A stretch of DNA of 64,000 bases, taken from positions 1-64,000 of the IMG/VR virus record IMGVR_UViG_3300043446_002680, one strand, 5' to 3'. Positions 1 to 64,000 of this stretch are shown piece after piece. The translations under genes and the position numbers were made by a program. Each line of letters starts with the position of its first letter. Positions within the stretch are counted from its first letter, which is position 1. Under the pieces are notes generated by a model. That model made no database searches. It saw only the letters and a list, made by a program, of their open reading frames with translations, and was not told the origin of the DNA. This DNA is from a virus.

Positions 1-472
1 TGGCTCCTGTGGCACCAACTTGACTTAGATTTAAGGGCTGTACCCATTGACTGCTGGACCCATCATTGATATAGATATATTCCAACAATGTTTCTGAATT
101 TAACCAACGTGCACCTGAAACCGGTGACACCGGCGCTGCATTGGCATAGGCAAAGGATCCTGCACCTGTGGCTCCTGCTGGCCCTGTGGCACCTGTGGCA
201 CCGTTCGAACCTGCGCCACCTGGTGATCCAGCTGGACCCGTAGCACCTGTGGCACCCAAGGCACCACCGCCGGCTATGACAGTGCCCACTGGCAGTACCA
301 CAGCGTTGCCCGAGGCCGTGATGGTGGCTCCGCCCAGTATTAAACTGTTTCCGGATAAGTAAAGGTCGCGAAATCTAGCAGTGGTGGTACCTAGGTCGTA
401 GGCAACATTGGCCTCAGGTACTATGTTGTCATTTACTGCAACGGCTCGTGCTGGTAGTCTTTGTATGCTCAT
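1..472 (-). CDS. Collagen-like tail fibre protein, 5' part (runs off the left edge)
   Basis: An open frame starts at ATG 470-472 and continues past base 1 without a stop (157 codons visible). The N-terminal 60 residues are a typical phage fibre head containing VAYDLGTTTARFRDLYLSG, a module used to attach fibres and decorated tail proteins. It is followed by Gly-X-Y repeats of the [10 protein letters not shown] kind and then a segment reading ARWLNSETLLEYIYINDGS. Such proteins are trimeric virion surface fibres or adhesins. A late-type octamer CATAAATA at 501-508 and a perfect 12-bp hairpin (474-502) lie immediately upstream. The assignment as a virion fibre is strong; its exact position on the particle cannot be told. 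Confidence 0.8.
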   Translation of the reverse strand, partial: MSIQRLPARAVAVNDNIVPEANVAYDLGTTTARFRDLYLSGNSLILGGATITASGNAVVLPVGTVIAGGGALGATGATGPAGSPGGAGSNGATGATGPAGATGAGSFAYANAAPVSPVSGARWLNSETLLEYIYINDGSSSQWVQPLNLSQVGATGA

Positions 473-473
473 G

Positions 474-502
474 TAAGTGTAATTCTGGCAGAATTACACT
501 TA
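474..502 (-). promoter_or_regulatory. Perfect 12-bp hairpin in the leader of the fibre gene
   Basis: TAAGTGTAATTC (474-485) is the exact reverse complement of GAATTACACTTA (491-502), with a 5-base loop. On the minus strand it lies between a late octamer (501-508) and the ATG at 472, so it would form the very 5' end of the fibre message. It lacks a U-tract, which argues against a simple terminator of the upstream oxygenase gene. Confidence 0.6.
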
Positions 503-508
503 TTTATG
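501..508 (-). promoter_or_regulatory. T4-like late promoter octamer (CATAAATA)
   Basis: CATAAATA on the minus strand, one base from the T4 late consensus TATAAATA, placed about 30 bases before the start of the collagen-like fibre gene. Similar octamers precede other structural genes of the window. Confidence 0.45.
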
Positions 509-512
509 GTAC

Positions 513-1124
513 CTATGCTTTGAGATGCAGCAGAGTCAACTCATATTCGCCGCCCATGTCACCCACAGGAAAGGTATTAAAACTGAGACTTATTCTGGTT
601 TCAGCATCTTCAGGCAAGGCTTCCACCATGTGTGACAAGTGACTGGGAAACAACAACAAGCAGTTTTGTCTGGCTTCCAACCACCATGATTCCGAATTAT
701 AAGCATTGAAATCACCAGCAGGAATCTTTAGTGTCTTGTGTGGTTCATGAAAAAAGAATATGCGATCGTGGTCATCTCGTGATCTAACATAAAACACACC
801 GGATATTAAACTGTTTGGGTGTGTGTGCTTGTGATGATACTGGCGTCCTTGAGTATGATTGGTCCAACTCTGTGTGATACGCAGTCGTAGATCTGCATTG
901 GCAGGACTGTAGACTTCTTTGAAAAAATGATCAACCTGAGCCTGTACCCAGGTACGAAAACGACGCATGGGTGGCTGATCCAGCACTGTGGTGACTTTAC
1001 TGGTGGTGTTGCCACGATTGGGTCGCTGTGGTTGTTCACTGAGAAACTGCAATTCTCGTGCAGACAAAGATCGATCTAGATCATAGATGCCTACTGGGGT
1101 AGGAAATAAACCCAGTATACGCAC
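513..1124 (-). CDS. 2OG-Fe(II) oxygenase, TIGR02466-like
   Basis: A 203-residue protein of the 2-oxoglutarate/iron-dependent oxygenase family common in aquatic T4-like phages. The metal site is visible as HHKHTHPNSLISGVFYV (about residues 97-113), a second histidine in FPSHLSHMVEAL, and the C-terminal RISLSFNTFP strand carrying the arginine expected to bind 2-oxoglutarate. The start is GTG at 1122-1124, overlapping the TAG of the omega-like gene by one base, which implies translational coupling. The substrate is unknown; in phages such enzymes have been proposed to modify proteins or bases. It is one of three oxygenases in this 5-kb block, and they are not close copies of each other. Confidence 0.85.
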   Translation of the reverse strand: MRILGLFPTPVGIYDLDRSLSARELQFLSEQPQRPNRGNTTSKVTTVLDQPPMRRFRTWVQAQVDHFFKEVYSPANADLRLRITQSWTNHTQGRQYHHKHTHPNSLISGVFYVRSRDDHDRIFFFHEPHKTLKIPAGDFNAYNSESWWLEARQNCLLLFPSHLSHMVEALPEDAETRISLSFNTFPVGDMGGEYELTLLHLKA

Positions 1125-1345
1125 TATCTGCGTCCTACTCGTCGTAGTACTTCGCGTGTGACCAGCCCTTGTTGTATTTCAGCCAGGGCTATGACTGTGT
1201 TTTTCACTGGTAAATCAATAAGTGGGGGGCGGCCTCGACTGAGTTCTCGGGCTCGATAGGCAGCCATGAGTACAAGGTCGAACTTGTTACCGGCTTGCTG
1301 TGCACATCTTTGGATGTCTATCTTGGTTGATTGTGATGGTTTCAT
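1124..1345 (-). CDS. RNA polymerase omega-subunit-like protein
   Basis: Seventy-three residues from ATG 1343-1345. The sequence NKFDLVLMAAYRARELSRG, then NTVIALAEIQQGLV, follows the bacterial omega (RpoZ) fold signature NRFxLVLxAxxRARQLxxG and VVAALREIAxG, in the right order and spacing. Omega binds the beta' subunit of host RNA polymerase, aiding its assembly and, in many bacteria, sensing ppGpp. The frame stays open upstream to 1426, but that would read through a tRNA, so the first ATG after the tRNA is chosen. Phage omega homologues are uncommon; a role in host polymerase takeover is inference. Confidence 0.8.
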   Translation of the reverse strand: MKPSQSTKIDIQRCAQQAGNKFDLVLMAAYRARELSRGRPPLIDLPVKNTVIALAEIQQGLVTREVLRRVGRR

Positions 1346-1365
1346 TTTTCTTATTCTTATGATGA

Positions 1366-1441
1366 TGGAGCGAAAGACGAGTCTCGAACTCGCAACATCT
1401 TGCTTGGAAGGCAAGTGCTCTACCAATTGAGCTACTTTCGC
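1366..1441 (-). tRNA. tRNA-Gly(UCC)
   Basis: Full cloverleaf on the minus strand: acceptor GCGAAAG/CTTTCGC, anticodon loop CTTCCAA between CTTGC and GCAAG, T-loop TTCGAGA, encoded CCA. Confidence 0.95.
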
Positions 1442-1442
1442 T

Positions 1443-1516
1443 TGGTTCCTCCTAACTGAATCGAACAGATGATTTCGGGTTACAAAGCCGATGTTATACC
1501 ATTTAACTAAGGAGGA
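1443..1516 (-). tRNA. tRNA-Thr(UGU), copy 1
   Basis: Acceptor TCCTCCT/AGGAGGA, anticodon loop TTTGTAA, T-arm with TTCGATT, encoded CCA. One C:C mismatch at the base of the anticodon stem. Separated from tRNA-Gly(UCC) by one base, so probably one transcript. Confidence 0.88.
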
Positions 1517-1534
1517 CTAGTACAGCATTCATCT

Positions 1535-1563
1535 ATTGTATATTATGTTTTGTTCCTTGTCAA
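1535..1563 (-). promoter_or_regulatory. Sigma70-type promoter for tRNA-Thr, tRNA-Gly and the omega-like gene
   Basis: TTGACA (1558-1563), 17-base spacer, TACAAT (1535-1540) on the minus strand. Transcription would enter the two tRNAs and continue into the omega-like and oxygenase genes. Confidence 0.75.
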
Positions 1564-1567
1564 CTTA

Positions 1568-1771
1568 TCATAGTCCCATGGTTTTTCTAATGATGTCTCC
1601 GATGTCTTCATGAGCAGGACTGTAAGCAGTGGCTATTTGTGCACACTGCTCTACTATGTCTGTGTACACAGCAGCATGCATGGCCTCACGCGGAATCACA
1701 TTGCTATGTTGAACACTGAGCCGATCATAGACTCTCTGAAAGGTAATTTCGCTCAGCTTAGTCTGCACCAT
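1568..1771 (-). CDS. Conserved-looking phage protein, unknown function (67 aa)
   Basis: Sixty-seven residues from ATG 1769-1771, overlapping the 3' end of the next upstream gene by 14 bases, the close packing typical of this region. The sequence is mixed alpha-helical in character with no recognisable motif, signal peptide or membrane segment. It is probably cotranscribed with the dCMP deaminase group. I do not recognise the family. Confidence 0.55.
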   Translation of the reverse strand: MVQTKLSEITFQRVYDRLSVQHSNVIPREAMHAAVYTDIVEQCAQIATAYSPAHEDIGDIIRKTMGL

Positions 1772-2171
1772 GCCATTCCTCCCCGGTGTCTTGGTTAGTC
1801 AATTTCAGTGGTCCAAATATCCAATATTCGGTTTCATCAAGCTGCCAGCCGTCCTCTTCGAGTCCTTCGAAATAGTCTTCGTCCCAGAGTGCCTGAACAC
1901 GTTCCTGTTCCTCTTCATCCATGTCTTTGGGCCAGGTCCACTCGACCCAGTTGCCATCGATCATTTCCTGCATTTCCCAGTCTTGGTCTTGACTGTCTTG
2001 TTCCCAGCCATCGGGATTGTCTAGATCAATGTCGGGACGTTCGTCGCTTTCACAGGTCCATGTGCCCCAACGAAAGCCTTCTTCCTTGATCACAGTGACA
2101 CCATCCTTGATCCAAAACTGTCGTTCCACTGCTGACTTCTTGTGATAATTGGTGATTTGCCATACTGCCAT
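1758..2171 (-). CDS. Acidic, Trp-rich phage protein, unknown function (137 aa)
   Basis: A 137-residue protein of strongly acidic composition with many tryptophans (for example WQITNYHKK near the start and GNWVEWTWPKDMDEEEQERV in the middle). No catalytic motif is visible. The composition, with repeated W and D/E, resembles small phage proteins that mimic nucleic acid or bind host proteins, but this is only a compositional remark. It sits one base downstream of the dCMP deaminase gene in the same direction, so it probably shares its message. Confidence 0.65.
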   Translation of the reverse strand: MAVWQITNYHKKSAVERQFWIKDGVTVIKEEGFRWGTWTCESDERPDIDLDNPDGWEQDSQDQDWEMQEMIDGNWVEWTWPKDMDEEEQERVQALWDEDYFEGLEEDGWQLDETEYWIFGPLKLTNQDTGEEWHGAD

Positions 2172-2172
2172 G

Positions 2173-2604
2173 CTATTCTCCGGTTTGTGTTACAGTGATA
2201 CCGCTTTGTGTTAAAAATCTAATGCCAGCATCTGAACGATACTGTTGACCATAGTATACACGATTTATGCCAGACTGGTAAATCAATTTGGCACATTCCA
2301 AGCAAGGACTGTGTGTGATAAACAGATCTGCGTCTTGCCCACTGTCGTTGCTGCGAGCTAGCTTGGCGATGGCATTGGACTCGGCATGCAAGACTTCGGG
2401 TCTGGTCTGTAGTTCTGCAATGCCATCATGCCAATGTTCGTACTCACAATTATTGTCCCAGCCCGCAGGCATGCCATTATAACCCATGCTAATGATTCGG
2501 TCCTGTTTAACAATCACAGCACCAACCTGCAGCCTACGTGCTGAACTTAGTTCAGAAACACGCAGAGCTATGTCCGAATATAAACTCACAAACTTAGATT
2601 TCAC
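2173..2604 (-). CDS. cd: dCMP deaminase
   Basis: A 143-residue zinc-dependent deoxycytidylate deaminase converting dCMP to dUMP for thymidylate synthesis, a standard T4-like nucleotide-pool enzyme. The zinc/catalytic signature is HAE (residues 73-75) followed by PCLEC (100-104). The N-terminal RRLQVGAVIVKQDRIISMGY and NGMPAG are also characteristic of this family. The start is GTG at 2602-2604, overlapping the upstream gene by 11 bases. Length is normal, although the allosteric insert of the larger T4 enzyme is reduced. It complements the ribonucleotide reductase at 24849-28285. Confidence 0.93.
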   Translation of the reverse strand: MKSKFVSLYSDIALRVSELSSARRLQVGAVIVKQDRIISMGYNGMPAGWDNNCEYEHWHDGIAELQTRPEVLHAESNAIAKLARSNDSGQDADLFITHSPCLECAKLIYQSGINRVYYGQQYRSDAGIRFLTQSGITVTQTGE

Positions 2605-2854
2605 GTTGTCTCAACCTAACATTCAGCACAAAGTTTTCCAAAACCAACTTGCTCATGGTAGCCAGCATGGCCAATGCACGATCGTGTTCTGACAATACCA
2701 GCCATGACCGTGCATACTGATCTATCATGCTGCTGACTATGACTCGGGTAGCTGCTGATTCATCTATGCTGAGATCGGCCCAGTCAATGGGATCTTCACG
2801 CTCAACTTCCTGCATGAGCTCGATGACTGTGTCTAGATCAATCGGTGTCATCAA
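2594..2854 (-). CDS. Small helical phage protein, unknown function (86 aa)
   Basis: Eighty-six residues, mostly helical and leucine-rich (IDLDTVIELMQEVEREDPID at the start, then MLATMSKLVLENFVLNVRLR near the end). It overlaps both neighbours (17 and 11 bases), consistent with a coupled operon with the zinc-ribbon protein and dCMP deaminase. No recognised domain. Confidence 0.6.
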   Translation of the reverse strand: MMTPIDLDTVIELMQEVEREDPIDWADLSIDESAATRVIVSSMIDQYARSWLVLSEHDRALAMLATMSKLVLENFVLNVRLRQREI

Positions 2855-3053
2855 CGGCCTTCCAACGACCTATAGGGCAATTCATGTTGCGAAACCTTAC
2901 CTTGGCTGGCATAAAGCAACCACACTTGCCGCAGAGATACATGCGATAATGCTCACACTCTCTACAGATAGCATATCTAACCTTGGCAAAATGCTCAAGG
3001 TTTTCGATGTCAACTGGAGCAGCATTTGGTTCTCGTTCATATTCTTGTGACAT
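2838..3053 (-). CDS. Small zinc-ribbon-like protein (71 aa)
   Basis: Seventy-one residues starting at ATG 3051-3053. The core CRECEHYRMYLCGKCGCFMP followed by NMNCPIGRW has five or six cysteines and a histidine arranged as a zinc ribbon, a small family frequent in aquatic T4-like phages. It probably binds one zinc ion and a nucleic acid or protein partner; the function is not established. The frame is open upstream to 3110, but that part lies inside tRNA-Leu, so the first ATG beyond the tRNA is taken. Confidence 0.75.
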   Translation of the reverse strand: MSQEYEREPNAAPVDIENLEHFAKVRYAICRECEHYRMYLCGKCGCFMPAKVRFRNMNCPIGRWKAVDDTD

Positions 3054-3068
3054 ATCGATCCTTATACT

Positions 3069-3152
3069 TGGTGCCCTGAGAGGGACTCGAACCCCCACGC
3101 ACTCTGGCACTTGCTCCTAAGGCAAGCGTGTCTACCATTTCACCACCAGGGC
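3069..3152 (-). tRNA. tRNA-Leu(UAG)
   Basis: Type II tRNA with a long variable arm. Acceptor GCCCTGG/TCAGGGC, anticodon loop CTTAGGA, T-loop TTCGAGT, encoded CCA. It is the only leucine tRNA seen in the window. Confidence 0.95.
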
Positions 3153-3194
3153 TTGATGCGGGTAGTTGAGATCCAACCAGCCGCAGCGGATACA

Positions 3195-3223
3195 ATTATA
3201 TATGTGCATGTGTAGGCAGTCAA
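3195..3223 (-). promoter_or_regulatory. Sigma70-type promoter for tRNA-Leu and downstream genes
   Basis: TTGACT (3218-3223), 17 bases, TATAAT (3195-3200) on the minus strand, 40 bases upstream of tRNA-Leu. Confidence 0.75.
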
Positions 3224-3234
3224 CAAATTTTCAC

Positions 3235-3831
3235 TCACTTGAAACTGGGTCCCACTGCCCAGCTGACCAGGCTGTGTCTGGTACCTGCGGTAACTGGTGT
3301 GACTTCATGCACCTGATAGCCGGGAAATACCACAATGCTGCCTTGATCTCTGGGCGCAGTGTCCCAGAGATTGCCATAGCGCAGTAGACGCAGATCACCA
3401 CCTTGATAGTCTTCATCTGCTGACAACTGCACACTGATGCCTAGTTTACGCTGTGAGTCTGGGTCAGGCCTCATGTCCATGTGTGCACAATAAAAATCAC
3501 CCACTGGATCATATCTAGCATACTGTATGCACTCCATAAACCTGATGTCAAACTGCCAGAAATCTAGATTTATTCTGCGAATCACAGACTCTAGTCGTTG
3601 AAACAACCAAGCAGTTTCCGTGTCCTGGGGATCGAAAAAACTCACCGTGGTCTGTCGCACACTGGCATCTACTGTGCGTTCTGCACCCAAAGTGGCTTGT
3701 ATACTCTGCAACTTGTTGGCTTGACTAGAGATTAATTCGCACTCGGTACGAGTAAAGTAAGCCAGCTGATAAGCCCAGGGACTGTCAGTGCCGGTGCGTA
3801 TGGGCCAAGCATATTTGGGATCAGGCTGCAT
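3235..3831 (-). CDS. 2OG-Fe(II) oxygenase, prolyl-4-hydroxylase/PKHD-like
   Basis: A 198-residue double-stranded beta-helix oxygenase. The iron ligands appear as HMD (in FYCAHMDMRPDPD) and the distal histidine in VVFPGYQVHEVTPV; RHSLVSW supplies the 2-oxoglutarate-binding arginine. YQGGDLRLL is the conserved strand between them. The layout is that of the PKHD or PiuC-like hydroxylases. Its start overlaps the 3' end of the deformylase gene by 11 bases, so the two are likely cotranslated. The substrate is unknown. Confidence 0.85.
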   Translation of the reverse strand: MQPDPKYAWPIRTGTDSPWAYQLAYFTRTECELISSQANKLQSIQATLGAERTVDASVRQTTVSFFDPQDTETAWLFQRLESVIRRINLDFWQFDIRFMECIQYARYDPVGDFYCAHMDMRPDPDSQRKLGISVQLSADEDYQGGDLRLLRYGNLWDTAPRDQGSIVVFPGYQVHEVTPVTAGTRHSLVSWAVGPSFK

Positions 3832-4255
3832 GCTGATCTCGTTGATGCATGGTCATGCCCGACAAATGATCCAGTTCATGCTGAAAACATCTAGCAGCCA
3901 AGCCTGACAATTCTCTGGTCTGGTAGTGGCCACTGGAATTGGCAAATCGCACAGTGATTTGTGCGTGTCTGGCAACCATGCAGAATTCACCAGGAAAACT
4001 CAAGCAGCCTTCGCGACTGATCACAGTTTCTTCACTGTGTTGAACAATCTCAGGATCAAAGCAGTGAAAAAATTCACCGTCTACGTACATGACAAACAGC
4101 CTGATGTTTTCGCCAACTTGATTGGCAGCTAGACCAATGCCGTTCTCTCGCAGCATGGTCTGTATCATACGCTGCGCCAGTCTGAGATTGGCTAGGCTAC
4201 GAGCGAAGTCTGGGCGAACGCAGGGTTCATATAGGTGTTGTTGATCTAGTTGCAT
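3821..4255 (-). CDS. def: Peptide deformylase
   Basis: A 144-residue enzyme that removes the formyl group from the N-terminal methionine of nascent proteins at the ribosome. All three deformylase motifs are present: GIGLAANQ (39-46), EGCLS (82-86) and HELDH (126-130), which give the metal ligands Cys84, His126 and His130 and the catalytic Glu127. It is shorter than cellular enzymes because it lacks a C-terminal extension, as in other phage deformylases. The start is ATG 4253-4255, since the longer frame would read through tRNA-Gly(GCC). It fits with the probable initiator tRNA and release-factor-like gene found nearby. Confidence 0.93.
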   Translation of the reverse strand: MQLDQQHLYEPCVRPDFARSLANLRLAQRMIQTMLRENGIGLAANQVGENIRLFVMYVDGEFFHCFDPEIVQHSEETVISREGCLSFPGEFCMVARHAQITVRFANSSGHYQTRELSGLAARCFQHELDHLSGMTMHQRDQHAA

Positions 4256-4265
4256 AATATTAGGG

Positions 4266-4340
4266 TGGAGCGGGTAGTCGGATTCGAACCGACGACATTT
4301 TCCTTGGCAAGGAAACATTCTTCCCCTGAATTATACCCGC
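4266..4340 (-). tRNA. tRNA-Gly(GCC)
   Basis: Acceptor GCGGGTA/TACCCGC, anticodon loop TTGCCAA, T-loop TTCGAAT, encoded CCA. Confidence 0.95.
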
Positions 4341-4353
4341 ATTTTACTACTTA

Positions 4354-4923
4354 TCAGAAAGCCCAGCTGACAAATGTTAATCTTGTGCCGCGAGTCACTG
4401 GCTTAACACCATGTGGATACATGAACACACTGGGAAAAACCAGTATAGATCCCAGGGGTAGGTCAATCACAGTATCCTCGTACATGACAAATTCACCGCC
4501 GCGATAATCATCGTTGACACTGCCCACCATGCTGAGTATGGGAATACCACGTCGCTGTCCATCGAATAGACTGTGTATGTGATCTACGTGTTTGTGCATC
4601 TGTGTGCCTACTTCGTATCTGTTGAATCTTGGCCCACTGAATCCCTGCACAGCACCGAACCAAGCATTGTAGTCACGCATGTCTTGGTTGATATACTGCA
4701 AAAATATATCACGCATGTGGTTTCTTAGAGTGTTTACTTCTTCAAATTGATCAAAGCTGACCATGAGCTCGTCGGCGTGTCTAACAGATTGATTTCTTAT
4801 GGCATCATAAAAGGTATGAGTTTGCCAACTACAGCGACGCAGTCTACGCTTGATCACTCGACATAATTCAGGATCAAGCACTTGATTGTAGACCTTAACA
4901 AAATCATTGACGTTGGTAAACAT
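4354..4923 (-). CDS. 2OG-Fe(II) oxygenase, third member
   Basis: A 189-residue oxygenase with iron ligands in MHKHVDHIHSLF (H-x-D) and YPHGVKPVTRGTRLTFVSW, which supplies the distal histidine and the 2-oxoglutarate-binding arginine. DDYRGGEFVMYED is the typical central strand. It is related to the prolyl hydroxylase group but diverged from the other two oxygenases of this block. It lies between two tRNA genes, so it is probably transcribed together with them. Confidence 0.85.
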   Translation of the reverse strand: MFTNVNDFVKVYNQVLDPELCRVIKRRLRRCSWQTHTFYDAIRNQSVRHADELMVSFDQFEEVNTLRNHMRDIFLQYINQDMRDYNAWFGAVQGFSGPRFNRYEVGTQMHKHVDHIHSLFDGQRRGIPILSMVGSVNDDYRGGEFVMYEDTVIDLPLGSILVFPSVFMYPHGVKPVTRGTRLTFVSWAF

Positions 4924-4941
4924 TATATGTTCTCGTTGTCT

Positions 4942-5017
4942 TGGTCTCGGGTGAGGGTCACGATCCCCCGACCTCCTGCTCCCAAAGCAGGCATTCTCCC
5001 AACTGAACTAACCCGAG
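4942..5017 (-). tRNA. tRNA-Pro(UGG)
   Basis: Acceptor CTCGGGT/ACCCGAG, anticodon loop TTTGGGA between CCTGC and GCAGG, encoded CCA. The T-loop reads ATCGTGA instead of TTCRANY, a mild departure. Confidence 0.92.
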
Positions 5018-5025
5018 CGTGTCTG

Positions 5026-5432
5026 TTACTTATCTTGCAAAAAACTGGTGTCAAACAAATCAGGATCGTCTACTAACTGATCCGCAGTTACTTCTGTCCA
5101 CCGACCGTCAATCCGTACTTCGATCTTTATCCGACGCAGTTCCTGTTCCAGTCTGCGTTCGGCTTCTAGGAGTTCACCAGTTCTGCGTTGGTATTCCAAC
5201 TTAGCCCAACGCTGGAACCTGTCCGACTCAGCCATTTTACGAAATGCTTCTTGACGATTTTCAAGTTGGCTACGGCTTGCTTCTGAATAGCCATGAGCAC
5301 CACTTGGACGATGAGTACAATGAACAGCCGAGCTGGTCTTGTTTTTTTTTGACCTCCTGCACCGGTGCCCCGGGTATATGACCAATCTAGATCGTTGCGA
5401 GTGATACTGAATACAGGATCTTGTGTTTTCAT
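5026..5432 (-). CDS. Class I release-factor-like protein (GGQ domain), interrupted by a -1 frameshift at A9
   Basis: Two overlapping frames together spell one GGQ-domain protein of about 135 residues. The first frame (start ATG 5430-5432) gives SITRNDLDWSYTRGTGAGGQ then KK (GGQ at residues 26-28). The other frame continues as NKTSSAVHCTHRPSGAHGY and on to the stop at 5026. The join falls at nine adenines (minus strand, 5342-5350) directly after the GGQ codons; a -1 shift on AAA AAA restores the expected text exactly. GGQ proteins hydrolyse peptidyl-tRNA at the ribosome; the size and missing codon-recognition domain resemble ArfB/ICT1-type rescue factors. Programmed ribosomal or transcriptional slippage is possible, and so is a sequencing error in the homopolymer. 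Its promoter leaves almost no leader. Confidence 0.8.
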
Positions 5433-5441
5433 AATACAGCT

Positions 5442-5470
5442 ATTATACGATAAATTTCGCCTACAGTCAA
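5442..5470 (-). promoter_or_regulatory. Sigma70-type promoter for the release-factor-like gene
   Basis: TTGACT (5465-5470), 17 bases, TATAAT (5442-5447) on the minus strand. The predicted start of transcription lies 3 or 4 bases before the ATG at 5432, so the message would be almost leaderless. The -35 overlaps the stop of the upstream regulator gene. Confidence 0.75.
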
Positions 5471-5832
5471 CTGTTTAAGTCTAGATTTCTAATTAGGGCT
5501 TGGGCAAACTCAGCACAGCGAGTGAAATGTCTAAGTCCTTGATCAGTGACTGTGATGTTCTTTACTCTCATATCGTATTCACATGTAGCAATGGTCAAGA
5601 ATCCTGCTCGTCTCAAATTGTGTAGATGTTTGTGTATGGTAGCCGGACTACCTAAATCACTCTTGGCCATGACACTGAGCACAGTAGGACTCTGACCTCT
5701 GAGGTGTTCAAAGCCAACAGCATTGAGCACATCTTCTGAGCCTTTTGGTACCTGTGTAGGCAAGGTTTTTAGGACCGTGATCATAGCACAAAACCTAAAA
5801 TAAAATTCTACTAAGTCAGAGTCATGTTTCAT
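5467..5832 (-). CDS. Winged-helix (MarR-like) DNA-binding regulator
   Basis: A 121-residue protein with a winged-helix layout: a helical N-terminus, then SPTVLSVMAKSDLGSPATIH and KHLHNLRRAGFLTIA as the helix-turn-helix, and a wing reading RVKNITVTDQGLRHF. This is the order seen in MarR/PadR-type transcription factors. It probably regulates phage genes, perhaps from the divergent promoters between 5833 and 6075. It has its own sigma70-type promoter (5864-5892). The ligand and operator are unknown. Confidence 0.75.
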   Translation of the reverse strand: MKHDSDLVEFYFRFCAMITVLKTLPTQVPKGSEDVLNAVGFEHLRGQSPTVLSVMAKSDLGSPATIHKHLHNLRRAGFLTIATCEYDMRVKNITVTDQGLRHFTRCAEFAQALIRNLDLNS

Positions 5833-5863
5833 TTTGACAGTCTTTGGGTATCAACACAACTAT

Positions 5864-5892
5864 AATATACGATATACCAGTACTGCTGTCAA
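5864..5892 (-). promoter_or_regulatory. Sigma70-type promoter for the winged-helix regulator
   Basis: TTGACA (5887-5892), 17 bases, TATATT (5864-5869) on the minus strand, about 25 bases of leader before the ATG at 5832. The divergent gap up to 6075 also holds the short inverted repeat TAGTAC/GTACTA, a possible operator. Confidence 0.7.
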
Positions 5893-6075
5893 CTAACTAT
5901 TTCGAGTATCTAGCTCGAATCAGTATACTTCTCAATGAATACTGCGTACAATAGAACACTTATAGGAGTTAAAATTATTTTAAGTTGTAGTACCAACTGA
6001 AGTCTAGTCTGTACTAAACTACATCCAACAAAAGCCTTAATTCTGTTATATACTAATACATGTTGGGAGAATCGC

Positions 6076-6294
6076 ATGTTACCCGGACCTGAAGTTAAAA
6101 TTACCCTCACCCCACGCCAACAACAAATCCTAGACATCATAGTCACTCGCGGTGTTAGCAATAAAAACATCGCTCGTATGCTGCACATCAGCGAAAGCAC
6201 AGTAAAATTACACATGAGTTCAATCCTAAAGAAGTTCGGAGTACGCAATCGAACTCAATTAGCCTTATTTGCTAAAAGTTATACTCTAGTCTAG
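6076..6294 (+). CDS. LuxR-type (GerE) helix-turn-helix protein
   Basis: Seventy-two residues, essentially only the C-terminal DNA-binding domain of LuxR/NarL regulators: LTPRQQQILDIIVTRGVSNK then IARMLHISESTVKLHMSSIL and KKFGVRNRTQLA, matching the four-helix GerE fold. No receiver or ligand-binding domain is present, so DNA binding is not obviously switched by a signal. RBS GGGAG precedes the ATG. It is the first gene of the plus-strand block and may control it; TATACT at 6049-6054 is a possible -10 without a clear -35. Confidence 0.88.
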   Translation: MLPGPEVKITLTPRQQQILDIIVTRGVSNKNIARMLHISESTVKLHMSSILKKFGVRNRTQLALFAKSYTLV

Positions 6295-6340
6295 TCTAGA
6301 CTGAATGCGTGGTCAAAATAGCCTGATTTCTCTTTAAGTA

Positions 6341-6395
6341 TTTTATGAGAGCAGTAAAACATTAGCAGATGTTATCGATAACAACTCTCATAAAA
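6341..6395 (+). promoter_or_regulatory. Long hairpin with nested palindrome before the 6413 gene
   Basis: TTTTATGAGAG (6341-6351) is the exact reverse complement of CTCTCATAAAA (6385-6395). Inside the 33-base loop lies the perfect palindrome GTTATCGATAAC (6371-6382). The structure ends 17 bases before the ATG at 6413, just ahead of the RBS AAGGAGA. It could be an operator pair for the LuxR-type protein or a translation-control hairpin. Confidence 0.6.
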
Positions 6396-6412
6396 CCTTT
6401 AAGGAGAATGAT

Positions 6413-7051
6413 ATGGCAATTGAAGATTTACTAGCACAACACAGATATGAAGTTGCTAAAGAGTTTAATGATGTAGATGGCAAAATTCGTGATGGTATCA
6501 ACGAAGTAGTCAAAGAAGGTCTCAAGGGCGACTATGGTACCCAAAGCATGATCAACGGCCTGGAGCGTGCTACTAGTCAGCAGATCGACGCTTTTGAAGA
6601 TGTTACTAATAACGCCTTTATGACTGTAGCTCGTGACACACAAGACATTCGTGCTCAAATTATTTCAGCACAACAACAGGTTGTTGCTGGATTCATGGGT
6701 GCGGCCAAAGATGCTGAAATCAACGCACTCAAGACACAGGTCGAGCTAGCCAAACAGAGCACATACCTCAGCGATAAGATTGATTCTGGCAACCAAGCCA
6801 CACAAGCTCTTATCCGTCAACTCAACGACGACAGTCTCAACCGTCAATTGGTTGAGCGTAATACTGAGTTGGTTGGTGCTCTTGAAGGTGGTCGCTACTG
6901 GTATGGTCGCCACAGTGACGGCCAATTTAATGCGGTAGCTAGCCAGCTAAACGCATTCCAGAGCCAACTACAAGAGACTCGTCAGGGAATGGTAAACTTC
7001 GGCACCATGGCCGGAGTTGGTCAATCTTCGACAAGCAACAACGTTCGCTAA
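6413..7051 (+). CDS. Coiled-coil phage protein, probably virion-associated (212 aa)
   Basis: A 212-residue, Gln-, Asn- and Ala-rich protein predicted to be almost all helical, with heptad-like stretches such as AQIISAQQQVVAGFMGAAKD and ALKTQVELAKQSTYLSDKID, and a low-complexity C-terminus (GQSSTSNNVR). There is a strong RBS (AAGGAGA) at a good distance. Downstream genes in the same direction encode collagen-like and fibre-domain proteins, so a structural role is likely. I do not recognise the family. Confidence 0.7.
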   Translation: MAIEDLLAQHRYEVAKEFNDVDGKIRDGINEVVKEGLKGDYGTQSMINGLERATSQQIDAFEDVTNNAFMTVARDTQDIRAQIISAQQQVVAGFMGAAKDAEINALKTQVELAKQSTYLSDKIDSGNQATQALIRQLNDDSLNRQLVERNTELVGALEGGRYWYGRHSDGQFNAVASQLNAFQSQLQETRQGMVNFGTMAGVGQSSTSNNVR

Positions 7052-7116
7052 GAATTAGTCGATTGTAGTACCAAGCAGTGGGCCCTACCGGGCTCACTGT
7101 CTTACTGGAGGCTGAG

Positions 7117-7548
7117 ATGAATGCTCTTGAAATGAAACTGATTGCCATGAAGTTTGCTCTTGCTCGCAAGGCCTATGTGCCCAACGATCAAAAGTTTACT
7201 TCTACTTCAGGAGCATATGATGTTGGAACTATACAGCAACAATTAAGTCAAGGTATCGTTATTGACGACCGCGACTTAACCATAAACAATACTGTTATTG
7301 AAGATTGTGATCACAAGGCCAACGCTGAACCTGTGGTAGAAACTGTAGCCGACAATCCAGAACCTGAACCAACACCCAAACCTGTAGTAGCAACCCCAAT
7401 ACAGACTGTAACACCAGAACCTATTACCACAACACCGCCGGTGGCTGTCCAAGCCCAACCAGTGGTTCAACCTGATGCTAATCAATCATTCGGTGGTCGT
7501 ATCTGGCAATATTTTAAGGATACCACCAATGTCCAGCCAAAACCGTGA
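7117..7548 (+). CDS. Protein with Pro/Thr/Glu-rich linker, unknown function (143 aa)
   Basis: The start is taken at ATG 7117 because CTGGAG lies 6 bases upstream; an in-frame ATG at 7078 has no such site. The N-terminal 60 residues are helical ([20 protein letters not shown]), followed by a long disordered Pro-Glu-Thr-Val-rich tether and a short C-terminal [14 protein letters not shown]. This looks like a virion tether or scaffold-type protein. It overlaps the next gene by 20 bases. Confidence 0.65.
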
Positions 7549-8176
7549 CCTTATCTATCTCAAGCAGGTCTTAGAAAAGTTCCAGCGTAGAGAACTGTTA
7601 AGTAACAGTGAAATTGACTTGGTGCGTGCCTATATACAAGCAGGAGGCACACTTGAGCCACCAGGAACACAATCAGTTACCCAACACCAAGGAACCACAG
7701 GATCCACGGGATGCGATCCTTGCCCACCTGGAGCAACAGGTGCAACAGGTCCAGAGGGACCAGCAGGAGCGACAGGTGCCACAGGTCCAGCCGGTTCAGG
7801 TGGAGGAGCGAGTGGAGCAACTGGTGCAACAGGTCCAGAGGGACCGCCAGGCCCTACGGGAGCTACTGGTGCGACTGGAAGCTGTAGTTGTGAGTGCTCG
7901 GCTCGTTTGGTTTCACAAGACTATGTTGCTACGCTGGATGATTATTATATTGGTGTTAATAGTCTTGGACCGACTACTATCACACTTCCCAACAATCCTC
8001 CAGATTGTACAGAAATTATTGTAAAGGCTGAAATGGGCCCACCTCTGGGCAACCGCAAAGTAACTGTGGCTGCTCCAGCAGGATCAAATATTGATGGCTC
8101 CTCAACCTATGTCATAGAAGTACCATACCAATCGGTAAATGTCTTATCGCGAGGTGGCACATGGCATATTGTTTAA
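7529..8176 (+). CDS. Collagen-like protein with C-terminal fibre knob domain
   Basis: A 215-residue protein from ATG 7529 (RBS AAGGA). A helical N-terminal 40 residues precedes a CDPC motif and about 55 residues of Gly-X-Y ([20 protein letters not shown]). A CSCEC cluster follows, and then a beta-rich knob starting [17 protein letters not shown] and ending [14 protein letters not shown]. The knob is shared with the protein at 8417-9052. This is a surface fibril of the particle; the cysteine clusters flanking the triple helix may staple the trimer. Confidence 0.8.
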
Positions 8177-8185
8177 GGAGCATGC

Positions 8186-8404
8186 ATGGATTACTATACA
8201 TATCGTAAATTTTTAGACAGATATCCAGGACGCCCATATGGTCACTATTATGAGCCATACTATCCTGGTTACTATCCCTATGCGCCGTACCTAGGCATAT
8301 ACGGTAGCCAAATTGGCTACAACAATCAAAGTATCTACAATGCTGGCTGGATGGCCGGAGTAAATCAAATCTCCAATATTAACAATATTGGGCGCCCCTA
8401 CTAA
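8186..8404 (+). CDS. Tyr/Pro/Gly-rich small protein (72 aa)
   Basis: Seventy-two residues of very biased composition: the first half is PGRPYGHYYEPYYPGYYPYA-like, the second half Asn/Ile/Gly-rich (NAGWMAGVNQISNINN). RBS AAGGAG is 6 bases before the ATG. It lies between two fibre-domain genes and may be an adhesive or cementing virion component. Low-complexity composition prevents family assignment. Confidence 0.65.
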   Translation: MDYYTYRKFLDRYPGRPYGHYYEPYYPGYYPYAPYLGIYGSQIGYNNQSIYNAGWMAGVNQISNINNIGRPY

Positions 8405-8416
8405 CAGGAGAAATAG

Positions 8417-9052
8417 ATGAGTTACTTAAGTTCAGCCACCAGTAAACTAGACTATGGTGTAGTTCGTGTAGGTGGCAATATAGATGTCACAGTTGATGGC
8501 GTAATCAGCGTACCACAAGACCTCAACACCAATAGTTCGGTTACCTTTGCTGATATCAGCGTTACTGGTAATTTGTCTCTTAATGGTGCCAGTGTCGTAA
8601 CCAGTATTACTCCTGTAGCAGGCAATGCAGGTATCACATTAGGCAATGTAATTACCTCAGGCCCAGCAGCAGGATTTACTATCTATAATACTGGTGTTAC
8701 CAAGTTAACAGCCGGTGCTGGCATCAGCTTGACCAGCAACACCGGCGACATCGTGATCAGCAGTTATGGTGCTGACCTAATCAACGTCTATGGTACTACT
8801 ACCAGTTACACAGCATCAATCACAGATGAATACATCGGTGTTAATTCAGCCGCAGCGGTGACAATTACACTGCCTAACGGCATAGCCGGTCGTGTTTATA
8901 CCATCAAAGATGAGTATGGACAAGGATCTGGCAAGATCACCATAAGTCCGCAGATTGGAGAACTCATAGATGGCAAGACCACTTATGTCATAGGTGTGCC
9001 TTATCAAGCAGTGAGTGTGGTATTTCGCGCCGGTTCATGGCGTATGATTTAA
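8417..9052 (+). CDS. Fibre protein with shared C-terminal knob domain
   Basis: A 211-residue beta-rich protein. The N-terminal 120 residues contain repeats typical of phage fibre shafts (NSSVTFADISVTGNLSLNG). The C-terminal 75 residues, from YIGVNSAAAVTITLPNGIAG to SVVFRAGSWRMI, align collinearly with the knob of the collagen-like protein at 7529-8176. The pair thus has one tip on two different shafts. RBS AGGAG is upstream. It is likely surface exposed on the virion. Confidence 0.78.
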   Translation: MSYLSSATSKLDYGVVRVGGNIDVTVDGVISVPQDLNTNSSVTFADISVTGNLSLNGASVVTSITPVAGNAGITLGNVITSGPAAGFTIYNTGVTKLTAGAGISLTSNTGDIVISSYGADLINVYGTTTSYTASITDEYIGVNSAAAVTITLPNGIAGRVYTIKDEYGQGSGKITISPQIGELIDGKTTYVIGVPYQAVSVVFRAGSWRMI

Positions 9053-9063
9053 TGGAGCAGGTC

Positions 9064-9459
9064 ATGCAAGCAAACATAACTTATCCCGAACTTGACTATG
9101 GTAATTGGCCCAATGTCAGCCCGGCCTGGTGCAATGTCAATGTCGCAGTGTCTACTACGGCCATGAACAACTATGATGGCGAATACTGGTACTGGTGGCG
9201 TCCTGCAGACAATTTCATATTCTGGTACGACACGCCTTTTGCTGAAGAACTCATAGATGGCAATCTCTGCTATCGTGTAAATGGCAATATCTGGATTTGC
9301 CCTATCAGTCCCGAAGGTAATCTAACACCAGAACCAAGACCCATGCCAGTGACATCAGGCAATGTAAAACCTATGTTGACTGTGACATCAGTACGAATGG
9401 AAAACCACGCCGAGCATGTAGCAGTAATGTTTGGACAAGTCTTAAACAACTTGAAATAA
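9064..9459 (+). CDS. Trp/Tyr-rich phage protein, unknown function (131 aa)
   Basis: Start ATG 9064 is preferred for its GGAG at 9054-9057; ATG 9037 and 9052 in the same frame lie in or at the end of the previous gene. The 131-residue product is aromatic (GEYWYWWRPADNFIFWYD) and contains a proline-rich middle. It closes the plus-strand block and converges on the tRNA-fMet gene three bases away. Possibly a virion component; the family is not recognised. Confidence 0.65.
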   Translation: MQANITYPELDYGNWPNVSPAWCNVNVAVSTTAMNNYDGEYWYWWRPADNFIFWYDTPFAEELIDGNLCYRVNGNIWICPISPEGNLTPEPRPMPVTSGNVKPMLTVTSVRMENHAEHVAVMFGQVLNNLK

Positions 9460-9461
9460 CA

Positions 9462-9535
9462 TGGTTGCGGGTCTAGGAGTCGAACCTAGAACGAGGGCTT
9501 ATGAGACCTTCATGATACCTTTTCAACAACCCGCG
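9462..9535 (-). tRNA. Probable initiator tRNA-fMet(CAU)
   Basis: Cloverleaf with anticodon loop CTCATAA. The acceptor reads CGCGGGT against ACCCGCA, so position 1:72 is a C:A mismatch, the hallmark of bacterial initiator tRNA; the ACCA end is the same as in initiator tRNAs. The anticodon stem has two of the three G:C pairs expected (the third is T:G). A separate CAU tRNA at 12287-12362 has a fully paired acceptor. Confidence 0.75.
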
Positions 9536-9545
9536 ATTGTCTGGG

Positions 9546-9579
9546 TATGGACCTGAATTCCCTAAAACCCAGGTCCATA
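9546..9579 (-). other. 10-bp perfect hairpin
   Basis: TATGGACCTG (9546-9555) pairs with CAGGTCCATA (9570-9579). There is no U-tract on either strand, so it is more likely an RNA processing or structural element between the large RNA and tRNA-fMet than an intrinsic terminator. Confidence 0.5.
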
Positions 9580-9844
9580 GTCTTCTGTGTCTTGGACGAC
9601 AGTCCTTAGGCTAGACATCCGTACCTTGCAGCGCCAATTGCAAGTGTATTTTAGTTGACGGGGCTCCCACCCGCCTCGCTCTGGGAGCACTGCTAACCAC
9701 TAGGGATTGTGGCAACAAGTGTAGCGGGACTAATTTTTTAGGAATGGCTGGTCAATGTTTTTGTTACCTGGCACTCTGCTGAATCAGGATTTGCACCTTT
9801 CAGGAGCGGATACTCTGAATACCCACCTTTAACAACGACCATCT

Positions 9845-9931
9845 ACCATATTGAAACACACTCATCACACACCGTACAACAGGCGATCAACTCTGTTGTC
9901 TTATAGGCATCAAAATGTGCTTCAATATGGT
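9845..9931 (-). ncRNA. Stem-loop related to the repeated RNA element (divergent third copy)
   Basis: ACCATATTGAA (9845-9855) pairs with TTCAATATGGT (9921-9931), extended after one mismatch by CACA/TGTG. It encloses an inner hairpin ACAACAG/CTGTTGT. On the minus strand the 3' flank reads GATGAG just before the closing stem, as in the two closer copies (10004-10077, 13501-13573). Confidence 0.5.
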
Positions 9932-10003
9932 GCCAGTGTTGCTGGCCGGGGAATCCCGGTCCTCGTCGCTTAGAGAACGACTACTTACCACCCCGCTCTA
10001 AAC

Positions 10004-10077
10004 CATATTAGAACACACTACTCATCTGCTTTGGACAACCGCTGCAATTTGTCTGTTCGGTAATGTGTTCTAATATG
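10004..10077 (-). ncRNA. Covarying structured RNA element, copy 1
   Basis: A perfect 14-bp stem (CATATTAGAACACA at 10004-10017 with its complement at 10064-10077) encloses a core almost identical to that of copy 2 at 13501-13573, although the stems differ completely. On the minus strand the core is an inner hairpin CCG-AACAGACAAATTGCAG-CGG followed by GTCCAAAGCAGATGAGTAG. The pair that closes the inner hairpin is A:T here and G:C in copy 2, so the pairing covaries. Confidence 0.7.
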
Positions 10078-10098
10078 CTCGTTACTTACTATACCCAT

Positions 10099-10127
10099 AT
10101 TATAGCAACTATTGTCGCCGCTGTCAA
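10099..10127 (-). promoter_or_regulatory. Consensus sigma70 promoter for the long structured RNA
   Basis: TTGACA (10122-10127), 17 bases ending TGC, TATAAT (10099-10104): a perfect consensus with an extended -10 on the minus strand. Transcription would start near 10092 and run through the RNA elements to tRNA-fMet. Confidence 0.85.
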
Positions 10128-10140
10128 CCTGTTGTATTAG

Positions 10141-10453
10141 AACTACAGTGTTGGCTACTAGTTCCCACCAGCCCCAACTTGAGTTGTCACCCTGTCCCGG
10201 CCCTTTAGTAGAGGTGGCCAGCCTTTGTTGTACCTTTACCAATGATAACCCAATATCAACCTCCCGGAATCGCCCGGGAGGGGAGGCCGTATCAACTAGC
10301 CTATGCCAAACCTAACGCGGGCATCTACGCCATACTGAGTAACCGGGGTATGGCCCGGGGATTCTGTTCAGGGACGCACTGTTGTTGTCGTTTAAGAGCG
10401 AGCGGGTCACGCAGCTCTCCCCGGGGGGTTGGGCCCAATCCTGGCCCTGTATA
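10141..10453 (-). other. GC-rich, hairpin-rich non-coding stretch between tRNA-Val and the RNA promoter
   Basis: No plausible gene on either strand. The stretch contains an 8-bp hairpin CCTCCCGG/CCGGGAGG (10260-10281), CCGGG/CCCGG stems near 10336-10358, AGAGC/GCTCT near 10395-10419 and a self-complementary GGTTGGGCCCAATCC near 10428. It is richer in G+C than its surroundings and lies directly after tRNA-Val, so it is probably transcribed. It may be the 3' part of a second structured RNA or a set of degenerate tRNAs; one hairpin looks like a T-arm with two loop bases missing. Confidence 0.45.
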
Positions 10454-10528
10454 TGGTGCCCGGTGATGGAATCGAACCACCGCTATTCGCCGTGTAAAGG
10501 CGACGTTTTACCATTAAACTAACCGGGC
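10454..10528 (-). tRNA. tRNA-Val(UAC)
   Basis: Acceptor GCCCGGT/ACCGGGC, anticodon loop TTTACAC, T-loop TTCGATT, encoded CCA. Confidence 0.95.
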
Positions 10529-10531
10529 TAG

Positions 10532-10608
10532 TGGAAGTAGGGATCGGATTCAAACCGATGAAAAGATGCTTTGCAGGCATCCGCATTAGATCACTCTGCC
10601 ACCCTACT
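10532..10608 (-). tRNA. tRNA-Cys(GCA)
   Basis: Acceptor AGTAGGG/CCCTACT, anticodon loop CTGCAAA between GATGC and GCATC, T-loop TTTGAAT, encoded CCA. Confidence 0.9.
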
Positions 10609-10614
10609 ATGTTT

Positions 10615-10691
10615 TGGCTCCCCAGCGTGGGCACGATCCACGGACCTTCTGATTAACAGTCAGACGCTACTACCAACTGAGCTACTGGGGA
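10615..10691 (-). tRNA. tRNA-Asn(GUU)
   Basis: Acceptor TCCCCAG/CTGGGGA, anticodon loop CTGTTAA, encoded CCA. The T-loop is ATCGTGC, slightly unusual. Confidence 0.93.
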
Positions 10692-10699
10692 ATAAAATT

Positions 10700-10791
10700 T
10701 GGTGGAAGGTGTGGGATTCGAACCCACGGTCCATATTACTACAGACAACACCTTAGCAGGGTGCCGATTTAAGCCGCTCATCCAACCTTCC
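10700..10791 (-). tRNA. tRNA-Ser(GCU)
   Basis: Type II tRNA, acceptor GGAAGGT/ACCTTCC, anticodon loop CTGCTAA, long variable arm, encoded CCA. Confidence 0.95.
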
Positions 10792-10835
10792 AAATTCAAC
10801 GCTATTATTAAGGAACGATTACTGCTATTTCAATG

Positions 10836-10864
10836 AGTATAGCAACTAATCACCTTGTTGTCAA
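10836..10864 (-). promoter_or_regulatory. Sigma70-type promoter inside the tRNA cluster
   Basis: TTGACA (10859-10864), 17 bases ending TGC, TATACT (10836-10841) on the minus strand. It drives the Ser, Asn, Cys and Val tRNAs and the region beyond. Confidence 0.8.
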
Positions 10865-10871
10865 CTTGATA

Positions 10872-10948
10872 TGGCACCACTGGCAGGATTCAAACCCACG
10901 ACCCCCGGGTTCGTAGCCCGGTGCTCTATTCAGCTGAGCTACAGTGGT
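10872..10948 (-). tRNA. tRNA-Arg(ACG)
   Basis: Acceptor ACCACTG/CAGTGGT, anticodon loop CTACGAA, T-loop TTTGAAT, encoded CCA. An A34 anticodon normally needs host TadA deamination to read CGN codons. Confidence 0.94.
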
Positions 10949-10951
10949 AAT

Positions 10952-11593
10952 CTAGTAGATTAAACGATCTACAAATTCACTTAACAGTGTATGATGATGG
11001 TATTCATGCCAGTAAGGCTGCATGTATGGTTTACTGTACCAGTAGATGTCACTTTCTGGATGTGGGCCTATTAGTCCAATGCGTCCTTGTATGACAGCAG
11101 CACTGTCACCATTGGTATACCGAGCAATGACTCGATGCCGACTGCCATGATCTACCAAGGCACAGCCATCATAAAAGTACATGTATTCTCTGTGTTTCTG
11201 CCAGTCAACGGCGACCACAGTGCCAAAACTGCGTCTGATGTCTGTGTTTTCTCTGCGTATATACTGCACAGGCTCAATGCCACGCACAATGTCAAAGTAG
11301 TGGTGTCCGGCCCAATACGCACCCATGCAGATGCCTAGATAAGCACCGCCAGTGGCCACATACTCACGCACAGCATCTGCACCTGATTCGCATATTTTAT
11401 GCCAACTATCACTGTCGCCGATGCCGCCAGGAAAGCACACAAGATCATATCTGCTGAGTGCTAGTGATGTCAGCGATCTGCTGTCAATACAGTGTACTGA
11501 GTATTCTGCACTAAGTGCTCGAATTAGGCCGTGTGCGCTTTGTACACTGCATTCAGGATGATGCACAAACACGGCCACTGTGGGCTTGATCAT
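10952..11593 (-). CDS. Class I amidotransferase-like protein (BPL_N-type)
   Basis: A 213-residue protein with the fold signature of the biotin-protein-ligase N-terminal domain and related class I glutamine amidotransferase-like proteins. It has FPGGIGDSDSWHKI, REYVATGGAYLGICMGAYW with the nucleophile-elbow cysteine at residue 89, and a GPHPES segment toward the C-terminus. No synthetase or ligase domain is fused. Whether it hydrolyses glutamine or binds a peptide or biotin derivative cannot be told. It lies within the tRNA cluster, three bases upstream of tRNA-Arg(ACG), in the same direction. Confidence 0.8.
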   Translation of the reverse strand: MIKPTVAVFVHHPECSVQSAHGLIRALSAEYSVHCIDSRSLTSLALSRYDLVCFPGGIGDSDSWHKICESGADAVREYVATGGAYLGICMGAYWAGHHYFDIVRGIEPVQYIRRENTDIRRSFGTVVAVDWQKHREYMYFYDGCALVDHGSRHRVIARYTNGDSAAVIQGRIGLIGPHPESDIYWYSKPYMQPYWHEYHHHTLLSEFVDRLIY

Positions 11594-11614
11594 AGTGATA
11601 TTTAGTGGTGTTGT

Positions 11615-11690
11615 TGGGGTAACCTATGAGGATTGAACTCATACTTTCTCGGTCACAACGAGAGGTGCAGACCACTACACTAAGGTCACC
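11615..11690 (-). tRNA. tRNA-His(GUG)
   Basis: Anticodon loop TTGTGAC, acceptor GTGACCT/AGGTTAC with the extra G-1 opposite discriminator C73, the identity element of bacterial tRNA-His; encoded CCA. Confidence 0.94.
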
Positions 11691-11697
11691 ATTGATC

Positions 11698-11772
11698 TGG
11701 CACCACCGGAGGGACTCGAACCCCCATAGGACGCTTTAGAAGAGCGTTGCCTTTCCATTAGACTACGGTGGT
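11698..11772 (-). tRNA. tRNA-Arg(UCU), copy 1
   Basis: Acceptor ACCACCG/CGGTGGT, anticodon loop CTTCTAA, T-loop TTCGAGT, encoded CCA. Confidence 0.95.
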
Positions 11773-11779
11773 ACATGTA

Positions 11780-11858
11780 TGGTGCCGCCTCTTGGAATCG
11801 AACCAAGTTCTCGAGTTCTTCAGACTCGTGCTGAAATGACCACACTAGCTCAAGCGGC
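11780..11858 (-). tRNA. tRNA-Phe(GAA)
   Basis: Anticodon loop CTGAAGA between CGAGT and ACTCG, acceptor GCCGCTT/AGGCGGC, T-loop TTCGATT, encoded CCA. The D-loop is a few bases longer than usual. Confidence 0.88.
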
Positions 11859-11862
11859 ATTG

Positions 11863-11937
11863 TGGTGCTGATAGCAGGATTTGAACCTGCGGCCTCTGAC
11901 TTACCAAGTCAGCGATCTTCCCCTGATCTATATCAGC
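11863..11937 (-). tRNA. tRNA-Thr(GGU)
   Basis: Acceptor GCTGATA/TATCAGC, anticodon loop TTGGTAA, T-loop TTCAAAT, encoded CCA. Confidence 0.95.
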
Positions 11938-11942
11938 ATGGA

Positions 11943-12017
11943 TGGAAGGGGGTCTGGGTTACGATCCCAGTCACCTACTTTCAAAGAGTAGTATCTGCTC
12001 CAATCGATTTACCCCCA
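11943..12017 (-). tRNA. tRNA-Gln(UUG)
   Basis: Anticodon loop CTTTGAA between CTACT and AGTAG. Acceptor TGGGGGT/ACCCCCT with an unpaired 1:72 position, as tolerated in glutamine tRNAs. Encoded CCA. Confidence 0.9.
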
Positions 12018-12023
12018 ATTGTT

Positions 12024-12099
12024 TGGCCTGACCGGAGGGACTCGACCCCCGACCCGCTGGGTAGAAGCCAGCTGCTCTAATCCACTGAGCTACGGTCAG
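12024..12099 (-). tRNA. tRNA-Arg(UCU), copy 2
   Basis: Acceptor CTGACCG/CGGTCAG, anticodon loop CTTCTAC, encoded CCA. It has the same anticodon as the tRNA at 11698-11772 but a different body, so it is not a recent duplicate. Confidence 0.92.
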
Positions 12100-12105
12100 A
12101 TTGTT

Positions 12106-12181
12106 TGGTACCTGTTCCTGGGTTCGAACCAGGGACCTTTCGATTATCGGTCGAATGCTCTACCAACTGAGCTAAACAGGC
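12106..12181 (-). tRNA. tRNA-Ile(GAU)
   Basis: Acceptor GCCTGTT/AACAGGT, anticodon loop CCGATAA, T-loop TTCGAAC, encoded CCA. Confidence 0.94.
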
Positions 12182-12186
12182 ATGGA

Positions 12187-12281
12187 TGGTGGAGAGCGGA
12201 GGAGTCGAACCCCATCCCCTTCTTCAGCGGAACCTAGTTTTCAAGACTAGTCGGCGAACCATCTCGCCTGCATCACTCTCC
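12187..12281 (-). tRNA. tRNA-Ser(UGA)
   Basis: Type II tRNA, acceptor GGAGAGT/GCTCTCC, anticodon loop CTTGAAA, long variable arm, encoded CCA. Confidence 0.94.
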
Positions 12282-12286
12282 ATGAG

Positions 12287-12362
12287 TGGTGGTAATGGTA
12301 GGACTCGAACCTACGATAGATACCATATGAAGGTACCGCATTGGCCGCTATGCTACATTACC
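12287..12362 (-). tRNA. tRNA-Met or tRNA-Ile2 (CAU)
   Basis: Acceptor GGTAATG/CATTACC fully paired, anticodon loop TTCATAT, T-loop TTCGAGT, encoded CCA. The paired 1:72 excludes an initiator. Elongator Met and lysidine-modified Ile2 cannot be separated by eye. Confidence 0.9.
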
Positions 12363-12368
12363 AATAAA

Positions 12369-12401
12369 TGGCGTCGGTGGGGGTTCCAAACCGCTCACCG
12401 A
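12369..12401 (-). pseudogene. tRNA relic or minihelix ending in CCA
   Basis: On the minus strand a hairpin (TCGGTG/CACCGA, inner GGTT/AACC) ends in CGCCA. This is the acceptor plus T-arm half of a tRNA with no D or anticodon arm. It sits between tRNA-Met/Ile2 and the start of the HNH gene, as if a tRNA had been cut short at the insertion. Confidence 0.45.
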
Positions 12402-12414
12402 GATAAATAACTGT

Positions 12415-12921
12415 ATGCTTAAATGTTTACATTGTCAAACTGATCTACTAAAAAAAGATCAAAAGAAATTCTGTTCTAGGTCATGTGCTGCGTCACATAA
12501 TAATACCGGCAGGAGACGCCATTCAAAACCAGAATCAATACATTCAATGGTCAAATTATGTAAGACCTGCGGCAAAGAAACGCCTAGGCGTGTATTTTGC
12601 TCTGACAGTTGTAATCCTAAAAAAAATAGGACTCTTTCAGACGAAGAAAAATTAAAAAAACACAGAGCTAATCACAATGAAGCATGGGCAAGATATATGG
12701 CTAAACGAAAAAATCAAACTCCAAAAGATGTTGACATCAAGAAACTTCAAGAGTTTTATGCTAATTGTCCAAAAGGATACGAAGTTGACCATATAATCCC
12801 GATATCTAAAGGTGGGTTACACACATTAGAAAATCTCCAATATCTTACTGTAAGTGAAAATAGACGGAAGTCTAATAAAATATTGGCTCCGAGTGAGGGA
12901 CTCGAACCCCCGAGGGTATGA
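12415..12921 (+). CDS. HNH endonuclease with two zinc-binding motifs, inserted in the tRNA cluster
   Basis: A 168-residue nuclease on the strand opposite to the tRNAs. Two CxxC-type zinc motifs (CLHCQTD with FCSRSC, and LCKTCG with VFCSDSC) precede a C-terminal HNH motif: YEVDHIIPISKGG, LHTLENLQYL and NRRKSNK. The reading frame runs into tRNA-Trp and stops there (GLEPPRV is antisense tRNA). Its A+T content is clearly higher than that of the neighbours, which together with a tRNA relic at its start suggests a homing-type insertion. GATAAATA at 12402-12409 could act as a late promoter placing the message start at the ATG. Confidence 0.9.
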   Translation: MLKCLHCQTDLLKKDQKKFCSRSCAASHNNTGRRRHSKPESIHSMVKLCKTCGKETPRRVFCSDSCNPKKNRTLSDEEKLKKHRANHNEAWARYMAKRKNQTPKDVDIKKLQEFYANCPKGYEVDHIIPISKGGLHTLENLQYLTVSENRRKSNKILAPSEGLEPPRV

Positions 12922-12968
12922 ACCGGCGGTTTTGGAGACCGCTGCAATCGCCGCTATGCGAACCCGGA
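12884..12968 (-). tRNA. tRNA-Trp(CCA)
   Basis: Anticodon loop CTCCAAA between GCGGT and ACCGC as in Trp tRNAs, acceptor TCCGGGT/ACTCGGA, G73, encoded CCA. The variable region is unusually long (about 14 bases with a possible GGT/ACC stem). Its 3' half overlaps the end of the HNH gene on the other strand. Confidence 0.85.
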
Positions 12969-12974
12969 ATTGAT

Positions 12975-13049
12975 TGGTGGAGGATAACGGATTCGAACCG
13001 ATGACTCCGCGGTGCAAACGCGGTGTTTTCCCAATTATACTAATCCCCC
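12975..13049 (-). tRNA. tRNA-Ala(UGC)
   Basis: Acceptor GGGGGAT/ATCCTCC with a G:T at 3:70, the alanine identity pair. Anticodon loop TTTGCAC, encoded CCA. Confidence 0.94.
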
Positions 13050-13054
13050 AATCT

Positions 13055-13129
13055 TGGCGGTCTGTACGGGAGTCGAACCCGTCTCTATGGCGTGACAAGC
13101 CATTATTCTTACCGATGAACTAACAGACC
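13055..13129 (-). tRNA. tRNA-Asp(GUC)
   Basis: Acceptor GGTCTGT/ACAGACC, anticodon loop TTGTCAC, G73, encoded CCA. Confidence 0.95.
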
Positions 13130-13133
13130 AATA

Positions 13134-13211
13134 TGGTACGGGCACTTGGACTCGAACCAAGAACTTACTGGTTAAAAGCCAGTTACTCTAACCAAATTGA
13201 GTTATACCCGC
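13134..13211 (-). tRNA. tRNA-Lys(UUU)
   Basis: Acceptor GCGGGTA/TGCCCGT, anticodon loop CTTTTAA, T-loop TTCGAGT, encoded CCA. Confidence 0.94.
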
Positions 13212-13219
13212 ATCGTGTT

Positions 13220-13294
13220 TGGCACACCCAACGGGAATCGAACCCGTCTTTGCGGATTGAAAGTCCACTGTCCTAACCGATAGACGATGGGTGC
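13220..13294 (-). tRNA. tRNA-Glu(UUC)
   Basis: Acceptor GCACCCA/TGGGTGT, anticodon loop CTTTCAA, T-loop TTCGATT, encoded CCA. Confidence 0.95.
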
Positions 13295-13299
13295 ATAAC

Positions 13300-13376
13300 T
13301 GGTGCCGGTTGTCGGATTCGAACTGACGACCTTTGCTTTACAAGAGCACTGCTCTGGCCAACTGAGCTAAACCGGC
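13300..13376 (-). tRNA. tRNA-Thr(UGU), copy 2
   Basis: Acceptor GCCGGTT/AACCGGC, anticodon loop CTTGTAA, T-loop TTCGAAT, encoded CCA. Its body differs from the Thr(UGU) at 1443-1516. Confidence 0.93.
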
Positions 13377-13381
13377 TTATT

Positions 13382-13469
13382 TGGTGGGGACTGAAGGAAT
13401 CGAACCTAACTGCCGCCACTCTGCATATTATGGCAAGTGATTTACAGTCACCCGCAGAGAACAGCCCCC
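13382..13469 (-). tRNA. tRNA-Tyr(GUA) with an apparently truncated D-arm
   Basis: Anticodon loop CTGTAAA as in tyrosine tRNAs, acceptor GGGGGCT/AGTCCCC, T-loop TTCGATT, encoded CCA, long variable region. Only about 8 bases (TCTCTGCG) lie where a D-arm of about 17 should be. These can pair with GCAGAG in the variable region, giving a helix around the anticodon arm instead of a D-arm. It may be non-standard or decayed. Confidence 0.7.
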
Positions 13470-13696
13470 ATATAAGTTTACAGCACTCTAGTGAATGCTG
13501 GTAATAAAGCAGACTACTCATCTGCTTTGGACTTGCCGCTGCAATTTGTCTGTTCGGCAGTCTGCTTTATTACTGACAGTTTTTACACATCCGGGTTACC
13601 GCCCCAGACTTATCATCCCTGTCACCGCCCACATTATAGCTGATGTTTATAGTGCCAGCAGGCTCGCGTTGCCTTACACTTTACCGCACAAAACAA
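13470..13696 (-). other. Non-coding leader of the tRNA cluster with RNA element copy 2
   Basis: Between the terminator at 13690-13727 and tRNA-Tyr there is no gene. The stretch holds the covarying element (13501-13573), a TATAAT with TGC-like context near 13631-13636 but only a poor -35, and a small hairpin CAGCA/TGCTG (13481-13500). It probably forms the 5' leader of the tRNA transcript. Confidence 0.5.
13501..13573 (-). ncRNA. Covarying structured RNA element, copy 2
   Basis: A perfect 15-bp stem (13501-13515 with 13559-13573) encloses the same core as copy 1 at 10004-10077, with an unrelated stem sequence. The inner hairpin closes with G:C here and A:T in copy 1. The element lies about 30 bases upstream of tRNA-Tyr. 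Confidence 0.7.
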
Positions 13697-13727
13697 AAGA
13701 CCCTAGGTCTTTCGATCCTAGGGTCTT
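13690..13727 (-). terminator. Intrinsic terminator of the small RNA gene
   Basis: On the minus strand AAGACCCTAGG, loop ATCGAAAGA, CCTAGGGTCTT, then TTGTTTT. It is a perfect 11-bp stem with a U-rich tail. Confidence 0.85.
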
Positions 13728-13912
13728 GGAAGTGTTGATGTAAATTACTTTTACATCTGGATCTCCCGAGACCCCGGACCTTTGTGCTCATTGGTGCGAT
13801 CATAACTCGACGACTGCCATGAGCACATGGGTGTGCTATGACTAATCTTTGCTGTTACTGATCCCACTGTTAGTTGCATTACTGTCCTCGTTGTTTAGTG
13901 TTTTGCTGCTAT
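13697..13912 (-). ncRNA. Independent small RNA of about 215 nt (promoter and terminator present)
   Basis: A consensus promoter (13919-13947) and a strong terminator (13690-13727) delimit a transcript of about 215 nt. It contains the hairpins TGTGCTCAT/ATGAGCACA (loop about 28 bases) and GATGTAAA/TTTACATC. A 42-codon frame (ATG 13877-13879 with GAGG upstream, stop 13751-13753) exists, but its Ser- and His-rich product looks unlike a real protein, so an RNA product is favoured. The target is unknown. Confidence 0.6.
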
Positions 13913-13918
13913 GTTCGT

Positions 13919-13947
13919 ATAATACGACTTATTTTACTTGTTGTCAA
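13919..13947 (-). promoter_or_regulatory. Sigma70-type promoter of the small RNA
   Basis: TTGACA (13942-13947), 17 bases, TATTAT (13919-13924) on the minus strand. Confidence 0.8.
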
Positions 13948-13954
13948 CCTGTTG

Positions 13955-13980
13955 TATTTATACCACGTGTTGTATTTATG
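13955..13980 (-). promoter_or_regulatory. Tandem late-type octamers upstream of the small RNA
   Basis: On the minus strand CATAAATACAACA (octamer 13973-13980) and TATAAATACAACA (octamer 13955-13962) occur 18 bases apart, just before the sigma70 promoter. The small RNA may thus be expressed both early and late. Confidence 0.5.
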
Positions 13981-14215
13981 CCGCATAATCTGCATACTTA
14001 ATTCCAAACCAGGTAGCTAGACTTTCTGTGTAGAAAGTAAACCTAGTTTTTCGCATGCTGATTATTTCCCCAAAAGAAGCCAAGTTCATGTCTAGGCGCT
14101 CTGGTGTATAAGCAAAATCAAAATCTTGGCCCTGTACTAGTCCTTGGTCTTTTAGTTCACGTACGATTTTAAGTATACTATCAACTCTTAGGTCTGTCAA
14201 TATGATGTCAATCAT
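13976..14215 (-). CDS. Small phage protein, unknown function (79 aa)
   Basis: Seventy-nine residues: an N-terminal MIDIILTDLRVDSILKIVRE helix, a central charged part (DQGLVQGQDFDFAYTPERLD) and a C-terminal strand-rich end. The text resembles a small alpha/beta protein with no catalytic motif. Its ATG overlaps the stop of the small membrane-protein gene (ATGA). It is the last gene before the RNA and tRNA region. Confidence 0.6.
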   Translation of the reverse strand: MIDIILTDLRVDSILKIVRELKDQGLVQGQDFDFAYTPERLDMNLASFGEIISMRKTRFTFYTESLATWFGIKYADYAA

Positions 14216-14358
14216 GTGGTCAAGGGCTCCGGTAATTCATAAGGTACTACAATGATCACCGAGTAATGGTTATCGATGATATAGGCTCCAAGTTCCCAGC
14301 CCAAGATCACTGCTACAACTACAGTGATGACAAAATACTGTATGTACCAGGCTCGCAT
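14212..14358 (-). CDS. Small single-span membrane protein (48 aa)
   Basis: Forty-eight residues from ATG 14356-14358. One hydrophobic helix (YIQYFVITVVVAVILGW) spans about residues 5-21, followed by a short polar tail ending PEPLTT. The stop overlaps the next start as ATGA, which supports a real, translationally coupled gene. No function assigned. Confidence 0.6.
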   Translation of the reverse strand: MRAWYIQYFVITVVVAVILGWELGAYIIDNHYSVIIVVPYELPEPLTT

Positions 14359-14363
14359 GGATG

Positions 14364-14597
14364 CTAGTATTCTTTTACCATGTTGATGGTAATCGAGCCC
14401 GAGTGCTCTAACACAAACAAGGTAGCATCATGCGGGTCACGAAAATGAAACTCCAAGTAGTCCTGTGTGGGATGTGTGAGATATCTATCACCAGGTAAAC
14501 CAAATACTTCTAGTGCTCTGGCTGTGACTTGATTCCAAGGGGTAGGGCTGTTGAGATTCCAGCCTACCCTGACCACAGTTAAATTTCTACTTGACAT
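14364..14597 (-). CDS. Small phage protein, unknown function (77 aa)
   Basis: Seventy-seven residues with mixed alpha/beta text, including ARALEVFGLPGDRYLTHPTQ and YLEFHFRDPHDATLFVLEH. It overlaps the metallophosphoesterase gene by 19 bases. The pattern resembles a small ferredoxin-like fold, but no known family is recognised. Confidence 0.6.
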   Translation of the reverse strand: MSSRNLTVVRVGWNLNSPTPWNQVTARALEVFGLPGDRYLTHPTQDYLEFHFRDPHDATLFVLEHSGSITINMVKEY

Positions 14598-15403
14598 GCA
14601 GCATCGAACTCCATGTGTTCATAACCTTGATAGCCACGTGGATTGGCTATGACACGGCACTCACCAATTCGGTAGTCTTGGCGCTGATGTATATGGCCAT
14701 GAATCCAAGCACGAATTTGTGGGTTATCCAAGATTACCGGTTCTAGATTACTAGCATATCCACCATTCATCAACTTTTCGTGCACATAGTCTCTGTGAAT
14801 ACTTTGGAAACTAGGAGCATGATGTGTGATGACCACAGTAGGCATATCTCTGTGTTCACGCAACCTATCCTTCAACCAACCCACAGTGGCACGATGTACT
14901 CCGCGAGTGATGTTTGGTGTTAACCTATGCCATGCATCTGTAGCTGGATTATGATATTTGACCACACGGTAATCATTCATCAGTCCGCGCAGTGCACTAG
15001 CAGTGGCAGGATCGTCGCCATTAAGGTCAGTCCATAAGCTGCAACCCAGAAATCGCACGCCGTCTATGACAACATCATCTAATTCCATGAGTCTTACATT
15101 GTCAGGCATGATGGCTCTAAGTCGTTGCTCAGTGCTGAGAAACTCTGCGTGATAGTGTTCGTGGTTGCCCATGACATATAAGACTTCGCGATATTTGGCA
15201 CATTCTTCTACGAAGAATCTGCGAGCACGATCTGGACGACCATACTTGGTGACGTCTGCGCCCAATGTGGTAAAGGCAGGGTCATAGGTCTGCTCGATGT
15301 TCCTAACTTCAGCAACATCGCCGGCCAAGACCAGTATATCCCCGCCCGGCAACTCCAGGTCACCAAACTCGAGATGCAAATCACTCATGTAGCTAATTTT
15401 CAT
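14579..15403 (-). CDS. Calcineurin-like metallophosphoesterase
   Basis: A 274-residue metallophosphoesterase with the full motif set in order: SDLHLEFGD (D-x-H, residues 7-15), LVLAGDVAE (GD), YVMGNHEHY (GNHE), VITHHAPS (H) and WIHGHIHQ (GH-x-H). Two metal ions would be bound and a phosphodiester or phosphomonoester cleaved. Relatives in phages include phosphatases and nucleases such as T4 gp46/47 partners, but this is the small single-domain type and its substrate is unknown. It overlaps the upstream gene by 4 bases. Confidence 0.9.
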   Translation of the reverse strand: MKISYMSDLHLEFGDLELPGGDILVLAGDVAEVRNIEQTYDPAFTTLGADVTKYGRPDRARRFFVEECAKYREVLYVMGNHEHYHAEFLSTEQRLRAIMPDNVRLMELDDVVIDGVRFLGCSLWTDLNGDDPATASALRGLMNDYRVVKYHNPATDAWHRLTPNITRGVHRATVGWLKDRLREHRDMPTVVITHHAPSFQSIHRDYVHEKLMNGGYASNLEPVILDNPQIRAWIHGHIHQRQDYRIGECRVIANPRGYQGYEHMEFDAACQVEI

Positions 15404-15762
15404 TTAATTAACACTCTTTCCTCAACAACTCTATCTGACCATAACCGATGTCCACGCACACGAACAACATCTGCGGTATTTTGTGGATATAAGGTCCACT
15501 GTTCACGCCAATAGTTTTCTGTCATACCTTGATCACAGATGACCATGTAAACTTCATAATGCCTATGTCCATTGTATCTGGCACGTAGTAAAATTGCCTG
15601 TACAATACTATTAGCAGGATTACGCTGTACTGGCCTATCCCCTAACATATTTAACAATTGTAGTTCATCCCAGCCTGCATAGTCAGTAAGATCCACAATG
15701 CTTTCAATGCCAAAACTATCCCAACTGAATAAGAATAAACGTTCGTTATCTTGTAGTTGCAT
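15400..15762 (-). CDS. Conserved-looking phage protein, unknown function (120 aa)
   Basis: A 120-residue alpha/beta protein beginning MQLQDNERLFLFSWDSFGIE. RBS AAAGG stands before the ATG. Its stop overlaps the metallophosphoesterase start, so the two are coupled and perhaps functionally linked. No motif recognised. Confidence 0.65.
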   Translation of the reverse strand: MQLQDNERLFLFSWDSFGIESIVDLTDYAGWDELQLLNMLGDRPVQRNPANSIVQAILLRARYNGHRHYEVYMVICDQGMTENYWREQWTLYPQNTADVVRVRGHRLWSDRVVEERVLIK

Positions 15763-15782
15763 TTGCTACCTTTATAAACAAT

Positions 15783-15807
15783 AAAAGGCTGTACTAGACA
15801 GCCTTTT
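15783..15807 (-). terminator. Intrinsic terminator (bidirectional shape)
   Basis: AAAAGGCTGT/ACAGCCTTTT with a 5-base loop, 20 bases after the stop of the 15827 gene. The terminal A and T runs make it usable from either strand. Confidence 0.8.
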
Positions 15808-15826
15808 GTACTGCTTACTGCATCAA

Positions 15827-16072
15827 TTAGACAAAACGGCTAGCACGACTGCCGGTTACATCACGTGCACTCACGGAGTAAGTCATACGTCCGTCGGAAT
15901 TGGGTTTGGTGACAACCTTCAAGCCTGCATGACGAAACTCAGTCATACGTGCACGAATATTCTTGATACCATACAGTGATTCGGCTTGGCGTGCACTCAG
16001 GCTACGACCAGTACCACGCAGATAGTTCTCAAGAAAAACGTTTTGGGTTGAAGAAATTTTAGTAAATGCCAT
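15827..16072 (-). CDS. Small winged-helix-like DNA-binding protein (81 aa)
   Basis: An 81-residue basic protein with helices NVFLENYLRGTGRSLSARQA and SLYGIKNIRARMTEFRHAGL, then a beta wing KVVTKPNSDGRMTYSVS, the order of a winged helix. It stands alone between a near-consensus promoter (16100-16128) and a terminator (15783-15807), so it is probably made in large amounts early on. It may act as a phage regulator or nucleoid-type protein; this is inference. Confidence 0.7.
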   Translation of the reverse strand: MAFTKISSTQNVFLENYLRGTGRSLSARQAESLYGIKNIRARMTEFRHAGLKVVTKPNSDGRMTYSVSARDVTGSRASRFV

Positions 16073-16099
16073 ATAAATATCCTTTGTTAAAGTAATACT

Positions 16100-16128
16100 A
16101 GTATACAGATTGTGTTAGACATTGTCAA
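16100..16128 (-). promoter_or_regulatory. Sigma70-type promoter for the 16072 gene
   Basis: TTGACA (16123-16128), 17 bases, TATACT (16100-16105) on the minus strand. Confidence 0.8.
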
Positions 16129-16136
16129 CAAGCAAT

Positions 16137-16751
16137 TTACTCGAAATTTTCCCAGTCACCGCCTGGTTTGGGTACCCAACCAATTTGTTGTAAGTCTTGC
16201 CTAATTTCCTCAGTGATGCTACCTTCACCTACATAACGCTCGTACTGATGCTTGTATTGCCGGCGTTGAGCATCAGTCCACCCTTCTTGCACACTTAGGT
16301 CCACAGGGTTGCGTATGCCACTACAGTACCAATCTATGTAGTCTCCTGAACCCATCATGTCTGCCACAATACCGCCCGAGTAGCGCCATGAACAGTGCCA
16401 ACTACGATCCTCAAGAATGGGCATGACATCCAGTTTGACGAAGCTATTGTTGCACATGGCAGCATAGAGATTCTGTGCGTAGTAGTCATTGCTACGAACC
16501 TTTTCACACATGAATTCACTAGTACGTAAGTCATACTCCATGTTATGCTCACGCCATGCAGGATCCTGCTCTCGCTCGAGTCTGAGAGCTGCTTCGCTTT
16601 TAAAGACTTCCATCATGGCGTCTACAGTGTCATCATTTTCCGGAGTTCGTCCCTGTTCTGCCATTCTTGCCAAATACTTGGTAGGTTGGAAAGTATTACG
16701 ATCCGGGCTGCGACTCAACATCGCGGGCGAGTGTGACTGTTCCTTCATCAT
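16137..16751 (-). CDS. Phage protein, unknown function (204 aa)
   Basis: A 204-residue soluble protein, charged and helical in the first half and aromatic in the second (DRSWHCSWRYSGGIVADMMG, SGDYIDWYCSGIRNPVDLSV). It lacks signal or membrane segments. It overlaps the AbrB-like gene upstream by 56 bases; a later ATG (residue 11, 16719-16721) would reduce the overlap. No family recognised, though the segments look conserved rather than random. Confidence 0.65.
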   Translation of the reverse strand: MMKEQSHSPAMLSRSPDRNTFQPTKYLARMAEQGRTPENDDTVDAMMEVFKSEAALRLEREQDPAWREHNMEYDLRTSEFMCEKVRSNDYYAQNLYAAMCNNSFVKLDVMPILEDRSWHCSWRYSGGIVADMMGSGDYIDWYCSGIRNPVDLSVQEGWTDAQRRQYKHQYERYVGEGSITEEIRQDLQQIGWVPKPGGDWENFE

Positions 16752-16920
16752 CTATATTCCATATCAGTGTGTCGCCTATGCGCCACCCATTGGCTGCTAG
16801 TGCCTCTTCGGGAATAGGCATAACAAGATCACCAGTTTCTGGATCTTGCTCTAAGGTTACAATCCAGGTTGTTGGTGTTATCTCGGCTGTGGTTGTTGCA
16901 GGATCAATCTTTGATTTCAT
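16696..16920 (-). CDS. AbrB/MazE-like swapped-hairpin protein (74 aa)
   Basis: Seventy-four residues whose C-terminal half, DLVMPIPEEALAANGWRIGD then TLIWNIDDEGTVTLARD, matches the SpoVT/AbrB-type swapped-hairpin DNA-binding fold of MazE antitoxins and AbrB regulators. No toxin-like partner is next to it, so a stand-alone regulator is more likely than a toxin-antitoxin unit. It overlaps both neighbouring genes. Confidence 0.7.
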   Translation of the reverse strand: MKSKIDPATTTAEITPTTWIVTLEQDPETGDLVMPIPEEALAANGWRIGDTLIWNIDDEGTVTLARDVESQPGS

Positions 16921-17122
16921 GTTCTTGTATCAATCTTTTGGCGAGATCGAAATCCTCTCTTGTTCTAAATCTAAAGGCCGGAGCTGCCATAGTAGTCTGC
17001 ACAATGTCGTAACCAATCTGACGATTGCCTAAAAGCCTGACCATGTGATCACGGCTCCATCTGTCTAAAGCAAAGACTTCTCGTAGTTCAGGAATGTTAG
17101 TAAATTGTATTCGTAGTGTCAT
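16904..17122 (-). CDS. Small phage protein, unknown function (72 aa)
   Basis: Seventy-two residues, alpha/beta in character (MTLRIQFTNIPELREVFALD, then FRFRTREDFDLAKRLIQEHE). It overlaps its neighbours by 17 and 4 bases (ATGA with the upstream gene), in keeping with a coupled operon. No recognised domain. Confidence 0.6.
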   Translation of the reverse strand: MTLRIQFTNIPELREVFALDRWSRDHMVRLLGNRQIGYDIVQTTMAAPAFRFRTREDFDLAKRLIQEHEIKD

Positions 17123-17403
17123 AATGGTTTAATCTCAACTACATTCATAACTCTGAAACTGCGCCACTGTGCAATGTCTGTGGCCCAGGCGCTTATGGTT
17201 TCTAATTTTAGCACTTTGGGTTTGGTGTCTGCAACCTGTTCTACTACCAAACGGGCTGGCAATAGATCAGGTTTTAGCGTACAAGGCATGACTCTAGTAC
17301 TACCATCTACTTTGGTAAAGGTAACTTCATAAATGCCTTCCCGTAGCAGACTTTCTAACCACATGTAACGCTCTAGTTCATTATTGCCCACTAGTTCAAT
17401 CAT
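17119..17403 (-). CDS. WYL_2 / Sm-like SH3-barrel phage protein (94 aa)
   Basis: Ninety-four residues. LREGIYEVTFTKVDGSTRVM and CTLKPDLLP, followed by a C-terminal WRSFRVMNVV strand, match the small Sm-like SH3 barrel family (WYL_2) common in T4-like phages, where it is of unknown biochemical role but probably binds nucleic acid. Its ends overlap both neighbours by 4 bases (ATGA), so it belongs to the same coupled set as the 17400-17642 gene. Confidence 0.75.
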   Translation of the reverse strand: MIELVGNNELERYMWLESLLREGIYEVTFTKVDGSTRVMPCTLKPDLLPARLVVEQVADTKPKVLKLETISAWATDIAQWRSFRVMNVVEIKPL

Positions 17404-17642
17404 GTATGATCCTTACCTAATTCATCTAACAACATTTTCTGACTGGCTGCTCGTAGGCTATCACGCTCGATCTGATCCACTCTAGCACTGATTAGCTTGA
17501 TCATCTGAGCTAATTGCTGCTCACCTTCGTCACGCCAATGGCTGTATTCTACACCCACCGTGCTGCGATAATAATACCGATTATTATCCTGCATTTCGCG
17601 TATGGTACCATACAGCATGTCTTTGATCATTTGCTTGTCCAT
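17400..17642 (-). CDS. Small helical phage protein, unknown function (80 aa)
   Basis: Start ATG 17640-17642, one base after the ligase stop; the frame is open upstream but only inside the ligase gene. Eighty residues, mostly helical (MIKDMLYGTIREMQDNNRYY, then LAQMIKLISARVDQIERDSL). Probably translated with the ligase. No known family. Confidence 0.65.
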   Translation of the reverse strand: MDKQMIKDMLYGTIREMQDNNRYYYRSTVGVEYSHWRDEGEQQLAQMIKLISARVDQIERDSLRAASQKMLLDELGKDHT

Positions 17643-17643
17643 A

Positions 17644-18981
17644 CTACAATTTTTCTCCAATCTCGAAACCGCGAAAGCGTAAAAACCTCGGAAACCTGAG
17701 CGAATAGCTGCCATCTTGATTTTGAGTAACAGCATCTGCACGAACCTCGACGACCTGCCCCTTAACACTATGCCGACTATGCCAAATCCCAGTACGAAGC
17801 TCATCGCTGTAGCCGCTGCCCACGTTAACACGAATTCTACGTCCGTCATCCTCACCCTCACAAACCAGGGCACCAAGGCGCCCGAGATTTTTACCAGTGC
17901 CTGCTTCAACGTCAACAATATTTAAGCTAACTTCAATAAAAGGCTTAAGTTTCAACCATGACACACTACGCTTACACTCATAAGGCGCCGCTGTGTCCTT
18001 GATCATGATACCTTCGTAGCCGCCTGCAATGGCTTCACGATTGATCTCGCGATAGCGAGCCTGTCCTGCTTGGGTATCTAAGTCTACTAGCTCTTGACCT
18101 AGTACACGCACACTTGGCAAAGCTGTCTCATGTTGCTGATAAAATGCCTGTAGAGCATGACTACGTTCTAGTTGGGTAGCTAGACTGCGACCCTGCTCAA
18201 AGTCTGCCAAAGGCAAGCAATCAAACAGGTGTAGTACAGCATCGTTAGCCCGTACATTACTCTTACGATGTACCTGACGCATCAAGTCTTGGAAACTCTC
18301 ACTCATGATCTCGCCATCAAACACCATGGCTTCGGTAAGATTGTTGGCAATGGCGTGGAACTCAGCCTTGACATGTGCAAAATTCACAAGCTCTTTACCA
18401 TTCCTACTAAACTGATCAACCCTGCCGTCTGGATGCACAATAGTGATAACACGAACTCCATCCAACTTGACTTCGACCAGTTTTTTTCCTGCAACCTTGC
18501 CTTCGTGATTAGCACTATCATGAGCAAGTTGACAGCCAAACACAGGCACGCTATAGCCAGGATAGCGATGCTCTACCACCTTGTTGATAGTCTTTTCGCT
18601 AACACCACAGCGTAGGTCCTTAATAAGGATACGACGGTACCATCTATTCCACTGCTCAACAGTACTAGCCAGCATCATGTGATTCAGCATGTCACGAGCC
18701 ATGTTGCCAGTGATCTCTCTGTTGACAAAGCCTGTGATGGCCAAGGCAAAGGTATCCCAGTTCATACCATGGTCGCTGGTTAGTTGATCAGTTGCCTTCT
18801 TTTCTGGCACTTGTTTGATGCCAAAGGTAATCATGGGATCCAGAGCCAAGCGGCAACCCTCAAAGAATTCAGAGTTGCCGGCTTCTGCTTGAGCCTCAAT
18901 AATCTGCTCCTTGTTGGTACGCAGATTATGTGTTTCCAATGCTGAGATAACTTGCCAGGGCTTATCCACCTTAGCCTCCAA
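17644..18981 (-). CDS. 30: ATP-dependent DNA ligase (T4 gp30-like)
   Basis: A 445-residue ligase sealing nicks during replication, repair and recombination. Motif I KLDGVR is at residues 172-177 with the AMP-accepting Lys172. Motif III is MVFDGEIMS, motif IV GYEGIMIKD and motif V SWLKLKPF. The N-terminal 150 residues form the helical DNA-binding part and the C-terminus the OB fold (ALVCEGEDDGRRIRVNVGSG, VVEVRADAV). Length is near that of T4 gp30 (487). It is the first gene of a set continuing downstream with small proteins. Confidence 0.95.
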   Translation of the reverse strand: MEAKVDKPWQVISALETHNLRTNKEQIIEAQAEAGNSEFFEGCRLALDPMITFGIKQVPEKKATDQLTSDHGMNWDTFALAITGFVNREITGNMARDMLNHMMLASTVEQWNRWYRRILIKDLRCGVSEKTINKVVEHRYPGYSVPVFGCQLAHDSANHEGKVAGKKLVEVKLDGVRVITIVHPDGRVDQFSRNGKELVNFAHVKAEFHAIANNLTEAMVFDGEIMSESFQDLMRQVHRKSNVRANDAVLHLFDCLPLADFEQGRSLATQLERSHALQAFYQQHETALPSVRVLGQELVDLDTQAGQARYREINREAIAGGYEGIMIKDTAAPYECKRSVSWLKLKPFIEVSLNIVDVEAGTGKNLGRLGALVCEGEDDGRRIRVNVGSGYSDELRTGIWHSRHSVKGQVVEVRADAVTQNQDGSYSLRFPRFLRFRGFEIGEKL

Positions 18982-19626
18982 TTAATGTACCAAACCAAAA
19001 CGCCGAGCGCACACTGGGCCATAGCCTAACTCTGTGCTACGACTATCTTTGAGACCGTGATTGCAAAAACTGCAAGCACCAGTTAGACGTCCATACTTAC
19101 CAGCAGTAGCTTCAGGCTCTGCGGCAAACTCTTGTACTAATGCTACGACATCAGCACCAGCTTGTCTAGTAGCATGGAAGTCACCATTGACATCAATGCG
19201 ACCAAAGTACTTATTGGCACCAAAGGGACCACCGTCTGTTACAAGAATTTGGCCAGCGTACTTGCTAGCGGGACCAGCACGACCAAACGCCACAGGTTGA
19301 CCCTCAATGCTTTGTAACTTGACCTTGATACGCTTGAGAGTCTGTGCGGCACGATCAAACATGTCCTGAATACGCTGTACATTAACCTGTACAGCGGCGG
19401 GTGCTGGGGCAGGATTGGTTGCACGTTGGACAAGGGTGTCGACCCAGGCCAACTGCTTGTCGCTGAGACGACCAAAACGATAGAAGTTGCTGACTAAACT
19501 ACCAGCGAACTCTGCGTCACGCACAGACATTGCGCTCATAGCATCACGTAGAGCCTGCACTTGGGGTTCCTGACTAGCGTCAGGGCTAACAACACGAGGA
19601 GCACGATAAAAACCTTTGTATGCCAT
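18982..19626 (-). CDS. DUF6011-type zinc-motif protein (214 aa)
   Basis: A 214-residue protein whose C-terminus, GACSFCNHGLKDSRSTELG then YGPVCARRFGL, is the hallmark of the DUF6011 family: a C-x2-C plus distant C zinc site. The N-terminal half is Ala/Gln-rich and helical, with a basic stretch TLKRIKVKLQSIEG. It abuts the ligase gene start and has its own strong promoter, so the two are likely transcribed together. The role is unknown, but a DNA- or RNA-binding partner of ligase is conceivable. Confidence 0.8.
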   Translation of the reverse strand: MAYKGFYRAPRVVSPDASQEPQVQALRDAMSAMSVRDAEFAGSLVSNFYRFGRLSDKQLAWVDTLVQRATNPAPAPAAVQVNVQRIQDMFDRAAQTLKRIKVKLQSIEGQPVAFGRAGPASKYAGQILVTDGGPFGANKYFGRIDVNGDFHATRQAGADVVALVQEFAAEPEATAGKYGRLTGACSFCNHGLKDSRSTELGYGPVCARRFGLVH

Positions 19627-19656
19627 TTTGTATCTCCGTTGTTTCAGTGTACCGTT

Positions 19657-19685
19657 AGTATAGCAAAAATGATCAACCCTGTCAA
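19657..19685 (-). promoter_or_regulatory. Sigma70-type promoter for the 19626 gene and ligase
   Basis: TTGACA (19680-19685), 17 bases ending TGC, TATACT (19657-19662). The leader reads AACGGTACACTGAAACAACG, which resembles the leaders of the promoters at 53782 and 59379. Confidence 0.85.
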
Positions 19686-19693
19686 CCTTAGGG

Positions 19694-20014
19694 TTAATGC
19701 GTGTTTAGTGCCGGAGCACATGAATTTACAATTTCGCGCTCCACAGCGTGAGCAGGCTTGCGTCCACGTACAATGTCAACTAACAACATGACGTGAGCGT
19801 CTGCGCCGTGAGTACGAATACTGTGGCACAAAGCCCACGACTTGTTCTCAGTTACAGCACGACGAACATGCTTTTGCCAACGTATTTTGAGAGCACGATT
19901 AATTTGGCTACCACATACTGTGATGCCAACATAGTGCTCGTTGGTGACAACATTCACTACCATATATAGTGCATGTTTAGTGTCTTGCCTACGTTTACGA
20001 GTGCGTTTTTCCAT
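19694..20014 (-). CDS. GIY-YIG nuclease-like protein (106 aa)
   Basis: One hundred and six residues from ATG 20012-20014. ALYMVVNVVTNEHYVGITV is a GIY-YIG-type strand-turn-strand. RWQKHVRRAV supplies the Arg and His, and AVEREIVNSCAPALN the metal-binding Glu and terminal Asn. Homing and repair nucleases share this fold; with no DNA-binding extension it is a minimal version. The longer frame to 20068 would begin upstream of the promoter, which sets the start exactly on this ATG (leaderless). Confidence 0.8.
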   Translation of the reverse strand: MEKRTRKRRQDTKHALYMVVNVVTNEHYVGITVCGSQINRALKIRWQKHVRRAVTENKSWALCHSIRTHGADAHVMLLVDIVRGRKPAHAVEREIVNSCAPALNTH

Positions 20015-20020
20015 ACTCTT

Positions 20021-20049
20021 AGTATAGCAAAACGGTGAGATTGTGTCAA
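20021..20049 (-). promoter_or_regulatory. Sigma70-type promoter with predicted start on the ATG
   Basis: TTGACA (20044-20049), 17 bases ending TGC, TATACT (20021-20026), then 6 bases (AAGAGT) and the ATG at 20014. The GIY-YIG message should be leaderless. Confidence 0.8.
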
Positions 20050-20103
20050 CTTGTGGCACTAAAACCACACACTAGGTGTTGTTTTTCCACGATTTTCTGG
20101 GAT

Positions 20104-20153
20104 TTTTCAGCAGAATTATGTGGTTTTTCAGCCACAAATCTGCTGAATTATTA
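20104..20153 (-). other. Two-part hairpin downstream of the 20158 gene
   Basis: TTCAGCAGA/TCTGCTGAA encloses TGTGG/CCACA with an asymmetric internal loop. On the minus strand there is no T-run after it, so it may be a processing site or a weak terminator for the 20158-20397 gene. Confidence 0.45.
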
Positions 20154-20157
20154 GACG

Positions 20158-20397
20158 CTAGTGTAGAGTGCGATTTGGTGCAACAAACTCATCAATGCCC
20201 AGTATTTCTAAGATTTCGGCCAGCGTTTCACTGGGGTTTTCAAAACCTGCGGCGGGTCCAAACACAGTCTTAAGATTACCGTCCTTGTCAAGTAGGATAC
20301 CTACATCAGTGTCGTCAATGTCGAAATTTTCTGTTTCGTCGAGTTCCAGTACGGTAAGTTCTTCTTCGGGTTGATCTGCAGGATTTGGTTTTGACAT
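20158..20397 (-). CDS. Acidic small phage protein (79 aa)
   Basis: Seventy-nine residues, strongly acidic in the first half (EEELTVLELDETENFDIDDT), then GILLDKDGNLKTVFG and a helix AEILEILGIDEF. No motif. The leader contains the inverted repeat TGTAAATACATTTACA (20413-20428), a possible operator, followed by the RBS AGGAG. Confidence 0.6.
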   Translation of the reverse strand: MSKPNPADQPEEELTVLELDETENFDIDDTDVGILLDKDGNLKTVFGPAAGFENPSETLAEILEILGIDEFVAPNRTLH

Positions 20398-20412
20398 AGG
20401 AACTCCTATTTG

Positions 20413-20428
20413 TAAATGTATTTACACC
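20413..20428. promoter_or_regulatory. Inverted repeat upstream of the 20397 gene
   Basis: TGTAAATACATTTACA on the minus strand: two 7-base arms TGTAAAT/ATTTACA with a 2-base spacer. It may be an operator; the embedded TGTAAATA also resembles a weak late octamer. Confidence 0.4.
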
Positions 20429-20450
20429 ACAGCGTGATTTGTATTATCTA

Positions 20451-20798
20451 CTACTTGAACAAGATCAAGCTCATCAACACAGTCTGACCCACGAACCCTA
20501 GACAAATAGTTGCAATGTATAAAAAGTTCTTTTCGAACAAGCTCTTAAAAAACACAGCAATCAAACCACCCCAGACAAACAACATAATGTCCACTGGCGG
20601 CATACGATCACTTTGATTGGTCAACACTGCCAACAAGGTAGGCACACTGCTGAGATGCAACAGCACTATGGTGACCCATCCTAGTGTATGTGCACTGATA
20701 TTGGTAAGGTGTTCTCGAAAAAACAATAACACAGCACCAGGAATGTTGAGTACACTTTCTAATGCGCGAGTCACTGCTGGTAATTCATCATGTTTCAT
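20451..20798 (-). CDS. Multi-span membrane protein, holin candidate (115 aa)
   Basis: A 115-residue protein with three hydrophobic helices (LGWVTIVLLHLSSVPTLLAV, IMLFVWGGLIAVFFK and YIATICLGFVGQTVLMSLIL) and a short cytoplasmic-type N-terminus. It follows the cell-wall hydrolase gene directly in the same direction, which is the usual pairing of holin and endolysin. The size and number of spans fit a class I holin. The assignment rests on topology and position only. Confidence 0.6.
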   Translation of the reverse strand: MKHDELPAVTRALESVLNIPGAVLLFFREHLTNISAHTLGWVTIVLLHLSSVPTLLAVLTNQSDRMPPVDIMLFVWGGLIAVFFKSLFEKNFLYIATICLGFVGQTVLMSLILFK

Positions 20799-20807
20799 AG
20801 TGCTTCC

Positions 20808-21386
20808 TTATTTGTAAAAGATGTGTCGACCGATTTTGGTAATACGTTCGCGTTTCCAACCTGGATTGATATATTCCGCGTGGTAATACATAGCCGAGTA
20901 CAAGCTGGGTAACCTAAACCCTTCTAGCAATACTTTTTTGGCCACTGCCATGCTTTCGTCATAGGCTTCTTTGTGTATGGGTCTCATTGATGCCACACGA
21001 TCACAGTACCAACTGAATTGGCACACTGTTTTCTCATAAAAAACATTTTTTTGATAAACCACACGACAAATGTCGCTGGGAAACTCGCCACTTTCGGCTC
21101 GGTTAAGTGTGACCTGTGCCACGGCTACCTTGCCTTCGAATGGTTCTTGAGCTGCTTCGAAATAGATATTGCGAGCCAAGCAGGCCAATTGTTTCTCTCG
21201 TACTTCAGCAGTGATTTCACTGGGTATAACAGGTTGAATATTGGCAAATTTTTTGTCAATGGTCCAAAGTAATAAATTAACGCAGAAATATAAGCCCACG
21301 GCCATGAACCCGAGGCCTATGATACGAACCAACCACTTAACTAAGCGATTATCTGGCTCTATTTCCTGAACGGCGATGTCTGTCAT
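20808..21386 (-). CDS. Membrane-anchored SleB-type cell wall hydrolase (endolysin candidate)
   Basis: A 192-residue protein starting at ATG 21384-21386 with a strong RBS (AAAGGAGA). A single membrane segment at about residues 17-41 (WLVRIIGLGFMAVGLYFCVN) resembles a signal anchor. The rest is a Hydrolase_2 (SleB) domain: CLARNIYFEAAQEPFEGKVA with the catalytic Glu, VAQVTLNRAESGEFP, CQFSWYCD, and YHAEYINPGW near the end. It would cleave peptidoglycan from the periplasmic side. Together with the downstream multi-span protein it forms a probable lysis cassette. Confidence 0.85.
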   Translation of the reverse strand: MTDIAVQEIEPDNRLVKWLVRIIGLGFMAVGLYFCVNLLLWTIDKKFANIQPVIPSEITAEVREKQLACLARNIYFEAAQEPFEGKVAVAQVTLNRAESGEFPSDICRVVYQKNVFYEKTVCQFSWYCDRVASMRPIHKEAYDESMAVAKKVLLEGFRLPSLYSAMYYHAEYINPGWKRERITKIGRHIFYK

Positions 21387-21426
21387 AACAGTTCTCCTTT
21401 CGGTGTAATGAACGCCATAATACAAA

Positions 21427-21455
21427 ATTATACCCTAAGGGCATGAATTTTGCAA
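21427..21455 (-). promoter_or_regulatory. Sigma70-type promoter for the cell wall hydrolase
   Basis: TTGCAA (21450-21455), 17 bases, TATAAT (21427-21432) on the minus strand, about 35 bases of leader before the ATG at 21386. Confidence 0.65.
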
Positions 21456-21466
21456 GAGGTTTTGAA

Positions 21467-23161
21467 TTAACCTAACGGTGGGGGATCACCGGATTGAGCT
21501 TTGATTCCAGCCCATTGTACAGCATCGAGCTTGACATCGGGATTAGGAACCCCGAAAGATTGAAATATTTTAATATTTTTTCCTTCTGCTATGCCTGCCA
21601 GGATAGCTTCTGAATAAATACCACCGTGATTTAGTGCCAGTGACCTGACAGCAGTTTCATGTTTGAGCCATGGATTGTAAGTATCTGTGGCCATGTCATG
21701 TAAATTCTGAGCAAAACTTATCACAGTTTCTACACCACCCTTTTGATTAGCCGTACTTATTCCAGCTAACTGTTGATTTTTTCTTTCTTCAATTAGTCCA
21801 TTATGCAAGGTTAAAAATGCATTATTGCCCGCAGCTAATTGACTAATTATGGTAGGATTGGTAGGATTTGTAAAAGCTGTTTTAGCAGAATTTATTGCAG
21901 ACGCTGCTGCTGCATCCTGTACAGGATCACCGCCGGTACCGGCTGCTGCGTTAATCGCAGCTATTAGATTTTGACCTTGGGTGCTAGCACTGAGTTGAGC
22001 GGCAATGGCAGTCATTGATGTTATAGTATTTGGGTATAATGCATTATATGATGTTCCTATTATGTTTTCCATAGTTGGAGTACCAAATATTGTAGAGCCT
22101 GTGCCTAAATTAAGATTTGGTACATTAAAAAGTGCCTGATAAACAGCAGGATTCGCATGTGCCGCCATGACCTGAGTCAGAGTAGGTATACTTATCTGAG
22201 CAAGAAATCGCCCAAATTCTTCGCCGGTGGTCGCACTAGCATTAAAACCTGTTAAATTAAATAATTTGTCGGCTAACAAAGGTAAGGTAGGTACTAAGGC
22301 TGCTGCGGCAGGACCTAATAAATTATTAGCATTTAGTAAATCACTAAACTTATTGATTGCCGCTCCTGTAACCGCAGTGACACCTATATTGGTGATTATT
22401 TCTTGAAAATACTTAGTTGGCATGGTATCCATGACTTTGACGATGTCTGCGTCTGGGATAGTTCCGGCCTGTAACATTTCGTAGCTGAATCCAGCTGAAT
22501 CTAATGTGCTTAAGACTTGATCTGTTAAACCTTGGTTAAGCCAGTTTTTTACTATACCTGTTGGTGTAAACGTTTCTGTGAGTTTACTAAAGTCAAACCC
22601 AGTACCAAAGTTATTTTGCATATTACTGGTAAGTTGGGTCCATCCAGTTTCACTGCTGCCAAATTGGTTTGTAATACCTAATGTAGCTTGATCCAATGGA
22701 TTACGAACACTAAAACCAAAATCTTCACTGTCAGTTAATTTCATCTGATCAAAGTTTCCAGCTATGTCGAATGATTGTTGTATAAAAGTTTTTGCAGTTT
22801 GAATAACATCCGTGGCACCTTTAGCCAAGTGAGTAAACAAACTAGATCCCTGCGACTGGACAGTACCAGGAATAAACGCTTCATTGGTTAGTATAGATCC
22901 AGTTCCGGTATTAAGAATACTACCGGCGGCTGCTTGTTGTGTTGGGGTACACACACCATTTAAACAAGGTGGTAAATCTCTAATAGCAGCAGTAACCAAG
23001 CTACCTATGCCAGCACCTACTGCACCTGTAATTGCACCTCTGACACCTCCAGTGGCGAATCCACTGACTGCACCAGCCATTAATGGATTAGATGCTAGGC
23101 CATATCCTTGCAATAATCCAGCACCAGCTAAGGCCAATATAGGCGTACATAATCTACACAT
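21467..23161 (-). CDS. Large virion (baseplate or tail) structural protein (564 aa)
   Basis: A 564-residue protein, Ala-, Asn-, Thr- and Gly-rich, beginning with a cysteine motif (MCRLCTPILALAGAGLL) and glycine-rich helices (GAVSGFATGGVRGAITGAVG) that could insert in or contact a membrane. Later parts alternate amphipathic helices and low-complexity loops. It lies 10 bases downstream of the PAAR/M15 spike gene and shares its late-type promoter region, so a baseplate hub, tape or ejected protein is likely. I do not recognise a named family. Confidence 0.7.
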   Translation of the reverse strand: MCRLCTPILALAGAGLLQGYGLASNPLMAGAVSGFATGGVRGAITGAVGAGIGSLVTAAIRDLPPCLNGVCTPTQQAAAGSILNTGTGSILTNEAFIPGTVQSQGSSLFTHLAKGATDVIQTAKTFIQQSFDIAGNFDQMKLTDSEDFGFSVRNPLDQATLGITNQFGSSETGWTQLTSNMQNNFGTGFDFSKLTETFTPTGIVKNWLNQGLTDQVLSTLDSAGFSYEMLQAGTIPDADIVKVMDTMPTKYFQEIITNIGVTAVTGAAINKFSDLLNANNLLGPAAAALVPTLPLLADKLFNLTGFNASATTGEEFGRFLAQISIPTLTQVMAAHANPAVYQALFNVPNLNLGTGSTIFGTPTMENIIGTSYNALYPNTITSMTAIAAQLSASTQGQNLIAAINAAAGTGGDPVQDAAAASAINSAKTAFTNPTNPTIISQLAAGNNAFLTLHNGLIEERKNQQLAGISTANQKGGVETVISFAQNLHDMATDTYNPWLKHETAVRSLALNHGGIYSEAILAGIAEGKNIKIFQSFGVPNPDVKLDAVQWAGIKAQSGDPPPLG

Positions 23162-23168
23162 AGTTTTG

Positions 23169-23176
23169 TATTTATG
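23169..23176 (-). promoter_or_regulatory. T4-like late promoter octamer (CATAAATA)
   Basis: CATAAATA on the minus strand, 7 bases before the ATG at 23161 of the large structural gene. Confidence 0.45.
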
Positions 23177-24137
23177 CCCTTAGCTCTGGGGGTAAATTAG
23201 CGCCAGTGGCACCAGCGGCAATAAGATTAGTACCTGTATAGGTATACATTACTTTGGAGTCGCCTTTGGGTTGCCGACCTTGATAGGCAACATGCACCCA
23301 ATTTCCTTCATAAATTAATTGACTGTAAGAGTAATTGTTTAGCATGTGTTTGAATACACGTTTACTAAAGTCTTGTTTTTCAGCCTGACTAGGATTACCG
23401 GTCGCACTAATATCAACTGCACACCCTATACTATGATCACTGTTATTTGATCCGCCTATGTAATTATTGTATGCTGTGGTCCTGAATGCACTGGTAATTC
23501 GAAATTTAAATCCATCTTGTACCAATCTATCTAAAATGTTAGTGCATAAAGCTATCCAGTTACACTCTATTTGTTCTTTAGTAAAACCGTTTTGTGCTTC
23601 AATAGGCATTTTGCTGTCTGCTAATTTAAAATAAGCACTATTGGTACATCCATTTAACGGTATAGGCAATGGGGTCGGCGCCGATTCGGCACCAGCATCA
23701 CCAGGCGTATTCTCGTGATAGGTAGGTAACGATGAGCTGACCTGTGACTCTTCGTTGACCAAACTGGATATTCCTTGATTGGTATTTTCGTAGACGATTC
23801 TACCGTCTACTACCTGAGTACCTGGCGATAATAGATTTGGGACTCCTGACGCTGTAATATTACCTACTTCTACTTGACAACTGCCGGTTAATACTGCATC
23901 GAAACAGCTGGTTATACTACCTACATGAGCCAATGGACGATTGTTTACTCTGACGTCACAAGCACCATTTAAAATACAACTAGGTGGATGTTTATTACCT
24001 CGTAAACTTAGATGAGGCATAGTAGTATCGCCTACACGAGCAGCAGGAGAATTCTCTATTAGTACATCGCAGGACCCTGTGCAGATTAAACCGCCTAGGC
24101 CAACACAGTCTCGTCGTGCTCGTGCAGCTTTGGCCAT
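23172..24137 (-). CDS. PAAR-repeat spike fused to an M15-type peptidase
   Basis: A 321-residue protein. Residues 1-100 form a PAAR spike: LICTGSCDVLIENSPAARVG, then ILNGACDVRVNNRPLAHVG and LTGSCQVEVGN, with histidine and cysteine residues that would hold a metal at the tip. A Pro/Ser-rich linker (about 115-165) leads to a peptidase of the M15 type: KFRITSAFRTTAYN, SDHSIGCAVDIS (His and Asp ligands) and NWVHVAYQ (third ligand). It would sit at the tip of the baseplate and cut peptidoglycan cross-links during entry, the role gp5 lysozyme plays in T4. Confidence 0.85.
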   Translation of the reverse strand: MAKAARARRDCVGLGGLICTGSCDVLIENSPAARVGDTTMPHLSLRGNKHPPSCILNGACDVRVNNRPLAHVGSITSCFDAVLTGSCQVEVGNITASGVPNLLSPGTQVVDGRIVYENTNQGISSLVNEESQVSSSLPTYHENTPGDAGAESAPTPLPIPLNGCTNSAYFKLADSKMPIEAQNGFTKEQIECNWIALCTNILDRLVQDGFKFRITSAFRTTAYNNYIGGSNNSDHSIGCAVDISATGNPSQAEKQDFSKRVFKHMLNNYSYSQLIYEGNWVHVAYQGRQPKGDSKVMYTYTGTNLIAAGATGANLPPELRA

Positions 24138-24425
24138 TTACTCAGCAGTGGTCACTGCCACATAGTGTTCGCGCATTTTTTCATGTGTGCGACACATGGT
24201 AATCACATGCTGATTACGATAAACTAGGTTTTCTTGATCAGGGTCTAGACCAAACATGGCCTGAATTAGTCCAATACCGTCGGGACTGGTGACCACAATA
24301 CAGGGACGACGCAGTTCTATTTGGTCAGAGTCAGCAGTGACCACTTCGCCACAGACTTCATCACCACTGAGCAATTTGAGATTTACTACATCTCCTTGAT
24401 TGTACTTTGTTCTTTCAACTAGCAT
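24138..24425 (-). CDS. Sm-like small phage protein (95 aa)
   Basis: Start ATG 24423-24425, overlapping the glutaredoxin 3' end. Ninety-five residues with an Sm/SH3-like beginning, GDVVNLKLLSGDEVCGEVV then ADSDQIELRRPCIVV, and a middle predicted as a loop (SPDGIGLIQAMFGLDPDQEN). Such small barrels in T4-like phages are usually virion or assembly proteins of unknown detail. It is followed directly by the spike gene. Confidence 0.7.
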   Translation of the reverse strand: MLVERTKYNQGDVVNLKLLSGDEVCGEVVTADSDQIELRRPCIVVTSPDGIGLIQAMFGLDPDQENLVYRNQHVITMCRTHEKMREHYVAVTTAE

Positions 24426-24675
24426 TGAGTTCTTCCTTGAGTTTATTGAATACGCCTTCACTTAACTGGCTAAGCCCGTTGTAACCATTTTCCACAAACA
24501 GTTCACCGTTGCGATAGATCTGTGGCACCGTACGGTGTCCTTGACTCATGATAAATTCGCGTGCCTCGGGCACTAGATCCACACGAATTTCTTCGTAAGG
24601 AATATTTTTCAATTTCAACAAATTCTTTGCACGATCACAGAATGGACAGTTGTCTTTGCTGTATACAGTTAACAT
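24415..24675 (-). CDS. nrdC: Glutaredoxin
   Basis: Eighty-six residues with the redox motif CPFC (YSKDNCPFCDRAKNLLK, residues 5-21), HRTVPQIYRNGELF with the cis-proline, and a GYNGL helix start. It reduces ribonucleotide reductase, whose genes lie just upstream in the same operon. Its ATG overlaps the stop of the 54-residue gene as TAATG. Length is normal for a glutaredoxin. Confidence 0.93.
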   Translation of the reverse strand: MLTVYSKDNCPFCDRAKNLLKLKNIPYEEIRVDLVPEAREFIMSQGHRTVPQIYRNGELFVENGYNGLSQLSEGVFNKLKEELNAS

Positions 24676-24839
24676 TAGGCTGGCTCCACTTCAACTACTA
24701 CACCGGCACCGGCCAGCTCTTCTGACACACTGGCCAATGCTTCCAACAATTCTGCTGTGGCCAATTTGGGATCTTTGGCTGTGTCTTTGACCAAGGTACT
24801 TAACTTGATCACTATGACTTCTTCATGTATTTTTGCCAC
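24675..24839 (-). CDS. Small phage protein between nrdB and glutaredoxin (54 aa)
   Basis: Fifty-four residues from GTG 24837-24839 with RBS AAGGAG. The text AKIHEEVIVIKLSTLVKD then ATAELLEALASVSEELAG ends in VVVEVEPA: a small two-strand, one-helix protein. Its stop overlaps the glutaredoxin start (TAATG), and its RBS lies right after nrdB, so it is a real operon member. It is too short to classify. Confidence 0.7.
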   Translation of the reverse strand: MAKIHEEVIVIKLSTLVKDTAKDPKLATAELLEALASVSEELAGAGVVVEVEPA

Positions 24840-24848
24840 GGTTGCTCC

Positions 24849-25952
24849 TTAAATTTCTGGCAGTAACTCACGCTCTACTGTGTCACTCATTACACCAATC
24901 ACATAATTAGTTGATTCGGATTCCTGTAGAGCAGTTTGTTTTTTGTTGATCATCACATGCTTGTTGAACCAAGGTATTGGTGTTGTTTTTGGATGATCTT
25001 CAGTGTATTTAATGCCAATGTCTTTGAGTCGTGTAAAAGCGGTGTAGTCAACAAAGTCCTTGAGTATCTGACTATTCAGACCAATTACTACACCTCGCTT
25101 GAACAAATAGTCAGCCCAGGCTTTTTCTTCTTCTACAACTTCCATGTACATTTTATAAACTTCGTCTCGACACTGTTGAGCAGCTCTAGCAAAACGTGGG
25201 TCATCGCGCACCACTTGGTTGATAATGTAAGCAGTCCAATCAGCGTGTAAGATTTCATCTTGCAGAATTAGTGCAATGATATTACCATTGCCAATGAATA
25301 TGCGATTTTCCACCATGGCAAGACTGGTAGCAAAACTGACCATAAAGCGTAAGGCTTCTAGTGCGTAACTGGCATTTAGTGCCATCCAAATTGCTCGAAC
25401 GTGTGCCGTTTCGTCGACGGATTCTGGATTTAATTCCTTGGCACTATTAATTCTGTGTAAGTCATCATAGTATCTACCTACACTGGCCGCCATGTCTACT
25501 ATTTCTCGGGTCTGGTGAATTTTGTTAAATTCCTCTTTGGGTACACCATAGATGTTTCTGATGATATGGCTATAGCTTTTGCTATGAATATTTGTCTCGA
25601 AGAAACTCCAGTTATTGACCAGAGCTTCTAGCTCAGGTACACTGACCACAGGATTAAAAATCTGTGCCGGGGCACGACCTTGTATGCTGTCTAAAGCAGT
25701 TTGTCTTAGCAGGTTACTGGTAAAGATATGTCGAACAGCATCCGTGGCTTCTTTGAAATCGATCTTGTCTTTGGTCAGTGTGACTTCCTCTGGCACCCAA
25801 AAGAATCCTCGGGCGGTCTCTTCGAACTTGGCAATTTTAGGATACCTGACTTCTTCGAAACGCTGCACTGTAACTGGACCTTCGGGATCCAGAAACATGT
25901 TTCTTTGTAGATAGTTTGTCTGTCGCTGTAGGTTATATTGGGCAATACTCAT
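24849..25952 (-). CDS. nrdB: Ribonucleotide reductase class Ia, small (beta) subunit
   Basis: A 367-residue radical-generating subunit. Di-iron ligands are visible in VNNWSFFETNIHSKSYSHII (E and H), ALEALRFMVSF and LQDEILHADWTAYI (E and H). The tyrosyl-radical site is expected four residues after the first histidine (HSKSYSH). The C-terminal ELLPEI peptide would dock to NrdA. Its start overlaps the nrdA stop by 4 bases. Together with nrdA it makes dNTP precursors. Confidence 0.95.
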   Translation of the reverse strand: MSIAQYNLQRQTNYLQRNMFLDPEGPVTVQRFEEVRYPKIAKFEETARGFFWVPEEVTLTKDKIDFKEATDAVRHIFTSNLLRQTALDSIQGRAPAQIFNPVVSVPELEALVNNWSFFETNIHSKSYSHIIRNIYGVPKEEFNKIHQTREIVDMAASVGRYYDDLHRINSAKELNPESVDETAHVRAIWMALNASYALEALRFMVSFATSLAMVENRIFIGNGNIIALILQDEILHADWTAYIINQVVRDDPRFARAAQQCRDEVYKMYMEVVEEEKAWADYLFKRGVVIGLNSQILKDFVDYTAFTRLKDIGIKYTEDHPKTTPIPWFNKHVMINKKQTALQESESTNYVIGVMSDTVERELLPEI

Positions 25953-28285
25953 AAAACACAGGCCTCACAATGTTCTTGGTCTTCTAATTCAACCAAGTTG
26001 GTTATGGTAGGTTCAGCCACAGTGTTTGCTGTGTTACTAAGTAAACTCTTGGCTCCTACTTTGTTGATTAGACTATAATAGATAGTCTTTAAACCCCAAC
26101 GATGAGCTCGCATTAGGTTGCCAGCAATCACCGTGGCAGGTACTTTGTTTCCTGCATAGTAAGCAGGATTGTAAAACGTATTAGTACTAATACTTTGATC
26201 AATATAAGCTGCCAGAACAGCAGCAGTTTTTAGATAGTCAGTGCAATCACGCTGATCCCACATGAGTTGATAACGTGTCTTTAGGCGGCGATATTCAGGC
26301 ACCACCTGTACAAACGATCCTGCCTTTGATTCTTTTACTGAAATCAACTCCATGGGCATTTCAATACCATTGGTGCTGTTCAGTACCACCGAACTTGATT
26401 CAACAGGTGCAATGGCCATTAGTGTGGCATTGCGTATGCCAGATTTTAGTAATCTAGCACGTAGTGGTTCCCAGTCAAGACCAGGAGCAAAGTCCGTAAG
26501 CTCATTAACTGCCCGGGCGCGACGTTCCCAAGGGAAAATTCCCTTACCGTAATAGGTCTGCGCCGACTTACTGCAAGCACCGCGCTCTTCGGCCAATTCT
26601 ACACTCGTTTCGGTTAGGTAATAGGCCTGATGTTCCATCCAACGCCGGACTTCCGCCAAAGCTGTTGGTTCGCCGTACTTGAGTCCCTTACGGGCGTGCC
26701 AATAGGCAAGGTTAGTGATGCCTACCCCAAGTGGTTCAAAGTCACGGTTAGCCAGTTCACTTTGTATACTCAGGAAGTCTTGATAATTAAGTAAGTTGCT
26801 GAGACTGCGTACCAGTATTCTACAGCACTTACGCATTTCTTGTGGGTTACGAAATGATCCCCAGTTTATGCTGCCAAGAGTACAAAGAGCAATTCTTCCT
26901 TCAGCATCTTCAATCCTTTGGAAAGGTCTGGTGGGTAGTAGTATCTCCTGGCATAGGTTTGATTGATATATGGGATCCAACGTTGTATCGAACGGACCTT
27001 GACGTTGGACGTTATCGACATTGACAAGATAGATTCTACCAGTGTCAGTACGTTCCTTAAGTATTCCGTTCTTGAATACTTCATCTGCTGGTAGCGTCTT
27101 TTTCTTCTTAGTCGCATCTTGCTCATATTGAACATAAAGCCTTTCGAATTCTGTGGTATCCCTGTAAAATGCTTCGTAAAGATCAGGAACTTCGTGCGGA
27201 TCAAACAAGGTAATGTTGCCGCCATGCTTGAATCTGCGCCAGAAAAAAGCATTGACTACCACTGAATAATCCATTTGTCTAACACGAGTTTCTTCTGTGC
27301 CTTGATTATTCTTTAGTACAATAAGGTCTTCAAACTGTGCATGCCAGATAGGAAAAGTCACTGTGCATGACGCATTACGTATGCCACCTTGGCTGCAACT
27401 GCGTAGGTCACTGAACCATTTTTTCATAAATGGTACTAGGCCTGTGTGCTTGATTTCGCCATTGCGAATGGGAGCACCAAGTGGTCTAATGCGTCCAATC
27501 TCTAAGCCAATGCCAGCACGTTTACTGGCATACTTGGCCATCATTTCGCCAGCAGCGAATATGCTATCAAGGGTATCATCACTGCTGATAAGAACGCAAC
27601 TGCTGAACTGTTTAGTAGTAGTGCCAAGCCCAGCAAGCACAGGGGTGGCAAGAGTGAAATGGCCATCTGAAGCGCACTCATAGTAATCCTTGACATATTT
27701 TAATCTACGATCCGGGGATTCGGCATGAAAGGCAGTGGCAGCAGCAACAGCATAACGCACCTGAGGAGTTTCGAATACCCGGCCAGTGGCACGATTTTGT
27801 ACTAGATATTTTTCACAGAGCTGTGCAATGGCAGCAAAAGTATAATTTTCATCTTTGGCATGATCAACAAATAAATCTATAATATTCCATTCATCTTGGG
27901 TATACCACTCTAGCAATTCCGGGGTATACATTCCGGCATCTACGTTCCGCTTTACAATTTCATACAAGCGGGGTGGATCGTACTGGCCATAGACTTCTTT
28001 ACGTAACATGCTAAGGCGCTGACGACCTGCTACATATTGATAATTGACATTGTTGATTTCAGGATTCTCGGTTTCATCTATGAGGCCTACCATGGCCTGT
28101 AACAGCAAGGCATCTATGGTTTCAGTGGTCATTCCGTCATGGAATTCTAGCTGTGCCTTGATTTCTATCATGCTTGGGCTGACCCCATCAATGCCTCTGC
28201 AAGCATGTAAAACTTGTCTTTGTATTTTGGAGATATCTAGTGGTACTCGGTGGCCACTGCGCTTTACCACACGTATTTCTGTCAT
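25949..28285 (-). CDS. nrdA: Ribonucleotide reductase class Ia, large (alpha) subunit
   Basis: A 778-residue catalytic subunit. The N-terminus is an ATP-cone (VVKRSGHRVPLDISKIQRQV). FSSCVLISSDD holds the first redox cysteine and SNLCQEILLPT the thiyl-radical cysteine with neighbouring Asn and Glu. The C-terminal CEACVL pair delivers electrons from glutaredoxin. All hallmarks of an active enzyme are present and length matches class Ia. RBS AAGGAAC lies before the ATG. Confidence 0.96.
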   Translation of the reverse strand: MTEIRVVKRSGHRVPLDISKIQRQVLHACRGIDGVSPSMIEIKAQLEFHDGMTTETIDALLLQAMVGLIDETENPEINNVNYQYVAGRQRLSMLRKEVYGQYDPPRLYEIVKRNVDAGMYTPELLEWYTQDEWNIIDLFVDHAKDENYTFAAIAQLCEKYLVQNRATGRVFETPQVRYAVAAATAFHAESPDRRLKYVKDYYECASDGHFTLATPVLAGLGTTTKQFSSCVLISSDDTLDSIFAAGEMMAKYASKRAGIGLEIGRIRPLGAPIRNGEIKHTGLVPFMKKWFSDLRSCSQGGIRNASCTVTFPIWHAQFEDLIVLKNNQGTEETRVRQMDYSVVVNAFFWRRFKHGGNITLFDPHEVPDLYEAFYRDTTEFERLYVQYEQDATKKKKTLPADEVFKNGILKERTDTGRIYLVNVDNVQRQGPFDTTLDPIYQSNLCQEILLPTRPFQRIEDAEGRIALCTLGSINWGSFRNPQEMRKCCRILVRSLSNLLNYQDFLSIQSELANRDFEPLGVGITNLAYWHARKGLKYGEPTALAEVRRWMEHQAYYLTETSVELAEERGACSKSAQTYYGKGIFPWERRARAVNELTDFAPGLDWEPLRARLLKSGIRNATLMAIAPVESSSVVLNSTNGIEMPMELISVKESKAGSFVQVVPEYRRLKTRYQLMWDQRDCTDYLKTAAVLAAYIDQSISTNTFYNPAYYAGNKVPATVIAGNLMRAHRWGLKTIYYSLINKVGAKSLLSNTANTVAEPTITNLVELEDQEHCEACVL

Positions 28286-28305
28286 TCTATTGTTCCTTGT
28301 TATTC

Positions 28306-28761
28306 TTACTTTAAATCTAAACCTAGATCAGCAACGGAATATCTGTGCTTAAGTTGTAATTTTTCGTCGACGAGATGTTTATTTACTATCTCATTGAACC
28401 TTAAATTAAGTATATATTTCCCCCGATTCACCCATACTGTGTTGAGTATGTCACCGGTATCTATATCTTTATATACTCTTATTTCTAAATTATCTATAGT
28501 GTTATCCCAATGGTCGCATAGATATAAAGTATACAGCATGCCCAATGCTTTTGCAAGATCGCAGTAGTAGTTTTCGTGTACCAAAACCCAGGGATCCGGC
28601 CATTCTGCGATCAAGTCAGCGGCCAAGTAATGAGCAACATAGGGTGCATAGCTCCAGAGTTGACTAGTGTTTTTAACAGCAGTGGCTAGATCTTGAGTGC
28701 CAATCTGCTGTCTAAACTCTCGCCATTCATGAAGCCTTTCTTCAGGCTTCGAGGTCCACAT
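28306..28761 (-). CDS. Phage protein, unknown function (151 aa)
   Basis: A 151-residue soluble protein, aromatic and helical (LIAEWPDPWVLVHENYYCDL, then LAKALGMLYTLYLCDHW). The C-terminus is basic (NKHLVDEKLQLKHRYS). It ends 20 bases before nrdA and begins 3 bases after the tail-spike gene, so it may be cotranscribed with either. No family recognised. Confidence 0.65.
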   Translation of the reverse strand: MWTSKPEERLHEWREFRQQIGTQDLATAVKNTSQLWSYAPYVAHYLAADLIAEWPDPWVLVHENYYCDLAKALGMLYTLYLCDHWDNTIDNLEIRVYKDIDTGDILNTVWVNRGKYILNLRFNEIVNKHLVDEKLQLKHRYSVADLGLDLK

Positions 28762-28763
28762 GA

Positions 28764-30350
28764 TTAAACTATAGTGTTATAGGTGTTTGATTTAACGTCA
28801 TATGTAATAGCACTGGGATTGCCGCTATTATCACTGGTGTATACTAATATGGGTCTGGCTGTGCCAAGGCTAGCATTGAAATCTACTTGTACTGTAATAC
28901 CGGTTGGTGTTTTTTCTGAATAACTGTCACGCCAATCACAGGTATTAGTGGCAGCGTCGGCGCTAAAATGTATGGTTCCTGATCTATATTTGGTGCCTCT
29001 TTGTACACTGTAGTGCACGATACCTGTTCTAAACCTAGGATTTAATGGAACATAATTTACTGTATTATTTTGCACGATTATTGATTTACCTAATGTTTGA
29101 TATGTATAGCCGTATTTAACTGCGTTGGCTGTGTCTGTACTGACTACTTCAGGATAAGCATGTTCTACTGTGCTTACTGTAGCGTCATTGTCTTGATTGC
29201 GTAGGAATACATCACCTAGGCTATAACTAAGGTTACCACCAAACTTAATTACATTATTTGTAATTGTGTTACCATAGCTGACACCAACATTGGCAAGAAA
29301 AGTATTCATGCCACTGGTAACACCTCTAAAGTTTTCCACTCTAATGGCTTCAGAATGAATTTTATCAAATACGCTGTTAGTGATTCTAATGGCTGCAATA
29401 TTAGCGCCAAGGCCATTAGCTGTTATTCCTTGATATAAATTACTAAATGTACATTTATCAAAAGTTATACCTTGAGTACCTGCTGTTTCTGCTATGTTAG
29501 CGCCTAGTGTAAATCCATTAAAATCGCAGTCTTCGAAGTGTACATTACGAGTAGGCAAATATGTACTAGCAATAAATGCACCAGCACTATTAGTAACTGT
29601 GCTTGGACCTAATCTAGGCCCAATAAATTTGCATCCCACAAACTTAACGTCGTGCACACTTTCTAATCTTGCAATAGTAATATCTGAACTATTTTGAAAC
29701 GTAATATTTTCAAAAATAATATCACCCGGGGGCACACCTCCTGCAGTTAATGTGTTATCTGCATTACCGATGCTGTTGGTAGTCTTAATTGAGCAAGTGG
29801 CAACCGGGCTGATATTATATATTATTACACCATCTTTTGTGGTTCCACGCAGAGTACAATATGGAGGAATTCTTAGTTCTCCGCTGATCACATAAACACC
29901 CGGATAAAAATCTATAACACGTCTGGTCACATAATCTGTATAACTGGCTAACCGATCATATATTTGATCAATGGCACGTTGAATAGCTGCTATGTCATTG
30001 GTGGCCCCATCGCCTTTGGCGCCAAAGTCTTTGACATTTACTATGTCGTCTAATTTGTCTTGTAAAGTGCGTACAACTGGTACCAATATATCTGCCCCAG
30101 TTTGCGCTTCATAGCCACCTAATATACCCTTAAAAGTATATGGAAAGAGAGTACCAATTAGAGTTTTCAGTGAATGCTGTGTGAGGATTTCTGTATTGCC
30201 CTCATAAGGAGCCCCTTCGCCAACGGTACCATTTCCAATGAATAATCTTAGCTGATCATGAGCCCATCCAAATTCACCGCCGGCCAATTGGCCAATGTCT
30301 TCAAAAAAACCTCTGCGGACTTGAATCTGACTGATCTGTACTACTGCCAT
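28764..30350 (-). CDS. Tail spike with pectate-lyase-type beta-helix
   Basis: A 528-residue protein. Residues 1-60 are an attachment domain (IQVRRGFFEDIGQLAGGEFG, LRLFIGNGTVGEGAPYEGN), and VNVKDFGAKGDGATNDIAA opens a right-handed beta-helix of the Pectate_lyase_3 type. The rungs show Asn-rich turns (FENITFQNSSDITIARLES). The C-terminal 80 residues form a different, beta-sandwich-like tip. Such spikes bind and often degrade surface polysaccharide. No catalytic residues can be assigned by eye. RBS GAGGG precedes the ATG; GGTAAATA lies 24 bases further up. Confidence 0.88.
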   Translation of the reverse strand: MAVVQISQIQVRRGFFEDIGQLAGGEFGWAHDQLRLFIGNGTVGEGAPYEGNTEILTQHSLKTLIGTLFPYTFKGILGGYEAQTGADILVPVVRTLQDKLDDIVNVKDFGAKGDGATNDIAAIQRAIDQIYDRLASYTDYVTRRVIDFYPGVYVISGELRIPPYCTLRGTTKDGVIIYNISPVATCSIKTTNSIGNADNTLTAGGVPPGDIIFENITFQNSSDITIARLESVHDVKFVGCKFIGPRLGPSTVTNSAGAFIASTYLPTRNVHFEDCDFNGFTLGANIAETAGTQGITFDKCTFSNLYQGITANGLGANIAAIRITNSVFDKIHSEAIRVENFRGVTSGMNTFLANVGVSYGNTITNNVIKFGGNLSYSLGDVFLRNQDNDATVSTVEHAYPEVVSTDTANAVKYGYTYQTLGKSIIVQNNTVNYVPLNPRFRTGIVHYSVQRGTKYRSGTIHFSADAATNTCDWRDSYSEKTPTGITVQVDFNASLGTARPILVYTSDNSGNPSAITYDVKSNTYNTIV

Positions 30351-30374
30351 GGTGTGCCCTCGTTGTATAAGTAT

Positions 30375-31070
30375 TTACCGAAGCCGATAATACTCGCTAA
30401 CGCGATCGCACCAACGTTGTGTCCACATATCAAAATCACTGGGTTCTAATACAAACTCTTGATACTCGGGTTCACTGTCAGCCGCGGGCCTTACAGACAT
30501 CATGATCACACCTTTGCGTATGTTGGTACCATGAACTTCGTTATGTGCCAAGGCATAGGCAGTGAGTTGCAGAAAGTAATCGTCAATCCATTCTCTGCGC
30601 TTGGGTTTGTTGCTTTGCTTGAAATCAAGTATGGCTTCATCGCCTGCATGGACGCCCACACAGTCTGTGGTACCAGCATAGAGTTCAGGAAAGTATAGTG
30701 GCACTTCATTGCCCCATACTTCCAAAACATTTTTAAAACCCGACTCAATGATTTTCATGGCCATGCGATGGCTGCGTTGGCTTTCAGGATGTGTACCAGG
30801 ATTGCCTGGATCACCAGTCTGCACGTAGTTTTCTAACCATTTGTGCATTCTAGTGCCTCGGTTGGCGGCTTCAGTGGTAATCTGTTGTGCCCGATCTTCA
30901 CCTACACGCTTTCGCCATTCAGCTAGAGCCTGACGTGCTTCGGCAGGTTTAGTAGCGTCTAAGATTGTGGTTACTGAAGGTACACGCTGACCGGATGGAG
31001 TTACATAGTAACGTCGTCCGTTGAGACTTTCTCTTTTGATTGCGTAATAATCGTATTTTTGAATTAGCAT
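30375..31070 (-). CDS. RecB/Cas4-like PD-(D/E)XK nuclease
   Basis: A 231-residue nuclease of the RecB/Cas4 type. VPSVTTILDATKP and ANRGTRMHKWLENYV are characteristic helices; TDCVG and AILDFKQSNK carry the D...DxK active site; and YFLQLTAYALAHNEV is the conserved Q-helix. It probably acts as an exonuclease on phage or host DNA. It is flanked by structural genes rather than other replication genes. Confidence 0.85.
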   Translation of the reverse strand: MLIQKYDYYAIKRESLNGRRYYVTPSGQRVPSVTTILDATKPAEARQALAEWRKRVGEDRAQQITTEAANRGTRMHKWLENYVQTGDPGNPGTHPESQRSHRMAMKIIESGFKNVLEVWGNEVPLYFPELYAGTTDCVGVHAGDEAILDFKQSNKPKRREWIDDYFLQLTAYALAHNEVHGTNIRKGVIMMSVRPAADSEPEYQEFVLEPSDFDMWTQRWCDRVSEYYRLR

Positions 31071-31108
31071 TTCACTAGCTTAACATACTAGCTGAGCAAA
31101 TGCAACTG

Positions 31109-31492
31109 TTAGCTGCGTTTTTTCGCTGCTCGCTTTGCCATAGATGACACTGTTTGCTCAGGATTCCTGCCACTGCCAAAGTCATCGTTGCTTGGTTCAT
31201 CGGAAGGTAATTGGTCCTCACTACCTTCTAAACTCTTAAGATACACATACTTAACACCCGAGTCATCATCACCGATGTTTCTGATCATGTTTTTGATTGT
31301 GTCGTTGTTTTCATAGGCATTCTTAAGTAGGTCCACATTAAACATTTCTGATCCTGGTATACGCCTAACCAAATTGATTAAACCGTCAACTCGTATTTGA
31401 TCTGTTCTACTACGCAGATCATCTAACACACTGACTAAATTAGCAATTGAGGGGGTCATTGCCCCCTCAAATGCAAACTCTTTGGCTCTCAT
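31109..31492 (-). CDS. Phage protein with capsid-targeting-like N-terminus (127 aa)
   Basis: A 127-residue protein starting MRAKEFAFEGAMTP, which resembles the N-terminal targeting peptides of proteins packaged in T4-type capsids. The rest is helical (LVSVLDDLRSRTDQIRVDGL, INLVRRIPGSEMFNVD) with a disordered acidic middle and a lysine-rich tail (MAKRAAKKRS) that could contact DNA. It abuts the next structural-type gene (31493). Function inferred only from these features. Confidence 0.65.
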   Translation of the reverse strand: MRAKEFAFEGAMTPSIANLVSVLDDLRSRTDQIRVDGLINLVRRIPGSEMFNVDLLKNAYENNDTIKNMIRNIGDDDSGVKYVYLKSLEGSEDQLPSDEPSNDDFGSGRNPEQTVSSMAKRAAKKRS

Positions 31493-32185
31493 TTAGCGTT
31501 TTTCTCTACCTACAGGAGCTTCTCCGCCGGCAGCGGCATCTGTGGCTGCAAATTCGTCTGAGTCCATGTCAAGATCGCTAGGTGCTCCTAGATCGACTGC
31601 TGCTCCAGCTGGCTCAGCACCAATGGTATCTCCCATGCCTGGCATGCCCATACCACCGCCCATGTCCTCGCCAGCTAGACTGCGTGCCGAGGAATCAGCA
31701 GTTTCTCTAGCTTGGCTCAGGCTTTGGCTAATATTTTGCAGCAGATCGCCCATGGCTGACTTGAACTGATCAGCTTCAGCCATGCCAATTTGGTCACGAA
31801 TGGTGTCAATTAAGGCAGGCAATTGCTCGACCTGCATCTTGCTGACCTTTTCTACCATGTCTTGAATACTGTCTACCATGTCCTTGGCTGCTAGTATGGC
31901 TTCGCTTTTGCCCATTTCGCTTTCCATGAGATTTTGATTCTCACGCATCCAGCGGTTAAGACTTTCACGTACCATGAGCAATTCCATGTACTTGGGATTA
32001 CGCTCAGCGGTGTGCACACCATAACTATGGCGAATACGCTTGATGTTTTCGCCAATCATGTGCTCAAGATGTTGTGCCTTGGCATAGGTTAACTTGTTAT
32101 AGTCTAAACTGAATCCGAAACGGCTTTTCATAAGAGTGTTCATCCTTTGTGAATTTGCTACAGGACTGAAATCAGAAATGTTCAT
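31493..32185 (-). CDS. Coiled-coil phage structural or scaffold-like protein (230 aa)
   Basis: A 230-residue protein. The N-terminal 80 residues are a compact domain (MKSRFGFSLDYNKLTYAKAQ, EHMIGENIKRIRHSYGVHT). A long coiled coil follows (DMVDSIQDMVEKVSKMQVEQ), then a Gly/Met/Asp-rich disordered tail (GGGMGMPGMGDTIGAEPAG). That architecture is common among scaffolding and internal head proteins. No named family is recognised. It is translated just before the 31109 gene. Confidence 0.68.
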   Translation of the reverse strand: MNISDFSPVANSQRMNTLMKSRFGFSLDYNKLTYAKAQHLEHMIGENIKRIRHSYGVHTAERNPKYMELLMVRESLNRWMRENQNLMESEMGKSEAILAAKDMVDSIQDMVEKVSKMQVEQLPALIDTIRDQIGMAEADQFKSAMGDLLQNISQSLSQARETADSSARSLAGEDMGGGMGMPGMGDTIGAEPAGAAVDLGAPSDLDMDSDEFAATDAAAGGEAPVGREKR

Positions 32186-32197
32186 AGTGGGAGGTTC

Positions 32198-32713
32198 CTA
32201 CAATTTAATGTATTTAGCCATCTTTAAACTTTTTTCTAATAACTGTCGCTGATGGTTTAGTCTGGCACGACTTTCTAGATATCTGCTGCGAAATAATTCT
32301 GTGTTGCCTTTGTTTTTGTGGTGTTCGAGTTTGGTTTGATAAAATTCCACATCATGATTAATACGCAGACAGGCTTGGTCATATCTATAGATTTCGTCAG
32401 CTAGTTGTCCGCGGCCATTTTGTTGACAGATAGCATAAAATATAGCAGCATGACGATTTAAGAAAATGAGTTCTTGATCATTGTACCTGTAGATCATGGC
32501 CCATGTATGATTAATCGATCTTAGAGCGTAGTTACCTATTAGATAACAGTTTCGTCCCAGTGGTACTATAAGTGGCTGTGGTTGATTTTTCTGGTCTAGT
32601 AGGTGTTCTAATTCTTTTCTGGACCAGTGCTTGACCTGTGTAACTACTTGTTTAAGTGCTCTATCTATGGTTTGTTCAATGGTTAACTTGTCTACGGTAT
32701 TGTATTTGTCCAT
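32198..32713 (-). CDS. Phage protein, unknown function (171 aa)
   Basis: A 171-residue protein: an N-terminal helix (LTIEQTIDRALKQVVTQVKH), a beta-rich centre (PLIVPLGRNCYLIGNYALRS) and a long C-terminal coiled coil (YQTKLEHHKNKGNTELFRSR). The layout resembles small virion or assembly proteins. The start overlaps the 71-residue gene by 38 bases. Confidence 0.65.
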   Translation of the reverse strand: MDKYNTVDKLTIEQTIDRALKQVVTQVKHWSRKELEHLLDQKNQPQPLIVPLGRNCYLIGNYALRSINHTWAMIYRYNDQELIFLNRHAAIFYAICQQNGRGQLADEIYRYDQACLRINHDVEFYQTKLEHHKNKGNTELFRSRYLESRARLNHQRQLLEKSLKMAKYIKL

Positions 32714-32891
32714 CTTGATTGCGTCTATACAGCACGCCCTTATTGACTAATTGGTTGGCTAGGACTTGTTCACGTTCAGTTAGAGTGTTCTTGATTACTA
32801 CAGTGTCTGCACTGTCGAATCTAGCTAATACATCGGATTCTTCGTTGGTAATAGGCATTTGTATGCCATTGGTAAATTCTACTATTTTCAT
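32676..32891 (-). CDS. Small phage protein, unknown function (71 aa)
   Basis: Seventy-one residues (MKIVEFTNGIQMPITNEESD, VLANQLVNKGVLYRRNQDG). The second half has the look of a small winged helix with a beta-hairpin end, but no clear family. It overlaps the upstream gene by 4 bases and the downstream one by 38. Confidence 0.6.
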   Translation of the reverse strand: MKIVEFTNGIQMPITNEESDVLARFDSADTVVIKNTLTEREQVLANQLVNKGVLYRRNQDGQIQYRRQVNH

Positions 32892-33142
32892 TTTAGTGCT
32901 ACTAACAGTGTGACTATGGCACCAATCAAGGTTAAAATCAAGCCCGAGCCAATGGTTATCAACTGCCTATTGTGTTTGTCATTGGCTTCAGACAAACTTT
33001 CACGTATATCAGATACCATTTTTTCCATGGCAGATACCTTGTCATCGAGATTATCCAGTTTCATGTTAAGTTGTCTATAACGTTCGGCACAAAGTTCCAC
33101 ATGAGCCTCCAGGTTTTCTCGTTCAATATCACTAGCAGACAT
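32888..33142 (-). CDS. Coiled-coil tail-anchored membrane protein (84 aa)
   Basis: Eighty-four residues: a coiled coil (VELCAERYRQLNMKLDNLDD, VSAMEKMVSDIRESLSEAND) followed by one C-terminal membrane span (ITIGSGLILTLIGAIVTLLV). This is the architecture of XhlA-type hemolysin/holin-associated proteins and of some virion proteins. A lysis accessory role is possible, but the neighbours are structural genes. Confidence 0.65.
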   Translation of the reverse strand: MSASDIERENLEAHVELCAERYRQLNMKLDNLDDKVSAMEKMVSDIRESLSEANDKHNRQLITIGSGLILTLIGAIVTLLVALK

Positions 33143-33159
33143 ATATTTAGGACCACATA

Positions 33160-33187
33160 AAAAAATTGATCTACACTATAGTAGATC
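33160..33187 (-). terminator. Terminator with a competing hairpin
   Basis: On the minus strand GATCTAC, loop, GTAGATC is followed by AATTTTTTT, a terminator for the 33197 gene. An overlapping TACACTAT/ATAGTGTA hairpin (about 33174-33195) excludes it, giving two alternative folds. Confidence 0.7.
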
Positions 33188-33196
33188 ATAGTGTAT

Positions 33197-33619
33197 TTAA
33201 TCCTTTTCTGGCAAAATCTTAAAGTACGTGTTTTTCAACGGTCCAGTTGTCCTAAACACAGGATCTGGTAACGTAATAGTTTCATCTAGACCTGTTATCA
33301 CAGGAACTCGATTAAAATCAGCAGTAAGTGTTCGAAAAACTTCTGTTTCTGTACTAACCTTGTGAGGAAATTGAAATTGGAATATAAACTTCCAGCATCG
33401 ATGCTGCTCAGAATAAAATTCTCCAAAATCGTGATGATCCACAATAACCATTTTTGGATTTAGTGGACTTACAATGATATTAACTTCGTTATGTAGTCCT
33501 ACTATCTGATAAGCTGTTTCCCAATTTCGCTGCTGATTTCTTAATTTAATTTTGTCAGCATAATCTGTTCTTATGCCGGTATCAGTGATATCTATTAGAC
33601 TGTATACTGCTAGTTTCAT
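33197..33619 (-). CDS. Phage protein, unknown function (140 aa)
   Basis: A 140-residue beta-rich protein (MKLAVYSLIDITDTGIRTDY, then HNEVNIIVSPLNPKMVIVDH, then WKFIFQFQFPHKV). It stands alone between a late octamer (TATAAATA, 33625-33632) placed only 5 bases before the ATG and a terminator. It is therefore expressed as a separate late gene, probably a virion protein. Family not recognised. Confidence 0.7.
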   Translation of the reverse strand: MKLAVYSLIDITDTGIRTDYADKIKLRNQQRNWETAYQIVGLHNEVNIIVSPLNPKMVIVDHHDFGEFYSEQHRCWKFIFQFQFPHKVSTETEVFRTLTADFNRVPVITGLDETITLPDPVFRTTGPLKNTYFKILPEKD

Positions 33620-33624
33620 TAAAA

Positions 33625-33632
33625 TATTTATA
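33625..33632 (-). promoter_or_regulatory. T4-like late promoter octamer (TATAAATA)
   Basis: A perfect TATAAATA on the minus strand, 5 bases before the ATG at 33619, so the message would start at or next to the ATG. Confidence 0.65.
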
Positions 33633-33652
33633 GATCACTAACACAACCCAAT

Positions 33653-33678
33653 AAAAAAGCCCTAGCTAGCTAGGGCTT
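33653..33678 (-). terminator. Intrinsic terminator (22-bp palindrome)
   Basis: AAGCCCTAGCT/AGCTAGGGCTT, a perfect 22-base palindrome ending in a T-run on the minus strand. It ends the 33701 transcript. Confidence 0.85.
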
Positions 33679-33700
33679 GGTAAACAGATTAAACTGCTAA

Positions 33701-34039
33701 TTAGGCAAATGTATTGCCACTCAAACCGTTATAAACTGTCCATGTGGTGCTGCCACTTGTAGCTGCGTCGGCATCGGTTGCTAGTACGCTGGCAATAGCT
33801 GTACCACCAACATCTGTAGGAAGACCTTCTACTACAAACATTGCATTGTTGCTGGCAGGTGTGCCTACTACTGTGATTGTGCAAAACTTGCTTAGTACAC
33901 GCACACATTTTTCAAAGTTGCTATTCACTGCTGAGTAGCTGGTATGAATACCAGTTAATGCACACAGTACAAATTTAATGTCACGTCCAATGAATTCGCC
34001 TGGAAGAGCACCACCGTTGGTTCTTGTAAATTCAGCCAT
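33701..34039 (-). CDS. Probable abundant virion protein (112 aa)
   Basis: A 112-residue protein, beta-rich and poor in charged residues (MAEFTRTNGGALPGEFIGRD, then VVGTPASNNAMFVVEGLPTD). Its gene has its own late octamer (34082-34089), a 5' hairpin with a GAAA tetraloop (ACGC/GCGT), a strong RBS (AAAGG with A8) and its own terminator. Such complete control signals suggest large-scale late production, as for a decoration or tail-tube-type protein. The family is not recognised. Confidence 0.7.
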   Translation of the reverse strand: MAEFTRTNGGALPGEFIGRDIKFVLCALTGIHTSYSAVNSNFEKCVRVLSKFCTITVVGTPASNNAMFVVEGLPTDVGGTAIASVLATDADAATSGSTTWTVYNGLSGNTFA

Positions 34040-34081
34040 TTTTTTTCCTTTCTTGTTTAATCACGCTTTCGCGTATAAGTT

Positions 34082-34089
34082 TATTTATG
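34082..34089 (-). promoter_or_regulatory. T4-like late promoter octamer (CATAAATA)
   Basis: CATAAATA on the minus strand. The transcript would begin near 34076 with the hairpin ACGC-GAAA-GCGT close to its 5' end. Confidence 0.5.
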
Positions 34090-34095
34090 ATACTG

Positions 34096-35172
34096 CTATT
34101 TTTTCTGTGCCGCAAATCCCGAAAAATGTGCAGCACCAAAATTACCTTTGCTGACCAACTTGATCATGCCCACACTAGTAGGAAACACAAAACCTTCGCC
34201 GCCGGGTCTGCCGTTAATGGTCTGTGATATACCTTTAATCTGCGACTCTAGTTGCTGAATCAGTGCTTCTTTGAGTGCGGCTATGCTTTGCCAAGCCTTG
34301 GCTAGGGCCTGATAACCCGCTGCATTAGACTGCATGTAGCCATCCGGCGCTAGTAAATTTGCTGATTGTTTGGCACTGACATTGGCCTTGAGCCATTCTG
34401 TAATATCTAAACTGGTCTGTCCTGTGGCTCTATGATTAAAATACTTCTTAATGCTTTCCTGCACCGTCTTGGGCAGTCCTGACAAAAACTGATCTATGGC
34501 CTGAGCTGCTGCACCGGACACGGTTTTCTGTGCTTGCACCACTAGACTGCCAGGCACACGTAGTGTAAATTTGATGCCCATACTAGGTGGAATCACAGTG
34601 ACTTGGTCATTACCAAAAGATTTACCAGTGAATGGTGCATCTTGAAACTGATGAGCCACAATCAGTGCACGACGACCAGCGATTAATTTGCCTAGTTCTG
34701 AATTGACATCTACTGCATAGCGCACAGTAACCGGTTGAAACACATAAGCACCGTTAACAGGCTCAAGAGGCCCCACAAACATGAGATCGCCTTTGAATAC
34801 CCCCGGTGTGTTGCCAACTGCGGCTTCTAGCCCTGGCCATATGGCTGCAATTTTTTTGTATAGGTCTGGCCTGGCTGTGCGTGATCGCTTGATTTCAGTA
34901 TCATAGCGTTGCCAATCTAAAGGTGAATAAGCATGAAAAGTTTCCGGCATGTATTTGTCGTTGATAAAAAACTTGCCACTGGTGTCTCTACCAAAGTATA
35001 AAGCTATCATGCCATCCCATTTGATACTGCCCGAGCCTGGATTCTTTGCAATTTCTTGTAATGCCGTGACATATCGCTGTGCCTGTGCAGTGCCTTGGAA
35101 CACACTGTCCTCAGGATGTGGTATTCTAGGATCTTGTTCGGCTTCGGTTAAAAATTCTCGGTAGGTTTTCAT
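34096..35172 (-). CDS. Ligase-fold nucleotidyltransferase-like protein with capsid-targeting-like N-terminus
   Basis: A 358-residue protein. Motif-I-like SIKWDGMIALYFGRD (Lys51-x-Asp-Gly), VFKGDLMFVG (about 125-134, motif III region), EGFVF (Glu326, motif IV) and MIKLVSK (motif V) occur in the order of the DNA/RNA ligase and capping-enzyme fold. The match is diverged, so activity is unproven. The first residues, MKTYREFLTEA, resemble the T4 capsid-targeting peptide that starts MKTYQEFIAEA and is cleaved by the prohead protease. The protein may be packaged and injected. Its neighbour is a second nucleotidyltransferase. Confidence 0.7.
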   Translation of the reverse strand: MKTYREFLTEAEQDPRIPHPEDSVFQGTAQAQRYVTALQEIAKNPGSGSIKWDGMIALYFGRDTSGKFFINDKYMPETFHAYSPLDWQRYDTEIKRSRTARPDLYKKIAAIWPGLEAAVGNTPGVFKGDLMFVGPLEPVNGAYVFQPVTVRYAVDVNSELGKLIAGRRALIVAHQFQDAPFTGKSFGNDQVTVIPPSMGIKFTLRVPGSLVVQAQKTVSGAAAQAIDQFLSGLPKTVQESIKKYFNHRATGQTSLDITEWLKANVSAKQSANLLAPDGYMQSNAAGYQALAKAWQSIAALKEALIQQLESQIKGISQTINGRPGGEGFVFPTSVGMIKLVSKGNFGAAHFSGFAAQKK

Positions 35173-35954
35173 TTAATACGATCGCTAATATCTCTGAACC
35201 AGGCTGCTGATCCAATCTGTGCTGTTTCAGGCAATTTGTACAGTCCACGTGCAGCGTCCTGACGTGCCTGTGCTAGTTTGCCTTCGCGATCTGGATCATT
35301 TTTGAGTGCTGCTAATATAGATTCTTTGCTGTCGAGATCCTGTTCTCTAGCCCCAGGACCTAGTAATATTTTGGCTACTTGCTTTCTGGTGCGCCCAACA
35401 ACTTCTCCAGTATCACGATTCATTAGCTTGGCCGAAAACGCATCAAATTTAAGATTATAAAATTTAGCCAAACTACTGAGCAGCATGAAAATTTCAGATC
35501 CTTTGAAATCAGGCATATCGTACATGCCACGCAGTCCGTGTTGATGCCAAGGGGCTACAACGGCAGCTTCATGAATAACCATGACATCAACTTGGGCCAG
35601 TTTTTGGTCACCAACTTGGGCAGTATATGGTAGACCGATGTGCACATTGCGTCCACTGACCTTGCTTTCTAGTCCACGTTCTTGAAAATAGGACTTGAAC
35701 ATTTGTTTAGCCGCACTCACCGGATCTCGTTGCGATTCTGTATTAAAGTACTTGATGACATCATCTGCTTCGACCATGATGTCTATGTCACCAGATTCTA
35801 CCTTGTAGCCAGCACTGCCTATGTCAACCTGTACTCCACGATTAATAGCGGGTGGCAAATGACCGCGAGCAATTTTAACCACAGCAGGCACATCGTCCCG
35901 TGCCACTGGCTGGGAATTTGGTATAGCCGCGCCGCCTTCATATATATACATCAT
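35169..35954 (-). CDS. Pol-beta-type nucleotidyltransferase-like protein (261 aa)
   Basis: A 261-residue protein. DIGSAGYKVESGDIDIMVE (residues 45-62) is the GS...DxD signature with Asp57 and Asp59, and LAQVDVMVI supplies the third Asp123. This is the catalytic set of the polymerase-beta-type nucleotidyltransferase fold, used for example in tRNA CCA addition and antibiotic-modifying enzymes. The C-terminal half is helical. Its stop overlaps the ligase-like gene start (ATGA), so both are probably made and used together. The substrate is unknown. Confidence 0.75.
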   Translation of the reverse strand: MMYIYEGGAAIPNSQPVARDDVPAVVKIARGHLPPAINRGVQVDIGSAGYKVESGDIDIMVEADDVIKYFNTESQRDPVSAAKQMFKSYFQERGLESKVSGRNVHIGLPYTAQVGDQKLAQVDVMVIHEAAVVAPWHQHGLRGMYDMPDFKGSEIFMLLSSLAKFYNLKFDAFSAKLMNRDTGEVVGRTRKQVAKILLGPGAREQDLDSKESILAALKNDPDREGKLAQARQDAARGLYKLPETAQIGSAAWFRDISDRIK

Positions 35955-36775
35955 TTGGTTTTGACACCTAAGATATTCAAAAAAGCATCAACTTGTGGGA
36001 CACCTGTGCTACGCACTGTGTTACCACTTTGTTGTATATAAGGTGCAAGATATGTATTCACAGCCTTGAGTTGACTTTGTCCTATAAATTGCTGAACATC
36101 AGCCAGTACCTGTGTTCTTAATTTAGTAGGTACACGAGCAGACTGCGTGGGTTGTGTTGTGGTAGTTTGAGCAGCAGTTGGAGTACCACTGGGACTGAGT
36201 GCACTATAAGCAGTTTGGTTTAATAATTCTATGTCTCCGGGTATAACTACTTCTTTGCCCTGTGCGTCAGTCCATTTGCCTGTGCGTTTATTAAATATGT
36301 AGTTATTCCCACGTATGTTCACAGATGTGTTACGTTTGGGCGCAGCGTAGCCGGTGGGAATTTGGCTTTGTGATAAAGGCCCACGTATGCCAGTACTGTT
36401 CCCGTGTTGAGGTCCTTGCCCTGCACGAGCACTCCAATATTCTTCACTACGAGCTCGAATGTATTTGTACATATTAGTGTAGTCTTTGGCATTTTGCAAT
36501 CCCGGCGGTGGTATTTGACTCGGGCCCGGAACTTTGTCTTTAAATGCATTATTACTCCATGTCACTAATTGCTGCTCAATCTGGTCTGAACTAGTATTAG
36601 GATTTATAGTACTAAGCACACCGGCCCAATCACTGTAAGCATCTTTAGCTACTGCATCGACATCTTTTTGAAACTTATTAGCAGCTTGTCTGGCTGTCCA
36701 TCCAGCAGCAGCACCTTGAAGTGCTTGGCGAACACCGTCGAATGGTGCTTCTTTAACAATTTCATTAGTTTTCAT
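35951..36775 (-). CDS. Internal or structural protein with capsid-targeting-like N-terminus (274 aa)
   Basis: A 274-residue protein beginning MKTNEIVKEAPFDGVRQAL, a capsid-targeting-like start (hydrophobic and acidic, ending KEA). It is followed by a Gln- and Asn-rich body with an RG-rich section and a Thr/Gln-rich linker (TQPTQSARVPTKLR). It is coupled to the two nucleotidyltransferase-like genes by ATGA overlaps, so all three may be parts of one particle cargo. No enzymatic motif. Confidence 0.6.
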   Translation of the reverse strand: MKTNEIVKEAPFDGVRQALQGAAAGWTARQAANKFQKDVDAVAKDAYSDWAGVLSTINPNTSSDQIEQQLVTWSNNAFKDKVPGPSQIPPPGLQNAKDYTNMYKYIRARSEEYWSARAGQGPQHGNSTGIRGPLSQSQIPTGYAAPKRNTSVNIRGNNYIFNKRTGKWTDAQGKEVVIPGDIELLNQTAYSALSPSGTPTAAQTTTTQPTQSARVPTKLRTQVLADVQQFIGQSQLKAVNTYLAPYIQQSGNTVRSTGVPQVDAFLNILGVKTK

Positions 36776-37013
36776 CTTTAAGACGCCTTATTCCACGACT
36801 AAATTTAGAGGCGTCGCCACTGCGTATGCTGTTGATCAGTCTACGCTCTAGTTCGCCGGCTGTTTCATGATCATAGTTTTCCCTGATATACTGTAATAAA
36901 TTTACAGCACCTGAAATCACATTAGCTGCTCGTGTCTCAACAAAATTTTCACGATCGCGATTCAGTGTCAAGGAATCTAATTCAGCTAATATACTACGAG
37001 TACGCTTTTGCAA
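36765..37013 (-). CDS. Small helical phage protein (82 aa)
   Basis: An 82-residue helical, basic-acidic protein (RSILAELDSLTLNRDRENFV, INSIRSGDASKFSRGIRRL). The start is TTG 37011-37013 with the good RBS GGAGG 7 bases upstream; no ATG lies nearby. A late octamer (37032-37039) precedes it. It overlaps the next gene by 11 bases. Confidence 0.6.
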   Translation of the reverse strand: MQKRTRSILAELDSLTLNRDRENFVETRAANVISGAVNLLQYIRENYDHETAGELERRLINSIRSGDASKFSRGIRRLKDEN

Positions 37014-37031
37014 AATTGCCTCCAGATAACT

Positions 37032-37039
37032 TATTTATA
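37032..37039 (-). promoter_or_regulatory. T4-like late promoter octamer (TATAAATA)
   Basis: A perfect TATAAATA on the minus strand, 18 bases before the TTG start at 37013 and overlapping the end of the helicase gene. It would drive the internal-protein and nucleotidyltransferase genes late. Confidence 0.55.
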
Positions 37040-38438
37040 AATTACTTGGAGAACTTTTCAGACCAGCCAACATTTGCTTGAGTTTATTGGTTTCTACACC
37101 CACTGCTCGCGGCGCTGCTCGCACTGGTTCTTCTGTGACCTGTGATGTGGTCTTAATACGATCCATAACAGAATTAGCCACACTGCGATAGCCACCTTCA
37201 GTGTTTTCTGTGGTGCCAGAATCACTAATACGCATGGTTTCTATGTTGTAGTCTAGATCAATTTTCTGACCTACACCTGTGCTACTGCGTGACTTCATAC
37301 ACTGTATCTGATATTTTCCACGTTCACGCATGGCTCTGCTGGTAAAAATACCAAACACATTATCTGCTGTGTTAATCTTACTGATACCACCTGAAATATG
37401 GCTATGGTCGAATTCGACTTCTTCTACTGCTGATCTATTCAGCTGCGAAGCTGTGACCATGAGTACACCAAGTTCCTTGGCCAAGTTACGCAGTTCTTCG
37501 CTGACATACTTGTCTTTGACAAACAAGTCGTTGGGCGAGACCTTGGCTGACACCGGCATCAGCAGGTCCAAATAGTCTACCATGACAAAATCCACTCTAT
37601 GACCAGTCTGAATTTGATATTCCTTGAGAAAACTGCGTATGTCATTGATAGTGCTTTGTGCTGGCATGTACTTGATGCGATATGCGCCAGATTTTTTACC
37701 CACAATTTTGACCTTGAGCCCGGTATTGTCAATGTCTTTTCTGATGTCTCTGGTGCTTTGATCTGTGAGCATGGCATCTGTGCGTAGCCCAGTGAGTTCT
37801 TCACTGAGTTCCAAGGTAAGATACACACCACTGAGTCCCTGCTGTAACCAACTTAGAGCTATGTTCATCATAACCAAGCTCTTGCCTGATCCAGACCCAC
37901 CGGCAAAGATATTGAGTTCGCCACGACTGAATCCACCATAGAGTATCTTGTCCAACTGTGGCCAACCTGTGCTGACTTGTCCACCAGAGTTAAAATAACG
38001 ATTGATACGATCTCCGGGATTGGCCCAGTAGTCAGTGCCCATGTCTCTGGTCAAGCTGATTTGCACAGCTTCTTTGATCAGCTTTTCCACGGGATTGTAC
38101 TCACCTTTTTCCAACAAGTCAGCACTTTTGAGAATAGCACGCTCTAGTTCTTGACGCCGAGTAAAACTTTCGAACTCGGTCATGAACCAGTCTAGGTGAC
38201 CTTGGTCTAGCTCGGGCACAATCTTGATGTCTACACCAGCCACAGCCTGTACCTGTTCTACTTTGGGCAGTACACCATGTCGATGTGTGTGCTCGGCAAT
38301 AAACTTGGCAGCTTCGCGCAGACTACGATCGAAGTTTTCTGGATTGTAGATGTTTTGCACACGAATAAAACTCTGTGCATCAGTTAACATGATCTCTAAA
38401 AACAATCTCTGCAGATCCACTGAGTAATTTTTTTCCAT
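37035..38438 (-). CDS. 41: Replicative DNA helicase (T4 gp41-like, DnaB family)
   Basis: A 467-residue hexameric 5'-3' helicase. The RecA core has Walker A GGSGSGKS (180-187), the DnaB motif GVYLTLELSEE, Walker B FVMVDYLDLLMP, and the SQLNR motif. The N-terminal helical domain (residues 1-130) is the primase-interacting part. It sits one base downstream of the primase gene, the usual T4-like pairing. The C-terminal KSSPSNL tail may contact partner proteins. Confidence 0.94.
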   Translation of the reverse strand: MEKNYSVDLQRLFLEIMLTDAQSFIRVQNIYNPENFDRSLREAAKFIAEHTHRHGVLPKVEQVQAVAGVDIKIVPELDQGHLDWFMTEFESFTRRQELERAILKSADLLEKGEYNPVEKLIKEAVQISLTRDMGTDYWANPGDRINRYFNSGGQVSTGWPQLDKILYGGFSRGELNIFAGGSGSGKSLVMMNIALSWLQQGLSGVYLTLELSEELTGLRTDAMLTDQSTRDIRKDIDNTGLKVKIVGKKSGAYRIKYMPAQSTINDIRSFLKEYQIQTGHRVDFVMVDYLDLLMPVSAKVSPNDLFVKDKYVSEELRNLAKELGVLMVTASQLNRSAVEEVEFDHSHISGGISKINTADNVFGIFTSRAMRERGKYQIQCMKSRSSTGVGQKIDLDYNIETMRISDSGTTENTEGGYRSVANSVMDRIKTTSQVTEEPVRAAPRAVGVETNKLKQMLAGLKSSPSNL

Positions 38439-38439
38439 A

Positions 38440-39417
38440 CTAGTTATATAGTCTCTTGCGTTTGAGTATGATCTTTAATTTGCTGGTTTGTGTTTCGGCC
38501 AAGATTGATTTTAACACAAACACAGCACCATAGCGTACCACAGCTTCGTTGACATCCTTGCAGGTTTCTTGCCATACAGGAAAGCTCACTGACCACCCAT
38601 AATCCAAGGCTGCGCCGATTAATTGCTGCCCGGCACGATCTCGATCTGGTACCACTATGATTTCTTTGTTCAGCTGTTCTATGAGTTCGGCCTGTGCTTC
38701 TGAGCAGTTGTTACTGAGTATGGCCACACCATTGATACTCATGGCATCAAATGGTCCTTCGGTGACTATGACAAATTTAGCTGCGGGAAGTTGCTGATCT
38801 AAATTGTACACATAACCGGCGTCGTAGTTGCTGTGATATTTTGGACGCACAGCAGGATCCCAAGCTCGTGCTGAGTAGCCGATTAGTTGATCCTGCCAGG
38901 TAAAAGGTATAATGATTCTACGGTTGAGATTATACTCAGCTTGACTGCTGGTCATTAGACCATAGCGTTGCCAATCAATCTTGCGTTGTTGAACATAGGC
39001 CAAGGCTGCAGGATCATGATCCAAAGGCGCAAGATTTGCAGGCATGTTGCGTGGCGTAATTACGGTAGCAGCGGGTTCTGGTTCTAGTTCGGGTATACCT
39101 TGTAGTTCTCGAACACGAACTGCTTCGATGACTAGTCTACTTATGGTGTTTTCGTCGGCGCCCAACCAAGATAAAAATCTACGAAATTTATAGCCTAGGG
39201 CCCATCCCGGTCTGTGTGATACCTTGAACTGGCAGTTAAAACAGTGATACGACACTGTACCGTCTGTGTTGGCAATCAAGCCACCACGTGATCTACTGTC
39301 GGGATTGTGCCCGCGATGCACACAGCACACAGCATTGAAACTGATCCAACCACTGCCAGAGTTACGGCGTCGAGCTGGTAGTAGTTGTAATACAGCATCT
39401 TGAACAGCAGTCGTCAT
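38440..39417 (-). CDS. 61: DNA primase (T4 gp61-like)
   Basis: A 325-residue primase. The N-terminal zinc domain is visible as CCVHRGHNPDSRSRGG and YHCFNCQFK; the TOPRIM part has VIVTEGPFDAMS and IIVVPDRDRAG, supplying the catalytic Glu and the Asp pair. It makes the RNA primers for lagging-strand synthesis together with gp41 helicase, whose gene follows immediately. A weak sigma70-type promoter leaves about 7 bases before the ATG at 39417. Confidence 0.92.
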   Translation of the reverse strand: MTTAVQDAVLQLLPARRRNSGSGWISFNAVCCVHRGHNPDSRSRGGLIANTDGTVSYHCFNCQFKVSHRPGWALGYKFRRFLSWLGADENTISRLVIEAVRVRELQGIPELEPEPAATVITPRNMPANLAPLDHDPAALAYVQQRKIDWQRYGLMTSSQAEYNLNRRIIIPFTWQDQLIGYSARAWDPAVRPKYHSNYDAGYVYNLDQQLPAAKFVIVTEGPFDAMSINGVAILSNNCSEAQAELIEQLNKEIIVVPDRDRAGQQLIGAALDYGWSVSFPVWQETCKDVNEAVVRYGAVFVLKSILAETQTSKLKIILKRKRLYN

Positions 39418-39424
39418 CTTTAAT

Positions 39425-39453
39425 ATTATACATGATGTTGACTACAAACACAA
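39425..39453 (-). promoter_or_regulatory. Possible sigma70-type promoter for primase and helicase
   Basis: TATAAT (39425-39430) with a poor -35 (TTGTGT, 39448-39453) at 17 bases. The message would be nearly leaderless. Confidence 0.5.
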
Positions 39454-39460
39454 TCAGCAA

Positions 39461-40306
39461 CTATACCATTCTTTCCATAATTATGGTGTTCTTTTTATAC
39501 CCACCGCCAATGCTGAGTGTGATTCTGTAAAATCTACGATTGGTAACGTCTTGCACATTGTAAATGGCTACGTCACCTTGCCAGGGAAAACTCCATGAAA
39601 ACGGTTGTTGCCATGTAGTGTTTAAGGAATTACCATTCCAATATCTTGCCTCCCAGTTTCCGGTGTAGTCACCTTTGGCCCAGTAGATCTGTCCTGTGAT
39701 GTTTACCGTTAGTGTACCTGTGGTTACTCTAAACTGTAGACTACGACTACCACTAGGGGCTAATTGTACAGCTAGTGTGTCTAATGATAGTTCTACGCCG
39801 TCATCAATGTTAGCAGCCTTGTAACCCGGAGGCGCTGAGACTATGATAGGAGCAAATGGATTAGGAGCACCTCCTACCATACGCACACCAGCAGAAGCAG
39901 TACTAGTATTAGCAGCAGTAGCGGAAACTGGTCCAGCGTTAATGGTTGATCCGTCTGATCGCGTAATAATTAAATTACCATTGGTTACCACCGCCGAGGT
40001 TATGCTGACACCAGCTGGTCCTGTTGCACCCGGTTCGCCGCTATCACCCTTGGGACCTTGTGGGCCGGTAGCTCCAGCCATACCTGTTGCTCCTGTACTA
40101 CCCGCTGGTCCAGGTTGCCCTGCTATACCAGTAGCTCCCATTTCACCAGAGAGCCCCTGTATACCTTGCGGTCCTGTAACTATAGTGGGTTCAGGTGGAG
40201 GAGGAACTGTACCACGCCATTTGACTCCGTCAAATGTGTATTGTGTACCTTTATGTGTGGTAAACACGTCGCCATTTTCGGCATTGAGTGGTAGATTATC
40301 AAGCAT
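39461..40306 (-). CDS. Collagen-like tail fibre or adhesin (281 aa)
   Basis: A 281-residue protein. The N-terminal 40 residues include YTFDGVKWRGTVPPPPEP, a carbohydrate-type binding module motif found at fibre heads. About 75 residues of Gly-X-Y follow (GPQGIQGLSGEMGATGIAG) and then a beta-rich C-terminal half (AVVTNGNLIITRSDGSTIN, then TGTLTVNITGQIYWAKGDY). It belongs to the block of fibre genes 39461-45103. Confidence 0.8.
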   Translation of the reverse strand: MLDNLPLNAENGDVFTTHKGTQYTFDGVKWRGTVPPPPEPTIVTGPQGIQGLSGEMGATGIAGQPGPAGSTGATGMAGATGPQGPKGDSGEPGATGPAGVSITSAVVTNGNLIITRSDGSTINAGPVSATAANTSTASAGVRMVGGAPNPFAPIIVSAPPGYKAANIDDGVELSLDTLAVQLAPSGSRSLQFRVTTGTLTVNITGQIYWAKGDYTGNWEARYWNGNSLNTTWQQPFSWSFPWQGDVAIYNVQDVTNRRFYRITLSIGGGYKKNTIIMERMV

Positions 40307-40317
40307 AATTTATCCTA

Positions 40318-41634
40318 TTATGGTACAAGTAAAAGTCGTGTAAGTCCAGCTGTGATAGCGGAGGTATTAGAACCACCGTAGGGATTCGCACTAGCAGTAG
40401 TAGTCAAAGCAGATGTTGGTACTGTGAAACTACCGCTATACACTGCCCAGCCCTTGATCCAGCGAAAGTTAGTAATATAACCCACAAAAGCAGCATTAGT
40501 AGCAGGTGTGTTGGTGTTGCCTATATATAAATCACGCACAAGGTTGTTATAATCTGTAGTATCGGTGATATTGCTGCCAAATTGTACACCATTACGATAA
40601 ATTCTTGTAACACTACTGCTGCGTACTATAGCCCAATGGACCCAGGCATTACCGTTGTTAGCTGCACCAACATTGGTAGCCGAACCGTTACGCCAATAAT
40701 AAAATGTGCCACTTTCTATACTAACACCAATAGTGATAGGACTGAGACCACCACTGTAGTCGCCTACTGTGAATACACGCTGGAATTGTGTAGTATCTGT
40801 TTGATACCCAAACCACTCTATGGTAAAATTACCTGTGCCTAAGGCCCAGTCATCGCTGGCAGGTCGCGCCAAGTAACTGTTGACATTTGATGAGAAACTG
40901 TAGCTGTTGCCACCACCTGCGAATGGTGACTGGGCTACCACTGATACAGCAGATCCGGTGATTTCATACAATCTAAACTTCATGCTCATCACATGGCTGT
41001 AACCTTGCCAGGTTCTAATAACTCGTCCGTAACCACCTAACTGTAGCGGACTACGTGATTCACTTTGACTGGCATATTCGTAGATGGTAGGAAATGCTGT
41101 TATGACATCGGATCCACTGATTTGTGCTGTTCTTGGTGCAGCCAGTGTTCTAGCTGCTCTAAAAGGAATAATACTATGACCTACAATAAACCAAGTATTA
41201 GCCGGCACAGTCATACTAGCACCGGCCGGGTGCTGAACAAATGCACCCGAACTAGATGTTAAATTACTGGTACTGTCACTGGACAGCCCGCTATGACTGG
41301 TGCCTACCCGTTGTACATAAGGGGCTATGCCAACAGCATAATACCAACGCTTAGGGCTAGCAACTTGAGTAGAGTAAGTACCTACTGCTAGTCTATTAAC
41401 ACTGTCATTTGATATGATTACAGCTTGGTGTGCAAAACACAGTTGAAAACAGCGATTCTGAATTGATCCTAAAATATCTGTTGTAGTAGAAGTATTACTT
41501 GTCCAAAAGTCAAAGTAAGTATTATCTGTCCAGGCAATGTTGGTGGTGCCGGAAATGTCAGGCACTGTTTCTGTATATGGTGTTGTTACGCCACGACGAC
41601 CATAACTGAATGATTTACTAAATCCACCAAACAC
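40318..41634 (-). CDS. Adhesin with LamG/ConA-like lectin domain (438 aa)
   Basis: A 438-residue protein. The N-terminal 250 residues are beta-rich without a clear family. The C-terminal 190 residues form a Laminin_G_3-type jelly roll: GTGNFTIEWFGYQTD, RVFTVGDY, WVHWAIVRSSSVTRIYRNGV, then DLYIGNTN and FVGYITNFRWIKGWAVYSG. This lectin fold binds glycans or proteins. It is likely a receptor-binding component of the tail, encoded directly beside the collagen-like fibres. Confidence 0.85.
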   Translation of the reverse strand: MFGGFSKSFSYGRRGVTTPYTETVPDISGTTNIAWTDNTYFDFWTSNTSTTTDILGSIQNRCFQLCFAHQAVIISNDSVNRLAVGTYSTQVASPKRWYYAVGIAPYVQRVGTSHSGLSSDSTSNLTSSSGAFVQHPAGASMTVPANTWFIVGHSIIPFRAARTLAAPRTAQISGSDVITAFPTIYEYASQSESRSPLQLGGYGRVIRTWQGYSHVMSMKFRLYEITGSAVSVVAQSPFAGGGNSYSFSSNVNSYLARPASDDWALGTGNFTIEWFGYQTDTTQFQRVFTVGDYSGGLSPITIGVSIESGTFYYWRNGSATNVGAANNGNAWVHWAIVRSSSVTRIYRNGVQFGSNITDTTDYNNLVRDLYIGNTNTPATNAAFVGYITNFRWIKGWAVYSGSFTVPTSALTTTASANPYGGSNTSAITAGLTRLLLVP

Positions 41635-41636
41635 GA

Positions 41637-44591
41637 TTATAGACCACCAAATGATGTCATCATACCCAGTACTGTATAAGTGCCCCCGACATTAAGTATA
41701 CTAAATGTCACTGCATCTGTTCTATTAGCATTACCAGCTGGCGCACTTGCTGATCCTTGCCAAGTAATAGTTTGAGCCACTCCCCCGATCTGTACTGCTG
41801 TGACCATTCTAGCAGTGCCACTTTGAACTAGTACAAGACTAATACTAGTAGATCTACCTGCTGATAGATTTAAGTTAGTAAAGTTGGCAGTGAAGTTAGC
41901 AGACATTGAGGTATGATAAAACAGTCTGTTAGTGGTACAGTCATGTGTAACAACACCAGTGGCTGCTGTGAGATTACCAAATGCTTCATCTAGTGCAGCA
42001 CTGCCTCCGCCACCAGCTGGGTTGGAGTCAATCCAGGCTGAACCTGTGTAGATATAAGTTCTACCATCATCTGTGTCGTAATAGAGTTGACCAGTGACTG
42101 GACTTGATGGGGGTGTTGATTGTACCTGAGCAGCGGATTTCGTCCAAGCTGTGCTTTGTATGGTACTATCAGGAAAAACTATATTACCACCAGTGGTAAA
42201 ATTCCAAACCTTGTTTCCTCCGCCATAGCTTAGAGCAGAAATCTTAACATTACCACTATTCATCATGATGTTGAATGCATTATTGAAGTCAGTGGCACTG
42301 GTGTCAGTGCCTTGTATATAAATGTATCCAGTATTGCCGTTCAGGTGCGGGAAGCCCAAAGTCACTGCTTTATCGATTTCAGCCAAGGGCATTTCCATAG
42401 TAGAACGCAGGTAAGTGCCCGCAGCAGAATCTACAGTGAATAAAAACCGTTTATCTATATCAATGTCGGGTCTAAGTTGAATGGCATCACTAATACCACC
42501 GAGATAGGATCCATAGATGTTTGTCCCAACTTGAATATTGCCTGACCGTAACAAATTAGTATCTGTGCGATAGGTCAAGTCAACATCGGCTCGCATGTAC
42601 TGCCCACTGGTTCTACTTTCCACAAAGGTCGGGTAGTAGGTAGTACTAAGACCATTGGTGTTGGTTACGTCAACTGTGCCGGCAGCTCCGCCACCACCAC
42701 CACCGCCCGTGTAGGCAGTACTTTGTATGGTTCCATCAGGGAATGTTATGTTGCCAGTGTTAGCAAATTGCCAACCCTGCTCACCGAAACTAATATTAAA
42801 TGTTTCACCGGGTTCGAATTGAATCAAGCGGGCACCACTGAATATGGCCCAATCATTTATAGTACTACCAAAATTAATCTGGAAACCGTGATTGCCTAGT
42901 TCTAAACCACTGGTGTTGCTACCAATGCTGCCAATATCTCTAATGCGTGTGCCATTGGGCAACTCAATGTTGCCATCGGGGAGAAATCCCCATTCAGCAG
43001 GATCAACCGCCCAGTTGGACACAATGGTTACGCCACCAACATTACTCTTGATTGTTACATCAGGGCCGTTTGCCAAATCTATTTCATTATTGCCAGTGGC
43101 TTGTATGGTATAACCGCCGATGGTTAATTGATTATCGGGTGTGCGTAAGCTGCCGTCAGTACCAAATGTCCAAAATTTACTAGTGTAGAAGTTATTTCCA
43201 GTTCTTATCAATAAGGGATTAGCAACATTGCTCCAGAAGTTTATTGCGCTACCGTCATAGAAAACCTGTAACTTTCCATTTAAGGCGCGAAGTTGCCCGG
43301 GTAAGTTTAGACCGCCGGTTGGAGTCATTTCAACAGTTGATAGACCAGCTTCGCCATCTTCAAGGTTGATACGGAGGCCTTGCTCAAAACCAATGTTGAT
43401 TTCGGCATTACCACTGGCACCGGCTGGTAATGTTACGTTACCAGTTCTATCAAATCGCCAAAGTTTTGCACCGCCGGCAATGGATCCATCACCGTTAGCA
43501 AGTAGGTAAGCATCTTTCATTGACGTCAAAGCAAGATTACCCGATAGAGTTGCTACCTCTGCTTCTGATATAATTATTTGCCCTGCAGGACCAGCCGGGA
43601 ATGTAACCGAAGGCTGAGATCCCATACCATTGATGATTAACTGGGCAGTATTACTTTTGATTCTATCAGGATAGGCCGAAGTCAAGCTGGTTCCATCGGC
43701 AAAACTCACGTTGGCAAATGTCACCGAGCTTGTGGTCTTCACTGCCTGATTTAGGTAGTCTGCAAATTGATTACCATCCCAAAGGTCAGCATCTAGACCT
43801 GTGCCTGTGCCGTCGTTGCCCGCATGCCATACAGTGTTGTTATTCATCAACAACCCTGTGTTAGTGGGTGCCACGAAGTTAAACTTGTCGTCGGCATCAT
43901 TGGTCATGGTAAATGTCATGCGAGTGGCTTCACCACCGGCTGTGGTCAAGGTAATTGTGGCTGTGTCGCCCGATCCACCAAAGGCATCTGTGGGGAATCT
44001 TATACCGCTGGTACTTACGTAGACTGTGCCTGTACTGGTTATGTTATTAAATGTTACATTGTTATTGGTATTAAGGCTTTGGTTGTAAGCACTGACACCA
44101 GCCGGACCAGTGGCACCTGTACTACCCTGTGTGCCTTGTGGGCCTGTGTTACCCTGTATGCCTTGTATACCCTGGATGCCCTGTGGGCCAACAGGTCCAA
44201 CGTTACCAGTGGCACCAGTTAGGCCTATAACTCCTTGTATGCCTTGAATGCCCTGTGGGCCAACAGGTCCAACGTTACCAGTGGCACCAGTTAGGCCTAT
44301 AACTCCTTGTATGCCTTGAATGCCCTGTGGGCCAACAGGTCCAACGTTACCAGTGGCACCAGTTAGGCCGATAACTCCTTGTGGACCGGTTGCACCTGTG
44401 GCACCCACTGCCACAGCAATATTGCCATTGAGTCCTAGTATGTGTCCACCTTGGGTAACACCATCATGCACACGTATGGTCTTGAGTGTGGTGTCCATGG
44501 TAATTTCACCAATTGGACCTACATATGCGCTGCTGACTGTGGTGTTACCGCGTTTGAGCAGTATTTGTTTGAGTATGACGTTGCCTGACAT
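41637..44591 (-). CDS. Long tail fibre protein with collagen-like repeats (984 aa)
   Basis: A 984-residue protein, the largest fibre in the window. The N-terminal head ([19 protein letters not shown] and [20 protein letters not shown]) is of the type that anchors fibres. About 110 residues of Gly-X-Y follow, in part as a repeated 24-residue unit encoded by a 72-bp tandem repeat. Then comes a long beta-structured shaft with repeated motifs such as [14 protein letters not shown] and [14 protein letters not shown], and a final domain with [20 protein letters not shown]. Variation in repeat number could change fibre length. Confidence 0.88.
44149..44380. repeat. 72-bp tandem repeat in the fibre gene
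   Basis: About three near-identical 72-bp units encode 24-residue Gly-X-Y blocks ([20 protein letters not shown] and four further residues). Near-perfect identity at the DNA level points to recent expansion. Confidence 0.85.
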
Positions 44592-45103
44592 TATATGGTA
44601 CCGCCGTCGATGGTGATTTCTGTGCCGGGTGTGGCCAATACCGCAGCTTCGTTATAGTAAGCAGGTTGTACCTGTAGATCCAAAGGCACACCAAAATTAT
44701 CGTCTATGTACAAGGGCGTGTCTAGATTGTCTGCGGTGCGTATGGTCTTAAATGTCAACTTGTACAAGCGTTGATCCAGGCTGTTCACAGTAGCAGTGTT
44801 AATGGTAAACGATCCACGACCTATGGCAATATTGCCACCAATGTTGGCTGCAAAACTCACAGGCATGGTGTGCACAGTGACTTGTTCTGCAGGATCCTGA
44901 ATTTCTGCCTGTACGCTGTAGCCAGTTAGATTCACTGGCTTCTGATCTTGGTTCTTGATTACCACTTGAATTGGGTTGTTGGTACCTTGGTACACAGTTA
45001 CTGGCCTGGCATACACGACTCTATTCCTTGTAGTAAAATGTGCTGTGTCCATAATTTGAACCTGCACAATATTGGGATATAAATATGTTTGGATCGTTGT
45101 CAT
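44591..45103 (-). CDS. Phage structural protein with Ig-like beta-fold (170 aa)
   Basis: A 170-residue beta-rich protein: [40 protein letters not shown], a pattern seen in small baseplate and fibre-associated proteins such as BppU-type and DUF-class tail proteins. It precedes the long fibre gene, which it overlaps by one base, and may connect fibres to the baseplate. A GGTAAATA motif lies upstream at 45112-45119. Confidence 0.7.
45078..45085 (+). promoter_or_regulatory. T4-like late promoter octamer (TATAAATA), plus strand
   Basis: A perfect TATAAATA on the plus strand, 40 bases before the GTG start at 45126. It would drive the single plus-strand gene of the right arm. Confidence 0.5.
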
Positions 45104-45125
45104 TATTTTACTATTTACCGTTAAC

Positions 45126-45497
45126 GTGGAAGAAATTAAACTGCTGCTCAGCCAATACCCATTTATTACCTATCTTGTCTATGGAGGCAACGAATACATA
45201 GGAATCATACAGAATTCCGATGAACAGATCACCACGATCTATGATTTCGGCAGTTTAAAAAGCGCAGATCAAAAGCGTAGATTCTTGGATCTAGGCGAAC
45301 AGTGGTGGTGGGAAAGCAATCGCATGATTCCCATTAATGTGTTTCTTAAAACAGACTGGGCCGAATTTCGTTACTGTGTAAAAACCATGAACAGCAAAGA
45401 TGTCAAGGTCAAGATGGGTCCACAACTTAACCTAAAAGAAATGGCAGCTAAGAGATCAAAGCGTCGTAGTATTACCTTGGTTCGCAAGGTCCAGTAA
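45126..45497 (+). CDS. Conserved-looking phage protein, opposite strand (123 aa)
   Basis: The only plus-strand gene after 12921. The reading frame opens upstream, but the part before GTG 45126 is hydrophobic and would overlap the divergent gene, so VEEIKLLLSQYPFITYLVYG is taken as the start. The 123-residue product contains TIYDFGSLKSADQKRRFLDL and WWWESNRMIPINVFLK, and ends in a basic KRSKRRSITLVRK. The look is that of a small conserved T4-like-phage protein of unknown function, perhaps nucleic-acid binding. Its end overlaps the DnaE-like gene tail to tail by 42 bases. Confidence 0.7.
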   Translation: MEEIKLLLSQYPFITYLVYGGNEYIGIIQNSDEQITTIYDFGSLKSADQKRRFLDLGEQWWWESNRMIPINVFLKTDWAEFRYCVKTMNSKDVKVKMGPQLNLKEMAAKRSKRRSITLVRKVQ

Positions 45498-46055
45498 GTT
45501 CATGTGCACTGCTACTAGATGTGCATAGGCCACAGAATGGCTCTTTTTAAAGTAATATTGATCATTGTCGGGACGTTGCCATACTGATTTGGCCACCGAA
45601 GACCAAGGCTGACCTATTAGGTGCCGCTTGCCGGGTCTGATCACAGCTAGAAACATGGCTAATCGTGCTATGGTATTCACAGCTTCTGGCATGGCTACTA
45701 AATTATCATAGTGATTGCCGATGTGTATTAACTGCGTACAGAATTCTGGTTCGTAGAGTTTATGCCATGGTGGCTCACGCTGCAATAATTGATCAAGATG
45801 TTTGGGTCCATTAACCTGTGTATAAACATGTACGTTTAAAAAATCTAGCTTGATATATCCTCTATCTTCGGCTATTCGATAATCCAATGAACTAGATTTT
45901 GTAACAGGGTCCACTGGAATATCTGTTACATACACACCAGTATTATGTCTGATACGTTTTGAATCTGATATTATACTAGCAGGTACATGCCTGATAATGT
46001 TTAGAATCTGATTACGATCGGCAAAATCTAGATCTATATCACTGGTAAATTTCAT
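45456..46055 (-). CDS. Miniature DnaE-like (C-family polymerase) protein (199 aa)
   Basis: Only 199 residues, yet five motifs of the bacterial DNA polymerase III alpha subunit appear in the same order: SDIDLDFADRNQIL (DnaE DFDVDF, holding two catalytic Asp), RHNTGVYVT (DnaE HAGGVVIA), GYIKLDFLNV (DnaE LVKFDFLGL, third catalytic Asp71), AVIRPGKRHLIG (DnaE ALFRPGP) and YYFKKSHSVAYAHL (DnaE FNKSHSAAYAL). The full enzyme has over 1,000 residues, so most fingers, PHP and DNA-binding domains are absent. It could be a relic or a small non-processive nucleotidyltransferase. Not identified as the phage's main polymerase. Confidence 0.7.
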   Translation of the reverse strand: MKFTSDIDLDFADRNQILNIIRHVPASIISDSKRIRHNTGVYVTDIPVDPVTKSSSLDYRIAEDRGYIKLDFLNVHVYTQVNGPKHLDQLLQREPPWHKLYEPEFCTQLIHIGNHYDNLVAMPEAVNTIARLAMFLAVIRPGKRHLIGQPWSSVAKSVWQRPDNDQYYFKKSHSVAYAHLVAVHMNLLDLANQGNTTTL

Positions 46056-46732
46056 AGTCCAGCCACTGCTAATATACGTCGAGCAAATTCAACATCGTCG
46101 GCACGATCTCTAAATACACTTTGCCAATAGTCAGGATCAATAAATTTCATTATCATAGTGATTTGGTCTGTGTTTAGTCTTTCTAAAAAGGCCCGACCCG
46201 ACTCAGCATGATACACAATCCAAACACTGATTCTGCCAGTGGTGATATGATAACAAACACGATTTTCATTGACTAATCTAAAATAATCACGATAGCCATT
46301 GAGATATTCTGGATGTTCTACCATGTAGTCTGCGATGCTTTGTATACTGCGTTCTAGAGCATCTTTTACAGATTCTCTACGTAGATAATCAAATAACCAT
46401 TCAGCATATAGTTTTTCTTGGCACCAATGATCTAATTTGCGATTGTTTTTTAACAACCAACGCAAAAAATTCTCGAAGTTTACACAATGTACGCTGTGAC
46501 AGTGTCTGCCAAAGCGCACAAAAGCAGTATAGTAGTTACTGATAACAAAATCTTCATAGGTCAGCGATTTGCTACGCTGTGTGGTATTATAAAAAATTTG
46601 ATATGCTCTAAAACCCCACTGTACTCCAAGTTCGTGTTGCTGTTGAAATCGGCGTTTTCGTTCACACGCATGATGCGCTAGTGTGGTTTCTTTGACAAAT
46701 TTTTTATCACAGTACTTACATTGATAACTCAT
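46052..46732 (-). CDS. C2H2 zinc-finger phage protein (226 aa)
   Basis: A 226-residue protein with a classical N-terminal zinc finger (YQCKYCDKKFVKETTLAHHA: C-x2-C and the start of the His pair, followed by CERKRRF). The rest is helical and aromatic (NFENFLRWLLKNNRKLDHWC, HPEYLNGYRDYFRLVNENRV) with no enzymatic motif. It is coupled to the DnaE-like gene by a 4-base overlap, which suggests joint action on DNA. Family not recognised. Confidence 0.75.
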   Translation of the reverse strand: MSYQCKYCDKKFVKETTLAHHACERKRRFQQQHELGVQWGFRAYQIFYNTTQRSKSLTYEDFVISNYYTAFVRFGRHCHSVHCVNFENFLRWLLKNNRKLDHWCQEKLYAEWLFDYLRRESVKDALERSIQSIADYMVEHPEYLNGYRDYFRLVNENRVCYHITTGRISVWIVYHAESGRAFLERLNTDQITMIMKFIDPDYWQSVFRDRADDVEFARRILAVAGL

Positions 46733-47177
46733 CTTTTATTCTTCGGTCATCCCATCCTGACTCAACTGCATACTTTCTTATGTCTGTGTCAGACAACTGT
46801 TTAGACAATAATTCTAGTTCGTCTTGTTTAAGATGCGGAAATTGACTGTGTAAAAAGTTCAATACAGGGCTAGTCCGAGTAGTTTTGGCCTTCAGCCAGT
46901 AGTGTCTTTGTGCGCCCATTTTTGGACTTACAGTGGTACACACCAACCATTGTAATTTTGGATGTCGGGCTAGATCAAAAAAGTTTAGGTTCACACGCTC
47001 ATTGTGTGCTCTTATGTACCATTCCTGTAAATCAGGGATGCCCTGTACGCTAGCACCCCATTTCAACATCATGTAAGTACTAAATTTTTTTCGTTCTTCG
47101 TCGGTAAGACTGTCATAAAATCCACGATCTTTGGTATCAAAGGCACGCATTTCCACAGCGATATCTAATTTACTCAT
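46716..47177 (-). CDS. Clamp-loader small-subunit-like protein (T4 gp62-like)
   Basis: A 153-residue protein from ATG 47175-47177 (overlap TAATG with the upstream stop). FYDSLTDEERKKFSTYMMLK followed by NFFDLARHPKLQWLVCTTVS and RHYWLKAK recalls the short gp62-type clamp-loader subunit of T4-like phages outside the enterobacterial group. gp62 joins gp44 to load the sliding clamp. The gp44 and gp45 genes are not in this window, so the assignment is tentative. Confidence 0.5.
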   Translation of the reverse strand: MSKLDIAVEMRAFDTKDRGFYDSLTDEERKKFSTYMMLKWGASVQGIPDLQEWYIRAHNERVNLNFFDLARHPKLQWLVCTTVSPKMGAQRHYWLKAKTTRTSPVLNFLHSQFPHLKQDELELLSKQLSDTDIRKYAVESGWDDRRIKDELSM

Positions 47178-47686
47178 TACCAAGCCTTGCCAAAATCCAC
47201 TACTTCGCTGACACGACTAATATCTTTAACAAAGTAAATGCACAAGGGATTGTCTAGATCACTTTCTATGGGCACAGCCAACATCTGACCTGGCTTGAGT
47301 TTGGGAAAGTACCACTTGACATCTTGATAGATATCTACAATCTCCACTGGTTGAAATTCGGGTCTATAACTGCGTATGGGATTAAAACAAAATGCCGAAA
47401 ATCCACGATCGTTTATACTAGTTAATGGTATGACTTCTAGGTCGCCAAGATCAGGCTCGCCGATCAGCAACTGCCAATCCACTGGCATTTTCACTGTGTG
47501 CTCACCTATGCGTAGTACCAGTGCAGGTGAGTTAAAACTTTCTAAAAAGATCAGGGGTATAAAATGATAGTCGGGATTCTTGGGATCTGAGTTATCCAGT
47601 ACACAGAATCTCAGATCTTCGACCTCGTCGGGAATTTCGTTAAGGTCATAGGCTCGGTTGGTATCTAGGTTTAGTATTCTGCTCAT
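47177..47686 (-). CDS. Phage protein downstream of uvsW, unknown function (169 aa)
   Basis: Start ATG 47684-47686 (MSRILNLDTNRAYDLNEIPD), chosen because a promoter puts transcription start on this A; the frame is open further upstream only inside uvsW. A 169-residue beta-rich protein (PALVLRIGEHTVKMPVDWQL, FPKLKPGQMLAVPIESD) probably conserved in T4-like phages. No enzymatic motif is visible. Confidence 0.7.
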   Translation of the reverse strand: MSRILNLDTNRAYDLNEIPDEVEDLRFCVLDNSDPKNPDYHFIPLIFLESFNSPALVLRIGEHTVKMPVDWQLLIGEPDLGDLEVIPLTSINDRGFSAFCFNPIRSYRPEFQPVEIVDIYQDVKWYFPKLKPGQMLAVPIESDLDNPLCIYFVKDISRVSEVVDFGKAW

Positions 47687-47692
47687 GTTGTT

Positions 47693-47722
47693 ATTATATG
47701 TAATTGACACGTTCAATGTCAA
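47693..47722 (-). promoter_or_regulatory. Sigma70-type promoter with start on the ATG
   Basis: TTGACA (47717-47722), 18 bases, TATAAT (47693-47698), then AACAAC and the ATG at 47686. It lies within the 3' end of uvsW. Confidence 0.75.
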
Positions 47723-49151
47723 ATGGATAGTTTGCCTCTCGATAAAAATTCTTGCGCTGTGTTAGATGCCGCTTGGCAAACTTGCAGGAACTTGTTATGT
47801 CCCAGATTTGTACGAAGTCTTTGTCCTGCGCCTTTCTAATGCCGCGCCCAATGCTTTGTATGACACGTACAAAACTCTTACCAGGCTCAATAAGCACAAG
47901 ATTAAAAATCCTAGGCAGATTGATGCCAACTGCTGCCACACCGTAGGTTGCGACAATGACTTTATCTGCTGCCGTTGCCACTTCGTCATATTCTTCCTGC
48001 CTATCGCTACCTTTGGTAGCTCCGCTAACAAACACTGCATCGCGTATTCTTGACACCAAGGCCTGTCCAGCAGCCACTCGGTCAATCAAGATCAAGGTAT
48101 TGCCCGACTCACGTACACGCTCAACCAAGCTGCTGACATAGTCTAAGCGTTGAGCATTTTCCAACAAGTATTTAAGTTCACTTTGATAGTTAGTAAACTC
48201 TTTGTGATCCTGTAACTGTATGACGTTGACATGGCACTGTGCCAACACGCCCTGTTCTTGCAGCTCAGCAGCACTGAGTTGGCCCACCACTGGTCCTAGG
48301 CTACAGGTCAAGGCCAAGCGTTCATAGTCAGCCTTGGGTACAGTGCCGGTCAAGCCCCAGCGTATGGGCACATGACTCATTACACCAGTCAACAATGTCT
48401 TTAGTGCATCGGCCTTGGCCATGTGCACTTCATCAACTATGACACAGACCACGTCTTCAATGAAGTCGCCCATGGTGACATCTGTGATACCCGACCGAGT
48501 ATTTTTCAACAAGACATTGAGACTTTGCCAGGTGCATATGGTATGCTGATGTCCAGGTTCTTTACGGTCACCGTAGTATACACCAACGTCCAGGCCTAGG
48601 ATACGATAGTCAGATTCAGTCTGTGTGACCAAACTCTTGTTGGGCACTATGACAATGCTGCGCCCATGGTCTTGCACACTTCGGCTCAGTGCCGCGGTCA
48701 TCACAGTTTTGCCAGCACCAGTGGCAACTTCTTGAATGCACTGTGGTGTAGTTAAAAACCTATTGATGATATCGCACTGATAATCGCGCAGCAAGATGGG
48801 CTGGCCTTGCGCTGTGTGTCCTTCAGGCCAAACATGGTCACTGAAACTGTTTTCATTGACTGCACTGAATTTATAGCTGGTTGTGTAATTTCTAGTATCT
48901 GCAATGTCAATGTCATAGCCTAGATCTTCTAGGATAGGAATAATGTCTGGTAACAGATTAATATAAGTAGCACCAGCCAAACTAAAATAACTGACCTTGC
49001 CGTCCCAACGTCCTAGGCGTACTGCTGGCAAATAACGTGCACCTGGGATCTCATACTTAAAACGATTGGTCAATGTACGACGTGTGTTAACATCAAGTCC
49101 TTCGATCTTGACATTGACTTCGTCATTGATGATAAGTCTACACTGTGTCAT
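47694..49151 (-). CDS. uvsW: UvsW-type SF2 helicase
   Basis: A 485-residue recombination and replication-fork helicase. Walker A ATGAGKT (143-149), DEVH (240-243), WGLTGTV (motif III), ILIDRV, and the C-terminal RecA2 motifs VATYGVAAVGINLP (V) and IQSIGRGIRKA (VI). The first 100 residues form the UvsW N-terminal domain (YEIPGARYLPAVRLGRWDGK). In T4, UvsW branches D-loops and helps switch from origin- to recombination-dependent replication. It overlaps the upstream partner gene by 14 bases. Confidence 0.95.
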   Translation of the reverse strand: MTQCRLIINDEVNVKIEGLDVNTRRTLTNRFKYEIPGARYLPAVRLGRWDGKVSYFSLAGATYINLLPDIIPILEDLGYDIDIADTRNYTTSYKFSAVNENSFSDHVWPEGHTAQGQPILLRDYQCDIINRFLTTPQCIQEVATGAGKTVMTAALSRSVQDHGRSIVIVPNKSLVTQTESDYRILGLDVGVYYGDRKEPGHQHTICTWQSLNVLLKNTRSGITDVTMGDFIEDVVCVIVDEVHMAKADALKTLLTGVMSHVPIRWGLTGTVPKADYERLALTCSLGPVVGQLSAAELQEQGVLAQCHVNVIQLQDHKEFTNYQSELKYLLENAQRLDYVSSLVERVRESGNTLILIDRVAAGQALVSRIRDAVFVSGATKGSDRQEEYDEVATAADKVIVATYGVAAVGINLPRIFNLVLIEPGKSFVRVIQSIGRGIRKAQDKDFVQIWDITSSCKFAKRHLTQRKNFYREANYPFDIERVNYI

Positions 49152-50244
49152 CGTCTTGGATCCGTTGAGAAAAATACACTATCTTGTCAGCTGATTGTAG
49201 CATTTGTTGACGCCGATTTCCTATCATCAAGGTATGACTGGTTACCAACAGTGGCATGTGTGCATCGGCTAATTTCCAATGGTTAAAATATATCACGCGA
49301 CCTTGTTGCTGACTGCGTGAACTGGCTCGCCGGTCTGCTATGTGCTCGGGTGCAAAATACCTACTGAGTTGTTCATGCAATTGCGTATGACCACTTTCAT
49401 ACACATACATGGGCCAACGATTGGTCAACTCAGCATAGCGAATTACTGGCGCTAGATCTATGTGTGTGTCATATATCAAGTTGGTGTCACGTTGTGTCAA
49501 CAACTGAACTAACACTGTGTCAATTTCGGTGTCGACCGACTCATAGACTTTGGGATCTACGCTGAAACCCAGCACACCAGACAAGTCAATAAGCCCAAGT
49601 AAATTGTCTTGACCAAATCCGCCATGCTGCATGACATAGTCACACAGGCTGTCTGCGGCATTGGTTATACTGAATCCTTCCGCTGCTGGCTGTAGACAAA
49701 TAGCATAATCCGTCTGTGCCAACATGGCCGCAACGGCTGCTTGAAATTCTGCGCCAAACTCGAATCCATGTTCGCTGCCAAATTGTTTTGCCCAGATTAA
49801 TCTTGGTTCTATCAAGGCTGCGACCCAGGCTCGACGTTCTTGATCGAAACGCAAGCTACCCGGTATGGTATTGATCACCGCACGAACCTTGGCAATAAGT
49901 TCTTGGTCATAAGGAAAGCGTATTTCTATGCCAGTGTCACCGATGTCAATGACTCGTCGACGGTCAATGGCTCGTATGGGAATACGATACTCTGGCTGCT
50001 GTACTAAATGATCTACGCAATACTGTTTGGCATTCCATTGTTTTCGATACTTGGTCACAATCTTGTGTGCCAGTACTGCTTGACGATCACTGAAGCCGAC
50101 TCCGCGCTGTATCTGATCACTCATGCTGCTGACAATGGGTTCATCATATCTGGCCAAATTAACCACAGGATCTTGTACGGGCCATGACAGCACATGACGA
50201 GCCATGAGCTCGATATAGTCTTCGATGTACTTGAGACGTTTCAT
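49138..50244 (-). CDS. UvsW partner protein with HARP-like segment (368 aa)
   Basis: A 368-residue protein coupled to uvsW. The segment IEIRFPYDQELIAKVRAVIN through GSLRFDQERRAWVAAL resembles the HARP domain, which in SMARCAL1-type proteins recognises forked DNA for the attached helicase. The rest lacks helicase motifs, so it may be a DNA-fork adaptor that cooperates with UvsW. Its message is leaderless according to the promoter at 50251-50279. Confidence 0.6.
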   Translation of the reverse strand: MKRLKYIEDYIELMARHVLSWPVQDPVVNLARYDEPIVSSMSDQIQRGVGFSDRQAVLAHKIVTKYRKQWNAKQYCVDHLVQQPEYRIPIRAIDRRRVIDIGDTGIEIRFPYDQELIAKVRAVINTIPGSLRFDQERRAWVAALIEPRLIWAKQFGSEHGFEFGAEFQAAVAAMLAQTDYAICLQPAAEGFSITNAADSLCDYVMQHGGFGQDNLLGLIDLSGVLGFSVDPKVYESVDTEIDTVLVQLLTQRDTNLIYDTHIDLAPVIRYAELTNRWPMYVYESGHTQLHEQLSRYFAPEHIADRRASSRSQQQGRVIYFNHWKLADAHMPLLVTSHTLMIGNRRQQMLQSADKIVYFSQRIQDDDTV

Positions 50245-50250
50245 AGATAA

Positions 50251-50279
50251 ATTATAGCACAGTGCATGTACTTAGTCAA
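50251..50279 (-). promoter_or_regulatory. Sigma70-type promoter overlapping a terminator
   Basis: TTGACT (50274-50279), 17 bases ending TGC, TATAAT (50251-50256), then TTATCT and the ATG at 50244 (leaderless). The -35 begins inside the terminator T-run. Confidence 0.8.
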
Positions 50280-50302
50280 AAAAAAGTGCCCCCGAGGGCA
50301 CT
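50278..50302 (-). terminator. Intrinsic terminator
   Basis: AGTGCCC-TCGG-GGGCACT followed by eight T on the minus strand. It ends transcription of the 50332-50856 gene and its operon. Confidence 0.9.
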
Positions 50303-50331
50303 GAAGGCCAGTAATGGCCGGAGCGCGATAA

Positions 50332-50856
50332 TTACAAGGCCGGTTCTTGTCGAGCACGATCAATCTGTTCACGCAGAATATGCTCTACCATCTGGTTAAA
50401 GGTGATGTCACGATCATGTGCCATGCGAGCAATGCTAGCAAAGTCCGCGTCAGAGATATCAATGGGCATGGTAACTCGCTCATCATAGTCCCGACCATCA
50501 CGAATGGCTTCAGCCTTGGCAATGAAGTCATCTAAGACATCTAGTTCAACAAAATCAACATCATCCCAGGCTTGGCGATAGTTCTCACAATGAGCCGGTG
50601 CTGCCTTGATATAGGCTTCACGAGCACCAGTGTTGGGGTTGAACCAACGATAAGCACGATTGCCGGCATAATCGCAGACTTCAACAACTTCAACGATCAT
50701 ACCGTCAAGACGCACAATGGTATTGATACTGAACCCATCATGGTCCTCATTCCAGTAACTGAAGTTATGAGCGTTCTCACCATAGCAAGGCCACAGAAAG
50801 CGGCTGACTTCAGTTAAGTTATGACCAGTCAATTCGCAAAATCTAGCAAAGTTCAT
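50332..50856 (-). CDS. Phage protein with ribbon-helix-helix-like C-terminus (174 aa)
   Basis: A 174-residue protein. The first 110 residues are a separate unknown domain (NFSYWNEDHDGFSINTIVRL). The C-terminal DERVTMPIDISDADFASIAR and DITFNQMVEHILREQI match a ribbon-helix-helix DNA-binding unit (short strand then two helices). It may be a regulator of phage or host genes. It is the last gene before a strong terminator. Confidence 0.65.
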   Translation of the reverse strand: MNFARFCELTGHNLTEVSRFLWPCYGENAHNFSYWNEDHDGFSINTIVRLDGMIVEVVEVCDYAGNRAYRWFNPNTGAREAYIKAAPAHCENYRQAWDDVDFVELDVLDDFIAKAEAIRDGRDYDERVTMPIDISDADFASIARMAHDRDITFNQMVEHILREQIDRARQEPAL

Positions 50857-50864
50857 ACGGACTC

Positions 50865-51245
50865 CTAAGCAATAATAAAACCAAGTTGTTGAAACGTATA
50901 TGTGCTGACTTCAGCACCACCCTGTAATTCTAACACAACCTCACCACCGTGAGCAAGCTGGTCGACTGTGTTGATAGCATCTTTGAGCCCACAACCAGTA
51001 AGGCGTCGTATTTCTCGCACACAACCAAGTCGGTCATGAGAATCAGCTAAACCACGCACAGTGACTCTACCTCGTGAGTGCCCTTGGAGCATTTTGAAGA
51101 ACACTCTTTGGCCAAGCTCGGGGCAGACATTACGACAGAGATCAGTAAACATCTCTATGCCTTTCTCTGCACCATAAACTTCGGTAATGCTCACATAGAA
51201 GTTCATGGCGTCACGCAGTAAGAGTTCTTCGGCTTGGGTTGACAC
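50865..51245 (-). CDS. Protein with ribosomal L7/L12 C-terminal-like domain (126 aa)
   Basis: Start GTG 51243-51245 with GGAG upstream, just after the stop of the previous gene; the longer frame has only a TTG with no ribosome binding site. The C-terminal half LGCVREIRRLTGCGLKDAIN then VDQLAHGGEVVLELQ follows the L7/L12 C-terminal domain (KIxVIKxVRExTGLGLKEAKxLVE). In ribosomes that domain recruits translation factors. Here it is attached to a phage helical N-terminus (RDAMNFYVSITEVYGAEKGI). A role in binding translation factors is inference. Confidence 0.65.
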   Translation of the reverse strand: MSTQAEELLLRDAMNFYVSITEVYGAEKGIEMFTDLCRNVCPELGQRVFFKMLQGHSRGRVTVRGLADSHDRLGCVREIRRLTGCGLKDAINTVDQLAHGGEVVLELQGGAEVSTYTFQQLGFIIA

Positions 51246-51249
51246 CGCG

Positions 51250-51621
51250 CTAGGCTCCGTTGGGACTACCGAATTTGACGCTTGGCTCCAATTTGCCAGT
51301 TTCAATCTGTTTCAGCAATCGCTCATTCCTAATGTCTTGCTCCCTACGATCTCTACGAGCATCGTGTGCCTTGCCCATAACCATGCTGTCGTACTTGCGA
51401 GCGAATTGGAAACCCTGTATCCAACGCTCTAGTTCTTCAAGAGTGCCCACAAACAATTCAGCATCCCTGTTGTAGATGGGCAGGCAGTCCGCCCTAGCCT
51501 TGAGTGCTACGATATCGCCAAAATCATTCATATGGTATTGAGCAGGGCAAATCTGGAAACCTAGTTTGTTACATTCTTCTTCGAGGTATCGTATCTTGCG
51601 TATAAGGTTATACCCGCTCAT
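51250..51621 (-). CDS. Small phage protein, unknown function (123 aa)
   Basis: A 123-residue helical, basic protein (MSGYNLIRKIRYLEEECNKL, then LEELERWIQGFQFARKYDSM, then ARRDRREQDIRNERLLKQIE). It overlaps its upstream neighbour by 14 bases and ends just before the L7/L12-like gene. No motif recognised. Confidence 0.6.
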   Translation of the reverse strand: MSGYNLIRKIRYLEEECNKLGFQICPAQYHMNDFGDIVALKARADCLPIYNRDAELFVGTLEELERWIQGFQFARKYDSMVMGKAHDARRDRREQDIRNERLLKQIETGKLEPSVKFGSPNGA

Positions 51622-52081
51622 TGTAGTCCCCCACTAGTTTAGATACAGTGATAAAATGTTCATATGCTGAACGCACCGAGGGATGAGTCAATAAGCGTTC
51701 TGCTTCTGCTATCATGGCATCAACACCAGCTTGAGTGACTTCAGCAATGCTAGGCCATGTGAGTTGGCGAGCTGCTGGCCCAAATACTGCTATCAAGTTC
51801 TCCCATGCATCACGCTGTTCCTTAGTCATGGGCCGACGATCACCACTCACTCTTACTTCGCTGGCCGAAATCATTACTTCGGCCATGGCTTCACGAGCCA
51901 CAATGCCAGCCGCAATCATAGGAGCGTATGCCGGGTCAATGGCCCACCTTTGCACACTTGCGCCAGGACGTACTACAGTGACATAACTGCCATGTGGTAG
52001 TGCATTTTGCAACATGGCATCATACTCACGTACCGGAACGTAGCGACGGCCGCGTTTGATATAAAAGGTTTCGGTTACCAT
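51608..52081 (-). CDS. Phage protein, unknown function (157 aa)
   Basis: A 157-residue alpha/beta protein. YIKRGRRYVPVREYDAMLQN and LPHGSYVTVVRPGASVQRWA give a beta-strand start; a helical end follows. The mid part (SASEVRVSGDRRPMTKEQRD) looks like a linker. Its start overlaps the MGLDQYAY protein gene by 7 bases. Not recognised. Confidence 0.6.
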   Translation of the reverse strand: MVTETFYIKRGRRYVPVREYDAMLQNALPHGSYVTVVRPGASVQRWAIDPAYAPMIAAGIVAREAMAEVMISASEVRVSGDRRPMTKEQRDAWENLIAVFGPAARQLTWPSIAEVTQAGVDAMIAEAERLLTHPSVRSAYEHFITVSKLVGDYNERV

Positions 52082-52500
52082 GATGAGTTATAAAATACTT
52101 TAAGGCCCATGAACAATTCTGCTTTGGCACGACGGCAAAATTCTAGATCTTGTTGTCTATAGTACTCGTCACTGTTGTTGCCAAAGAAGAAACCTTGTGT
52201 AGGAGGCAAACGCCCGGCTACAACATCCTGTTCAAGTTGATCTATGTCCGCCCAAGTGAGTTCAACTTCAACACCATTAAAGGTGTCACACACTCCGCCT
52301 TTGTTGGCAAATAACTGCTCCATCCAGCCCTGGAGATTCGGGTGCTTTCGCCAGTATGCGATTTCTACAGGTTCTGGCACACCGGGGTTCTCATAGTGCA
52401 GTTCACCCAAGCCGGTGTTTTTGCGTGGCACAACACTGTCCCAATAGTCGGCACGTTGATTCTTACGAGCTGCAATATAAGCGTATTGATCTAGTCCCAT
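52075..52500 (-). CDS. MGLDQYAY-type conserved phage protein (141 aa)
   Basis: Start ATG 52498-52500 (MGLDQYAYIAARKNQ) with GGATGAGG before it. The text RKHPNLQGWMEQLF, NGVEVELTWADIDQLEQDV and GFFFG, with KVFYNSSW at the very end, is a recognisable small protein family spread among large phages, sometimes loosely annotated as phosphoglycerate-kinase-like. No kinase motif is visible here, so the function remains unknown. Confidence 0.75.
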   Translation of the reverse strand: MGLDQYAYIAARKNQRADYWDSVVPRKNTGLGELHYENPGVPEPVEIAYWRKHPNLQGWMEQLFANKGGVCDTFNGVEVELTWADIDQLEQDVVAGRLPPTQGFFFGNNSDEYYRQQDLEFCRRAKAELFMGLKVFYNSSW

Positions 52501-52504
52501 GTCC

Positions 52505-52717
52505 TCATCCCAAAAACCGTTTTTTAATGTCCGCCTGAATAGCTTTGACTGCTTGATTCCACCCATCGTCATCACCAACCCATTTCAACTTGCTTAATTC
52601 TAACACATAGTCTTCAACAAGTCTACGAATGATGGCACTTGGGTAAGCATCCCCGGGATATGTTAAGTCCACATCCCGGGCTGCTTGTTGAGCAATGCGT
52701 CTTGCTAAGTCGTTCAT
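52505..52717 (-). CDS. Small phage protein, unknown function (70 aa)
   Basis: Start ATG 52715-52717, overlapping the AAA ATPase stop (ATGA). Seventy residues: two helices and a short beta motif (AQQAARDVDLTYPGDAYPSA, then IIRRLVEDYVLELSKLKW). Likely cotranslated with the ATPase and perhaps its partner. Not recognised. Confidence 0.6.
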   Translation of the reverse strand: MNDLARRIAQQAARDVDLTYPGDAYPSAIIRRLVEDYVLELSKLKWVGDDDGWNQAVKAIQADIKKRFLG

Positions 52718-53748
52718 GCTGCCTTCATACAAGTTGACTGAGCTAGAGCCTGCCACTTAGCAGGAAAGCTCTTACGCAAGTCGGCAATCTTAGTTGCCAT
52801 ACGCAAGCTCATCTCACGCAAGCGTGTTTGGTGACGCTCCATAAACGCTACAACTTCTTGGTCCTCGCCTGCTTCAAAATCATAGTCCGCAAACAAGTCA
52901 CCAGTGGCAGCAATTTGCCTAATACGTAACAGCTTGTCACGCATGGTGTCAAGTGTTAAGTCTAAGTAGTGGCAACGACTTTGCAGTGCGTCTAAGTGAT
53001 CACGCAGTTTCTGAGACTTCATGGCATCAAACTTCAAATTAGTAATAAAAATTACCGAGCCATGAAAGTTAAAACTGTCAGGAATACCCTCACGCCTGAG
53101 AGCTGCACTCTCACTGAGCCAGGAAATCTTACGCTTCTTGCCAGAGTCAAGGGCACCCTTAAGTAAGTTGAGACTGACATCGTCAAGCAAGATGCTGTCG
53201 CAGTCATCAAACACTAGCACACAGTTCTTGTCTGAGTACTTGTATAAGGTCTGATACAAGCCAATTGGAGTAGCCGAGCCTTTAACAACTTCTGCGCGAA
53301 GCCTCTTGCCTGCAATTTGGTCCAAGAGTTGAGCTTTCTCAACTTCACACTCAACTGTAAAGCTCTTACCTACCCCCGGAGGGCCCGACACAATCATAGC
53401 ACGAATGTCGCCAGCAATACAGGCCTTGGCCATGTCGTTGAGTATGTCGAAGCGTTCTGCAATTTCTGCCATACGCTCGTTGTCAGTTTGGGTAAGAGCT
53501 TGAGCTTGTGCTACTACCTCGCTCGCAGCAGGAGCAGCGTCCTCGCCCACAAACTCGTAGTCAGTGAATGCTGAGACCTTGATACGAATGATCTCGGGCA
53601 TGCCTGCAAAGGTGCCACCGTTCTTAACAGTAACATAACCACCAACATTGGGGTTGCCACTGGGCTGAAACTGCTTGACCAATTCAAACACCTTGCCATC
53701 AGCCACAAAGTTACGATAGCTGCCTGATCGAATACGTACTTGACTCAT
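52714..53748 (-). CDS. AAA+ ATPase (344 aa)
   Basis: Start ATG 53746-53748 after a promoter at 53782-53810; the frame is open further upstream but without support. Residues 1-90 form an SH3-like N-terminal part. The ATPase core has Walker A GPPGVGKS (122-129), Walker B VLVFDDCD (177-184) and a sensor-1 ITNLKFD; a helical lid follows. It may load or remodel a phage complex, for example at replication or packaging; the partner is unknown. Confidence 0.85.
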   Translation of the reverse strand: MSQVRIRSGSYRNFVADGKVFELVKQFQPSGNPNVGGYVTVKNGGTFAGMPEIIRIKVSAFTDYEFVGEDAAPAASEVVAQAQALTQTDNERMAEIAERFDILNDMAKACIAGDIRAMIVSGPPGVGKSFTVECEVEKAQLLDQIAGKRLRAEVVKGSATPIGLYQTLYKYSDKNCVLVFDDCDSILLDDVSLNLLKGALDSGKKRKISWLSESAALRREGIPDSFNFHGSVIFITNLKFDAMKSQKLRDHLDALQSRCHYLDLTLDTMRDKLLRIRQIAATGDLFADYDFEAGEDQEVVAFMERHQTRLREMSLRMATKIADLRKSFPAKWQALAQSTCMKAA

Positions 53749-53781
53749 TGTGTGTCGCTCCGTGTTGTTTACTGTACCACT

Positions 53782-53810
53782 ATTATAGAGGAAAACAAAA
53801 ACCCAGTCAA
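53782..53810 (-). promoter_or_regulatory. Sigma70-type promoter for the AAA ATPase operon
   Basis: TTGACT (53805-53810), 17 bases, TATAAT (53782-53787). The leader AGTGGTACAGTAAACAACA with GGAG before the ATG resembles the leaders at 59379 and 19657. Confidence 0.8.
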
Positions 53811-53830
53811 CTGGCGGGTTATTCGCCAGT

Positions 53831-53906
53831 GTTGCCGAAATACAACTGCTTACTTTTTCAGCATTTTCCTGACTAAACTGCGGATTCTCTGTTGTATTTC
53901 GGCAAC
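53831..53906. repeat. 16-bp perfect inverted repeat, 44-base spacer
   Basis: GTTGCCGAAATACAAC (53831-53846) and its exact reverse complement (53891-53906) flank the 3' part of the 50-residue zinc protein gene. The repeat lies just upstream of the ATPase promoter, so it may be an operator pair or an RNA hairpin that ends the upstream message. Confidence 0.75.
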
Positions 53907-54002
53907 ATCCAGCAAAGGCGCATGATGTGGACAGCGCCCTTGTTGGAAATCGCACCGGGGATCATAGGGTTTTCTGCAGATTTTACACTTGTTCTGTGAC
54001 AT
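53850..54002 (-). CDS. Small Cys/His zinc-type protein (50 aa)
   Basis: Fifty residues from ATG 54000-54002: MSQNKCKICRKPYDPRCDF then QQGRCPHHAP and a basic helix (IQQRIRSLVRKMLKK). The C-x2-C...C-x6-C-P-H-H pattern is a zinc ribbon. It overlaps the SWIM gene by 20 bases. Probably a nucleic-acid-binding partner; function unknown. Confidence 0.7.
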   Translation of the reverse strand: MSQNKCKICRKPYDPRCDFQQGRCPHHAPLLDVAEIQQRIRSLVRKMLKK

Positions 54003-54309
54003 GCTTGCACTGTCCACGGAATGCGTATCCCGGGCAAGTACAGGTCCATGTGCCGTTGTTACGGGTTAATGAATACACTTGCCCTTTACTACCCGTAATT
54101 CTGCGAGTATTGGAGTCTTTTTCTACTATGTCTTTGAGAACCTTAAACTGGCGACCACGTGGATCCCAACGTATTGGCTTACGGAACCGTTGGCTCTTGG
54201 TGCTGCCTTCTGGCACGTAGGCTATGATATACTCCATGTTGTCAGTGACAAGATAGAGGCTATTGGCTGTAGCATGCTGCCACTGCGTGGTTTCTTGTAT
54301 GATCTTCAT
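53983..54309 (-). CDS. SWIM zinc-finger protein (108 aa)
   Basis: A 108-residue protein whose C-terminus is a SWIM finger: GTWTCTCPGYAFRGQCKHV, with the CxCx(n)CxH pattern of SWIM domains that bind DNA or protein. The N-terminal 60 residues are beta-rich (NSLYLVTDNMEYIIAYVPEG). The message is leaderless according to its promoter. It is followed by the 50-residue zinc protein. Confidence 0.8.
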   Translation of the reverse strand: MKIIQETTQWQHATANSLYLVTDNMEYIIAYVPEGSTKSQRFRKPIRWDPRGRQFKVLKDIVEKDSNTRRITGSKGQVYSLTRNNGTWTCTCPGYAFRGQCKHVTEQV

Positions 54310-54315
54310 GTGTAG

Positions 54316-54344
54316 AGTATAGCAAGCTACAGTGATGCTGTCAA
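54316..54344 (-). promoter_or_regulatory. Sigma70-type promoter with start on the ATG
   Basis: TTGACA (54339-54344), 17 bases ending TGC, TATACT (54316-54321), CTACAC, then ATG at 54309. Leaderless SWIM protein message. Confidence 0.8.
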
Positions 54345-54354
54345 CCTGTGGTAT

Positions 54355-54813
54355 TTAGGCAACAACCTCAAACAATGGGTTATCGTTGAGATATTTCTTT
54401 TTCCCGAAACTATAATCATAAGTGAGTGCATCGTGGCAAACAATATTTTGTTCTACAATATGCCTAAGATCCTCACGTCCACACAGTAAACGTTCACGAC
54501 ACAGCATGACATTGTCCAGCATAAGGTCTACACCAAATATGGTACTGAGTGCTGTTTCAAAATCATGTCCATTTTCTAGCTTACGTATCAAAACTTCTCC
54601 TAAAAATTGGCCATCACCACAACTGTTATCCAGAAAAGTTTTAGTAGGGTCTGTAAACACTTCCACGGGTAGTTGATCTAGTAGTTCCTGCACAAGAGGA
54701 GTCGGAGTGAAGACTTCGCCGGTGGCCTTTACCCTGGACCTCTCCCGCTCTACACCGCTCATATAAGCACGGTTGCGAATGTGATCAATTATGTTAGGCA
54801 GATCCTGTGACAA
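54355..54813 (-). CDS. Truncated adenine-methyltransferase-like SAM-binding protein (152 aa)
   Basis: A 152-residue protein with the N-terminal TGEVFTPTPLVQELLDQLP of N6-adenine methyltransferases and a SAM-binding motif FLDNSCGDGQF (60-70), followed by FGVDLMLDN. It ends LNDNPLFEVVA, so the sequence stops exactly where the catalytic NPPF would be (NPLF here). It is clearly related to the 390-residue neighbour, which it overlaps by 20 bases. It probably binds SAM or DNA without methylating, perhaps as a specificity or regulatory partner. Confidence 0.7.
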   Translation of the reverse strand: MSQDLPNIIDHIRNRAYMSGVERERSRVKATGEVFTPTPLVQELLDQLPVEVFTDPTKTFLDNSCGDGQFLGEVLIRKLENGHDFETALSTIFGVDLMLDNVMLCRERLLCGREDLRHIVEQNIVCHDALTYDYSFGKKKYLNDNPLFEVVA

Positions 54814-55966
54814 GATTTACCTCTCCTTCAGTTAGACCAAAATGATTAAATAATTCTTTATCTGTCCAAGTACGAGTCAAATCCATTTTAGGCAATTCAT
54901 AAAAACTTTTTCCTCGCATACCACCTGAACTCATTTGAGATTGAATATAACGGTACAACGCAGACTCATACAACTTAATAAGATTTTCGCCTTCTTTTTT
55001 GTTTTTAACCAAAATATGTCCTGATTGAAACTTGATAGTCCCAATAGGATCATCTTTACCGTGATATTTGTAATGTGGATTGCCGCTGAACGTCATAACA
55101 ACCTTAGGTGAGTCGTAATCGGTTGGCTTCACTGCTCCATACATATGGTAATTATTGCCTGATGTACGGCGAATAATATAAGGGTGCTTTTCGGTAGGTT
55201 GGCTAAACAAATGATCGTCATCTTTGCCATCAGCAACTGATGTATGAAGATACTCCGGTGAACTCTTACATTCAAATTTGGTATTAGCAAGTACCTTTTG
55301 AAAGATCGGAATACTGCGTAGATCGTTTGGCAATGCTGCTGAGGTAACATCTAAACGAATATTGTCATTGATAAACAATGTATCGGTTACCTTTGGAGTT
55401 TTTGTAACAGACCAGGCAAAGAAAGAAGAACCAACACCAGGAAAGTAGTGAGATATTTTTGTCCAAACAGTGTTAGTTTGATTCTTAGTAAAGATGTGAC
55501 CGAGATCGGCGGCAGCATTAGGGAATTGTGGGGCTACCATAACAAGTATTCCATTATCTTTCACCATAGTCCAAGCCTTGGCAACAATCTTCCGCCACAA
55601 CGAACTTTTACCACCTGTTTCATTTCCATTCTTAAAAGGTGGGTTACCTACAATAACATCAAATTTCATACCTTTAAAGTCCTGTGTTAAAAAATCGCAG
55701 ACTGCATAATTACCTGCAAGCCTGTACTTATTTAACGCAAATTGTACATTAAGGCGACTGGCTTCGCAACCATACACTCGCTCTTTAATGTTGACACTGT
55801 TATGCCCATTAGCACGAAGCCTGCGTTCAATTTCTCGAACAAACTGGCCGCCACCAATGGCGGGATCAAAAAAGGTCGTAGTAGAGCTAGTCCACACTTC
55901 TGCAGGAAGTTGATCTAGCATTTCATTTACCAAACCTTCGATTTCGAATTTAATTCGAGAAAGCAT
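54794..55966 (-). CDS. N6-adenine DNA methyltransferase (390 aa)
   Basis: A 390-residue DNA methyltransferase of the Eco57I/type IIG-like group: SAM-binding FFDPAIGGGQF (32-42), VYGCEAS, and catalytic NPPF (108-111). The C-terminal 200 residues (HPYIIRRTSGNNYHMYG, GTIKFQSGHILVKN) look like a DNA-recognition part. Its N-terminus, LVNEMLDQLPAEVWTSST, matches its truncated neighbour. It may mark phage DNA against host restriction or act with the downstream helicase pair. Promoter at 55995-56023. Confidence 0.88.
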   Translation of the reverse strand: MLSRIKFEIEGLVNEMLDQLPAEVWTSSTTTFFDPAIGGGQFVREIERRLRANGHNSVNIKERVYGCEASRLNVQFALNKYRLAGNYAVCDFLTQDFKGMKFDVIVGNPPFKNGNETGGKSSLWRKIVAKAWTMVKDNGILVMVAPQFPNAAADLGHIFTKNQTNTVWTKISHYFPGVGSSFFAWSVTKTPKVTDTLFINDNIRLDVTSAALPNDLRSIPIFQKVLANTKFECKSSPEYLHTSVADGKDDDHLFSQPTEKHPYIIRRTSGNNYHMYGAVKPTDYDSPKVVMTFSGNPHYKYHGKDDPIGTIKFQSGHILVKNKKEGENLIKLYESALYRYIQSQMSSGGMRGKSFYELPKMDLTRTWTDKELFNHFGLTEGEVNLVTGSA

Positions 55967-55994
55967 AGTGCCCCGTATGTCTTACAATACAGTT

Positions 55995-56023
55995 ATGATA
56001 CCACAAAAACCGATTTATGTCAA
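55995..56023 (-). promoter_or_regulatory. Sigma70-type promoter for the methyltransferase
   Basis: TTGACA (56018-56023), 17 bases, TATCAT (55995-56000) on the minus strand. Confidence 0.7.
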
Positions 56024-56024
56024 T

Positions 56025-57281
56025 TTATGCGAATTTGAGATCCAGCAAGTCGCGATTAATAAAGTTAGTGAGCACCAACTCTTTGATGAGACTGTAGTCC
56101 ACACCAAACTGATCTGTGACGTCATCTTGGATACCCGTGCCTTCAGCATCCATTATAGCAAAGGCTTCTTCGATTGTAGAACCGCCGTAGTAGCGAATGA
56201 TGTCGATATTTTGGGCAATGGTCACAATCATTTCTCGAGCACGAGCTAGTTCTTTCTCGCTGGCATCTGTGCGATCTTTGCCCTTGCTTTTCTTAACAGT
56301 ATTGAGTCTAGTCTTGCCACGTGCAGCAGCTTCTTGTCGTGCGGCTCTAAACACTTCTACATTACCGCTGGCCAATGCTGTGATTTCCTCACGGCTAAGA
56401 TCGTTGATCGGAGCGACCTTACCAATCACTCGATCAATACTTTTACGAGCCAAGGCCTCTTCCAGGTACTCGTCAATCTCTACCTTAACTGCACCGTTGG
56501 GTTGACACTTAAAGATGTCAACGGTACGCAACACATCGCGCAAGGCTTGTTTGAGATCTTTAATGCCGTGATTCTTCTTGTAGTTTTGTGCTGTTTCAAT
56601 CATCATTGCGTCAAACTTGTCATCACGATTGGGGTCGAAACTCAGACTGATAACACGCCCAATCTTACCTGCTTTGTGTGGTGTTAGTGTGCGTGACATC
56701 TTTTGAATAGTAGCACCATTGTCACCTGTGTCGTATGCAAGATACAACTCTGTGATCTGCGGAATGCTGAAGCTACGCTGAGCCATGCCTGCACTCAAGA
56801 TCAAAACGTGCTGGTTATTCTTTTCTGCCTTTTCAATCGCTTCGCGAACTTCACGTTCAGCAGTGGCATTGGTCATGTCTTCCGATCCACTGACCAACAC
56901 AATTTGGAATCCGCGAAGAGCTTGCTCGGCAATGGGTTTAATTTCCTGCAAGTTAGCATTGGTAGTAGAACCCGGCAAAAACATCATGGCAACTTTGATG
57001 CCTTCTTTGGCCTTGCGTCCAGTTTGATAGTCGACATTTAGGCCGTCGTCGCCGCCTTTGCCTTCAAAAACTGCCTGTAGCATATTGGTAAAAAATCCTT
57101 TGGCTTTAACAGGATTTGCCGCAAACTTTGACCAGCTAGGCAAAAATACCCCATCATCGATGAATGCATCGGGCTCTGCGGTGCGAGCAAGTTCAACTAC
57201 CGAAGCAAGATTCATTTGATAGAACTCAACATCAACATATAGTTGATGACGAGCGGGATCTACTTTAAAATACTTCAGCAT
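56025..57281 (-). CDS. Split SF2 helicase, C-terminal RecA-like half (418 aa)
   Basis: Start ATG 57279-57281 with GGAA upstream; a longer reading begins inside the promoter. The 418 residues lack Walker motifs but contain VLILSAGMAQRSFSIPQITE, YLAYDTGDNGATIQKMSRTL and GRVISLSFDPNRDD, matching motifs IV to VI of the second RecA domain of SF2 helicases (Gln193 and Arg197 of motif VI). Together with the gene at 57314 it would make one ATPase. The C-terminal 150 residues are a separate helical domain. Confidence 0.75.
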   Translation of the reverse strand: MLKYFKVDPARHQLYVDVEFYQMNLASVVELARTAEPDAFIDDGVFLPSWSKFAANPVKAKGFFTNMLQAVFEGKGGDDGLNVDYQTGRKAKEGIKVAMMFLPGSTTNANLQEIKPIAEQALRGFQIVLVSGSEDMTNATAEREVREAIEKAEKNNQHVLILSAGMAQRSFSIPQITELYLAYDTGDNGATIQKMSRTLTPHKAGKIGRVISLSFDPNRDDKFDAMMIETAQNYKKNHGIKDLKQALRDVLRTVDIFKCQPNGAVKVEIDEYLEEALARKSIDRVIGKVAPINDLSREEITALASGNVEVFRAARQEAAARGKTRLNTVKKSKGKDRTDASEKELARAREMIVTIAQNIDIIRYYGGSTIEEAFAIMDAEGTGIQDDVTDQFGVDYSLIKELVLTNFINRDLLDLKFA

Positions 57282-57297
57282 AACTGTTCCAATTAAT

Positions 57298-57327
57298 ATT
57301 ATAACACACAAAATCAATTTGCATCAA
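57298..57327 (-). promoter_or_regulatory. Sigma70-type promoter between the two helicase halves
   Basis: TTGATG (57322-57327), 18 bases, TATAAT (57298-57303) on the minus strand. It allows separate expression of the C-terminal half. Confidence 0.6.
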
Positions 57328-58279
57328 TTAAACGAGTTCTATGCTTTTCGATAAGCAATTCAGGATATGTAACACTAAGGTAGTGGTCTACTGGCCACAC
57401 GCTTGCGGCTTTGTCTCCGTTAGTGCCTGTCATTAGAATGACAACATCATGTTCGCCGCGAGCTTTAATAAGCGGTTGGCTTTGCTTGACTTGATGTACG
57501 CCAAAATCTGCTTCATCTATCAATACCAACTTGTTTGGTGTTTGTGCAAACAAGAAGTCGATCTTATCTTGACGGCGGCCGCCTGCACACATAGACAGAA
57601 ATACCACAGTCTGCAACCCTGCTTTAAGCGAGTGCTGTACCTTTTCTTCCCAATCTTCTTCGCCTGCTTCAATCAGTTCGAGATCTTTAAACTGCTCAAA
57701 ACTGGTAAGATCGTTCTTAAAACTTGCAAACGATGTCAAGACGTAACTTGCAACAATTGTCAATTGTGCACGAGTTTCTCGAACTAGCGCACCGCTCCAG
57801 ATAGTCTTGCCGAAACGAGCACACAGTTCTGCAACAATAGTTCGCTTGCCTTCTGCGATAGATGCCAAGACATTTTCTGCGGCATCACATTGATTTTGAC
57901 TGAGCCCTGCTTCAGGCAACTTTTGTCCGTGCTTGATAAGTTCTTTATTGACACGTTGGATCAAGGTGTCTGCATCAACGCGATGCACGTCAGCACGAAC
58001 GTGGTAACCAATTTCAGGACGGATAACGTCATCAACTTTTTGGTGTTTGCCGAAACGTCCTTTTAATTGGGCATAATCTGTTGCATCCCAGAGTTTGTGG
58101 ATAACAACTCGACCTTCGTCAAACTTGTGTTTTTGTCTGCCCAGTGAACCTCGAATATACTTGCGAGTTTCTTCAAATGCTGCTTCGAGCGAGTCTGCCT
58201 GGGAAAAGTGGTCACCGAACTTTTGTTCGGCTTCGGGTGCGTCAAGATCTTCCCAAACATAAACAATTGTATGGCTCAT
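57314..58279 (-). CDS. Split SF2 helicase, N-terminal ATPase half (321 aa)
   Basis: A 321-residue protein. The first 130 residues are an unknown domain (GSLGRQKHKFDEGRVVIHKL). The ATPase part has a Walker-A-like ELCARFGKTIWSG (151-163), DEAD box LVLIDEADFG (251-260) and LMTGTNGDKA (motif III). It stops before motifs IV to VI, which are encoded by the next gene. Such helicases in restriction systems translocate along DNA; here it may act with the methyltransferase pair, though no nuclease domain is fused. Confidence 0.8.
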   Translation of the reverse strand: MSHTIVYVWEDLDAPEAEQKFGDHFSQADSLEAAFEETRKYIRGSLGRQKHKFDEGRVVIHKLWDATDYAQLKGRFGKHQKVDDVIRPEIGYHVRADVHRVDADTLIQRVNKELIKHGQKLPEAGLSQNQCDAAENVLASIAEGKRTIVAELCARFGKTIWSGALVRETRAQLTIVASYVLTSFASFKNDLTSFEQFKDLELIEAGEEDWEEKVQHSLKAGLQTVVFLSMCAGGRRQDKIDFLFAQTPNKLVLIDEADFGVHQVKQSQPLIKARGEHDVVILMTGTNGDKAASVWPVDHYLSVTYPELLIEKHRTRLIDAN

Positions 58280-58449
58280 TCTTCATCCCCAAAATCTGCG
58301 TCAGCGATTTCCTTGGCCCAAAAGGTTCGTGCATCTGCTTCGTTATCAAAAGATTCTAGTACATTCATACCGCCGAGGGGATGAGCAAACCAAACATGCC
58401 ATAATTCATCGTCGGCGTCGTAGGTACACAATAATTCAACTGGGTCCAT
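58276..58449 (-). CDS. Small phage protein (57 aa)
   Basis: Fifty-seven residues from ATG 58447-58449: acidic, with WHVWFAHPLGGMNVLESFDN then DARTFWAKEIADADFGDEE. It overlaps the helicase start by 4 bases (ATGA), so it is coupled to it. The family is not recognised, but the gene is well supported by its position. Confidence 0.7.
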   Translation of the reverse strand: MDPVELLCTYDADDELWHVWFAHPLGGMNVLESFDNEADARTFWAKEIADADFGDEE

Positions 58450-58717
58450 GATGTTTTAGAATATACAGGGTTATTAAGGTATCGTCAAGTCGCACACAGT
58501 CATTTGGGTAGCGAGTAGTAATTTTGGCTTCATATACGCTACGCCGTAGCATATGTACAACTTTGACCATTTTAGGTGTTAGATCAACAATCTTGCCAAC
58601 TTTAAGTTGGTTACGGCCTAGACCAGAACTACTGGGATAGGCTACAAAATCATTGACTTTGAGTTCCTGCCCGAGCACGTCGTAGTGAATGGTGTCGGCT
58701 TTGCGCTTTGAGGTCAT
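58436..58717 (-). CDS. Small phage protein with KOW-like start (93 aa)
   Basis: Ninety-three residues (YDVLGQELKVNDFVAYPSSS, LKVGKIVDLTPKMVKVVHML) looking like a small SH3/KOW-type barrel with a hydrophobic C-terminal helix. The start is ATG 58715-58717; it overlaps the end of the 58650 gene. Possible nucleic-acid binding. Not recognised by name. Confidence 0.65.
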   Translation of the reverse strand: MTSKRKADTIHYDVLGQELKVNDFVAYPSSSGLGRNQLKVGKIVDLTPKMVKVVHMLRRSVYEAKITTRYPNDCVRLDDTLITLYILKHHGPS

Positions 58718-58850
58718 AGTAAAATTTCGGTAGTTCAGATCTGGTTAATAAAAATGACCTAGTGTTTCTAACATCAGTGGGCACAGTGGGATACTGAGGC
58801 AGCACACCGCCCATGGCACCCGACACTGAGAAATCATCGAAGTTGGCCAT
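58650..58850 (-). CDS. Small phage protein (66 aa)
   Basis: Sixty-six residues starting MANFDDFSVSGAMGGVLPQY, with the start overlapping the stop of the next upstream gene. The last 22 residues overlap the next gene in another frame and look less natural, so the true end, or a frameshift joining the two, is uncertain. Confidence 0.5.
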   Translation of the reverse strand: MANFDDFSVSGAMGGVLPQYPTVPTDVRNTRSFLLTRSELPKFYYDLKAQSRHHSLRRARAGTQSQ

Positions 58851-59065
58851 TATTCGGGTTTCTGCAGAGCTGTTAGTATAGCCAAGGCTTGTGGGCTGAG
58901 CCGTAGTTTGGCCGCAGGTTCCACATGAATTGGACTGCTGATGTCTCTATAGCTACGGTTGGTGGGGCGCCCACCAACACTGTTAACCAAAATGTCAGTG
59001 GCACGTACAGGATAAACATGACCCAGACTGGGAAAGTCTACATGGAGTGGGCGTGGTATTAGCAT
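58850..59065 (-). CDS. Small phage protein (71 aa)
   Basis: Seventy-one residues (MLIPRPLHVDFPSLGHVYPV, then SPIHVEPAAKLRLSPQALAI). A late octamer CATAAATA (59071-59078) sits 5 bases before the ATG, suggesting a late, leaderless message. Function unknown. Confidence 0.6.
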   Translation of the reverse strand: MLIPRPLHVDFPSLGHVYPVRATDILVNSVGGRPTNRSYRDISSPIHVEPAAKLRLSPQALAILTALQKPE

Positions 59066-59070
59066 ACAAA

Positions 59071-59078
59071 TATTTATG
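59071..59078 (-). promoter_or_regulatory. T4-like late promoter octamer (CATAAATA)
   Basis: CATAAATA on the minus strand followed by TTTGT and the ATG at 59065, the same spacing seen at 33625. Confidence 0.5.
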
Positions 59079-59091
59079 AAACTACAGGCAG

Positions 59092-59265
59092 TCAGATGTT
59101 GTAAAACTGCAACATCTCGCTTTGCTCTGCAAGTTGATCTAGGTAAATCTCGCGCAGAATGCGGTTAATTTCGTCGAATTCCATGCTGGGATCCAGATCA
59201 AATCTAGCCATGTCCAACTCGAATTCGGCAATATCTTCAAGAGTCATATAGTCAGGATAGATCAT
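59092..59265 (-). CDS. Small phage protein (57 aa)
   Basis: Fifty-seven residues from ATG 59263-59265, acidic and helical (MTLEDIAEFELDMARFDLDP, MEFDEINRILREIYLDQLAE). It follows the 27-residue gene with no gap, so the two are coupled. Function unknown. Confidence 0.65.
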   Translation of the reverse strand: MIYPDYMTLEDIAEFELDMARFDLDPSMEFDEINRILREIYLDQLAEQSEMLQFYNI

Positions 59266-59349
59266 TTATAGTGCCTTAAGTAGGGTTACAAGAGTGACTA
59301 GAGCAGCAGAACCAGTAATACCAATAACAAAATCACGTAAATCCTGCAC
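59266..59349 (-). CDS. Tiny single-span membrane protein (27 aa)
   Basis: Twenty-seven residues from GTG 59347-59349 with AGGAG upstream. Most of it is a hydrophobic span (DFVIGITGSAALVTLVTLL). It has a strong promoter (59379-59407) with a conserved leader, and it is coupled to the 57-residue gene. Small membrane proteins of this size may act as regulators of membrane enzymes. Confidence 0.6.
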   Translation of the reverse strand: MQDLRDFVIGITGSAALVTLVTLLKAL

Positions 59350-59378
59350 GACTGCTCCTAGTTATTTACTGTACCGCT

Positions 59379-59407
59379 AGTATAGCACAGATCAACAACC
59401 TGAGCAA
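59379..59407 (-). promoter_or_regulatory. Sigma70-type promoter for the tiny membrane-protein gene
   Basis: TTGCTC (59402-59407), 17 bases ending TGC, TATACT (59379-59384). The leader AGCGGTACAGTAAATAACT then GGAG matches that at 53782 closely. Confidence 0.7.
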
Positions 59408-59427
59408 CCGTAGGGTCAATATTTAAA

Positions 59428-59937
59428 TTAGTGCATAGCCGTTGCCAAAGTTGTGAAATCCTTAACCAAATAGCAATTTAATTTATTATAATCATTATAA
59501 CTTTCGCTATAATATCCGCGAATACGTTCTTTTTGTTTGTTTGCGGTCCCTTTAGTTCCATCGTTTTCTTTTAATCGGTATACATCATGTTTAGGTATGT
59601 ACATATAATCAATGCGATTAGCATAGGGGTTAAAAATGGTAACTCTTAATGACCCAATTTTATTTTCTACACTACCGATAATCAAAACCCGTTGATTATT
59701 ACCATTATTAGTAACTGTGACTGTTTTACTGTCACTATTCTGCAAATCATCAAAATCTCTAAATGGTTCATCAACAAAATTATACCCACCGATACTGGCT
59801 AAACAGTGCTCTACTAATTTCTCTACATAAAACATGTCCGAATGAGCCATACCATATGCTGCTAATTCGGAGTTTTTGTTAAACAAGGGATGATAAGGAA
59901 TAATGATGTCACGCATAAACATTTGATTCTTGGTCAC
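59428..59937 (-). CDS. Unknown protein, possible PD-(D/E)XK-type nuclease (169 aa)
   Basis: A 169-residue protein of higher A+T content than its neighbours. FRDFDDLQNSDSKTVTVTNN could be a D...(D/E)xK-like active site (Asp then DSK), followed by VENKIGSLRVTIFNPYANRI and YIPKHDVYRL, a layout seen in some restriction endonuclease families. This is a weak motif match; the protein could equally have another role. Its position near the methyltransferase and helicase genes makes a restriction-type role worth testing. Confidence 0.35.
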   Translation of the reverse strand: MTKNQMFMRDIIIPYHPLFNKNSELAAYGMAHSDMFYVEKLVEHCLASIGGYNFVDEPFRDFDDLQNSDSKTVTVTNNGNNQRVLIIGSVENKIGSLRVTIFNPYANRIDYMYIPKHDVYRLKENDGTKGTANKQKERIRGYYSESYNDYNKLNCYLVKDFTTLATAMH

Positions 59938-59968
59938 AATAAAACTCCTAGGGGTTGGTTGAACTCAT

Positions 59969-59997
59969 ATACTATGACACTACTGCAAAATTGTCAA
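59969..59997 (-). promoter_or_regulatory. Sigma70-type promoter for the 59937 gene
   Basis: TTGACA (59992-59997), 17 bases, TAGTAT (59969-59974) on the minus strand. Confidence 0.6.
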
Positions 59998-61133
59998 CCA
60001 ATTGGAAAAGTTTTGGTCATGTAGTCAAGGTTCACCCGCTCTGGATGTGGCTGATACCACCCGTTGCCTTGATAAACATCCAGAACACTCTGAAAGTATT
60101 CTTCATACATGCCAGCCACGTGATCTAGTCCAAAGTTGTTGATGGCCCAGTCTCTACAGGCCTGCGGGCTGATACGATCAATGTTACGTGCAGCCCAGAC
60201 AAACTGTTCAAAGGTTCTGCAACGATAACCAGTGACACCATGTATGTTGTTTTCAGTAAAACTGCCCCAGTCAGTGCTGATAGTGGGCGTACCCGACATC
60301 AGCATTTCGATCTGTACTCCACCAAATGGTTCCACATACATACTGGGCACAAAGGCAGCACGAGCTCGACTCATTAATTGTCTACGTGTTTCTATGTCGG
60401 CGTAGCCCACAAACTCCACATGATCGGGCACAGTCTTGTAGCCCATTTCTTCTAAACTGCCTTGTCCGGCTATCTTGAGTCGGGCGCCGATAGCTTCGGT
60501 GGTTTGTATGGCCACATTGACACCTTTGCCTTCGTAGACACGACCCACAAACAAGAAGTAGTCTTCCTTGGTTTCTGGAGCATAGGTAAAATCTGCAGGA
60601 TCGAAGTAGTTGGGTATGACCACGTCATACCAATCTTGTTTACATGAACCCACTGCTGTGAGTCCATAGTAGGCATGATAGATCGCATAGCTTTCGAAAA
60701 TCTTAAAACGTGCAAAGTGTCCACCGGCGTAGCCGATACCGGGCTCAACCACAATCATGTCGGCATGTGCGTCACAGATGGGTTTGTGACCATAACCCCA
60801 GAATGGCAGCAAGAAATCATGTGTGCGTTTGCGCTGGCCAATCTCACGTATGGCATTGGCATAAAAAGTCTGGTAAGCATGGTCGTTGACATCAAACTTA
60901 AAAAAGTTACGACGCCAATCATAGTTACCATAGGCACGTTCTAGATCCTCATTGGCAATGACCGTAACATGTTCGTCACAGTCAACATCTGAGTCAGGAT
61001 GACCATAGTGTATGATCTCATGACCACGTGCTCGCATCATACGACCAAATTTCCAGACCTTTTGTGTGTAAGCACAGGCATTGTAGGCCCGGTTGGTAAC
61101 TGTATGAGGTAATCCTAGTATATGAAATCTCAT
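59994..61133 (-). CDS. GT4-type glycosyltransferase (379 aa)
   Basis: A 379-residue GT-B fold glycosyltransferase. [20 protein letters not shown] opens the nucleotide-sugar domain, [13 protein letters not shown] follows, and [20 protein letters not shown] holds the family-4 E-x7-E motif. It would add a sugar to a host or phage surface glycan, to DNA or to protein. It is the first of a surface-sugar block extending to the right edge. Confidence 0.9.
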
Positions 61134-61982
61134 TTATTCCTCATTTCCTAGAGTTTTGGTTACAACTTTCGTTACCATATTTAGATTTTCCTTTTTTTTC
61201 TTATTCCACCATGACACGCACTGCTGTCGTTTACGTTCTAGTTGGCTTGGGTTTAGCATTAATGCAATTAGTTTTTCTGCTAATTCTTGCCAACTGTGAA
61301 TTATTACCGCCGGAAAGTCATCACCATATTGTATTTTCCAATGATCGTTAACTTGAACTACAGGAATAGCACCTGCTTCCATAGCTTCAGTTATTCTAAA
61401 ACTATCTGGTATTAGAGCACCATCGGGACATAAAACAAATATGCTGTCCCTGAAAATTCTACTGTATTCTTCCACACTAAGTCTAGGACCGTGACGGTTA
61501 ACTACGTATAAAAAACCATTAGGGATCGGATCTGCCTGCTGCACCATGATTTGTCTATTATGATCCCAACGATGGATTATGGTGCTCCACATATATTTTC
61601 TATCTAGTATGCTCGGATTGTGCGTATGGACTGTAAATTTTGTGTTATAACCTAATAGTATATTATAGCAATTATCCGGGGTACCTGGTCTTATATAATT
61701 TCTTAAAACGAATTGACACCCGGCATAACTAGAAATATCATCTGATCTTGACTCGTCACTTAAGTGTATAAGTCCGTATTTAAGCCCTCGACGATGCATT
61801 TCATCCATATAAACATTATGGTAAGGTGCCCATGGTAGGCTATCGATTATAACACTACGATCTATAAACTCTAAATGGTCGATGTTGTCTATGGTTTTGT
61901 GAGGAATATTCTGGAATAGATATTCAATCCAATCTTCCTCCCAACAACGATCTCTATTCCAAACTAAGGTAATGGGTTTCAT
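61134..61982 (-). CDS. Exostosin-like glycosyltransferase (282 aa)
   Basis: A 282-residue protein with an exostosin (GT47)-like C-terminal half: RIFRDSIFVLCPDGALIPDS, then FRITEAMEAGAIPVVQVND, which hold the motifs used to grip the UDP-sugar. The N-terminal half is divergent. It is one base upstream of the GT4 gene, so the two probably work on the same glycan. The donor and acceptor are unknown. Confidence 0.75.
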   Translation of the reverse strand: MKPITLVWNRDRCWEEDWIEYLFQNIPHKTIDNIDHLEFIDRSVIIDSLPWAPYHNVYMDEMHRRGLKYGLIHLSDESRSDDISSYAGCQFVLRNYIRPGTPDNCYNILLGYNTKFTVHTHNPSILDRKYMWSTIIHRWDHNRQIMVQQADPIPNGFLYVVNRHGPRLSVEEYSRIFRDSIFVLCPDGALIPDSFRITEAMEAGAIPVVQVNDHWKIQYGDDFPAVIIHSWQELAEKLIALMLNPSQLERKRQQCVSWWNKKKKENLNMVTKVVTKTLGNEE

Positions 61983-61985
61983 AAA

Positions 61986-62729
61986 TCAAATTCCTAAATT
62001 AAAGTAATCTTCTACTATATTGTATGAGTACCCATGCACAAAGTCTGTGCCATTAAAATCATGACTAAATTCTTTTTCGATAAGCGAACGCCAATCTCGA
62101 TCATTTTTGTGTCCCCATGACGCAGTTTTAATCAGCATTTCTTGTTTGGTTCTAGCCCAACTGAAATGATGAAAGAATGCACCGTGTGGCCCAGTAACTG
62201 CTTCAATATAGTTGGGATTATTCCAAGCAAATCCCCACCGTTCACCATCCGTAAAATAATGCTGTTTGCTGAATCGTGTTTTGTTGATTAGCATTGGTGA
62301 CGACTCAGTGGTTGTAGCTTGATATCGAGCACTTCTAAAATACCAATAACAACTAAAACTCATGGCATGAATATCTGGCATGTCAGGATGACGCAAAATG
62401 TCTTTAACAATTGCGCCCTCGGCAATTTCGTCAGCATCTAAGAATAATATGGTATTGTGTTTAGTATATTTTTGCGCTTGCCACCGAGCTGTGTTATGAT
62501 GGTGCCGAGGGCCTTGTCTGCTGTCATAAGGTAATACCATTATGCGAACTCTGGTTGGATCAACAGCTCTAATGGCATCTAGTGCTGCTAGGTCTTCAAT
62601 GTCCCCGTTGAGCAACCGATCAAAACTAACTACTATGATATCATCAGAAAACTTTAAACATTCTTTTATATTAACTACTATAAATCGTTGATCCAAACTG
62701 CAATAACTAATCAATGTACTGATATTCAT
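61986..62729 (-). CDS. GT2-like glycosyltransferase (247 aa)
   Basis: Start ATG 62727-62729 (MNISTLISYCSLDQRFIVVN), two bases after the stop of the neighbour. The 247-residue protein has LFLDADEIAEGAIV, the DxD motif of GT-A enzymes that binds the metal and UDP-sugar, and GRPH-like loops rather than a membrane anchor. It completes a set of three glycosyltransferases. Confidence 0.8.
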   Translation of the reverse strand: MNISTLISYCSLDQRFIVVNIKECLKFSDDIIVVSFDRLLNGDIEDLAALDAIRAVDPTRVRIMVLPYDSRQGPRHHHNTARWQAQKYTKHNTILFLDADEIAEGAIVKDILRHPDMPDIHAMSFSCYWYFRSARYQATTTESSPMLINKTRFSKQHYFTDGERWGFAWNNPNYIEAVTGPHGAFFHHFSWARTKQEMLIKTASWGHKNDRDWRSLIEKEFSHDFNGTDFVHGYSYNIVEDYFNLGI

Positions 62730-62731
62730 GC

Positions 62732-63370
62732 TTACCGAGTCCAGAATAACTGTACATAGGCTTGTTGGCTGGTCTGTGCCGGGAAACAATTGATGTCTTT
62801 TTGCACATAAAATGCATTTACACCATTTTGATCGCAGTAAACAAGATCATAACCTAAATTATTGGCTTGCTTGGTCATCGACAGTAAGCTAGCACCAAAT
62901 AGTCTATCACCTCTCCATCGATAGCTATCATTTCGTGGCATAATATATTCTGTGTCCCCATCGTAGCTGCCATTGTATTCCATAATAACTACTCTAGGAC
63001 GATAATCTTTTAATGATTGTCTAAGATGATAATCATTGCCATCGACGTCAATGGATAACAAATCAAATTCATTCGGAACTTCGAGTTCTTTAAAAACTGA
63101 ACAAATATTGTCGGGGGTGAGTAGAACTTGCCGAAATATACAATTTGTGGGTGTTTGAACAATTGGTTCACTGTCTAGCCAAAAAGTTTTCCATCCTTGC
63201 ATGGCCAAATTTAGTGTATTACTTTCGGCCCCAGCTAAACCACTTTGACTATTCGCAGATACACCGAATTCCACTGCAACTCGATTAGTAGTGCCAATTT
63301 TTTCAAATATGTGGTCGACGATTCCATCTTCCCCCTGCTGCGAATATATCTTTTTTTCAAATTCTTTCAT
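62732..63370 (-). CDS. FkbM-like methyltransferase (212 aa)
   Basis: A 212-residue protein related to FkbM-type sugar O-methyltransferases. YSQQGEDGIVDHIFEK and NRVAVEFGVSANSQSG form the SAM-binding start, and FDLLSIDVDGNDYHLRQSL is the characteristic DxD-containing strand. It probably methylates a sugar residue of the glycan made by the adjacent glycosyltransferases. It abuts both neighbours without gaps. Confidence 0.8.
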   Translation of the reverse strand: MKEFEKKIYSQQGEDGIVDHIFEKIGTTNRVAVEFGVSANSQSGLAGAESNTLNLAMQGWKTFWLDSEPIVQTPTNCIFRQVLLTPDNICSVFKELEVPNEFDLLSIDVDGNDYHLRQSLKDYRPRVVIMEYNGSYDGDTEYIMPRNDSYRWRGDRLFGASLLSMTKQANNLGYDLVYCDQNGVNAFYVQKDINCFPAQTSQQAYVQLFWTR

Positions 63371-63376
63371 GTCAGT

Positions 63377-64000
63377 TTACTCATTTTGTAATAATTTTTG
63401 TACTCTATTAAGGTCAGCTTTAATCATTGAATCAACTAATTGAGTAAAACTGGTTTTTGGGGACCATCCAAGGACCAGTCTGGCCTTAGAATTATCACCA
63501 AATAAACTGCTGATTTCCGCAGGACGTTTAAATCTAGGATCAATATTGATGTACTTTTCCCAATCATCGATACCCACTGCGGCAAAGCTAAGGTTTAAAA
63601 ATTCTTTAATAGTATGTTTTTCTCCTGAGGAAATCACAAATTCTTCAGGAACAGCATGTTGTAGCATCATCCACATGGCCTCGACATAGTCACCTGCGAA
63701 TCCCCAATCCCTAGACACATCAAGATTGCCTAATGTGATCTTATCTTTTAAACCTAATTTAATTCTAGCGACTCCGTCGGTAATTTTACGAGTTACAAAT
63801 TCAATACCTCTCAATGGACTTTCGTGATTAAATAGTATTCCATTGGAAGCATGAAGTCCATAACTTTCTCTAAAATTAATAGTAATCCAATGAGAGTATA
63901 ATTTAGAAACCCCATAAGGACTTCTAGGTTTAAACGGTGTAGTTTCATTTTGAATTGGTGTGTCGCTGTTGCCGTACATTTCACTGGTACTGGCTTGATA
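63377..64000 (-). CDS. gmd: GDP-mannose 4,6-dehydratase-like SDR, N-terminus beyond the right edge
   Basis: The reading frame is open from 64000 (YQASTSEMYG) to the stop at 63377; the start and the Rossmann glycine motif lie outside. Active-site residues appear as STSEMYG, PRSPYGVSKLYSHWI (Tyr-x3-Lys) and SRDWGFAGDYVEAMW, features of GDP-mannose 4,6-dehydratase. It makes GDP-4-keto-6-deoxymannose for surface sugars. It belongs to the glycosyltransferase block. Confidence 0.9.
   Translation of the reverse strand, partial: YQASTSEMYGNSDTPIQNETTPFKPRSPYGVSKLYSHWITINFRESYGLHASNGILFNHESPLRGIEFVTRKITDGVARIKLGLKDKITLGNLDVSRDWGFAGDYVEAMWMMLQHAVPEEFVISSGEKHTIKEFLNLSFAAVGIDDWEKYINIDPRFKRPAEISSLFGDNSKARLVLGWSPKTSFTQLVDSMIKADLNRVQKLLQNE

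Follow-up and report, generated by a model that had tools for sequence, protein, structure and literature searches.

A virus-encoded homolog of bacterial DNA polymerase III alpha, probably one half of a two-gene minimal polymerase

A minimal DNA polymerase III (Pol III) alpha whose two parts are encoded by genes far from each other has been reported in group 2.2 jumbo phages (Iyer et al. 2021, PMC7824862). In these phages the split enzyme stands beside a family-B enzyme, and one-strand synthesis or repair was proposed as its task (PMC7824862). As the split minimal Pol III alpha was published in 2021, the finding described here is not new in kind. No experimental follow-up of it was found in the literature searched (subscription journals lay outside the search). 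To the published prediction we add a conserved breakpoint, conservation statistics, a confident predicted fold, and co-occurrence figures, as well as the presence of the enzyme in a 141 kb phage and a conserved replication neighborhood.

We analyzed a 64,000-nucleotide stretch (hereafter the window) of the IMG/VR virus record IMGVR_UViG_3300043446_002680, which is 71,949 bases long and classed as linear. Its T4-like replication genes encode a UvsW helicase, a gp61-like primase, a gp41-like helicase, a ligase, and a ribonucleotide reductase; 25 tRNA genes are also present. The gene of interest, on the minus strand from an ATG at 46055 to a stop at 45456, encodes a 199-aa protein. With a probability of about 0.85, sequence comparison and structure modeling identify it as one subunit, the C-terminal one, of a minimal C-family DNA polymerase encoded by two genes. 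The features needed in what follows are:

37035..38438, minus strand: DnaB/gp41-like replicative helicase
38440..39417, minus strand: DnaG/gp61-like primase, in the same replication cluster
45129..45497, plus strand: small convergent gene (phrog_11637) that extends into the 3' end of the polymerase half
45456..46055, minus strand: putative split Pol III alpha C-terminal subunit (metal-binding palm and fingers core), with predicted active-site residues D6, D8, D10, K69, and D71
46052..46732, minus strand: CX2CX12HXC zinc-finger protein (phrog_11058), whose stop overlaps the polymerase-half start by 4 nt
46716..47183, minus strand: phrog_11758, conserved upstream neighbor
47177..47722, minus strand: phrog_11279, conserved upstream neighbor
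47694..49151, minus strand: UvsW-like helicase

Homology to bacterial Pol III alpha

The 199-aa protein is homologous to bacterial Pol III alpha (C family), as supported by sequence-profile, profile-profile, and fold comparison. A preliminary description of the window had listed five DnaE sequence blocks in order and retention of the catalytic aspartates. Both observations held: the ORF coordinates are exact, and all five blocks are present and collinear. Alignment to a DnaE profile with hhalign returned three collinear blocks, pairing ORF residues 6-16 with E. coli DnaE 401-411 (DxDxD), 36-142 with 510-641 (HxGG, K553/D555, and FRP blocks), and 148-180 with 735-767 (FNKSHSAAYA). The first of these is very short and is weak taken alone. 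Via these alignments, D6, D8, and D10 correspond to E. coli 401, 403, and 405, K69 to 553, and D71 to 555. The fingers motifs occur in C-family order, IRP and then FKKSH (FRP and FNKSH in E. coli), and the ORF starts five residues ahead of DxDxD.

We identified relatives of the protein in many phages. It matches phrog_11778 ("DNA polymerase") over its full length (4e-56), and tblastn recovered 90 phage records, mainly jumbo phages of the RaK2, 121Q, PA5oct, Atu_ph07, and SCTP-2 kinds. The 199-aa sequence alone has no Pfam match; six of 15 family members match DNA_pol3_finger, the best at 3e-5. A single-sequence search of the PDB gave chance matches only and no polymerase. When a 103-sequence family profile was run against 177,635 PDB sequences, all nine matches at E<10 were DNA Pol III alpha (best, 0.004).

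A comparison of the predicted fold with DnaE had been proposed beforehand, and an unrelated fold was not obtained. The single-sequence AlphaFold2 model was useless (pLDDT 33.8), a problem remedied by the 103-sequence alignment, with which the C half alone was modeled at a mean pLDDT of 95.5 and a pTM of 0.87. All of the best nine PDB matches found by Foldseek are DNA polymerases, and eight can be identified as Pol III alpha from M. tuberculosis, Thermus, or E. coli. Probabilities are 0.90-0.99 for ranks 1-7, 0.60 for rank 8, and 0.38 for rank 9, with a fall to 0.02 for the tenth match. The E-values (from 6e-3) and query TM scores (0.37-0.43) are modest, as would be expected of one piece of a 1,100-residue fold. 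Most of the top-ranking BFVD fold matches are phage DnaE-type polymerases.

D6, D8, D10, H37, G40, K69, and D71 are 100% conserved in 199 non-redundant homologs, which were clustered at 90% identity and range down to 29% identity to the 199-aa protein. R140, P141, and H173 are likewise invariant, a figure that is biased because part of the sequences were gathered with patterns over those motifs. The gene is also under purifying selection. Relative to its nearest relative (L001; 7% divergence), dN is 0.044 and dS is 0.304, giving a dN/dS of ~0.15.

Much of a full-length DnaE is absent from the protein, including the thumb, PHP, clamp-binding, OB, and C-terminal domains, and no exonuclease was found in this polymerase half. 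DxDxD and K-x-D are 60-66 residues apart in the family versus 152 in E. coli DnaE, and RP and FNKSH are 28-48 residues apart versus 118. The first deficit coincides with what we take to be the E. coli thumb (residues 433-510). Given the missing thumb-length sequence, processive replication is unlikely. The C half of PA5oct (L084) has a tail ending in EPDPFKLFS, which resembles a possible clamp-binding motif and is not common to the family.

The separately encoded N half

In the C-family palm, a phosphate-binding GS motif (GPGRGS, 359-364 in E. coli) precedes the DxDxD strand (401), and the GS helix of Pol-beta-like enzymes binds the incoming triphosphate. This motif (G-x-GRGS) is absent from the 199-aa polypeptide, which alone is therefore not a complete C-family core. 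When six isolate genomes that carry the C half were searched with PF07733, each yielded one separate ORF of ~175 residues with G-x-GRGS. Two further isolates also have the N half, which brings the count to eight of eight isolate genomes; one of the two is an Alishewanella phage of 141 kb that is not a jumbo phage. The initial estimate that about 80% of DnaE is missing thus needs qualification: other DnaE parts are indeed gone, but relatives encode one further piece of the palm in a second gene elsewhere in the genome.

The N half aligns to E. coli DnaE 322-392 (hhalign) and ends in EFLK/R in nearly all members, the counterpart of FERFLN (388-393) in E. coli. Conservation of its GRGS motif is biased by motif-pattern collection, as above. 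The C half starts one to six residues ahead of the first Asp in most members. As judged from the aligned sequences, the break between the halves falls in one palm loop, between the GS helix and the DxDxD strand, and is conserved. A break in the DnaE of Krampus was considered as the same break and rejected, as it lies between PHP and palm rather than in the palm loop.

The two halves tend to occur together. Among long related contigs with the C half, 20 of 24 also have the N half; the four long records without a detected N half may be incomplete. Conversely, the C half was found in 8 of 14 contigs with the N half, and seven of those are among the eight longest. In one 359 kb record, which may be incomplete, the N half is present but no C half was detected. 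Usually the halves are widely separated in the genome; at a dozen loci they lie within ~15 kb of each other, mostly <6 kb, in more than one arrangement. A scan of IMG/VR with a single N-half protein returned nothing, whereas an N-half alignment did yield matches. No N half was found on the 71,949-base record. The nearest large relative (G001; 250 kb, C half 66% identical) encodes both halves ~218 kb apart. A partner in the source phage, which would lie beyond the available 72 kb, is inferred from such relatives.

No natural fusion of the halves was detected among 315 C-half and 113 N-profile ORFs. Long N-type matches were considered as fusions and set aside, as they proved to be ordinary DnaE, the split DnaE of Cbastvirus, a second DnaE-like protein in one contig, or an N half preceded by a long upstream open frame (L110). 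The contig in question (3300017759_002084; L236:8745-10094) is from a phage with a C half, and its second DnaE-like protein is a single chain (PF07733, 8e-41; finger domain, 1e-16) that has LCRAH in place of the FNKSH motif.

Genomic neighborhood and proposed role

The surroundings of the C half are conserved across 314 loci (the denominators that follow are loci with enough flank). In 287 of 300 loci the zinc-finger gene is found upstream on the C-half strand, and the convergent phrog_11637 gene lies downstream on the opposite strand in 285 of 294. Upstream, uvsW was found in 158 of 204 loci; downstream, the primase was found in 137 of 176 and the helicase in 18 of 21. This order beside uvsW, primase, and helicase is a reason for placing the enzyme at the replication fork. 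The preliminary description had coupled the polymerase half to a C2H2 zinc-finger gene. The gene does adjoin it with overlap, but the signature is better given as CX2CX12HXC (278 of 291 homologs), and its score does not reach the Pfam C2H2 cut-off. Between the polymerase half and the primase and helicase genes are collagen-like (GPQG/GATG repeat) tail-fibre-type genes (39461-44591), at a site that holds a virion structural gene in relatives. Alishewanella phage Slicko01 (L098), the 141 kb phage mentioned above, keeps both halves and a similar neighborhood.

A family-B polymerase is encoded in all 16 large records tested, so the split Pol III alpha is probably accessory; no family-B replicase was identified on the 72 kb fragment. 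The protein is most likely part of an active accessory polymerase. The C half would supply the DxDxD strand, the strand in which K-x-D holds the third catalytic Asp, and two fingers motifs (RP and FKKSH), and the ~175-residue N half would supply the GRGSS phosphate-binding helix. We infer that the halves rebuild one Pol-beta-like palm by non-covalent assembly and that the product is catalytic. The assembled enzyme would have no thumb-length insert, no PHP, and no recognizable clamp-binding or OB domains. It may carry out short, poorly processive synthesis near the primase (primer extension or gap filling) and then pass the DNA on to the family-B polymerase of the phage. Our leading guess is primer extension followed by transfer to PolB, suggested by the gene neighborhood and by analogy with B. 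subtilis, where DnaE is described as briefly extending RNA primers before handing off to PolC (PMC5627055).

If active, the enzyme would define the minimum of the bacterial replicase needed for templated synthesis and would bring together, in one phage replisome, a polymerase of bacterial type (C) and one of archaeo-eukaryotic type (B). A more specific and rather doubtful proposal is that it is a thumb-less C-family heterodimer of ~43 kDa, perhaps the smallest of the family, acting at the fork as the primer-extending partner of the family-B replicase, with the zinc-finger neighbor as a third subunit. If true, a single phage replisome would use C-family and B-family polymerases together. Given an active enzyme, dedication of the same split polymerase to repair or lesion bypass, which is compatible with the two-gene reading, has a reasonable chance that falls short of even. 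Such a role fits the lack of a thumb-length insert and of an exonuclease in the protein, and is one option suggested by Iyer et al. (PMC7824862). However, gene order ties the enzyme to primase and helicase, and no damage-response partner was noticed, although none was systematically sought.

The initial interpretation offered a stripped-down C-family nucleotidyltransferase or an inactive decoy. The former survives in part: the palm and fingers fold derived from DnaE, the aspartates, and the C-family nature all stand. Self-sufficiency is not supported, since the dNTP-binding GS helix is on a separate product and the conserved break separates that helix from the DxDxD strand. A small nucleotidyltransferase working without the N half, for example a template-independent tailing enzyme, would be consistent with a C half that has its own gene, is predicted to fold well alone, and has all three aspartates. 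We consider it highly improbable given that the triphosphate-binding helix is kept on a co-occurring gene and that the protein retains the fingers motifs of C-family enzymes that depend on a template.

The decoy idea, in which a DnaE relic that is structural or has lost catalysis would bind the host clamp, clamp loader, or template and disturb replication of the host, is only marginally more probable and remains very unlikely. Several DnaE domains are indeed missing, and relatives own a full family-B replicase. Against it, the catalytic Asp and Lys residues are invariant, the C half is under purifying selection, and the retained partner half has its own conserved GRGS motif. In addition, the clamp-binding residues of E. 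coli DnaE lie in parts absent from the C half. Least probable of all is joining of the halves into one chain by protein trans-splicing via a split intein. A split PolB with an intein is known in related phages (PMC6892783), and in two Cbastvirus phages DnaE is interrupted within the same loop, with extra sequence there. However, N halves that stop at EFLK/R and C halves that start at the palm strand leave no room for intein segments; none was seen at the breakpoint, and a split intein there was rejected.

Comparison with known polymerases

The protein shares with bacterial DnaE (E. coli, T. aquaticus, and M. tuberculosis) the catalytic strands of the palm, the order of the fingers motifs, and the predicted fold. 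It differs in that the phage palm is split over two genes and the PHP, clamp-binding, OB, and C-terminal domains are lacking. Compared with E. coli DnaE, there are ~90 fewer residues between D401 and K553 (the thumb region) and ~90 fewer in the fingers.

The DnaE genes of two Cbastvirus phages, Larrie and phiST, are also broken in this loop of the palm (PF07733 positions 98/100). There, in contrast, the two genes are adjacent, the PHP, fingers, and HhH domains are kept, and there is extra sequence at the break. Tenacibaculum phage Larrie (L095:4146-7726) and Cellulophaga phage phiST (L188) thus encode a full-size DnaE in two genes, the first with ~50 extra residues after the break that are possibly the remnant of an inserted element.

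The closest counterparts are phrog_11778, which shows no notable difference over its full-length match, and the split Pol III alpha of Iyer et al. (PMC7824862). The latter consists of an N-terminal NTP-binding protein and a C-terminal Mg- and template-binding protein, encoded by genes far apart and accompanied by a family-B polymerase, the arrangement that is also predicted for the source phage. Nothing fundamental sets the present locus apart from that system, and the source record, with a presumed N half beyond the available sequence, represents one more member.
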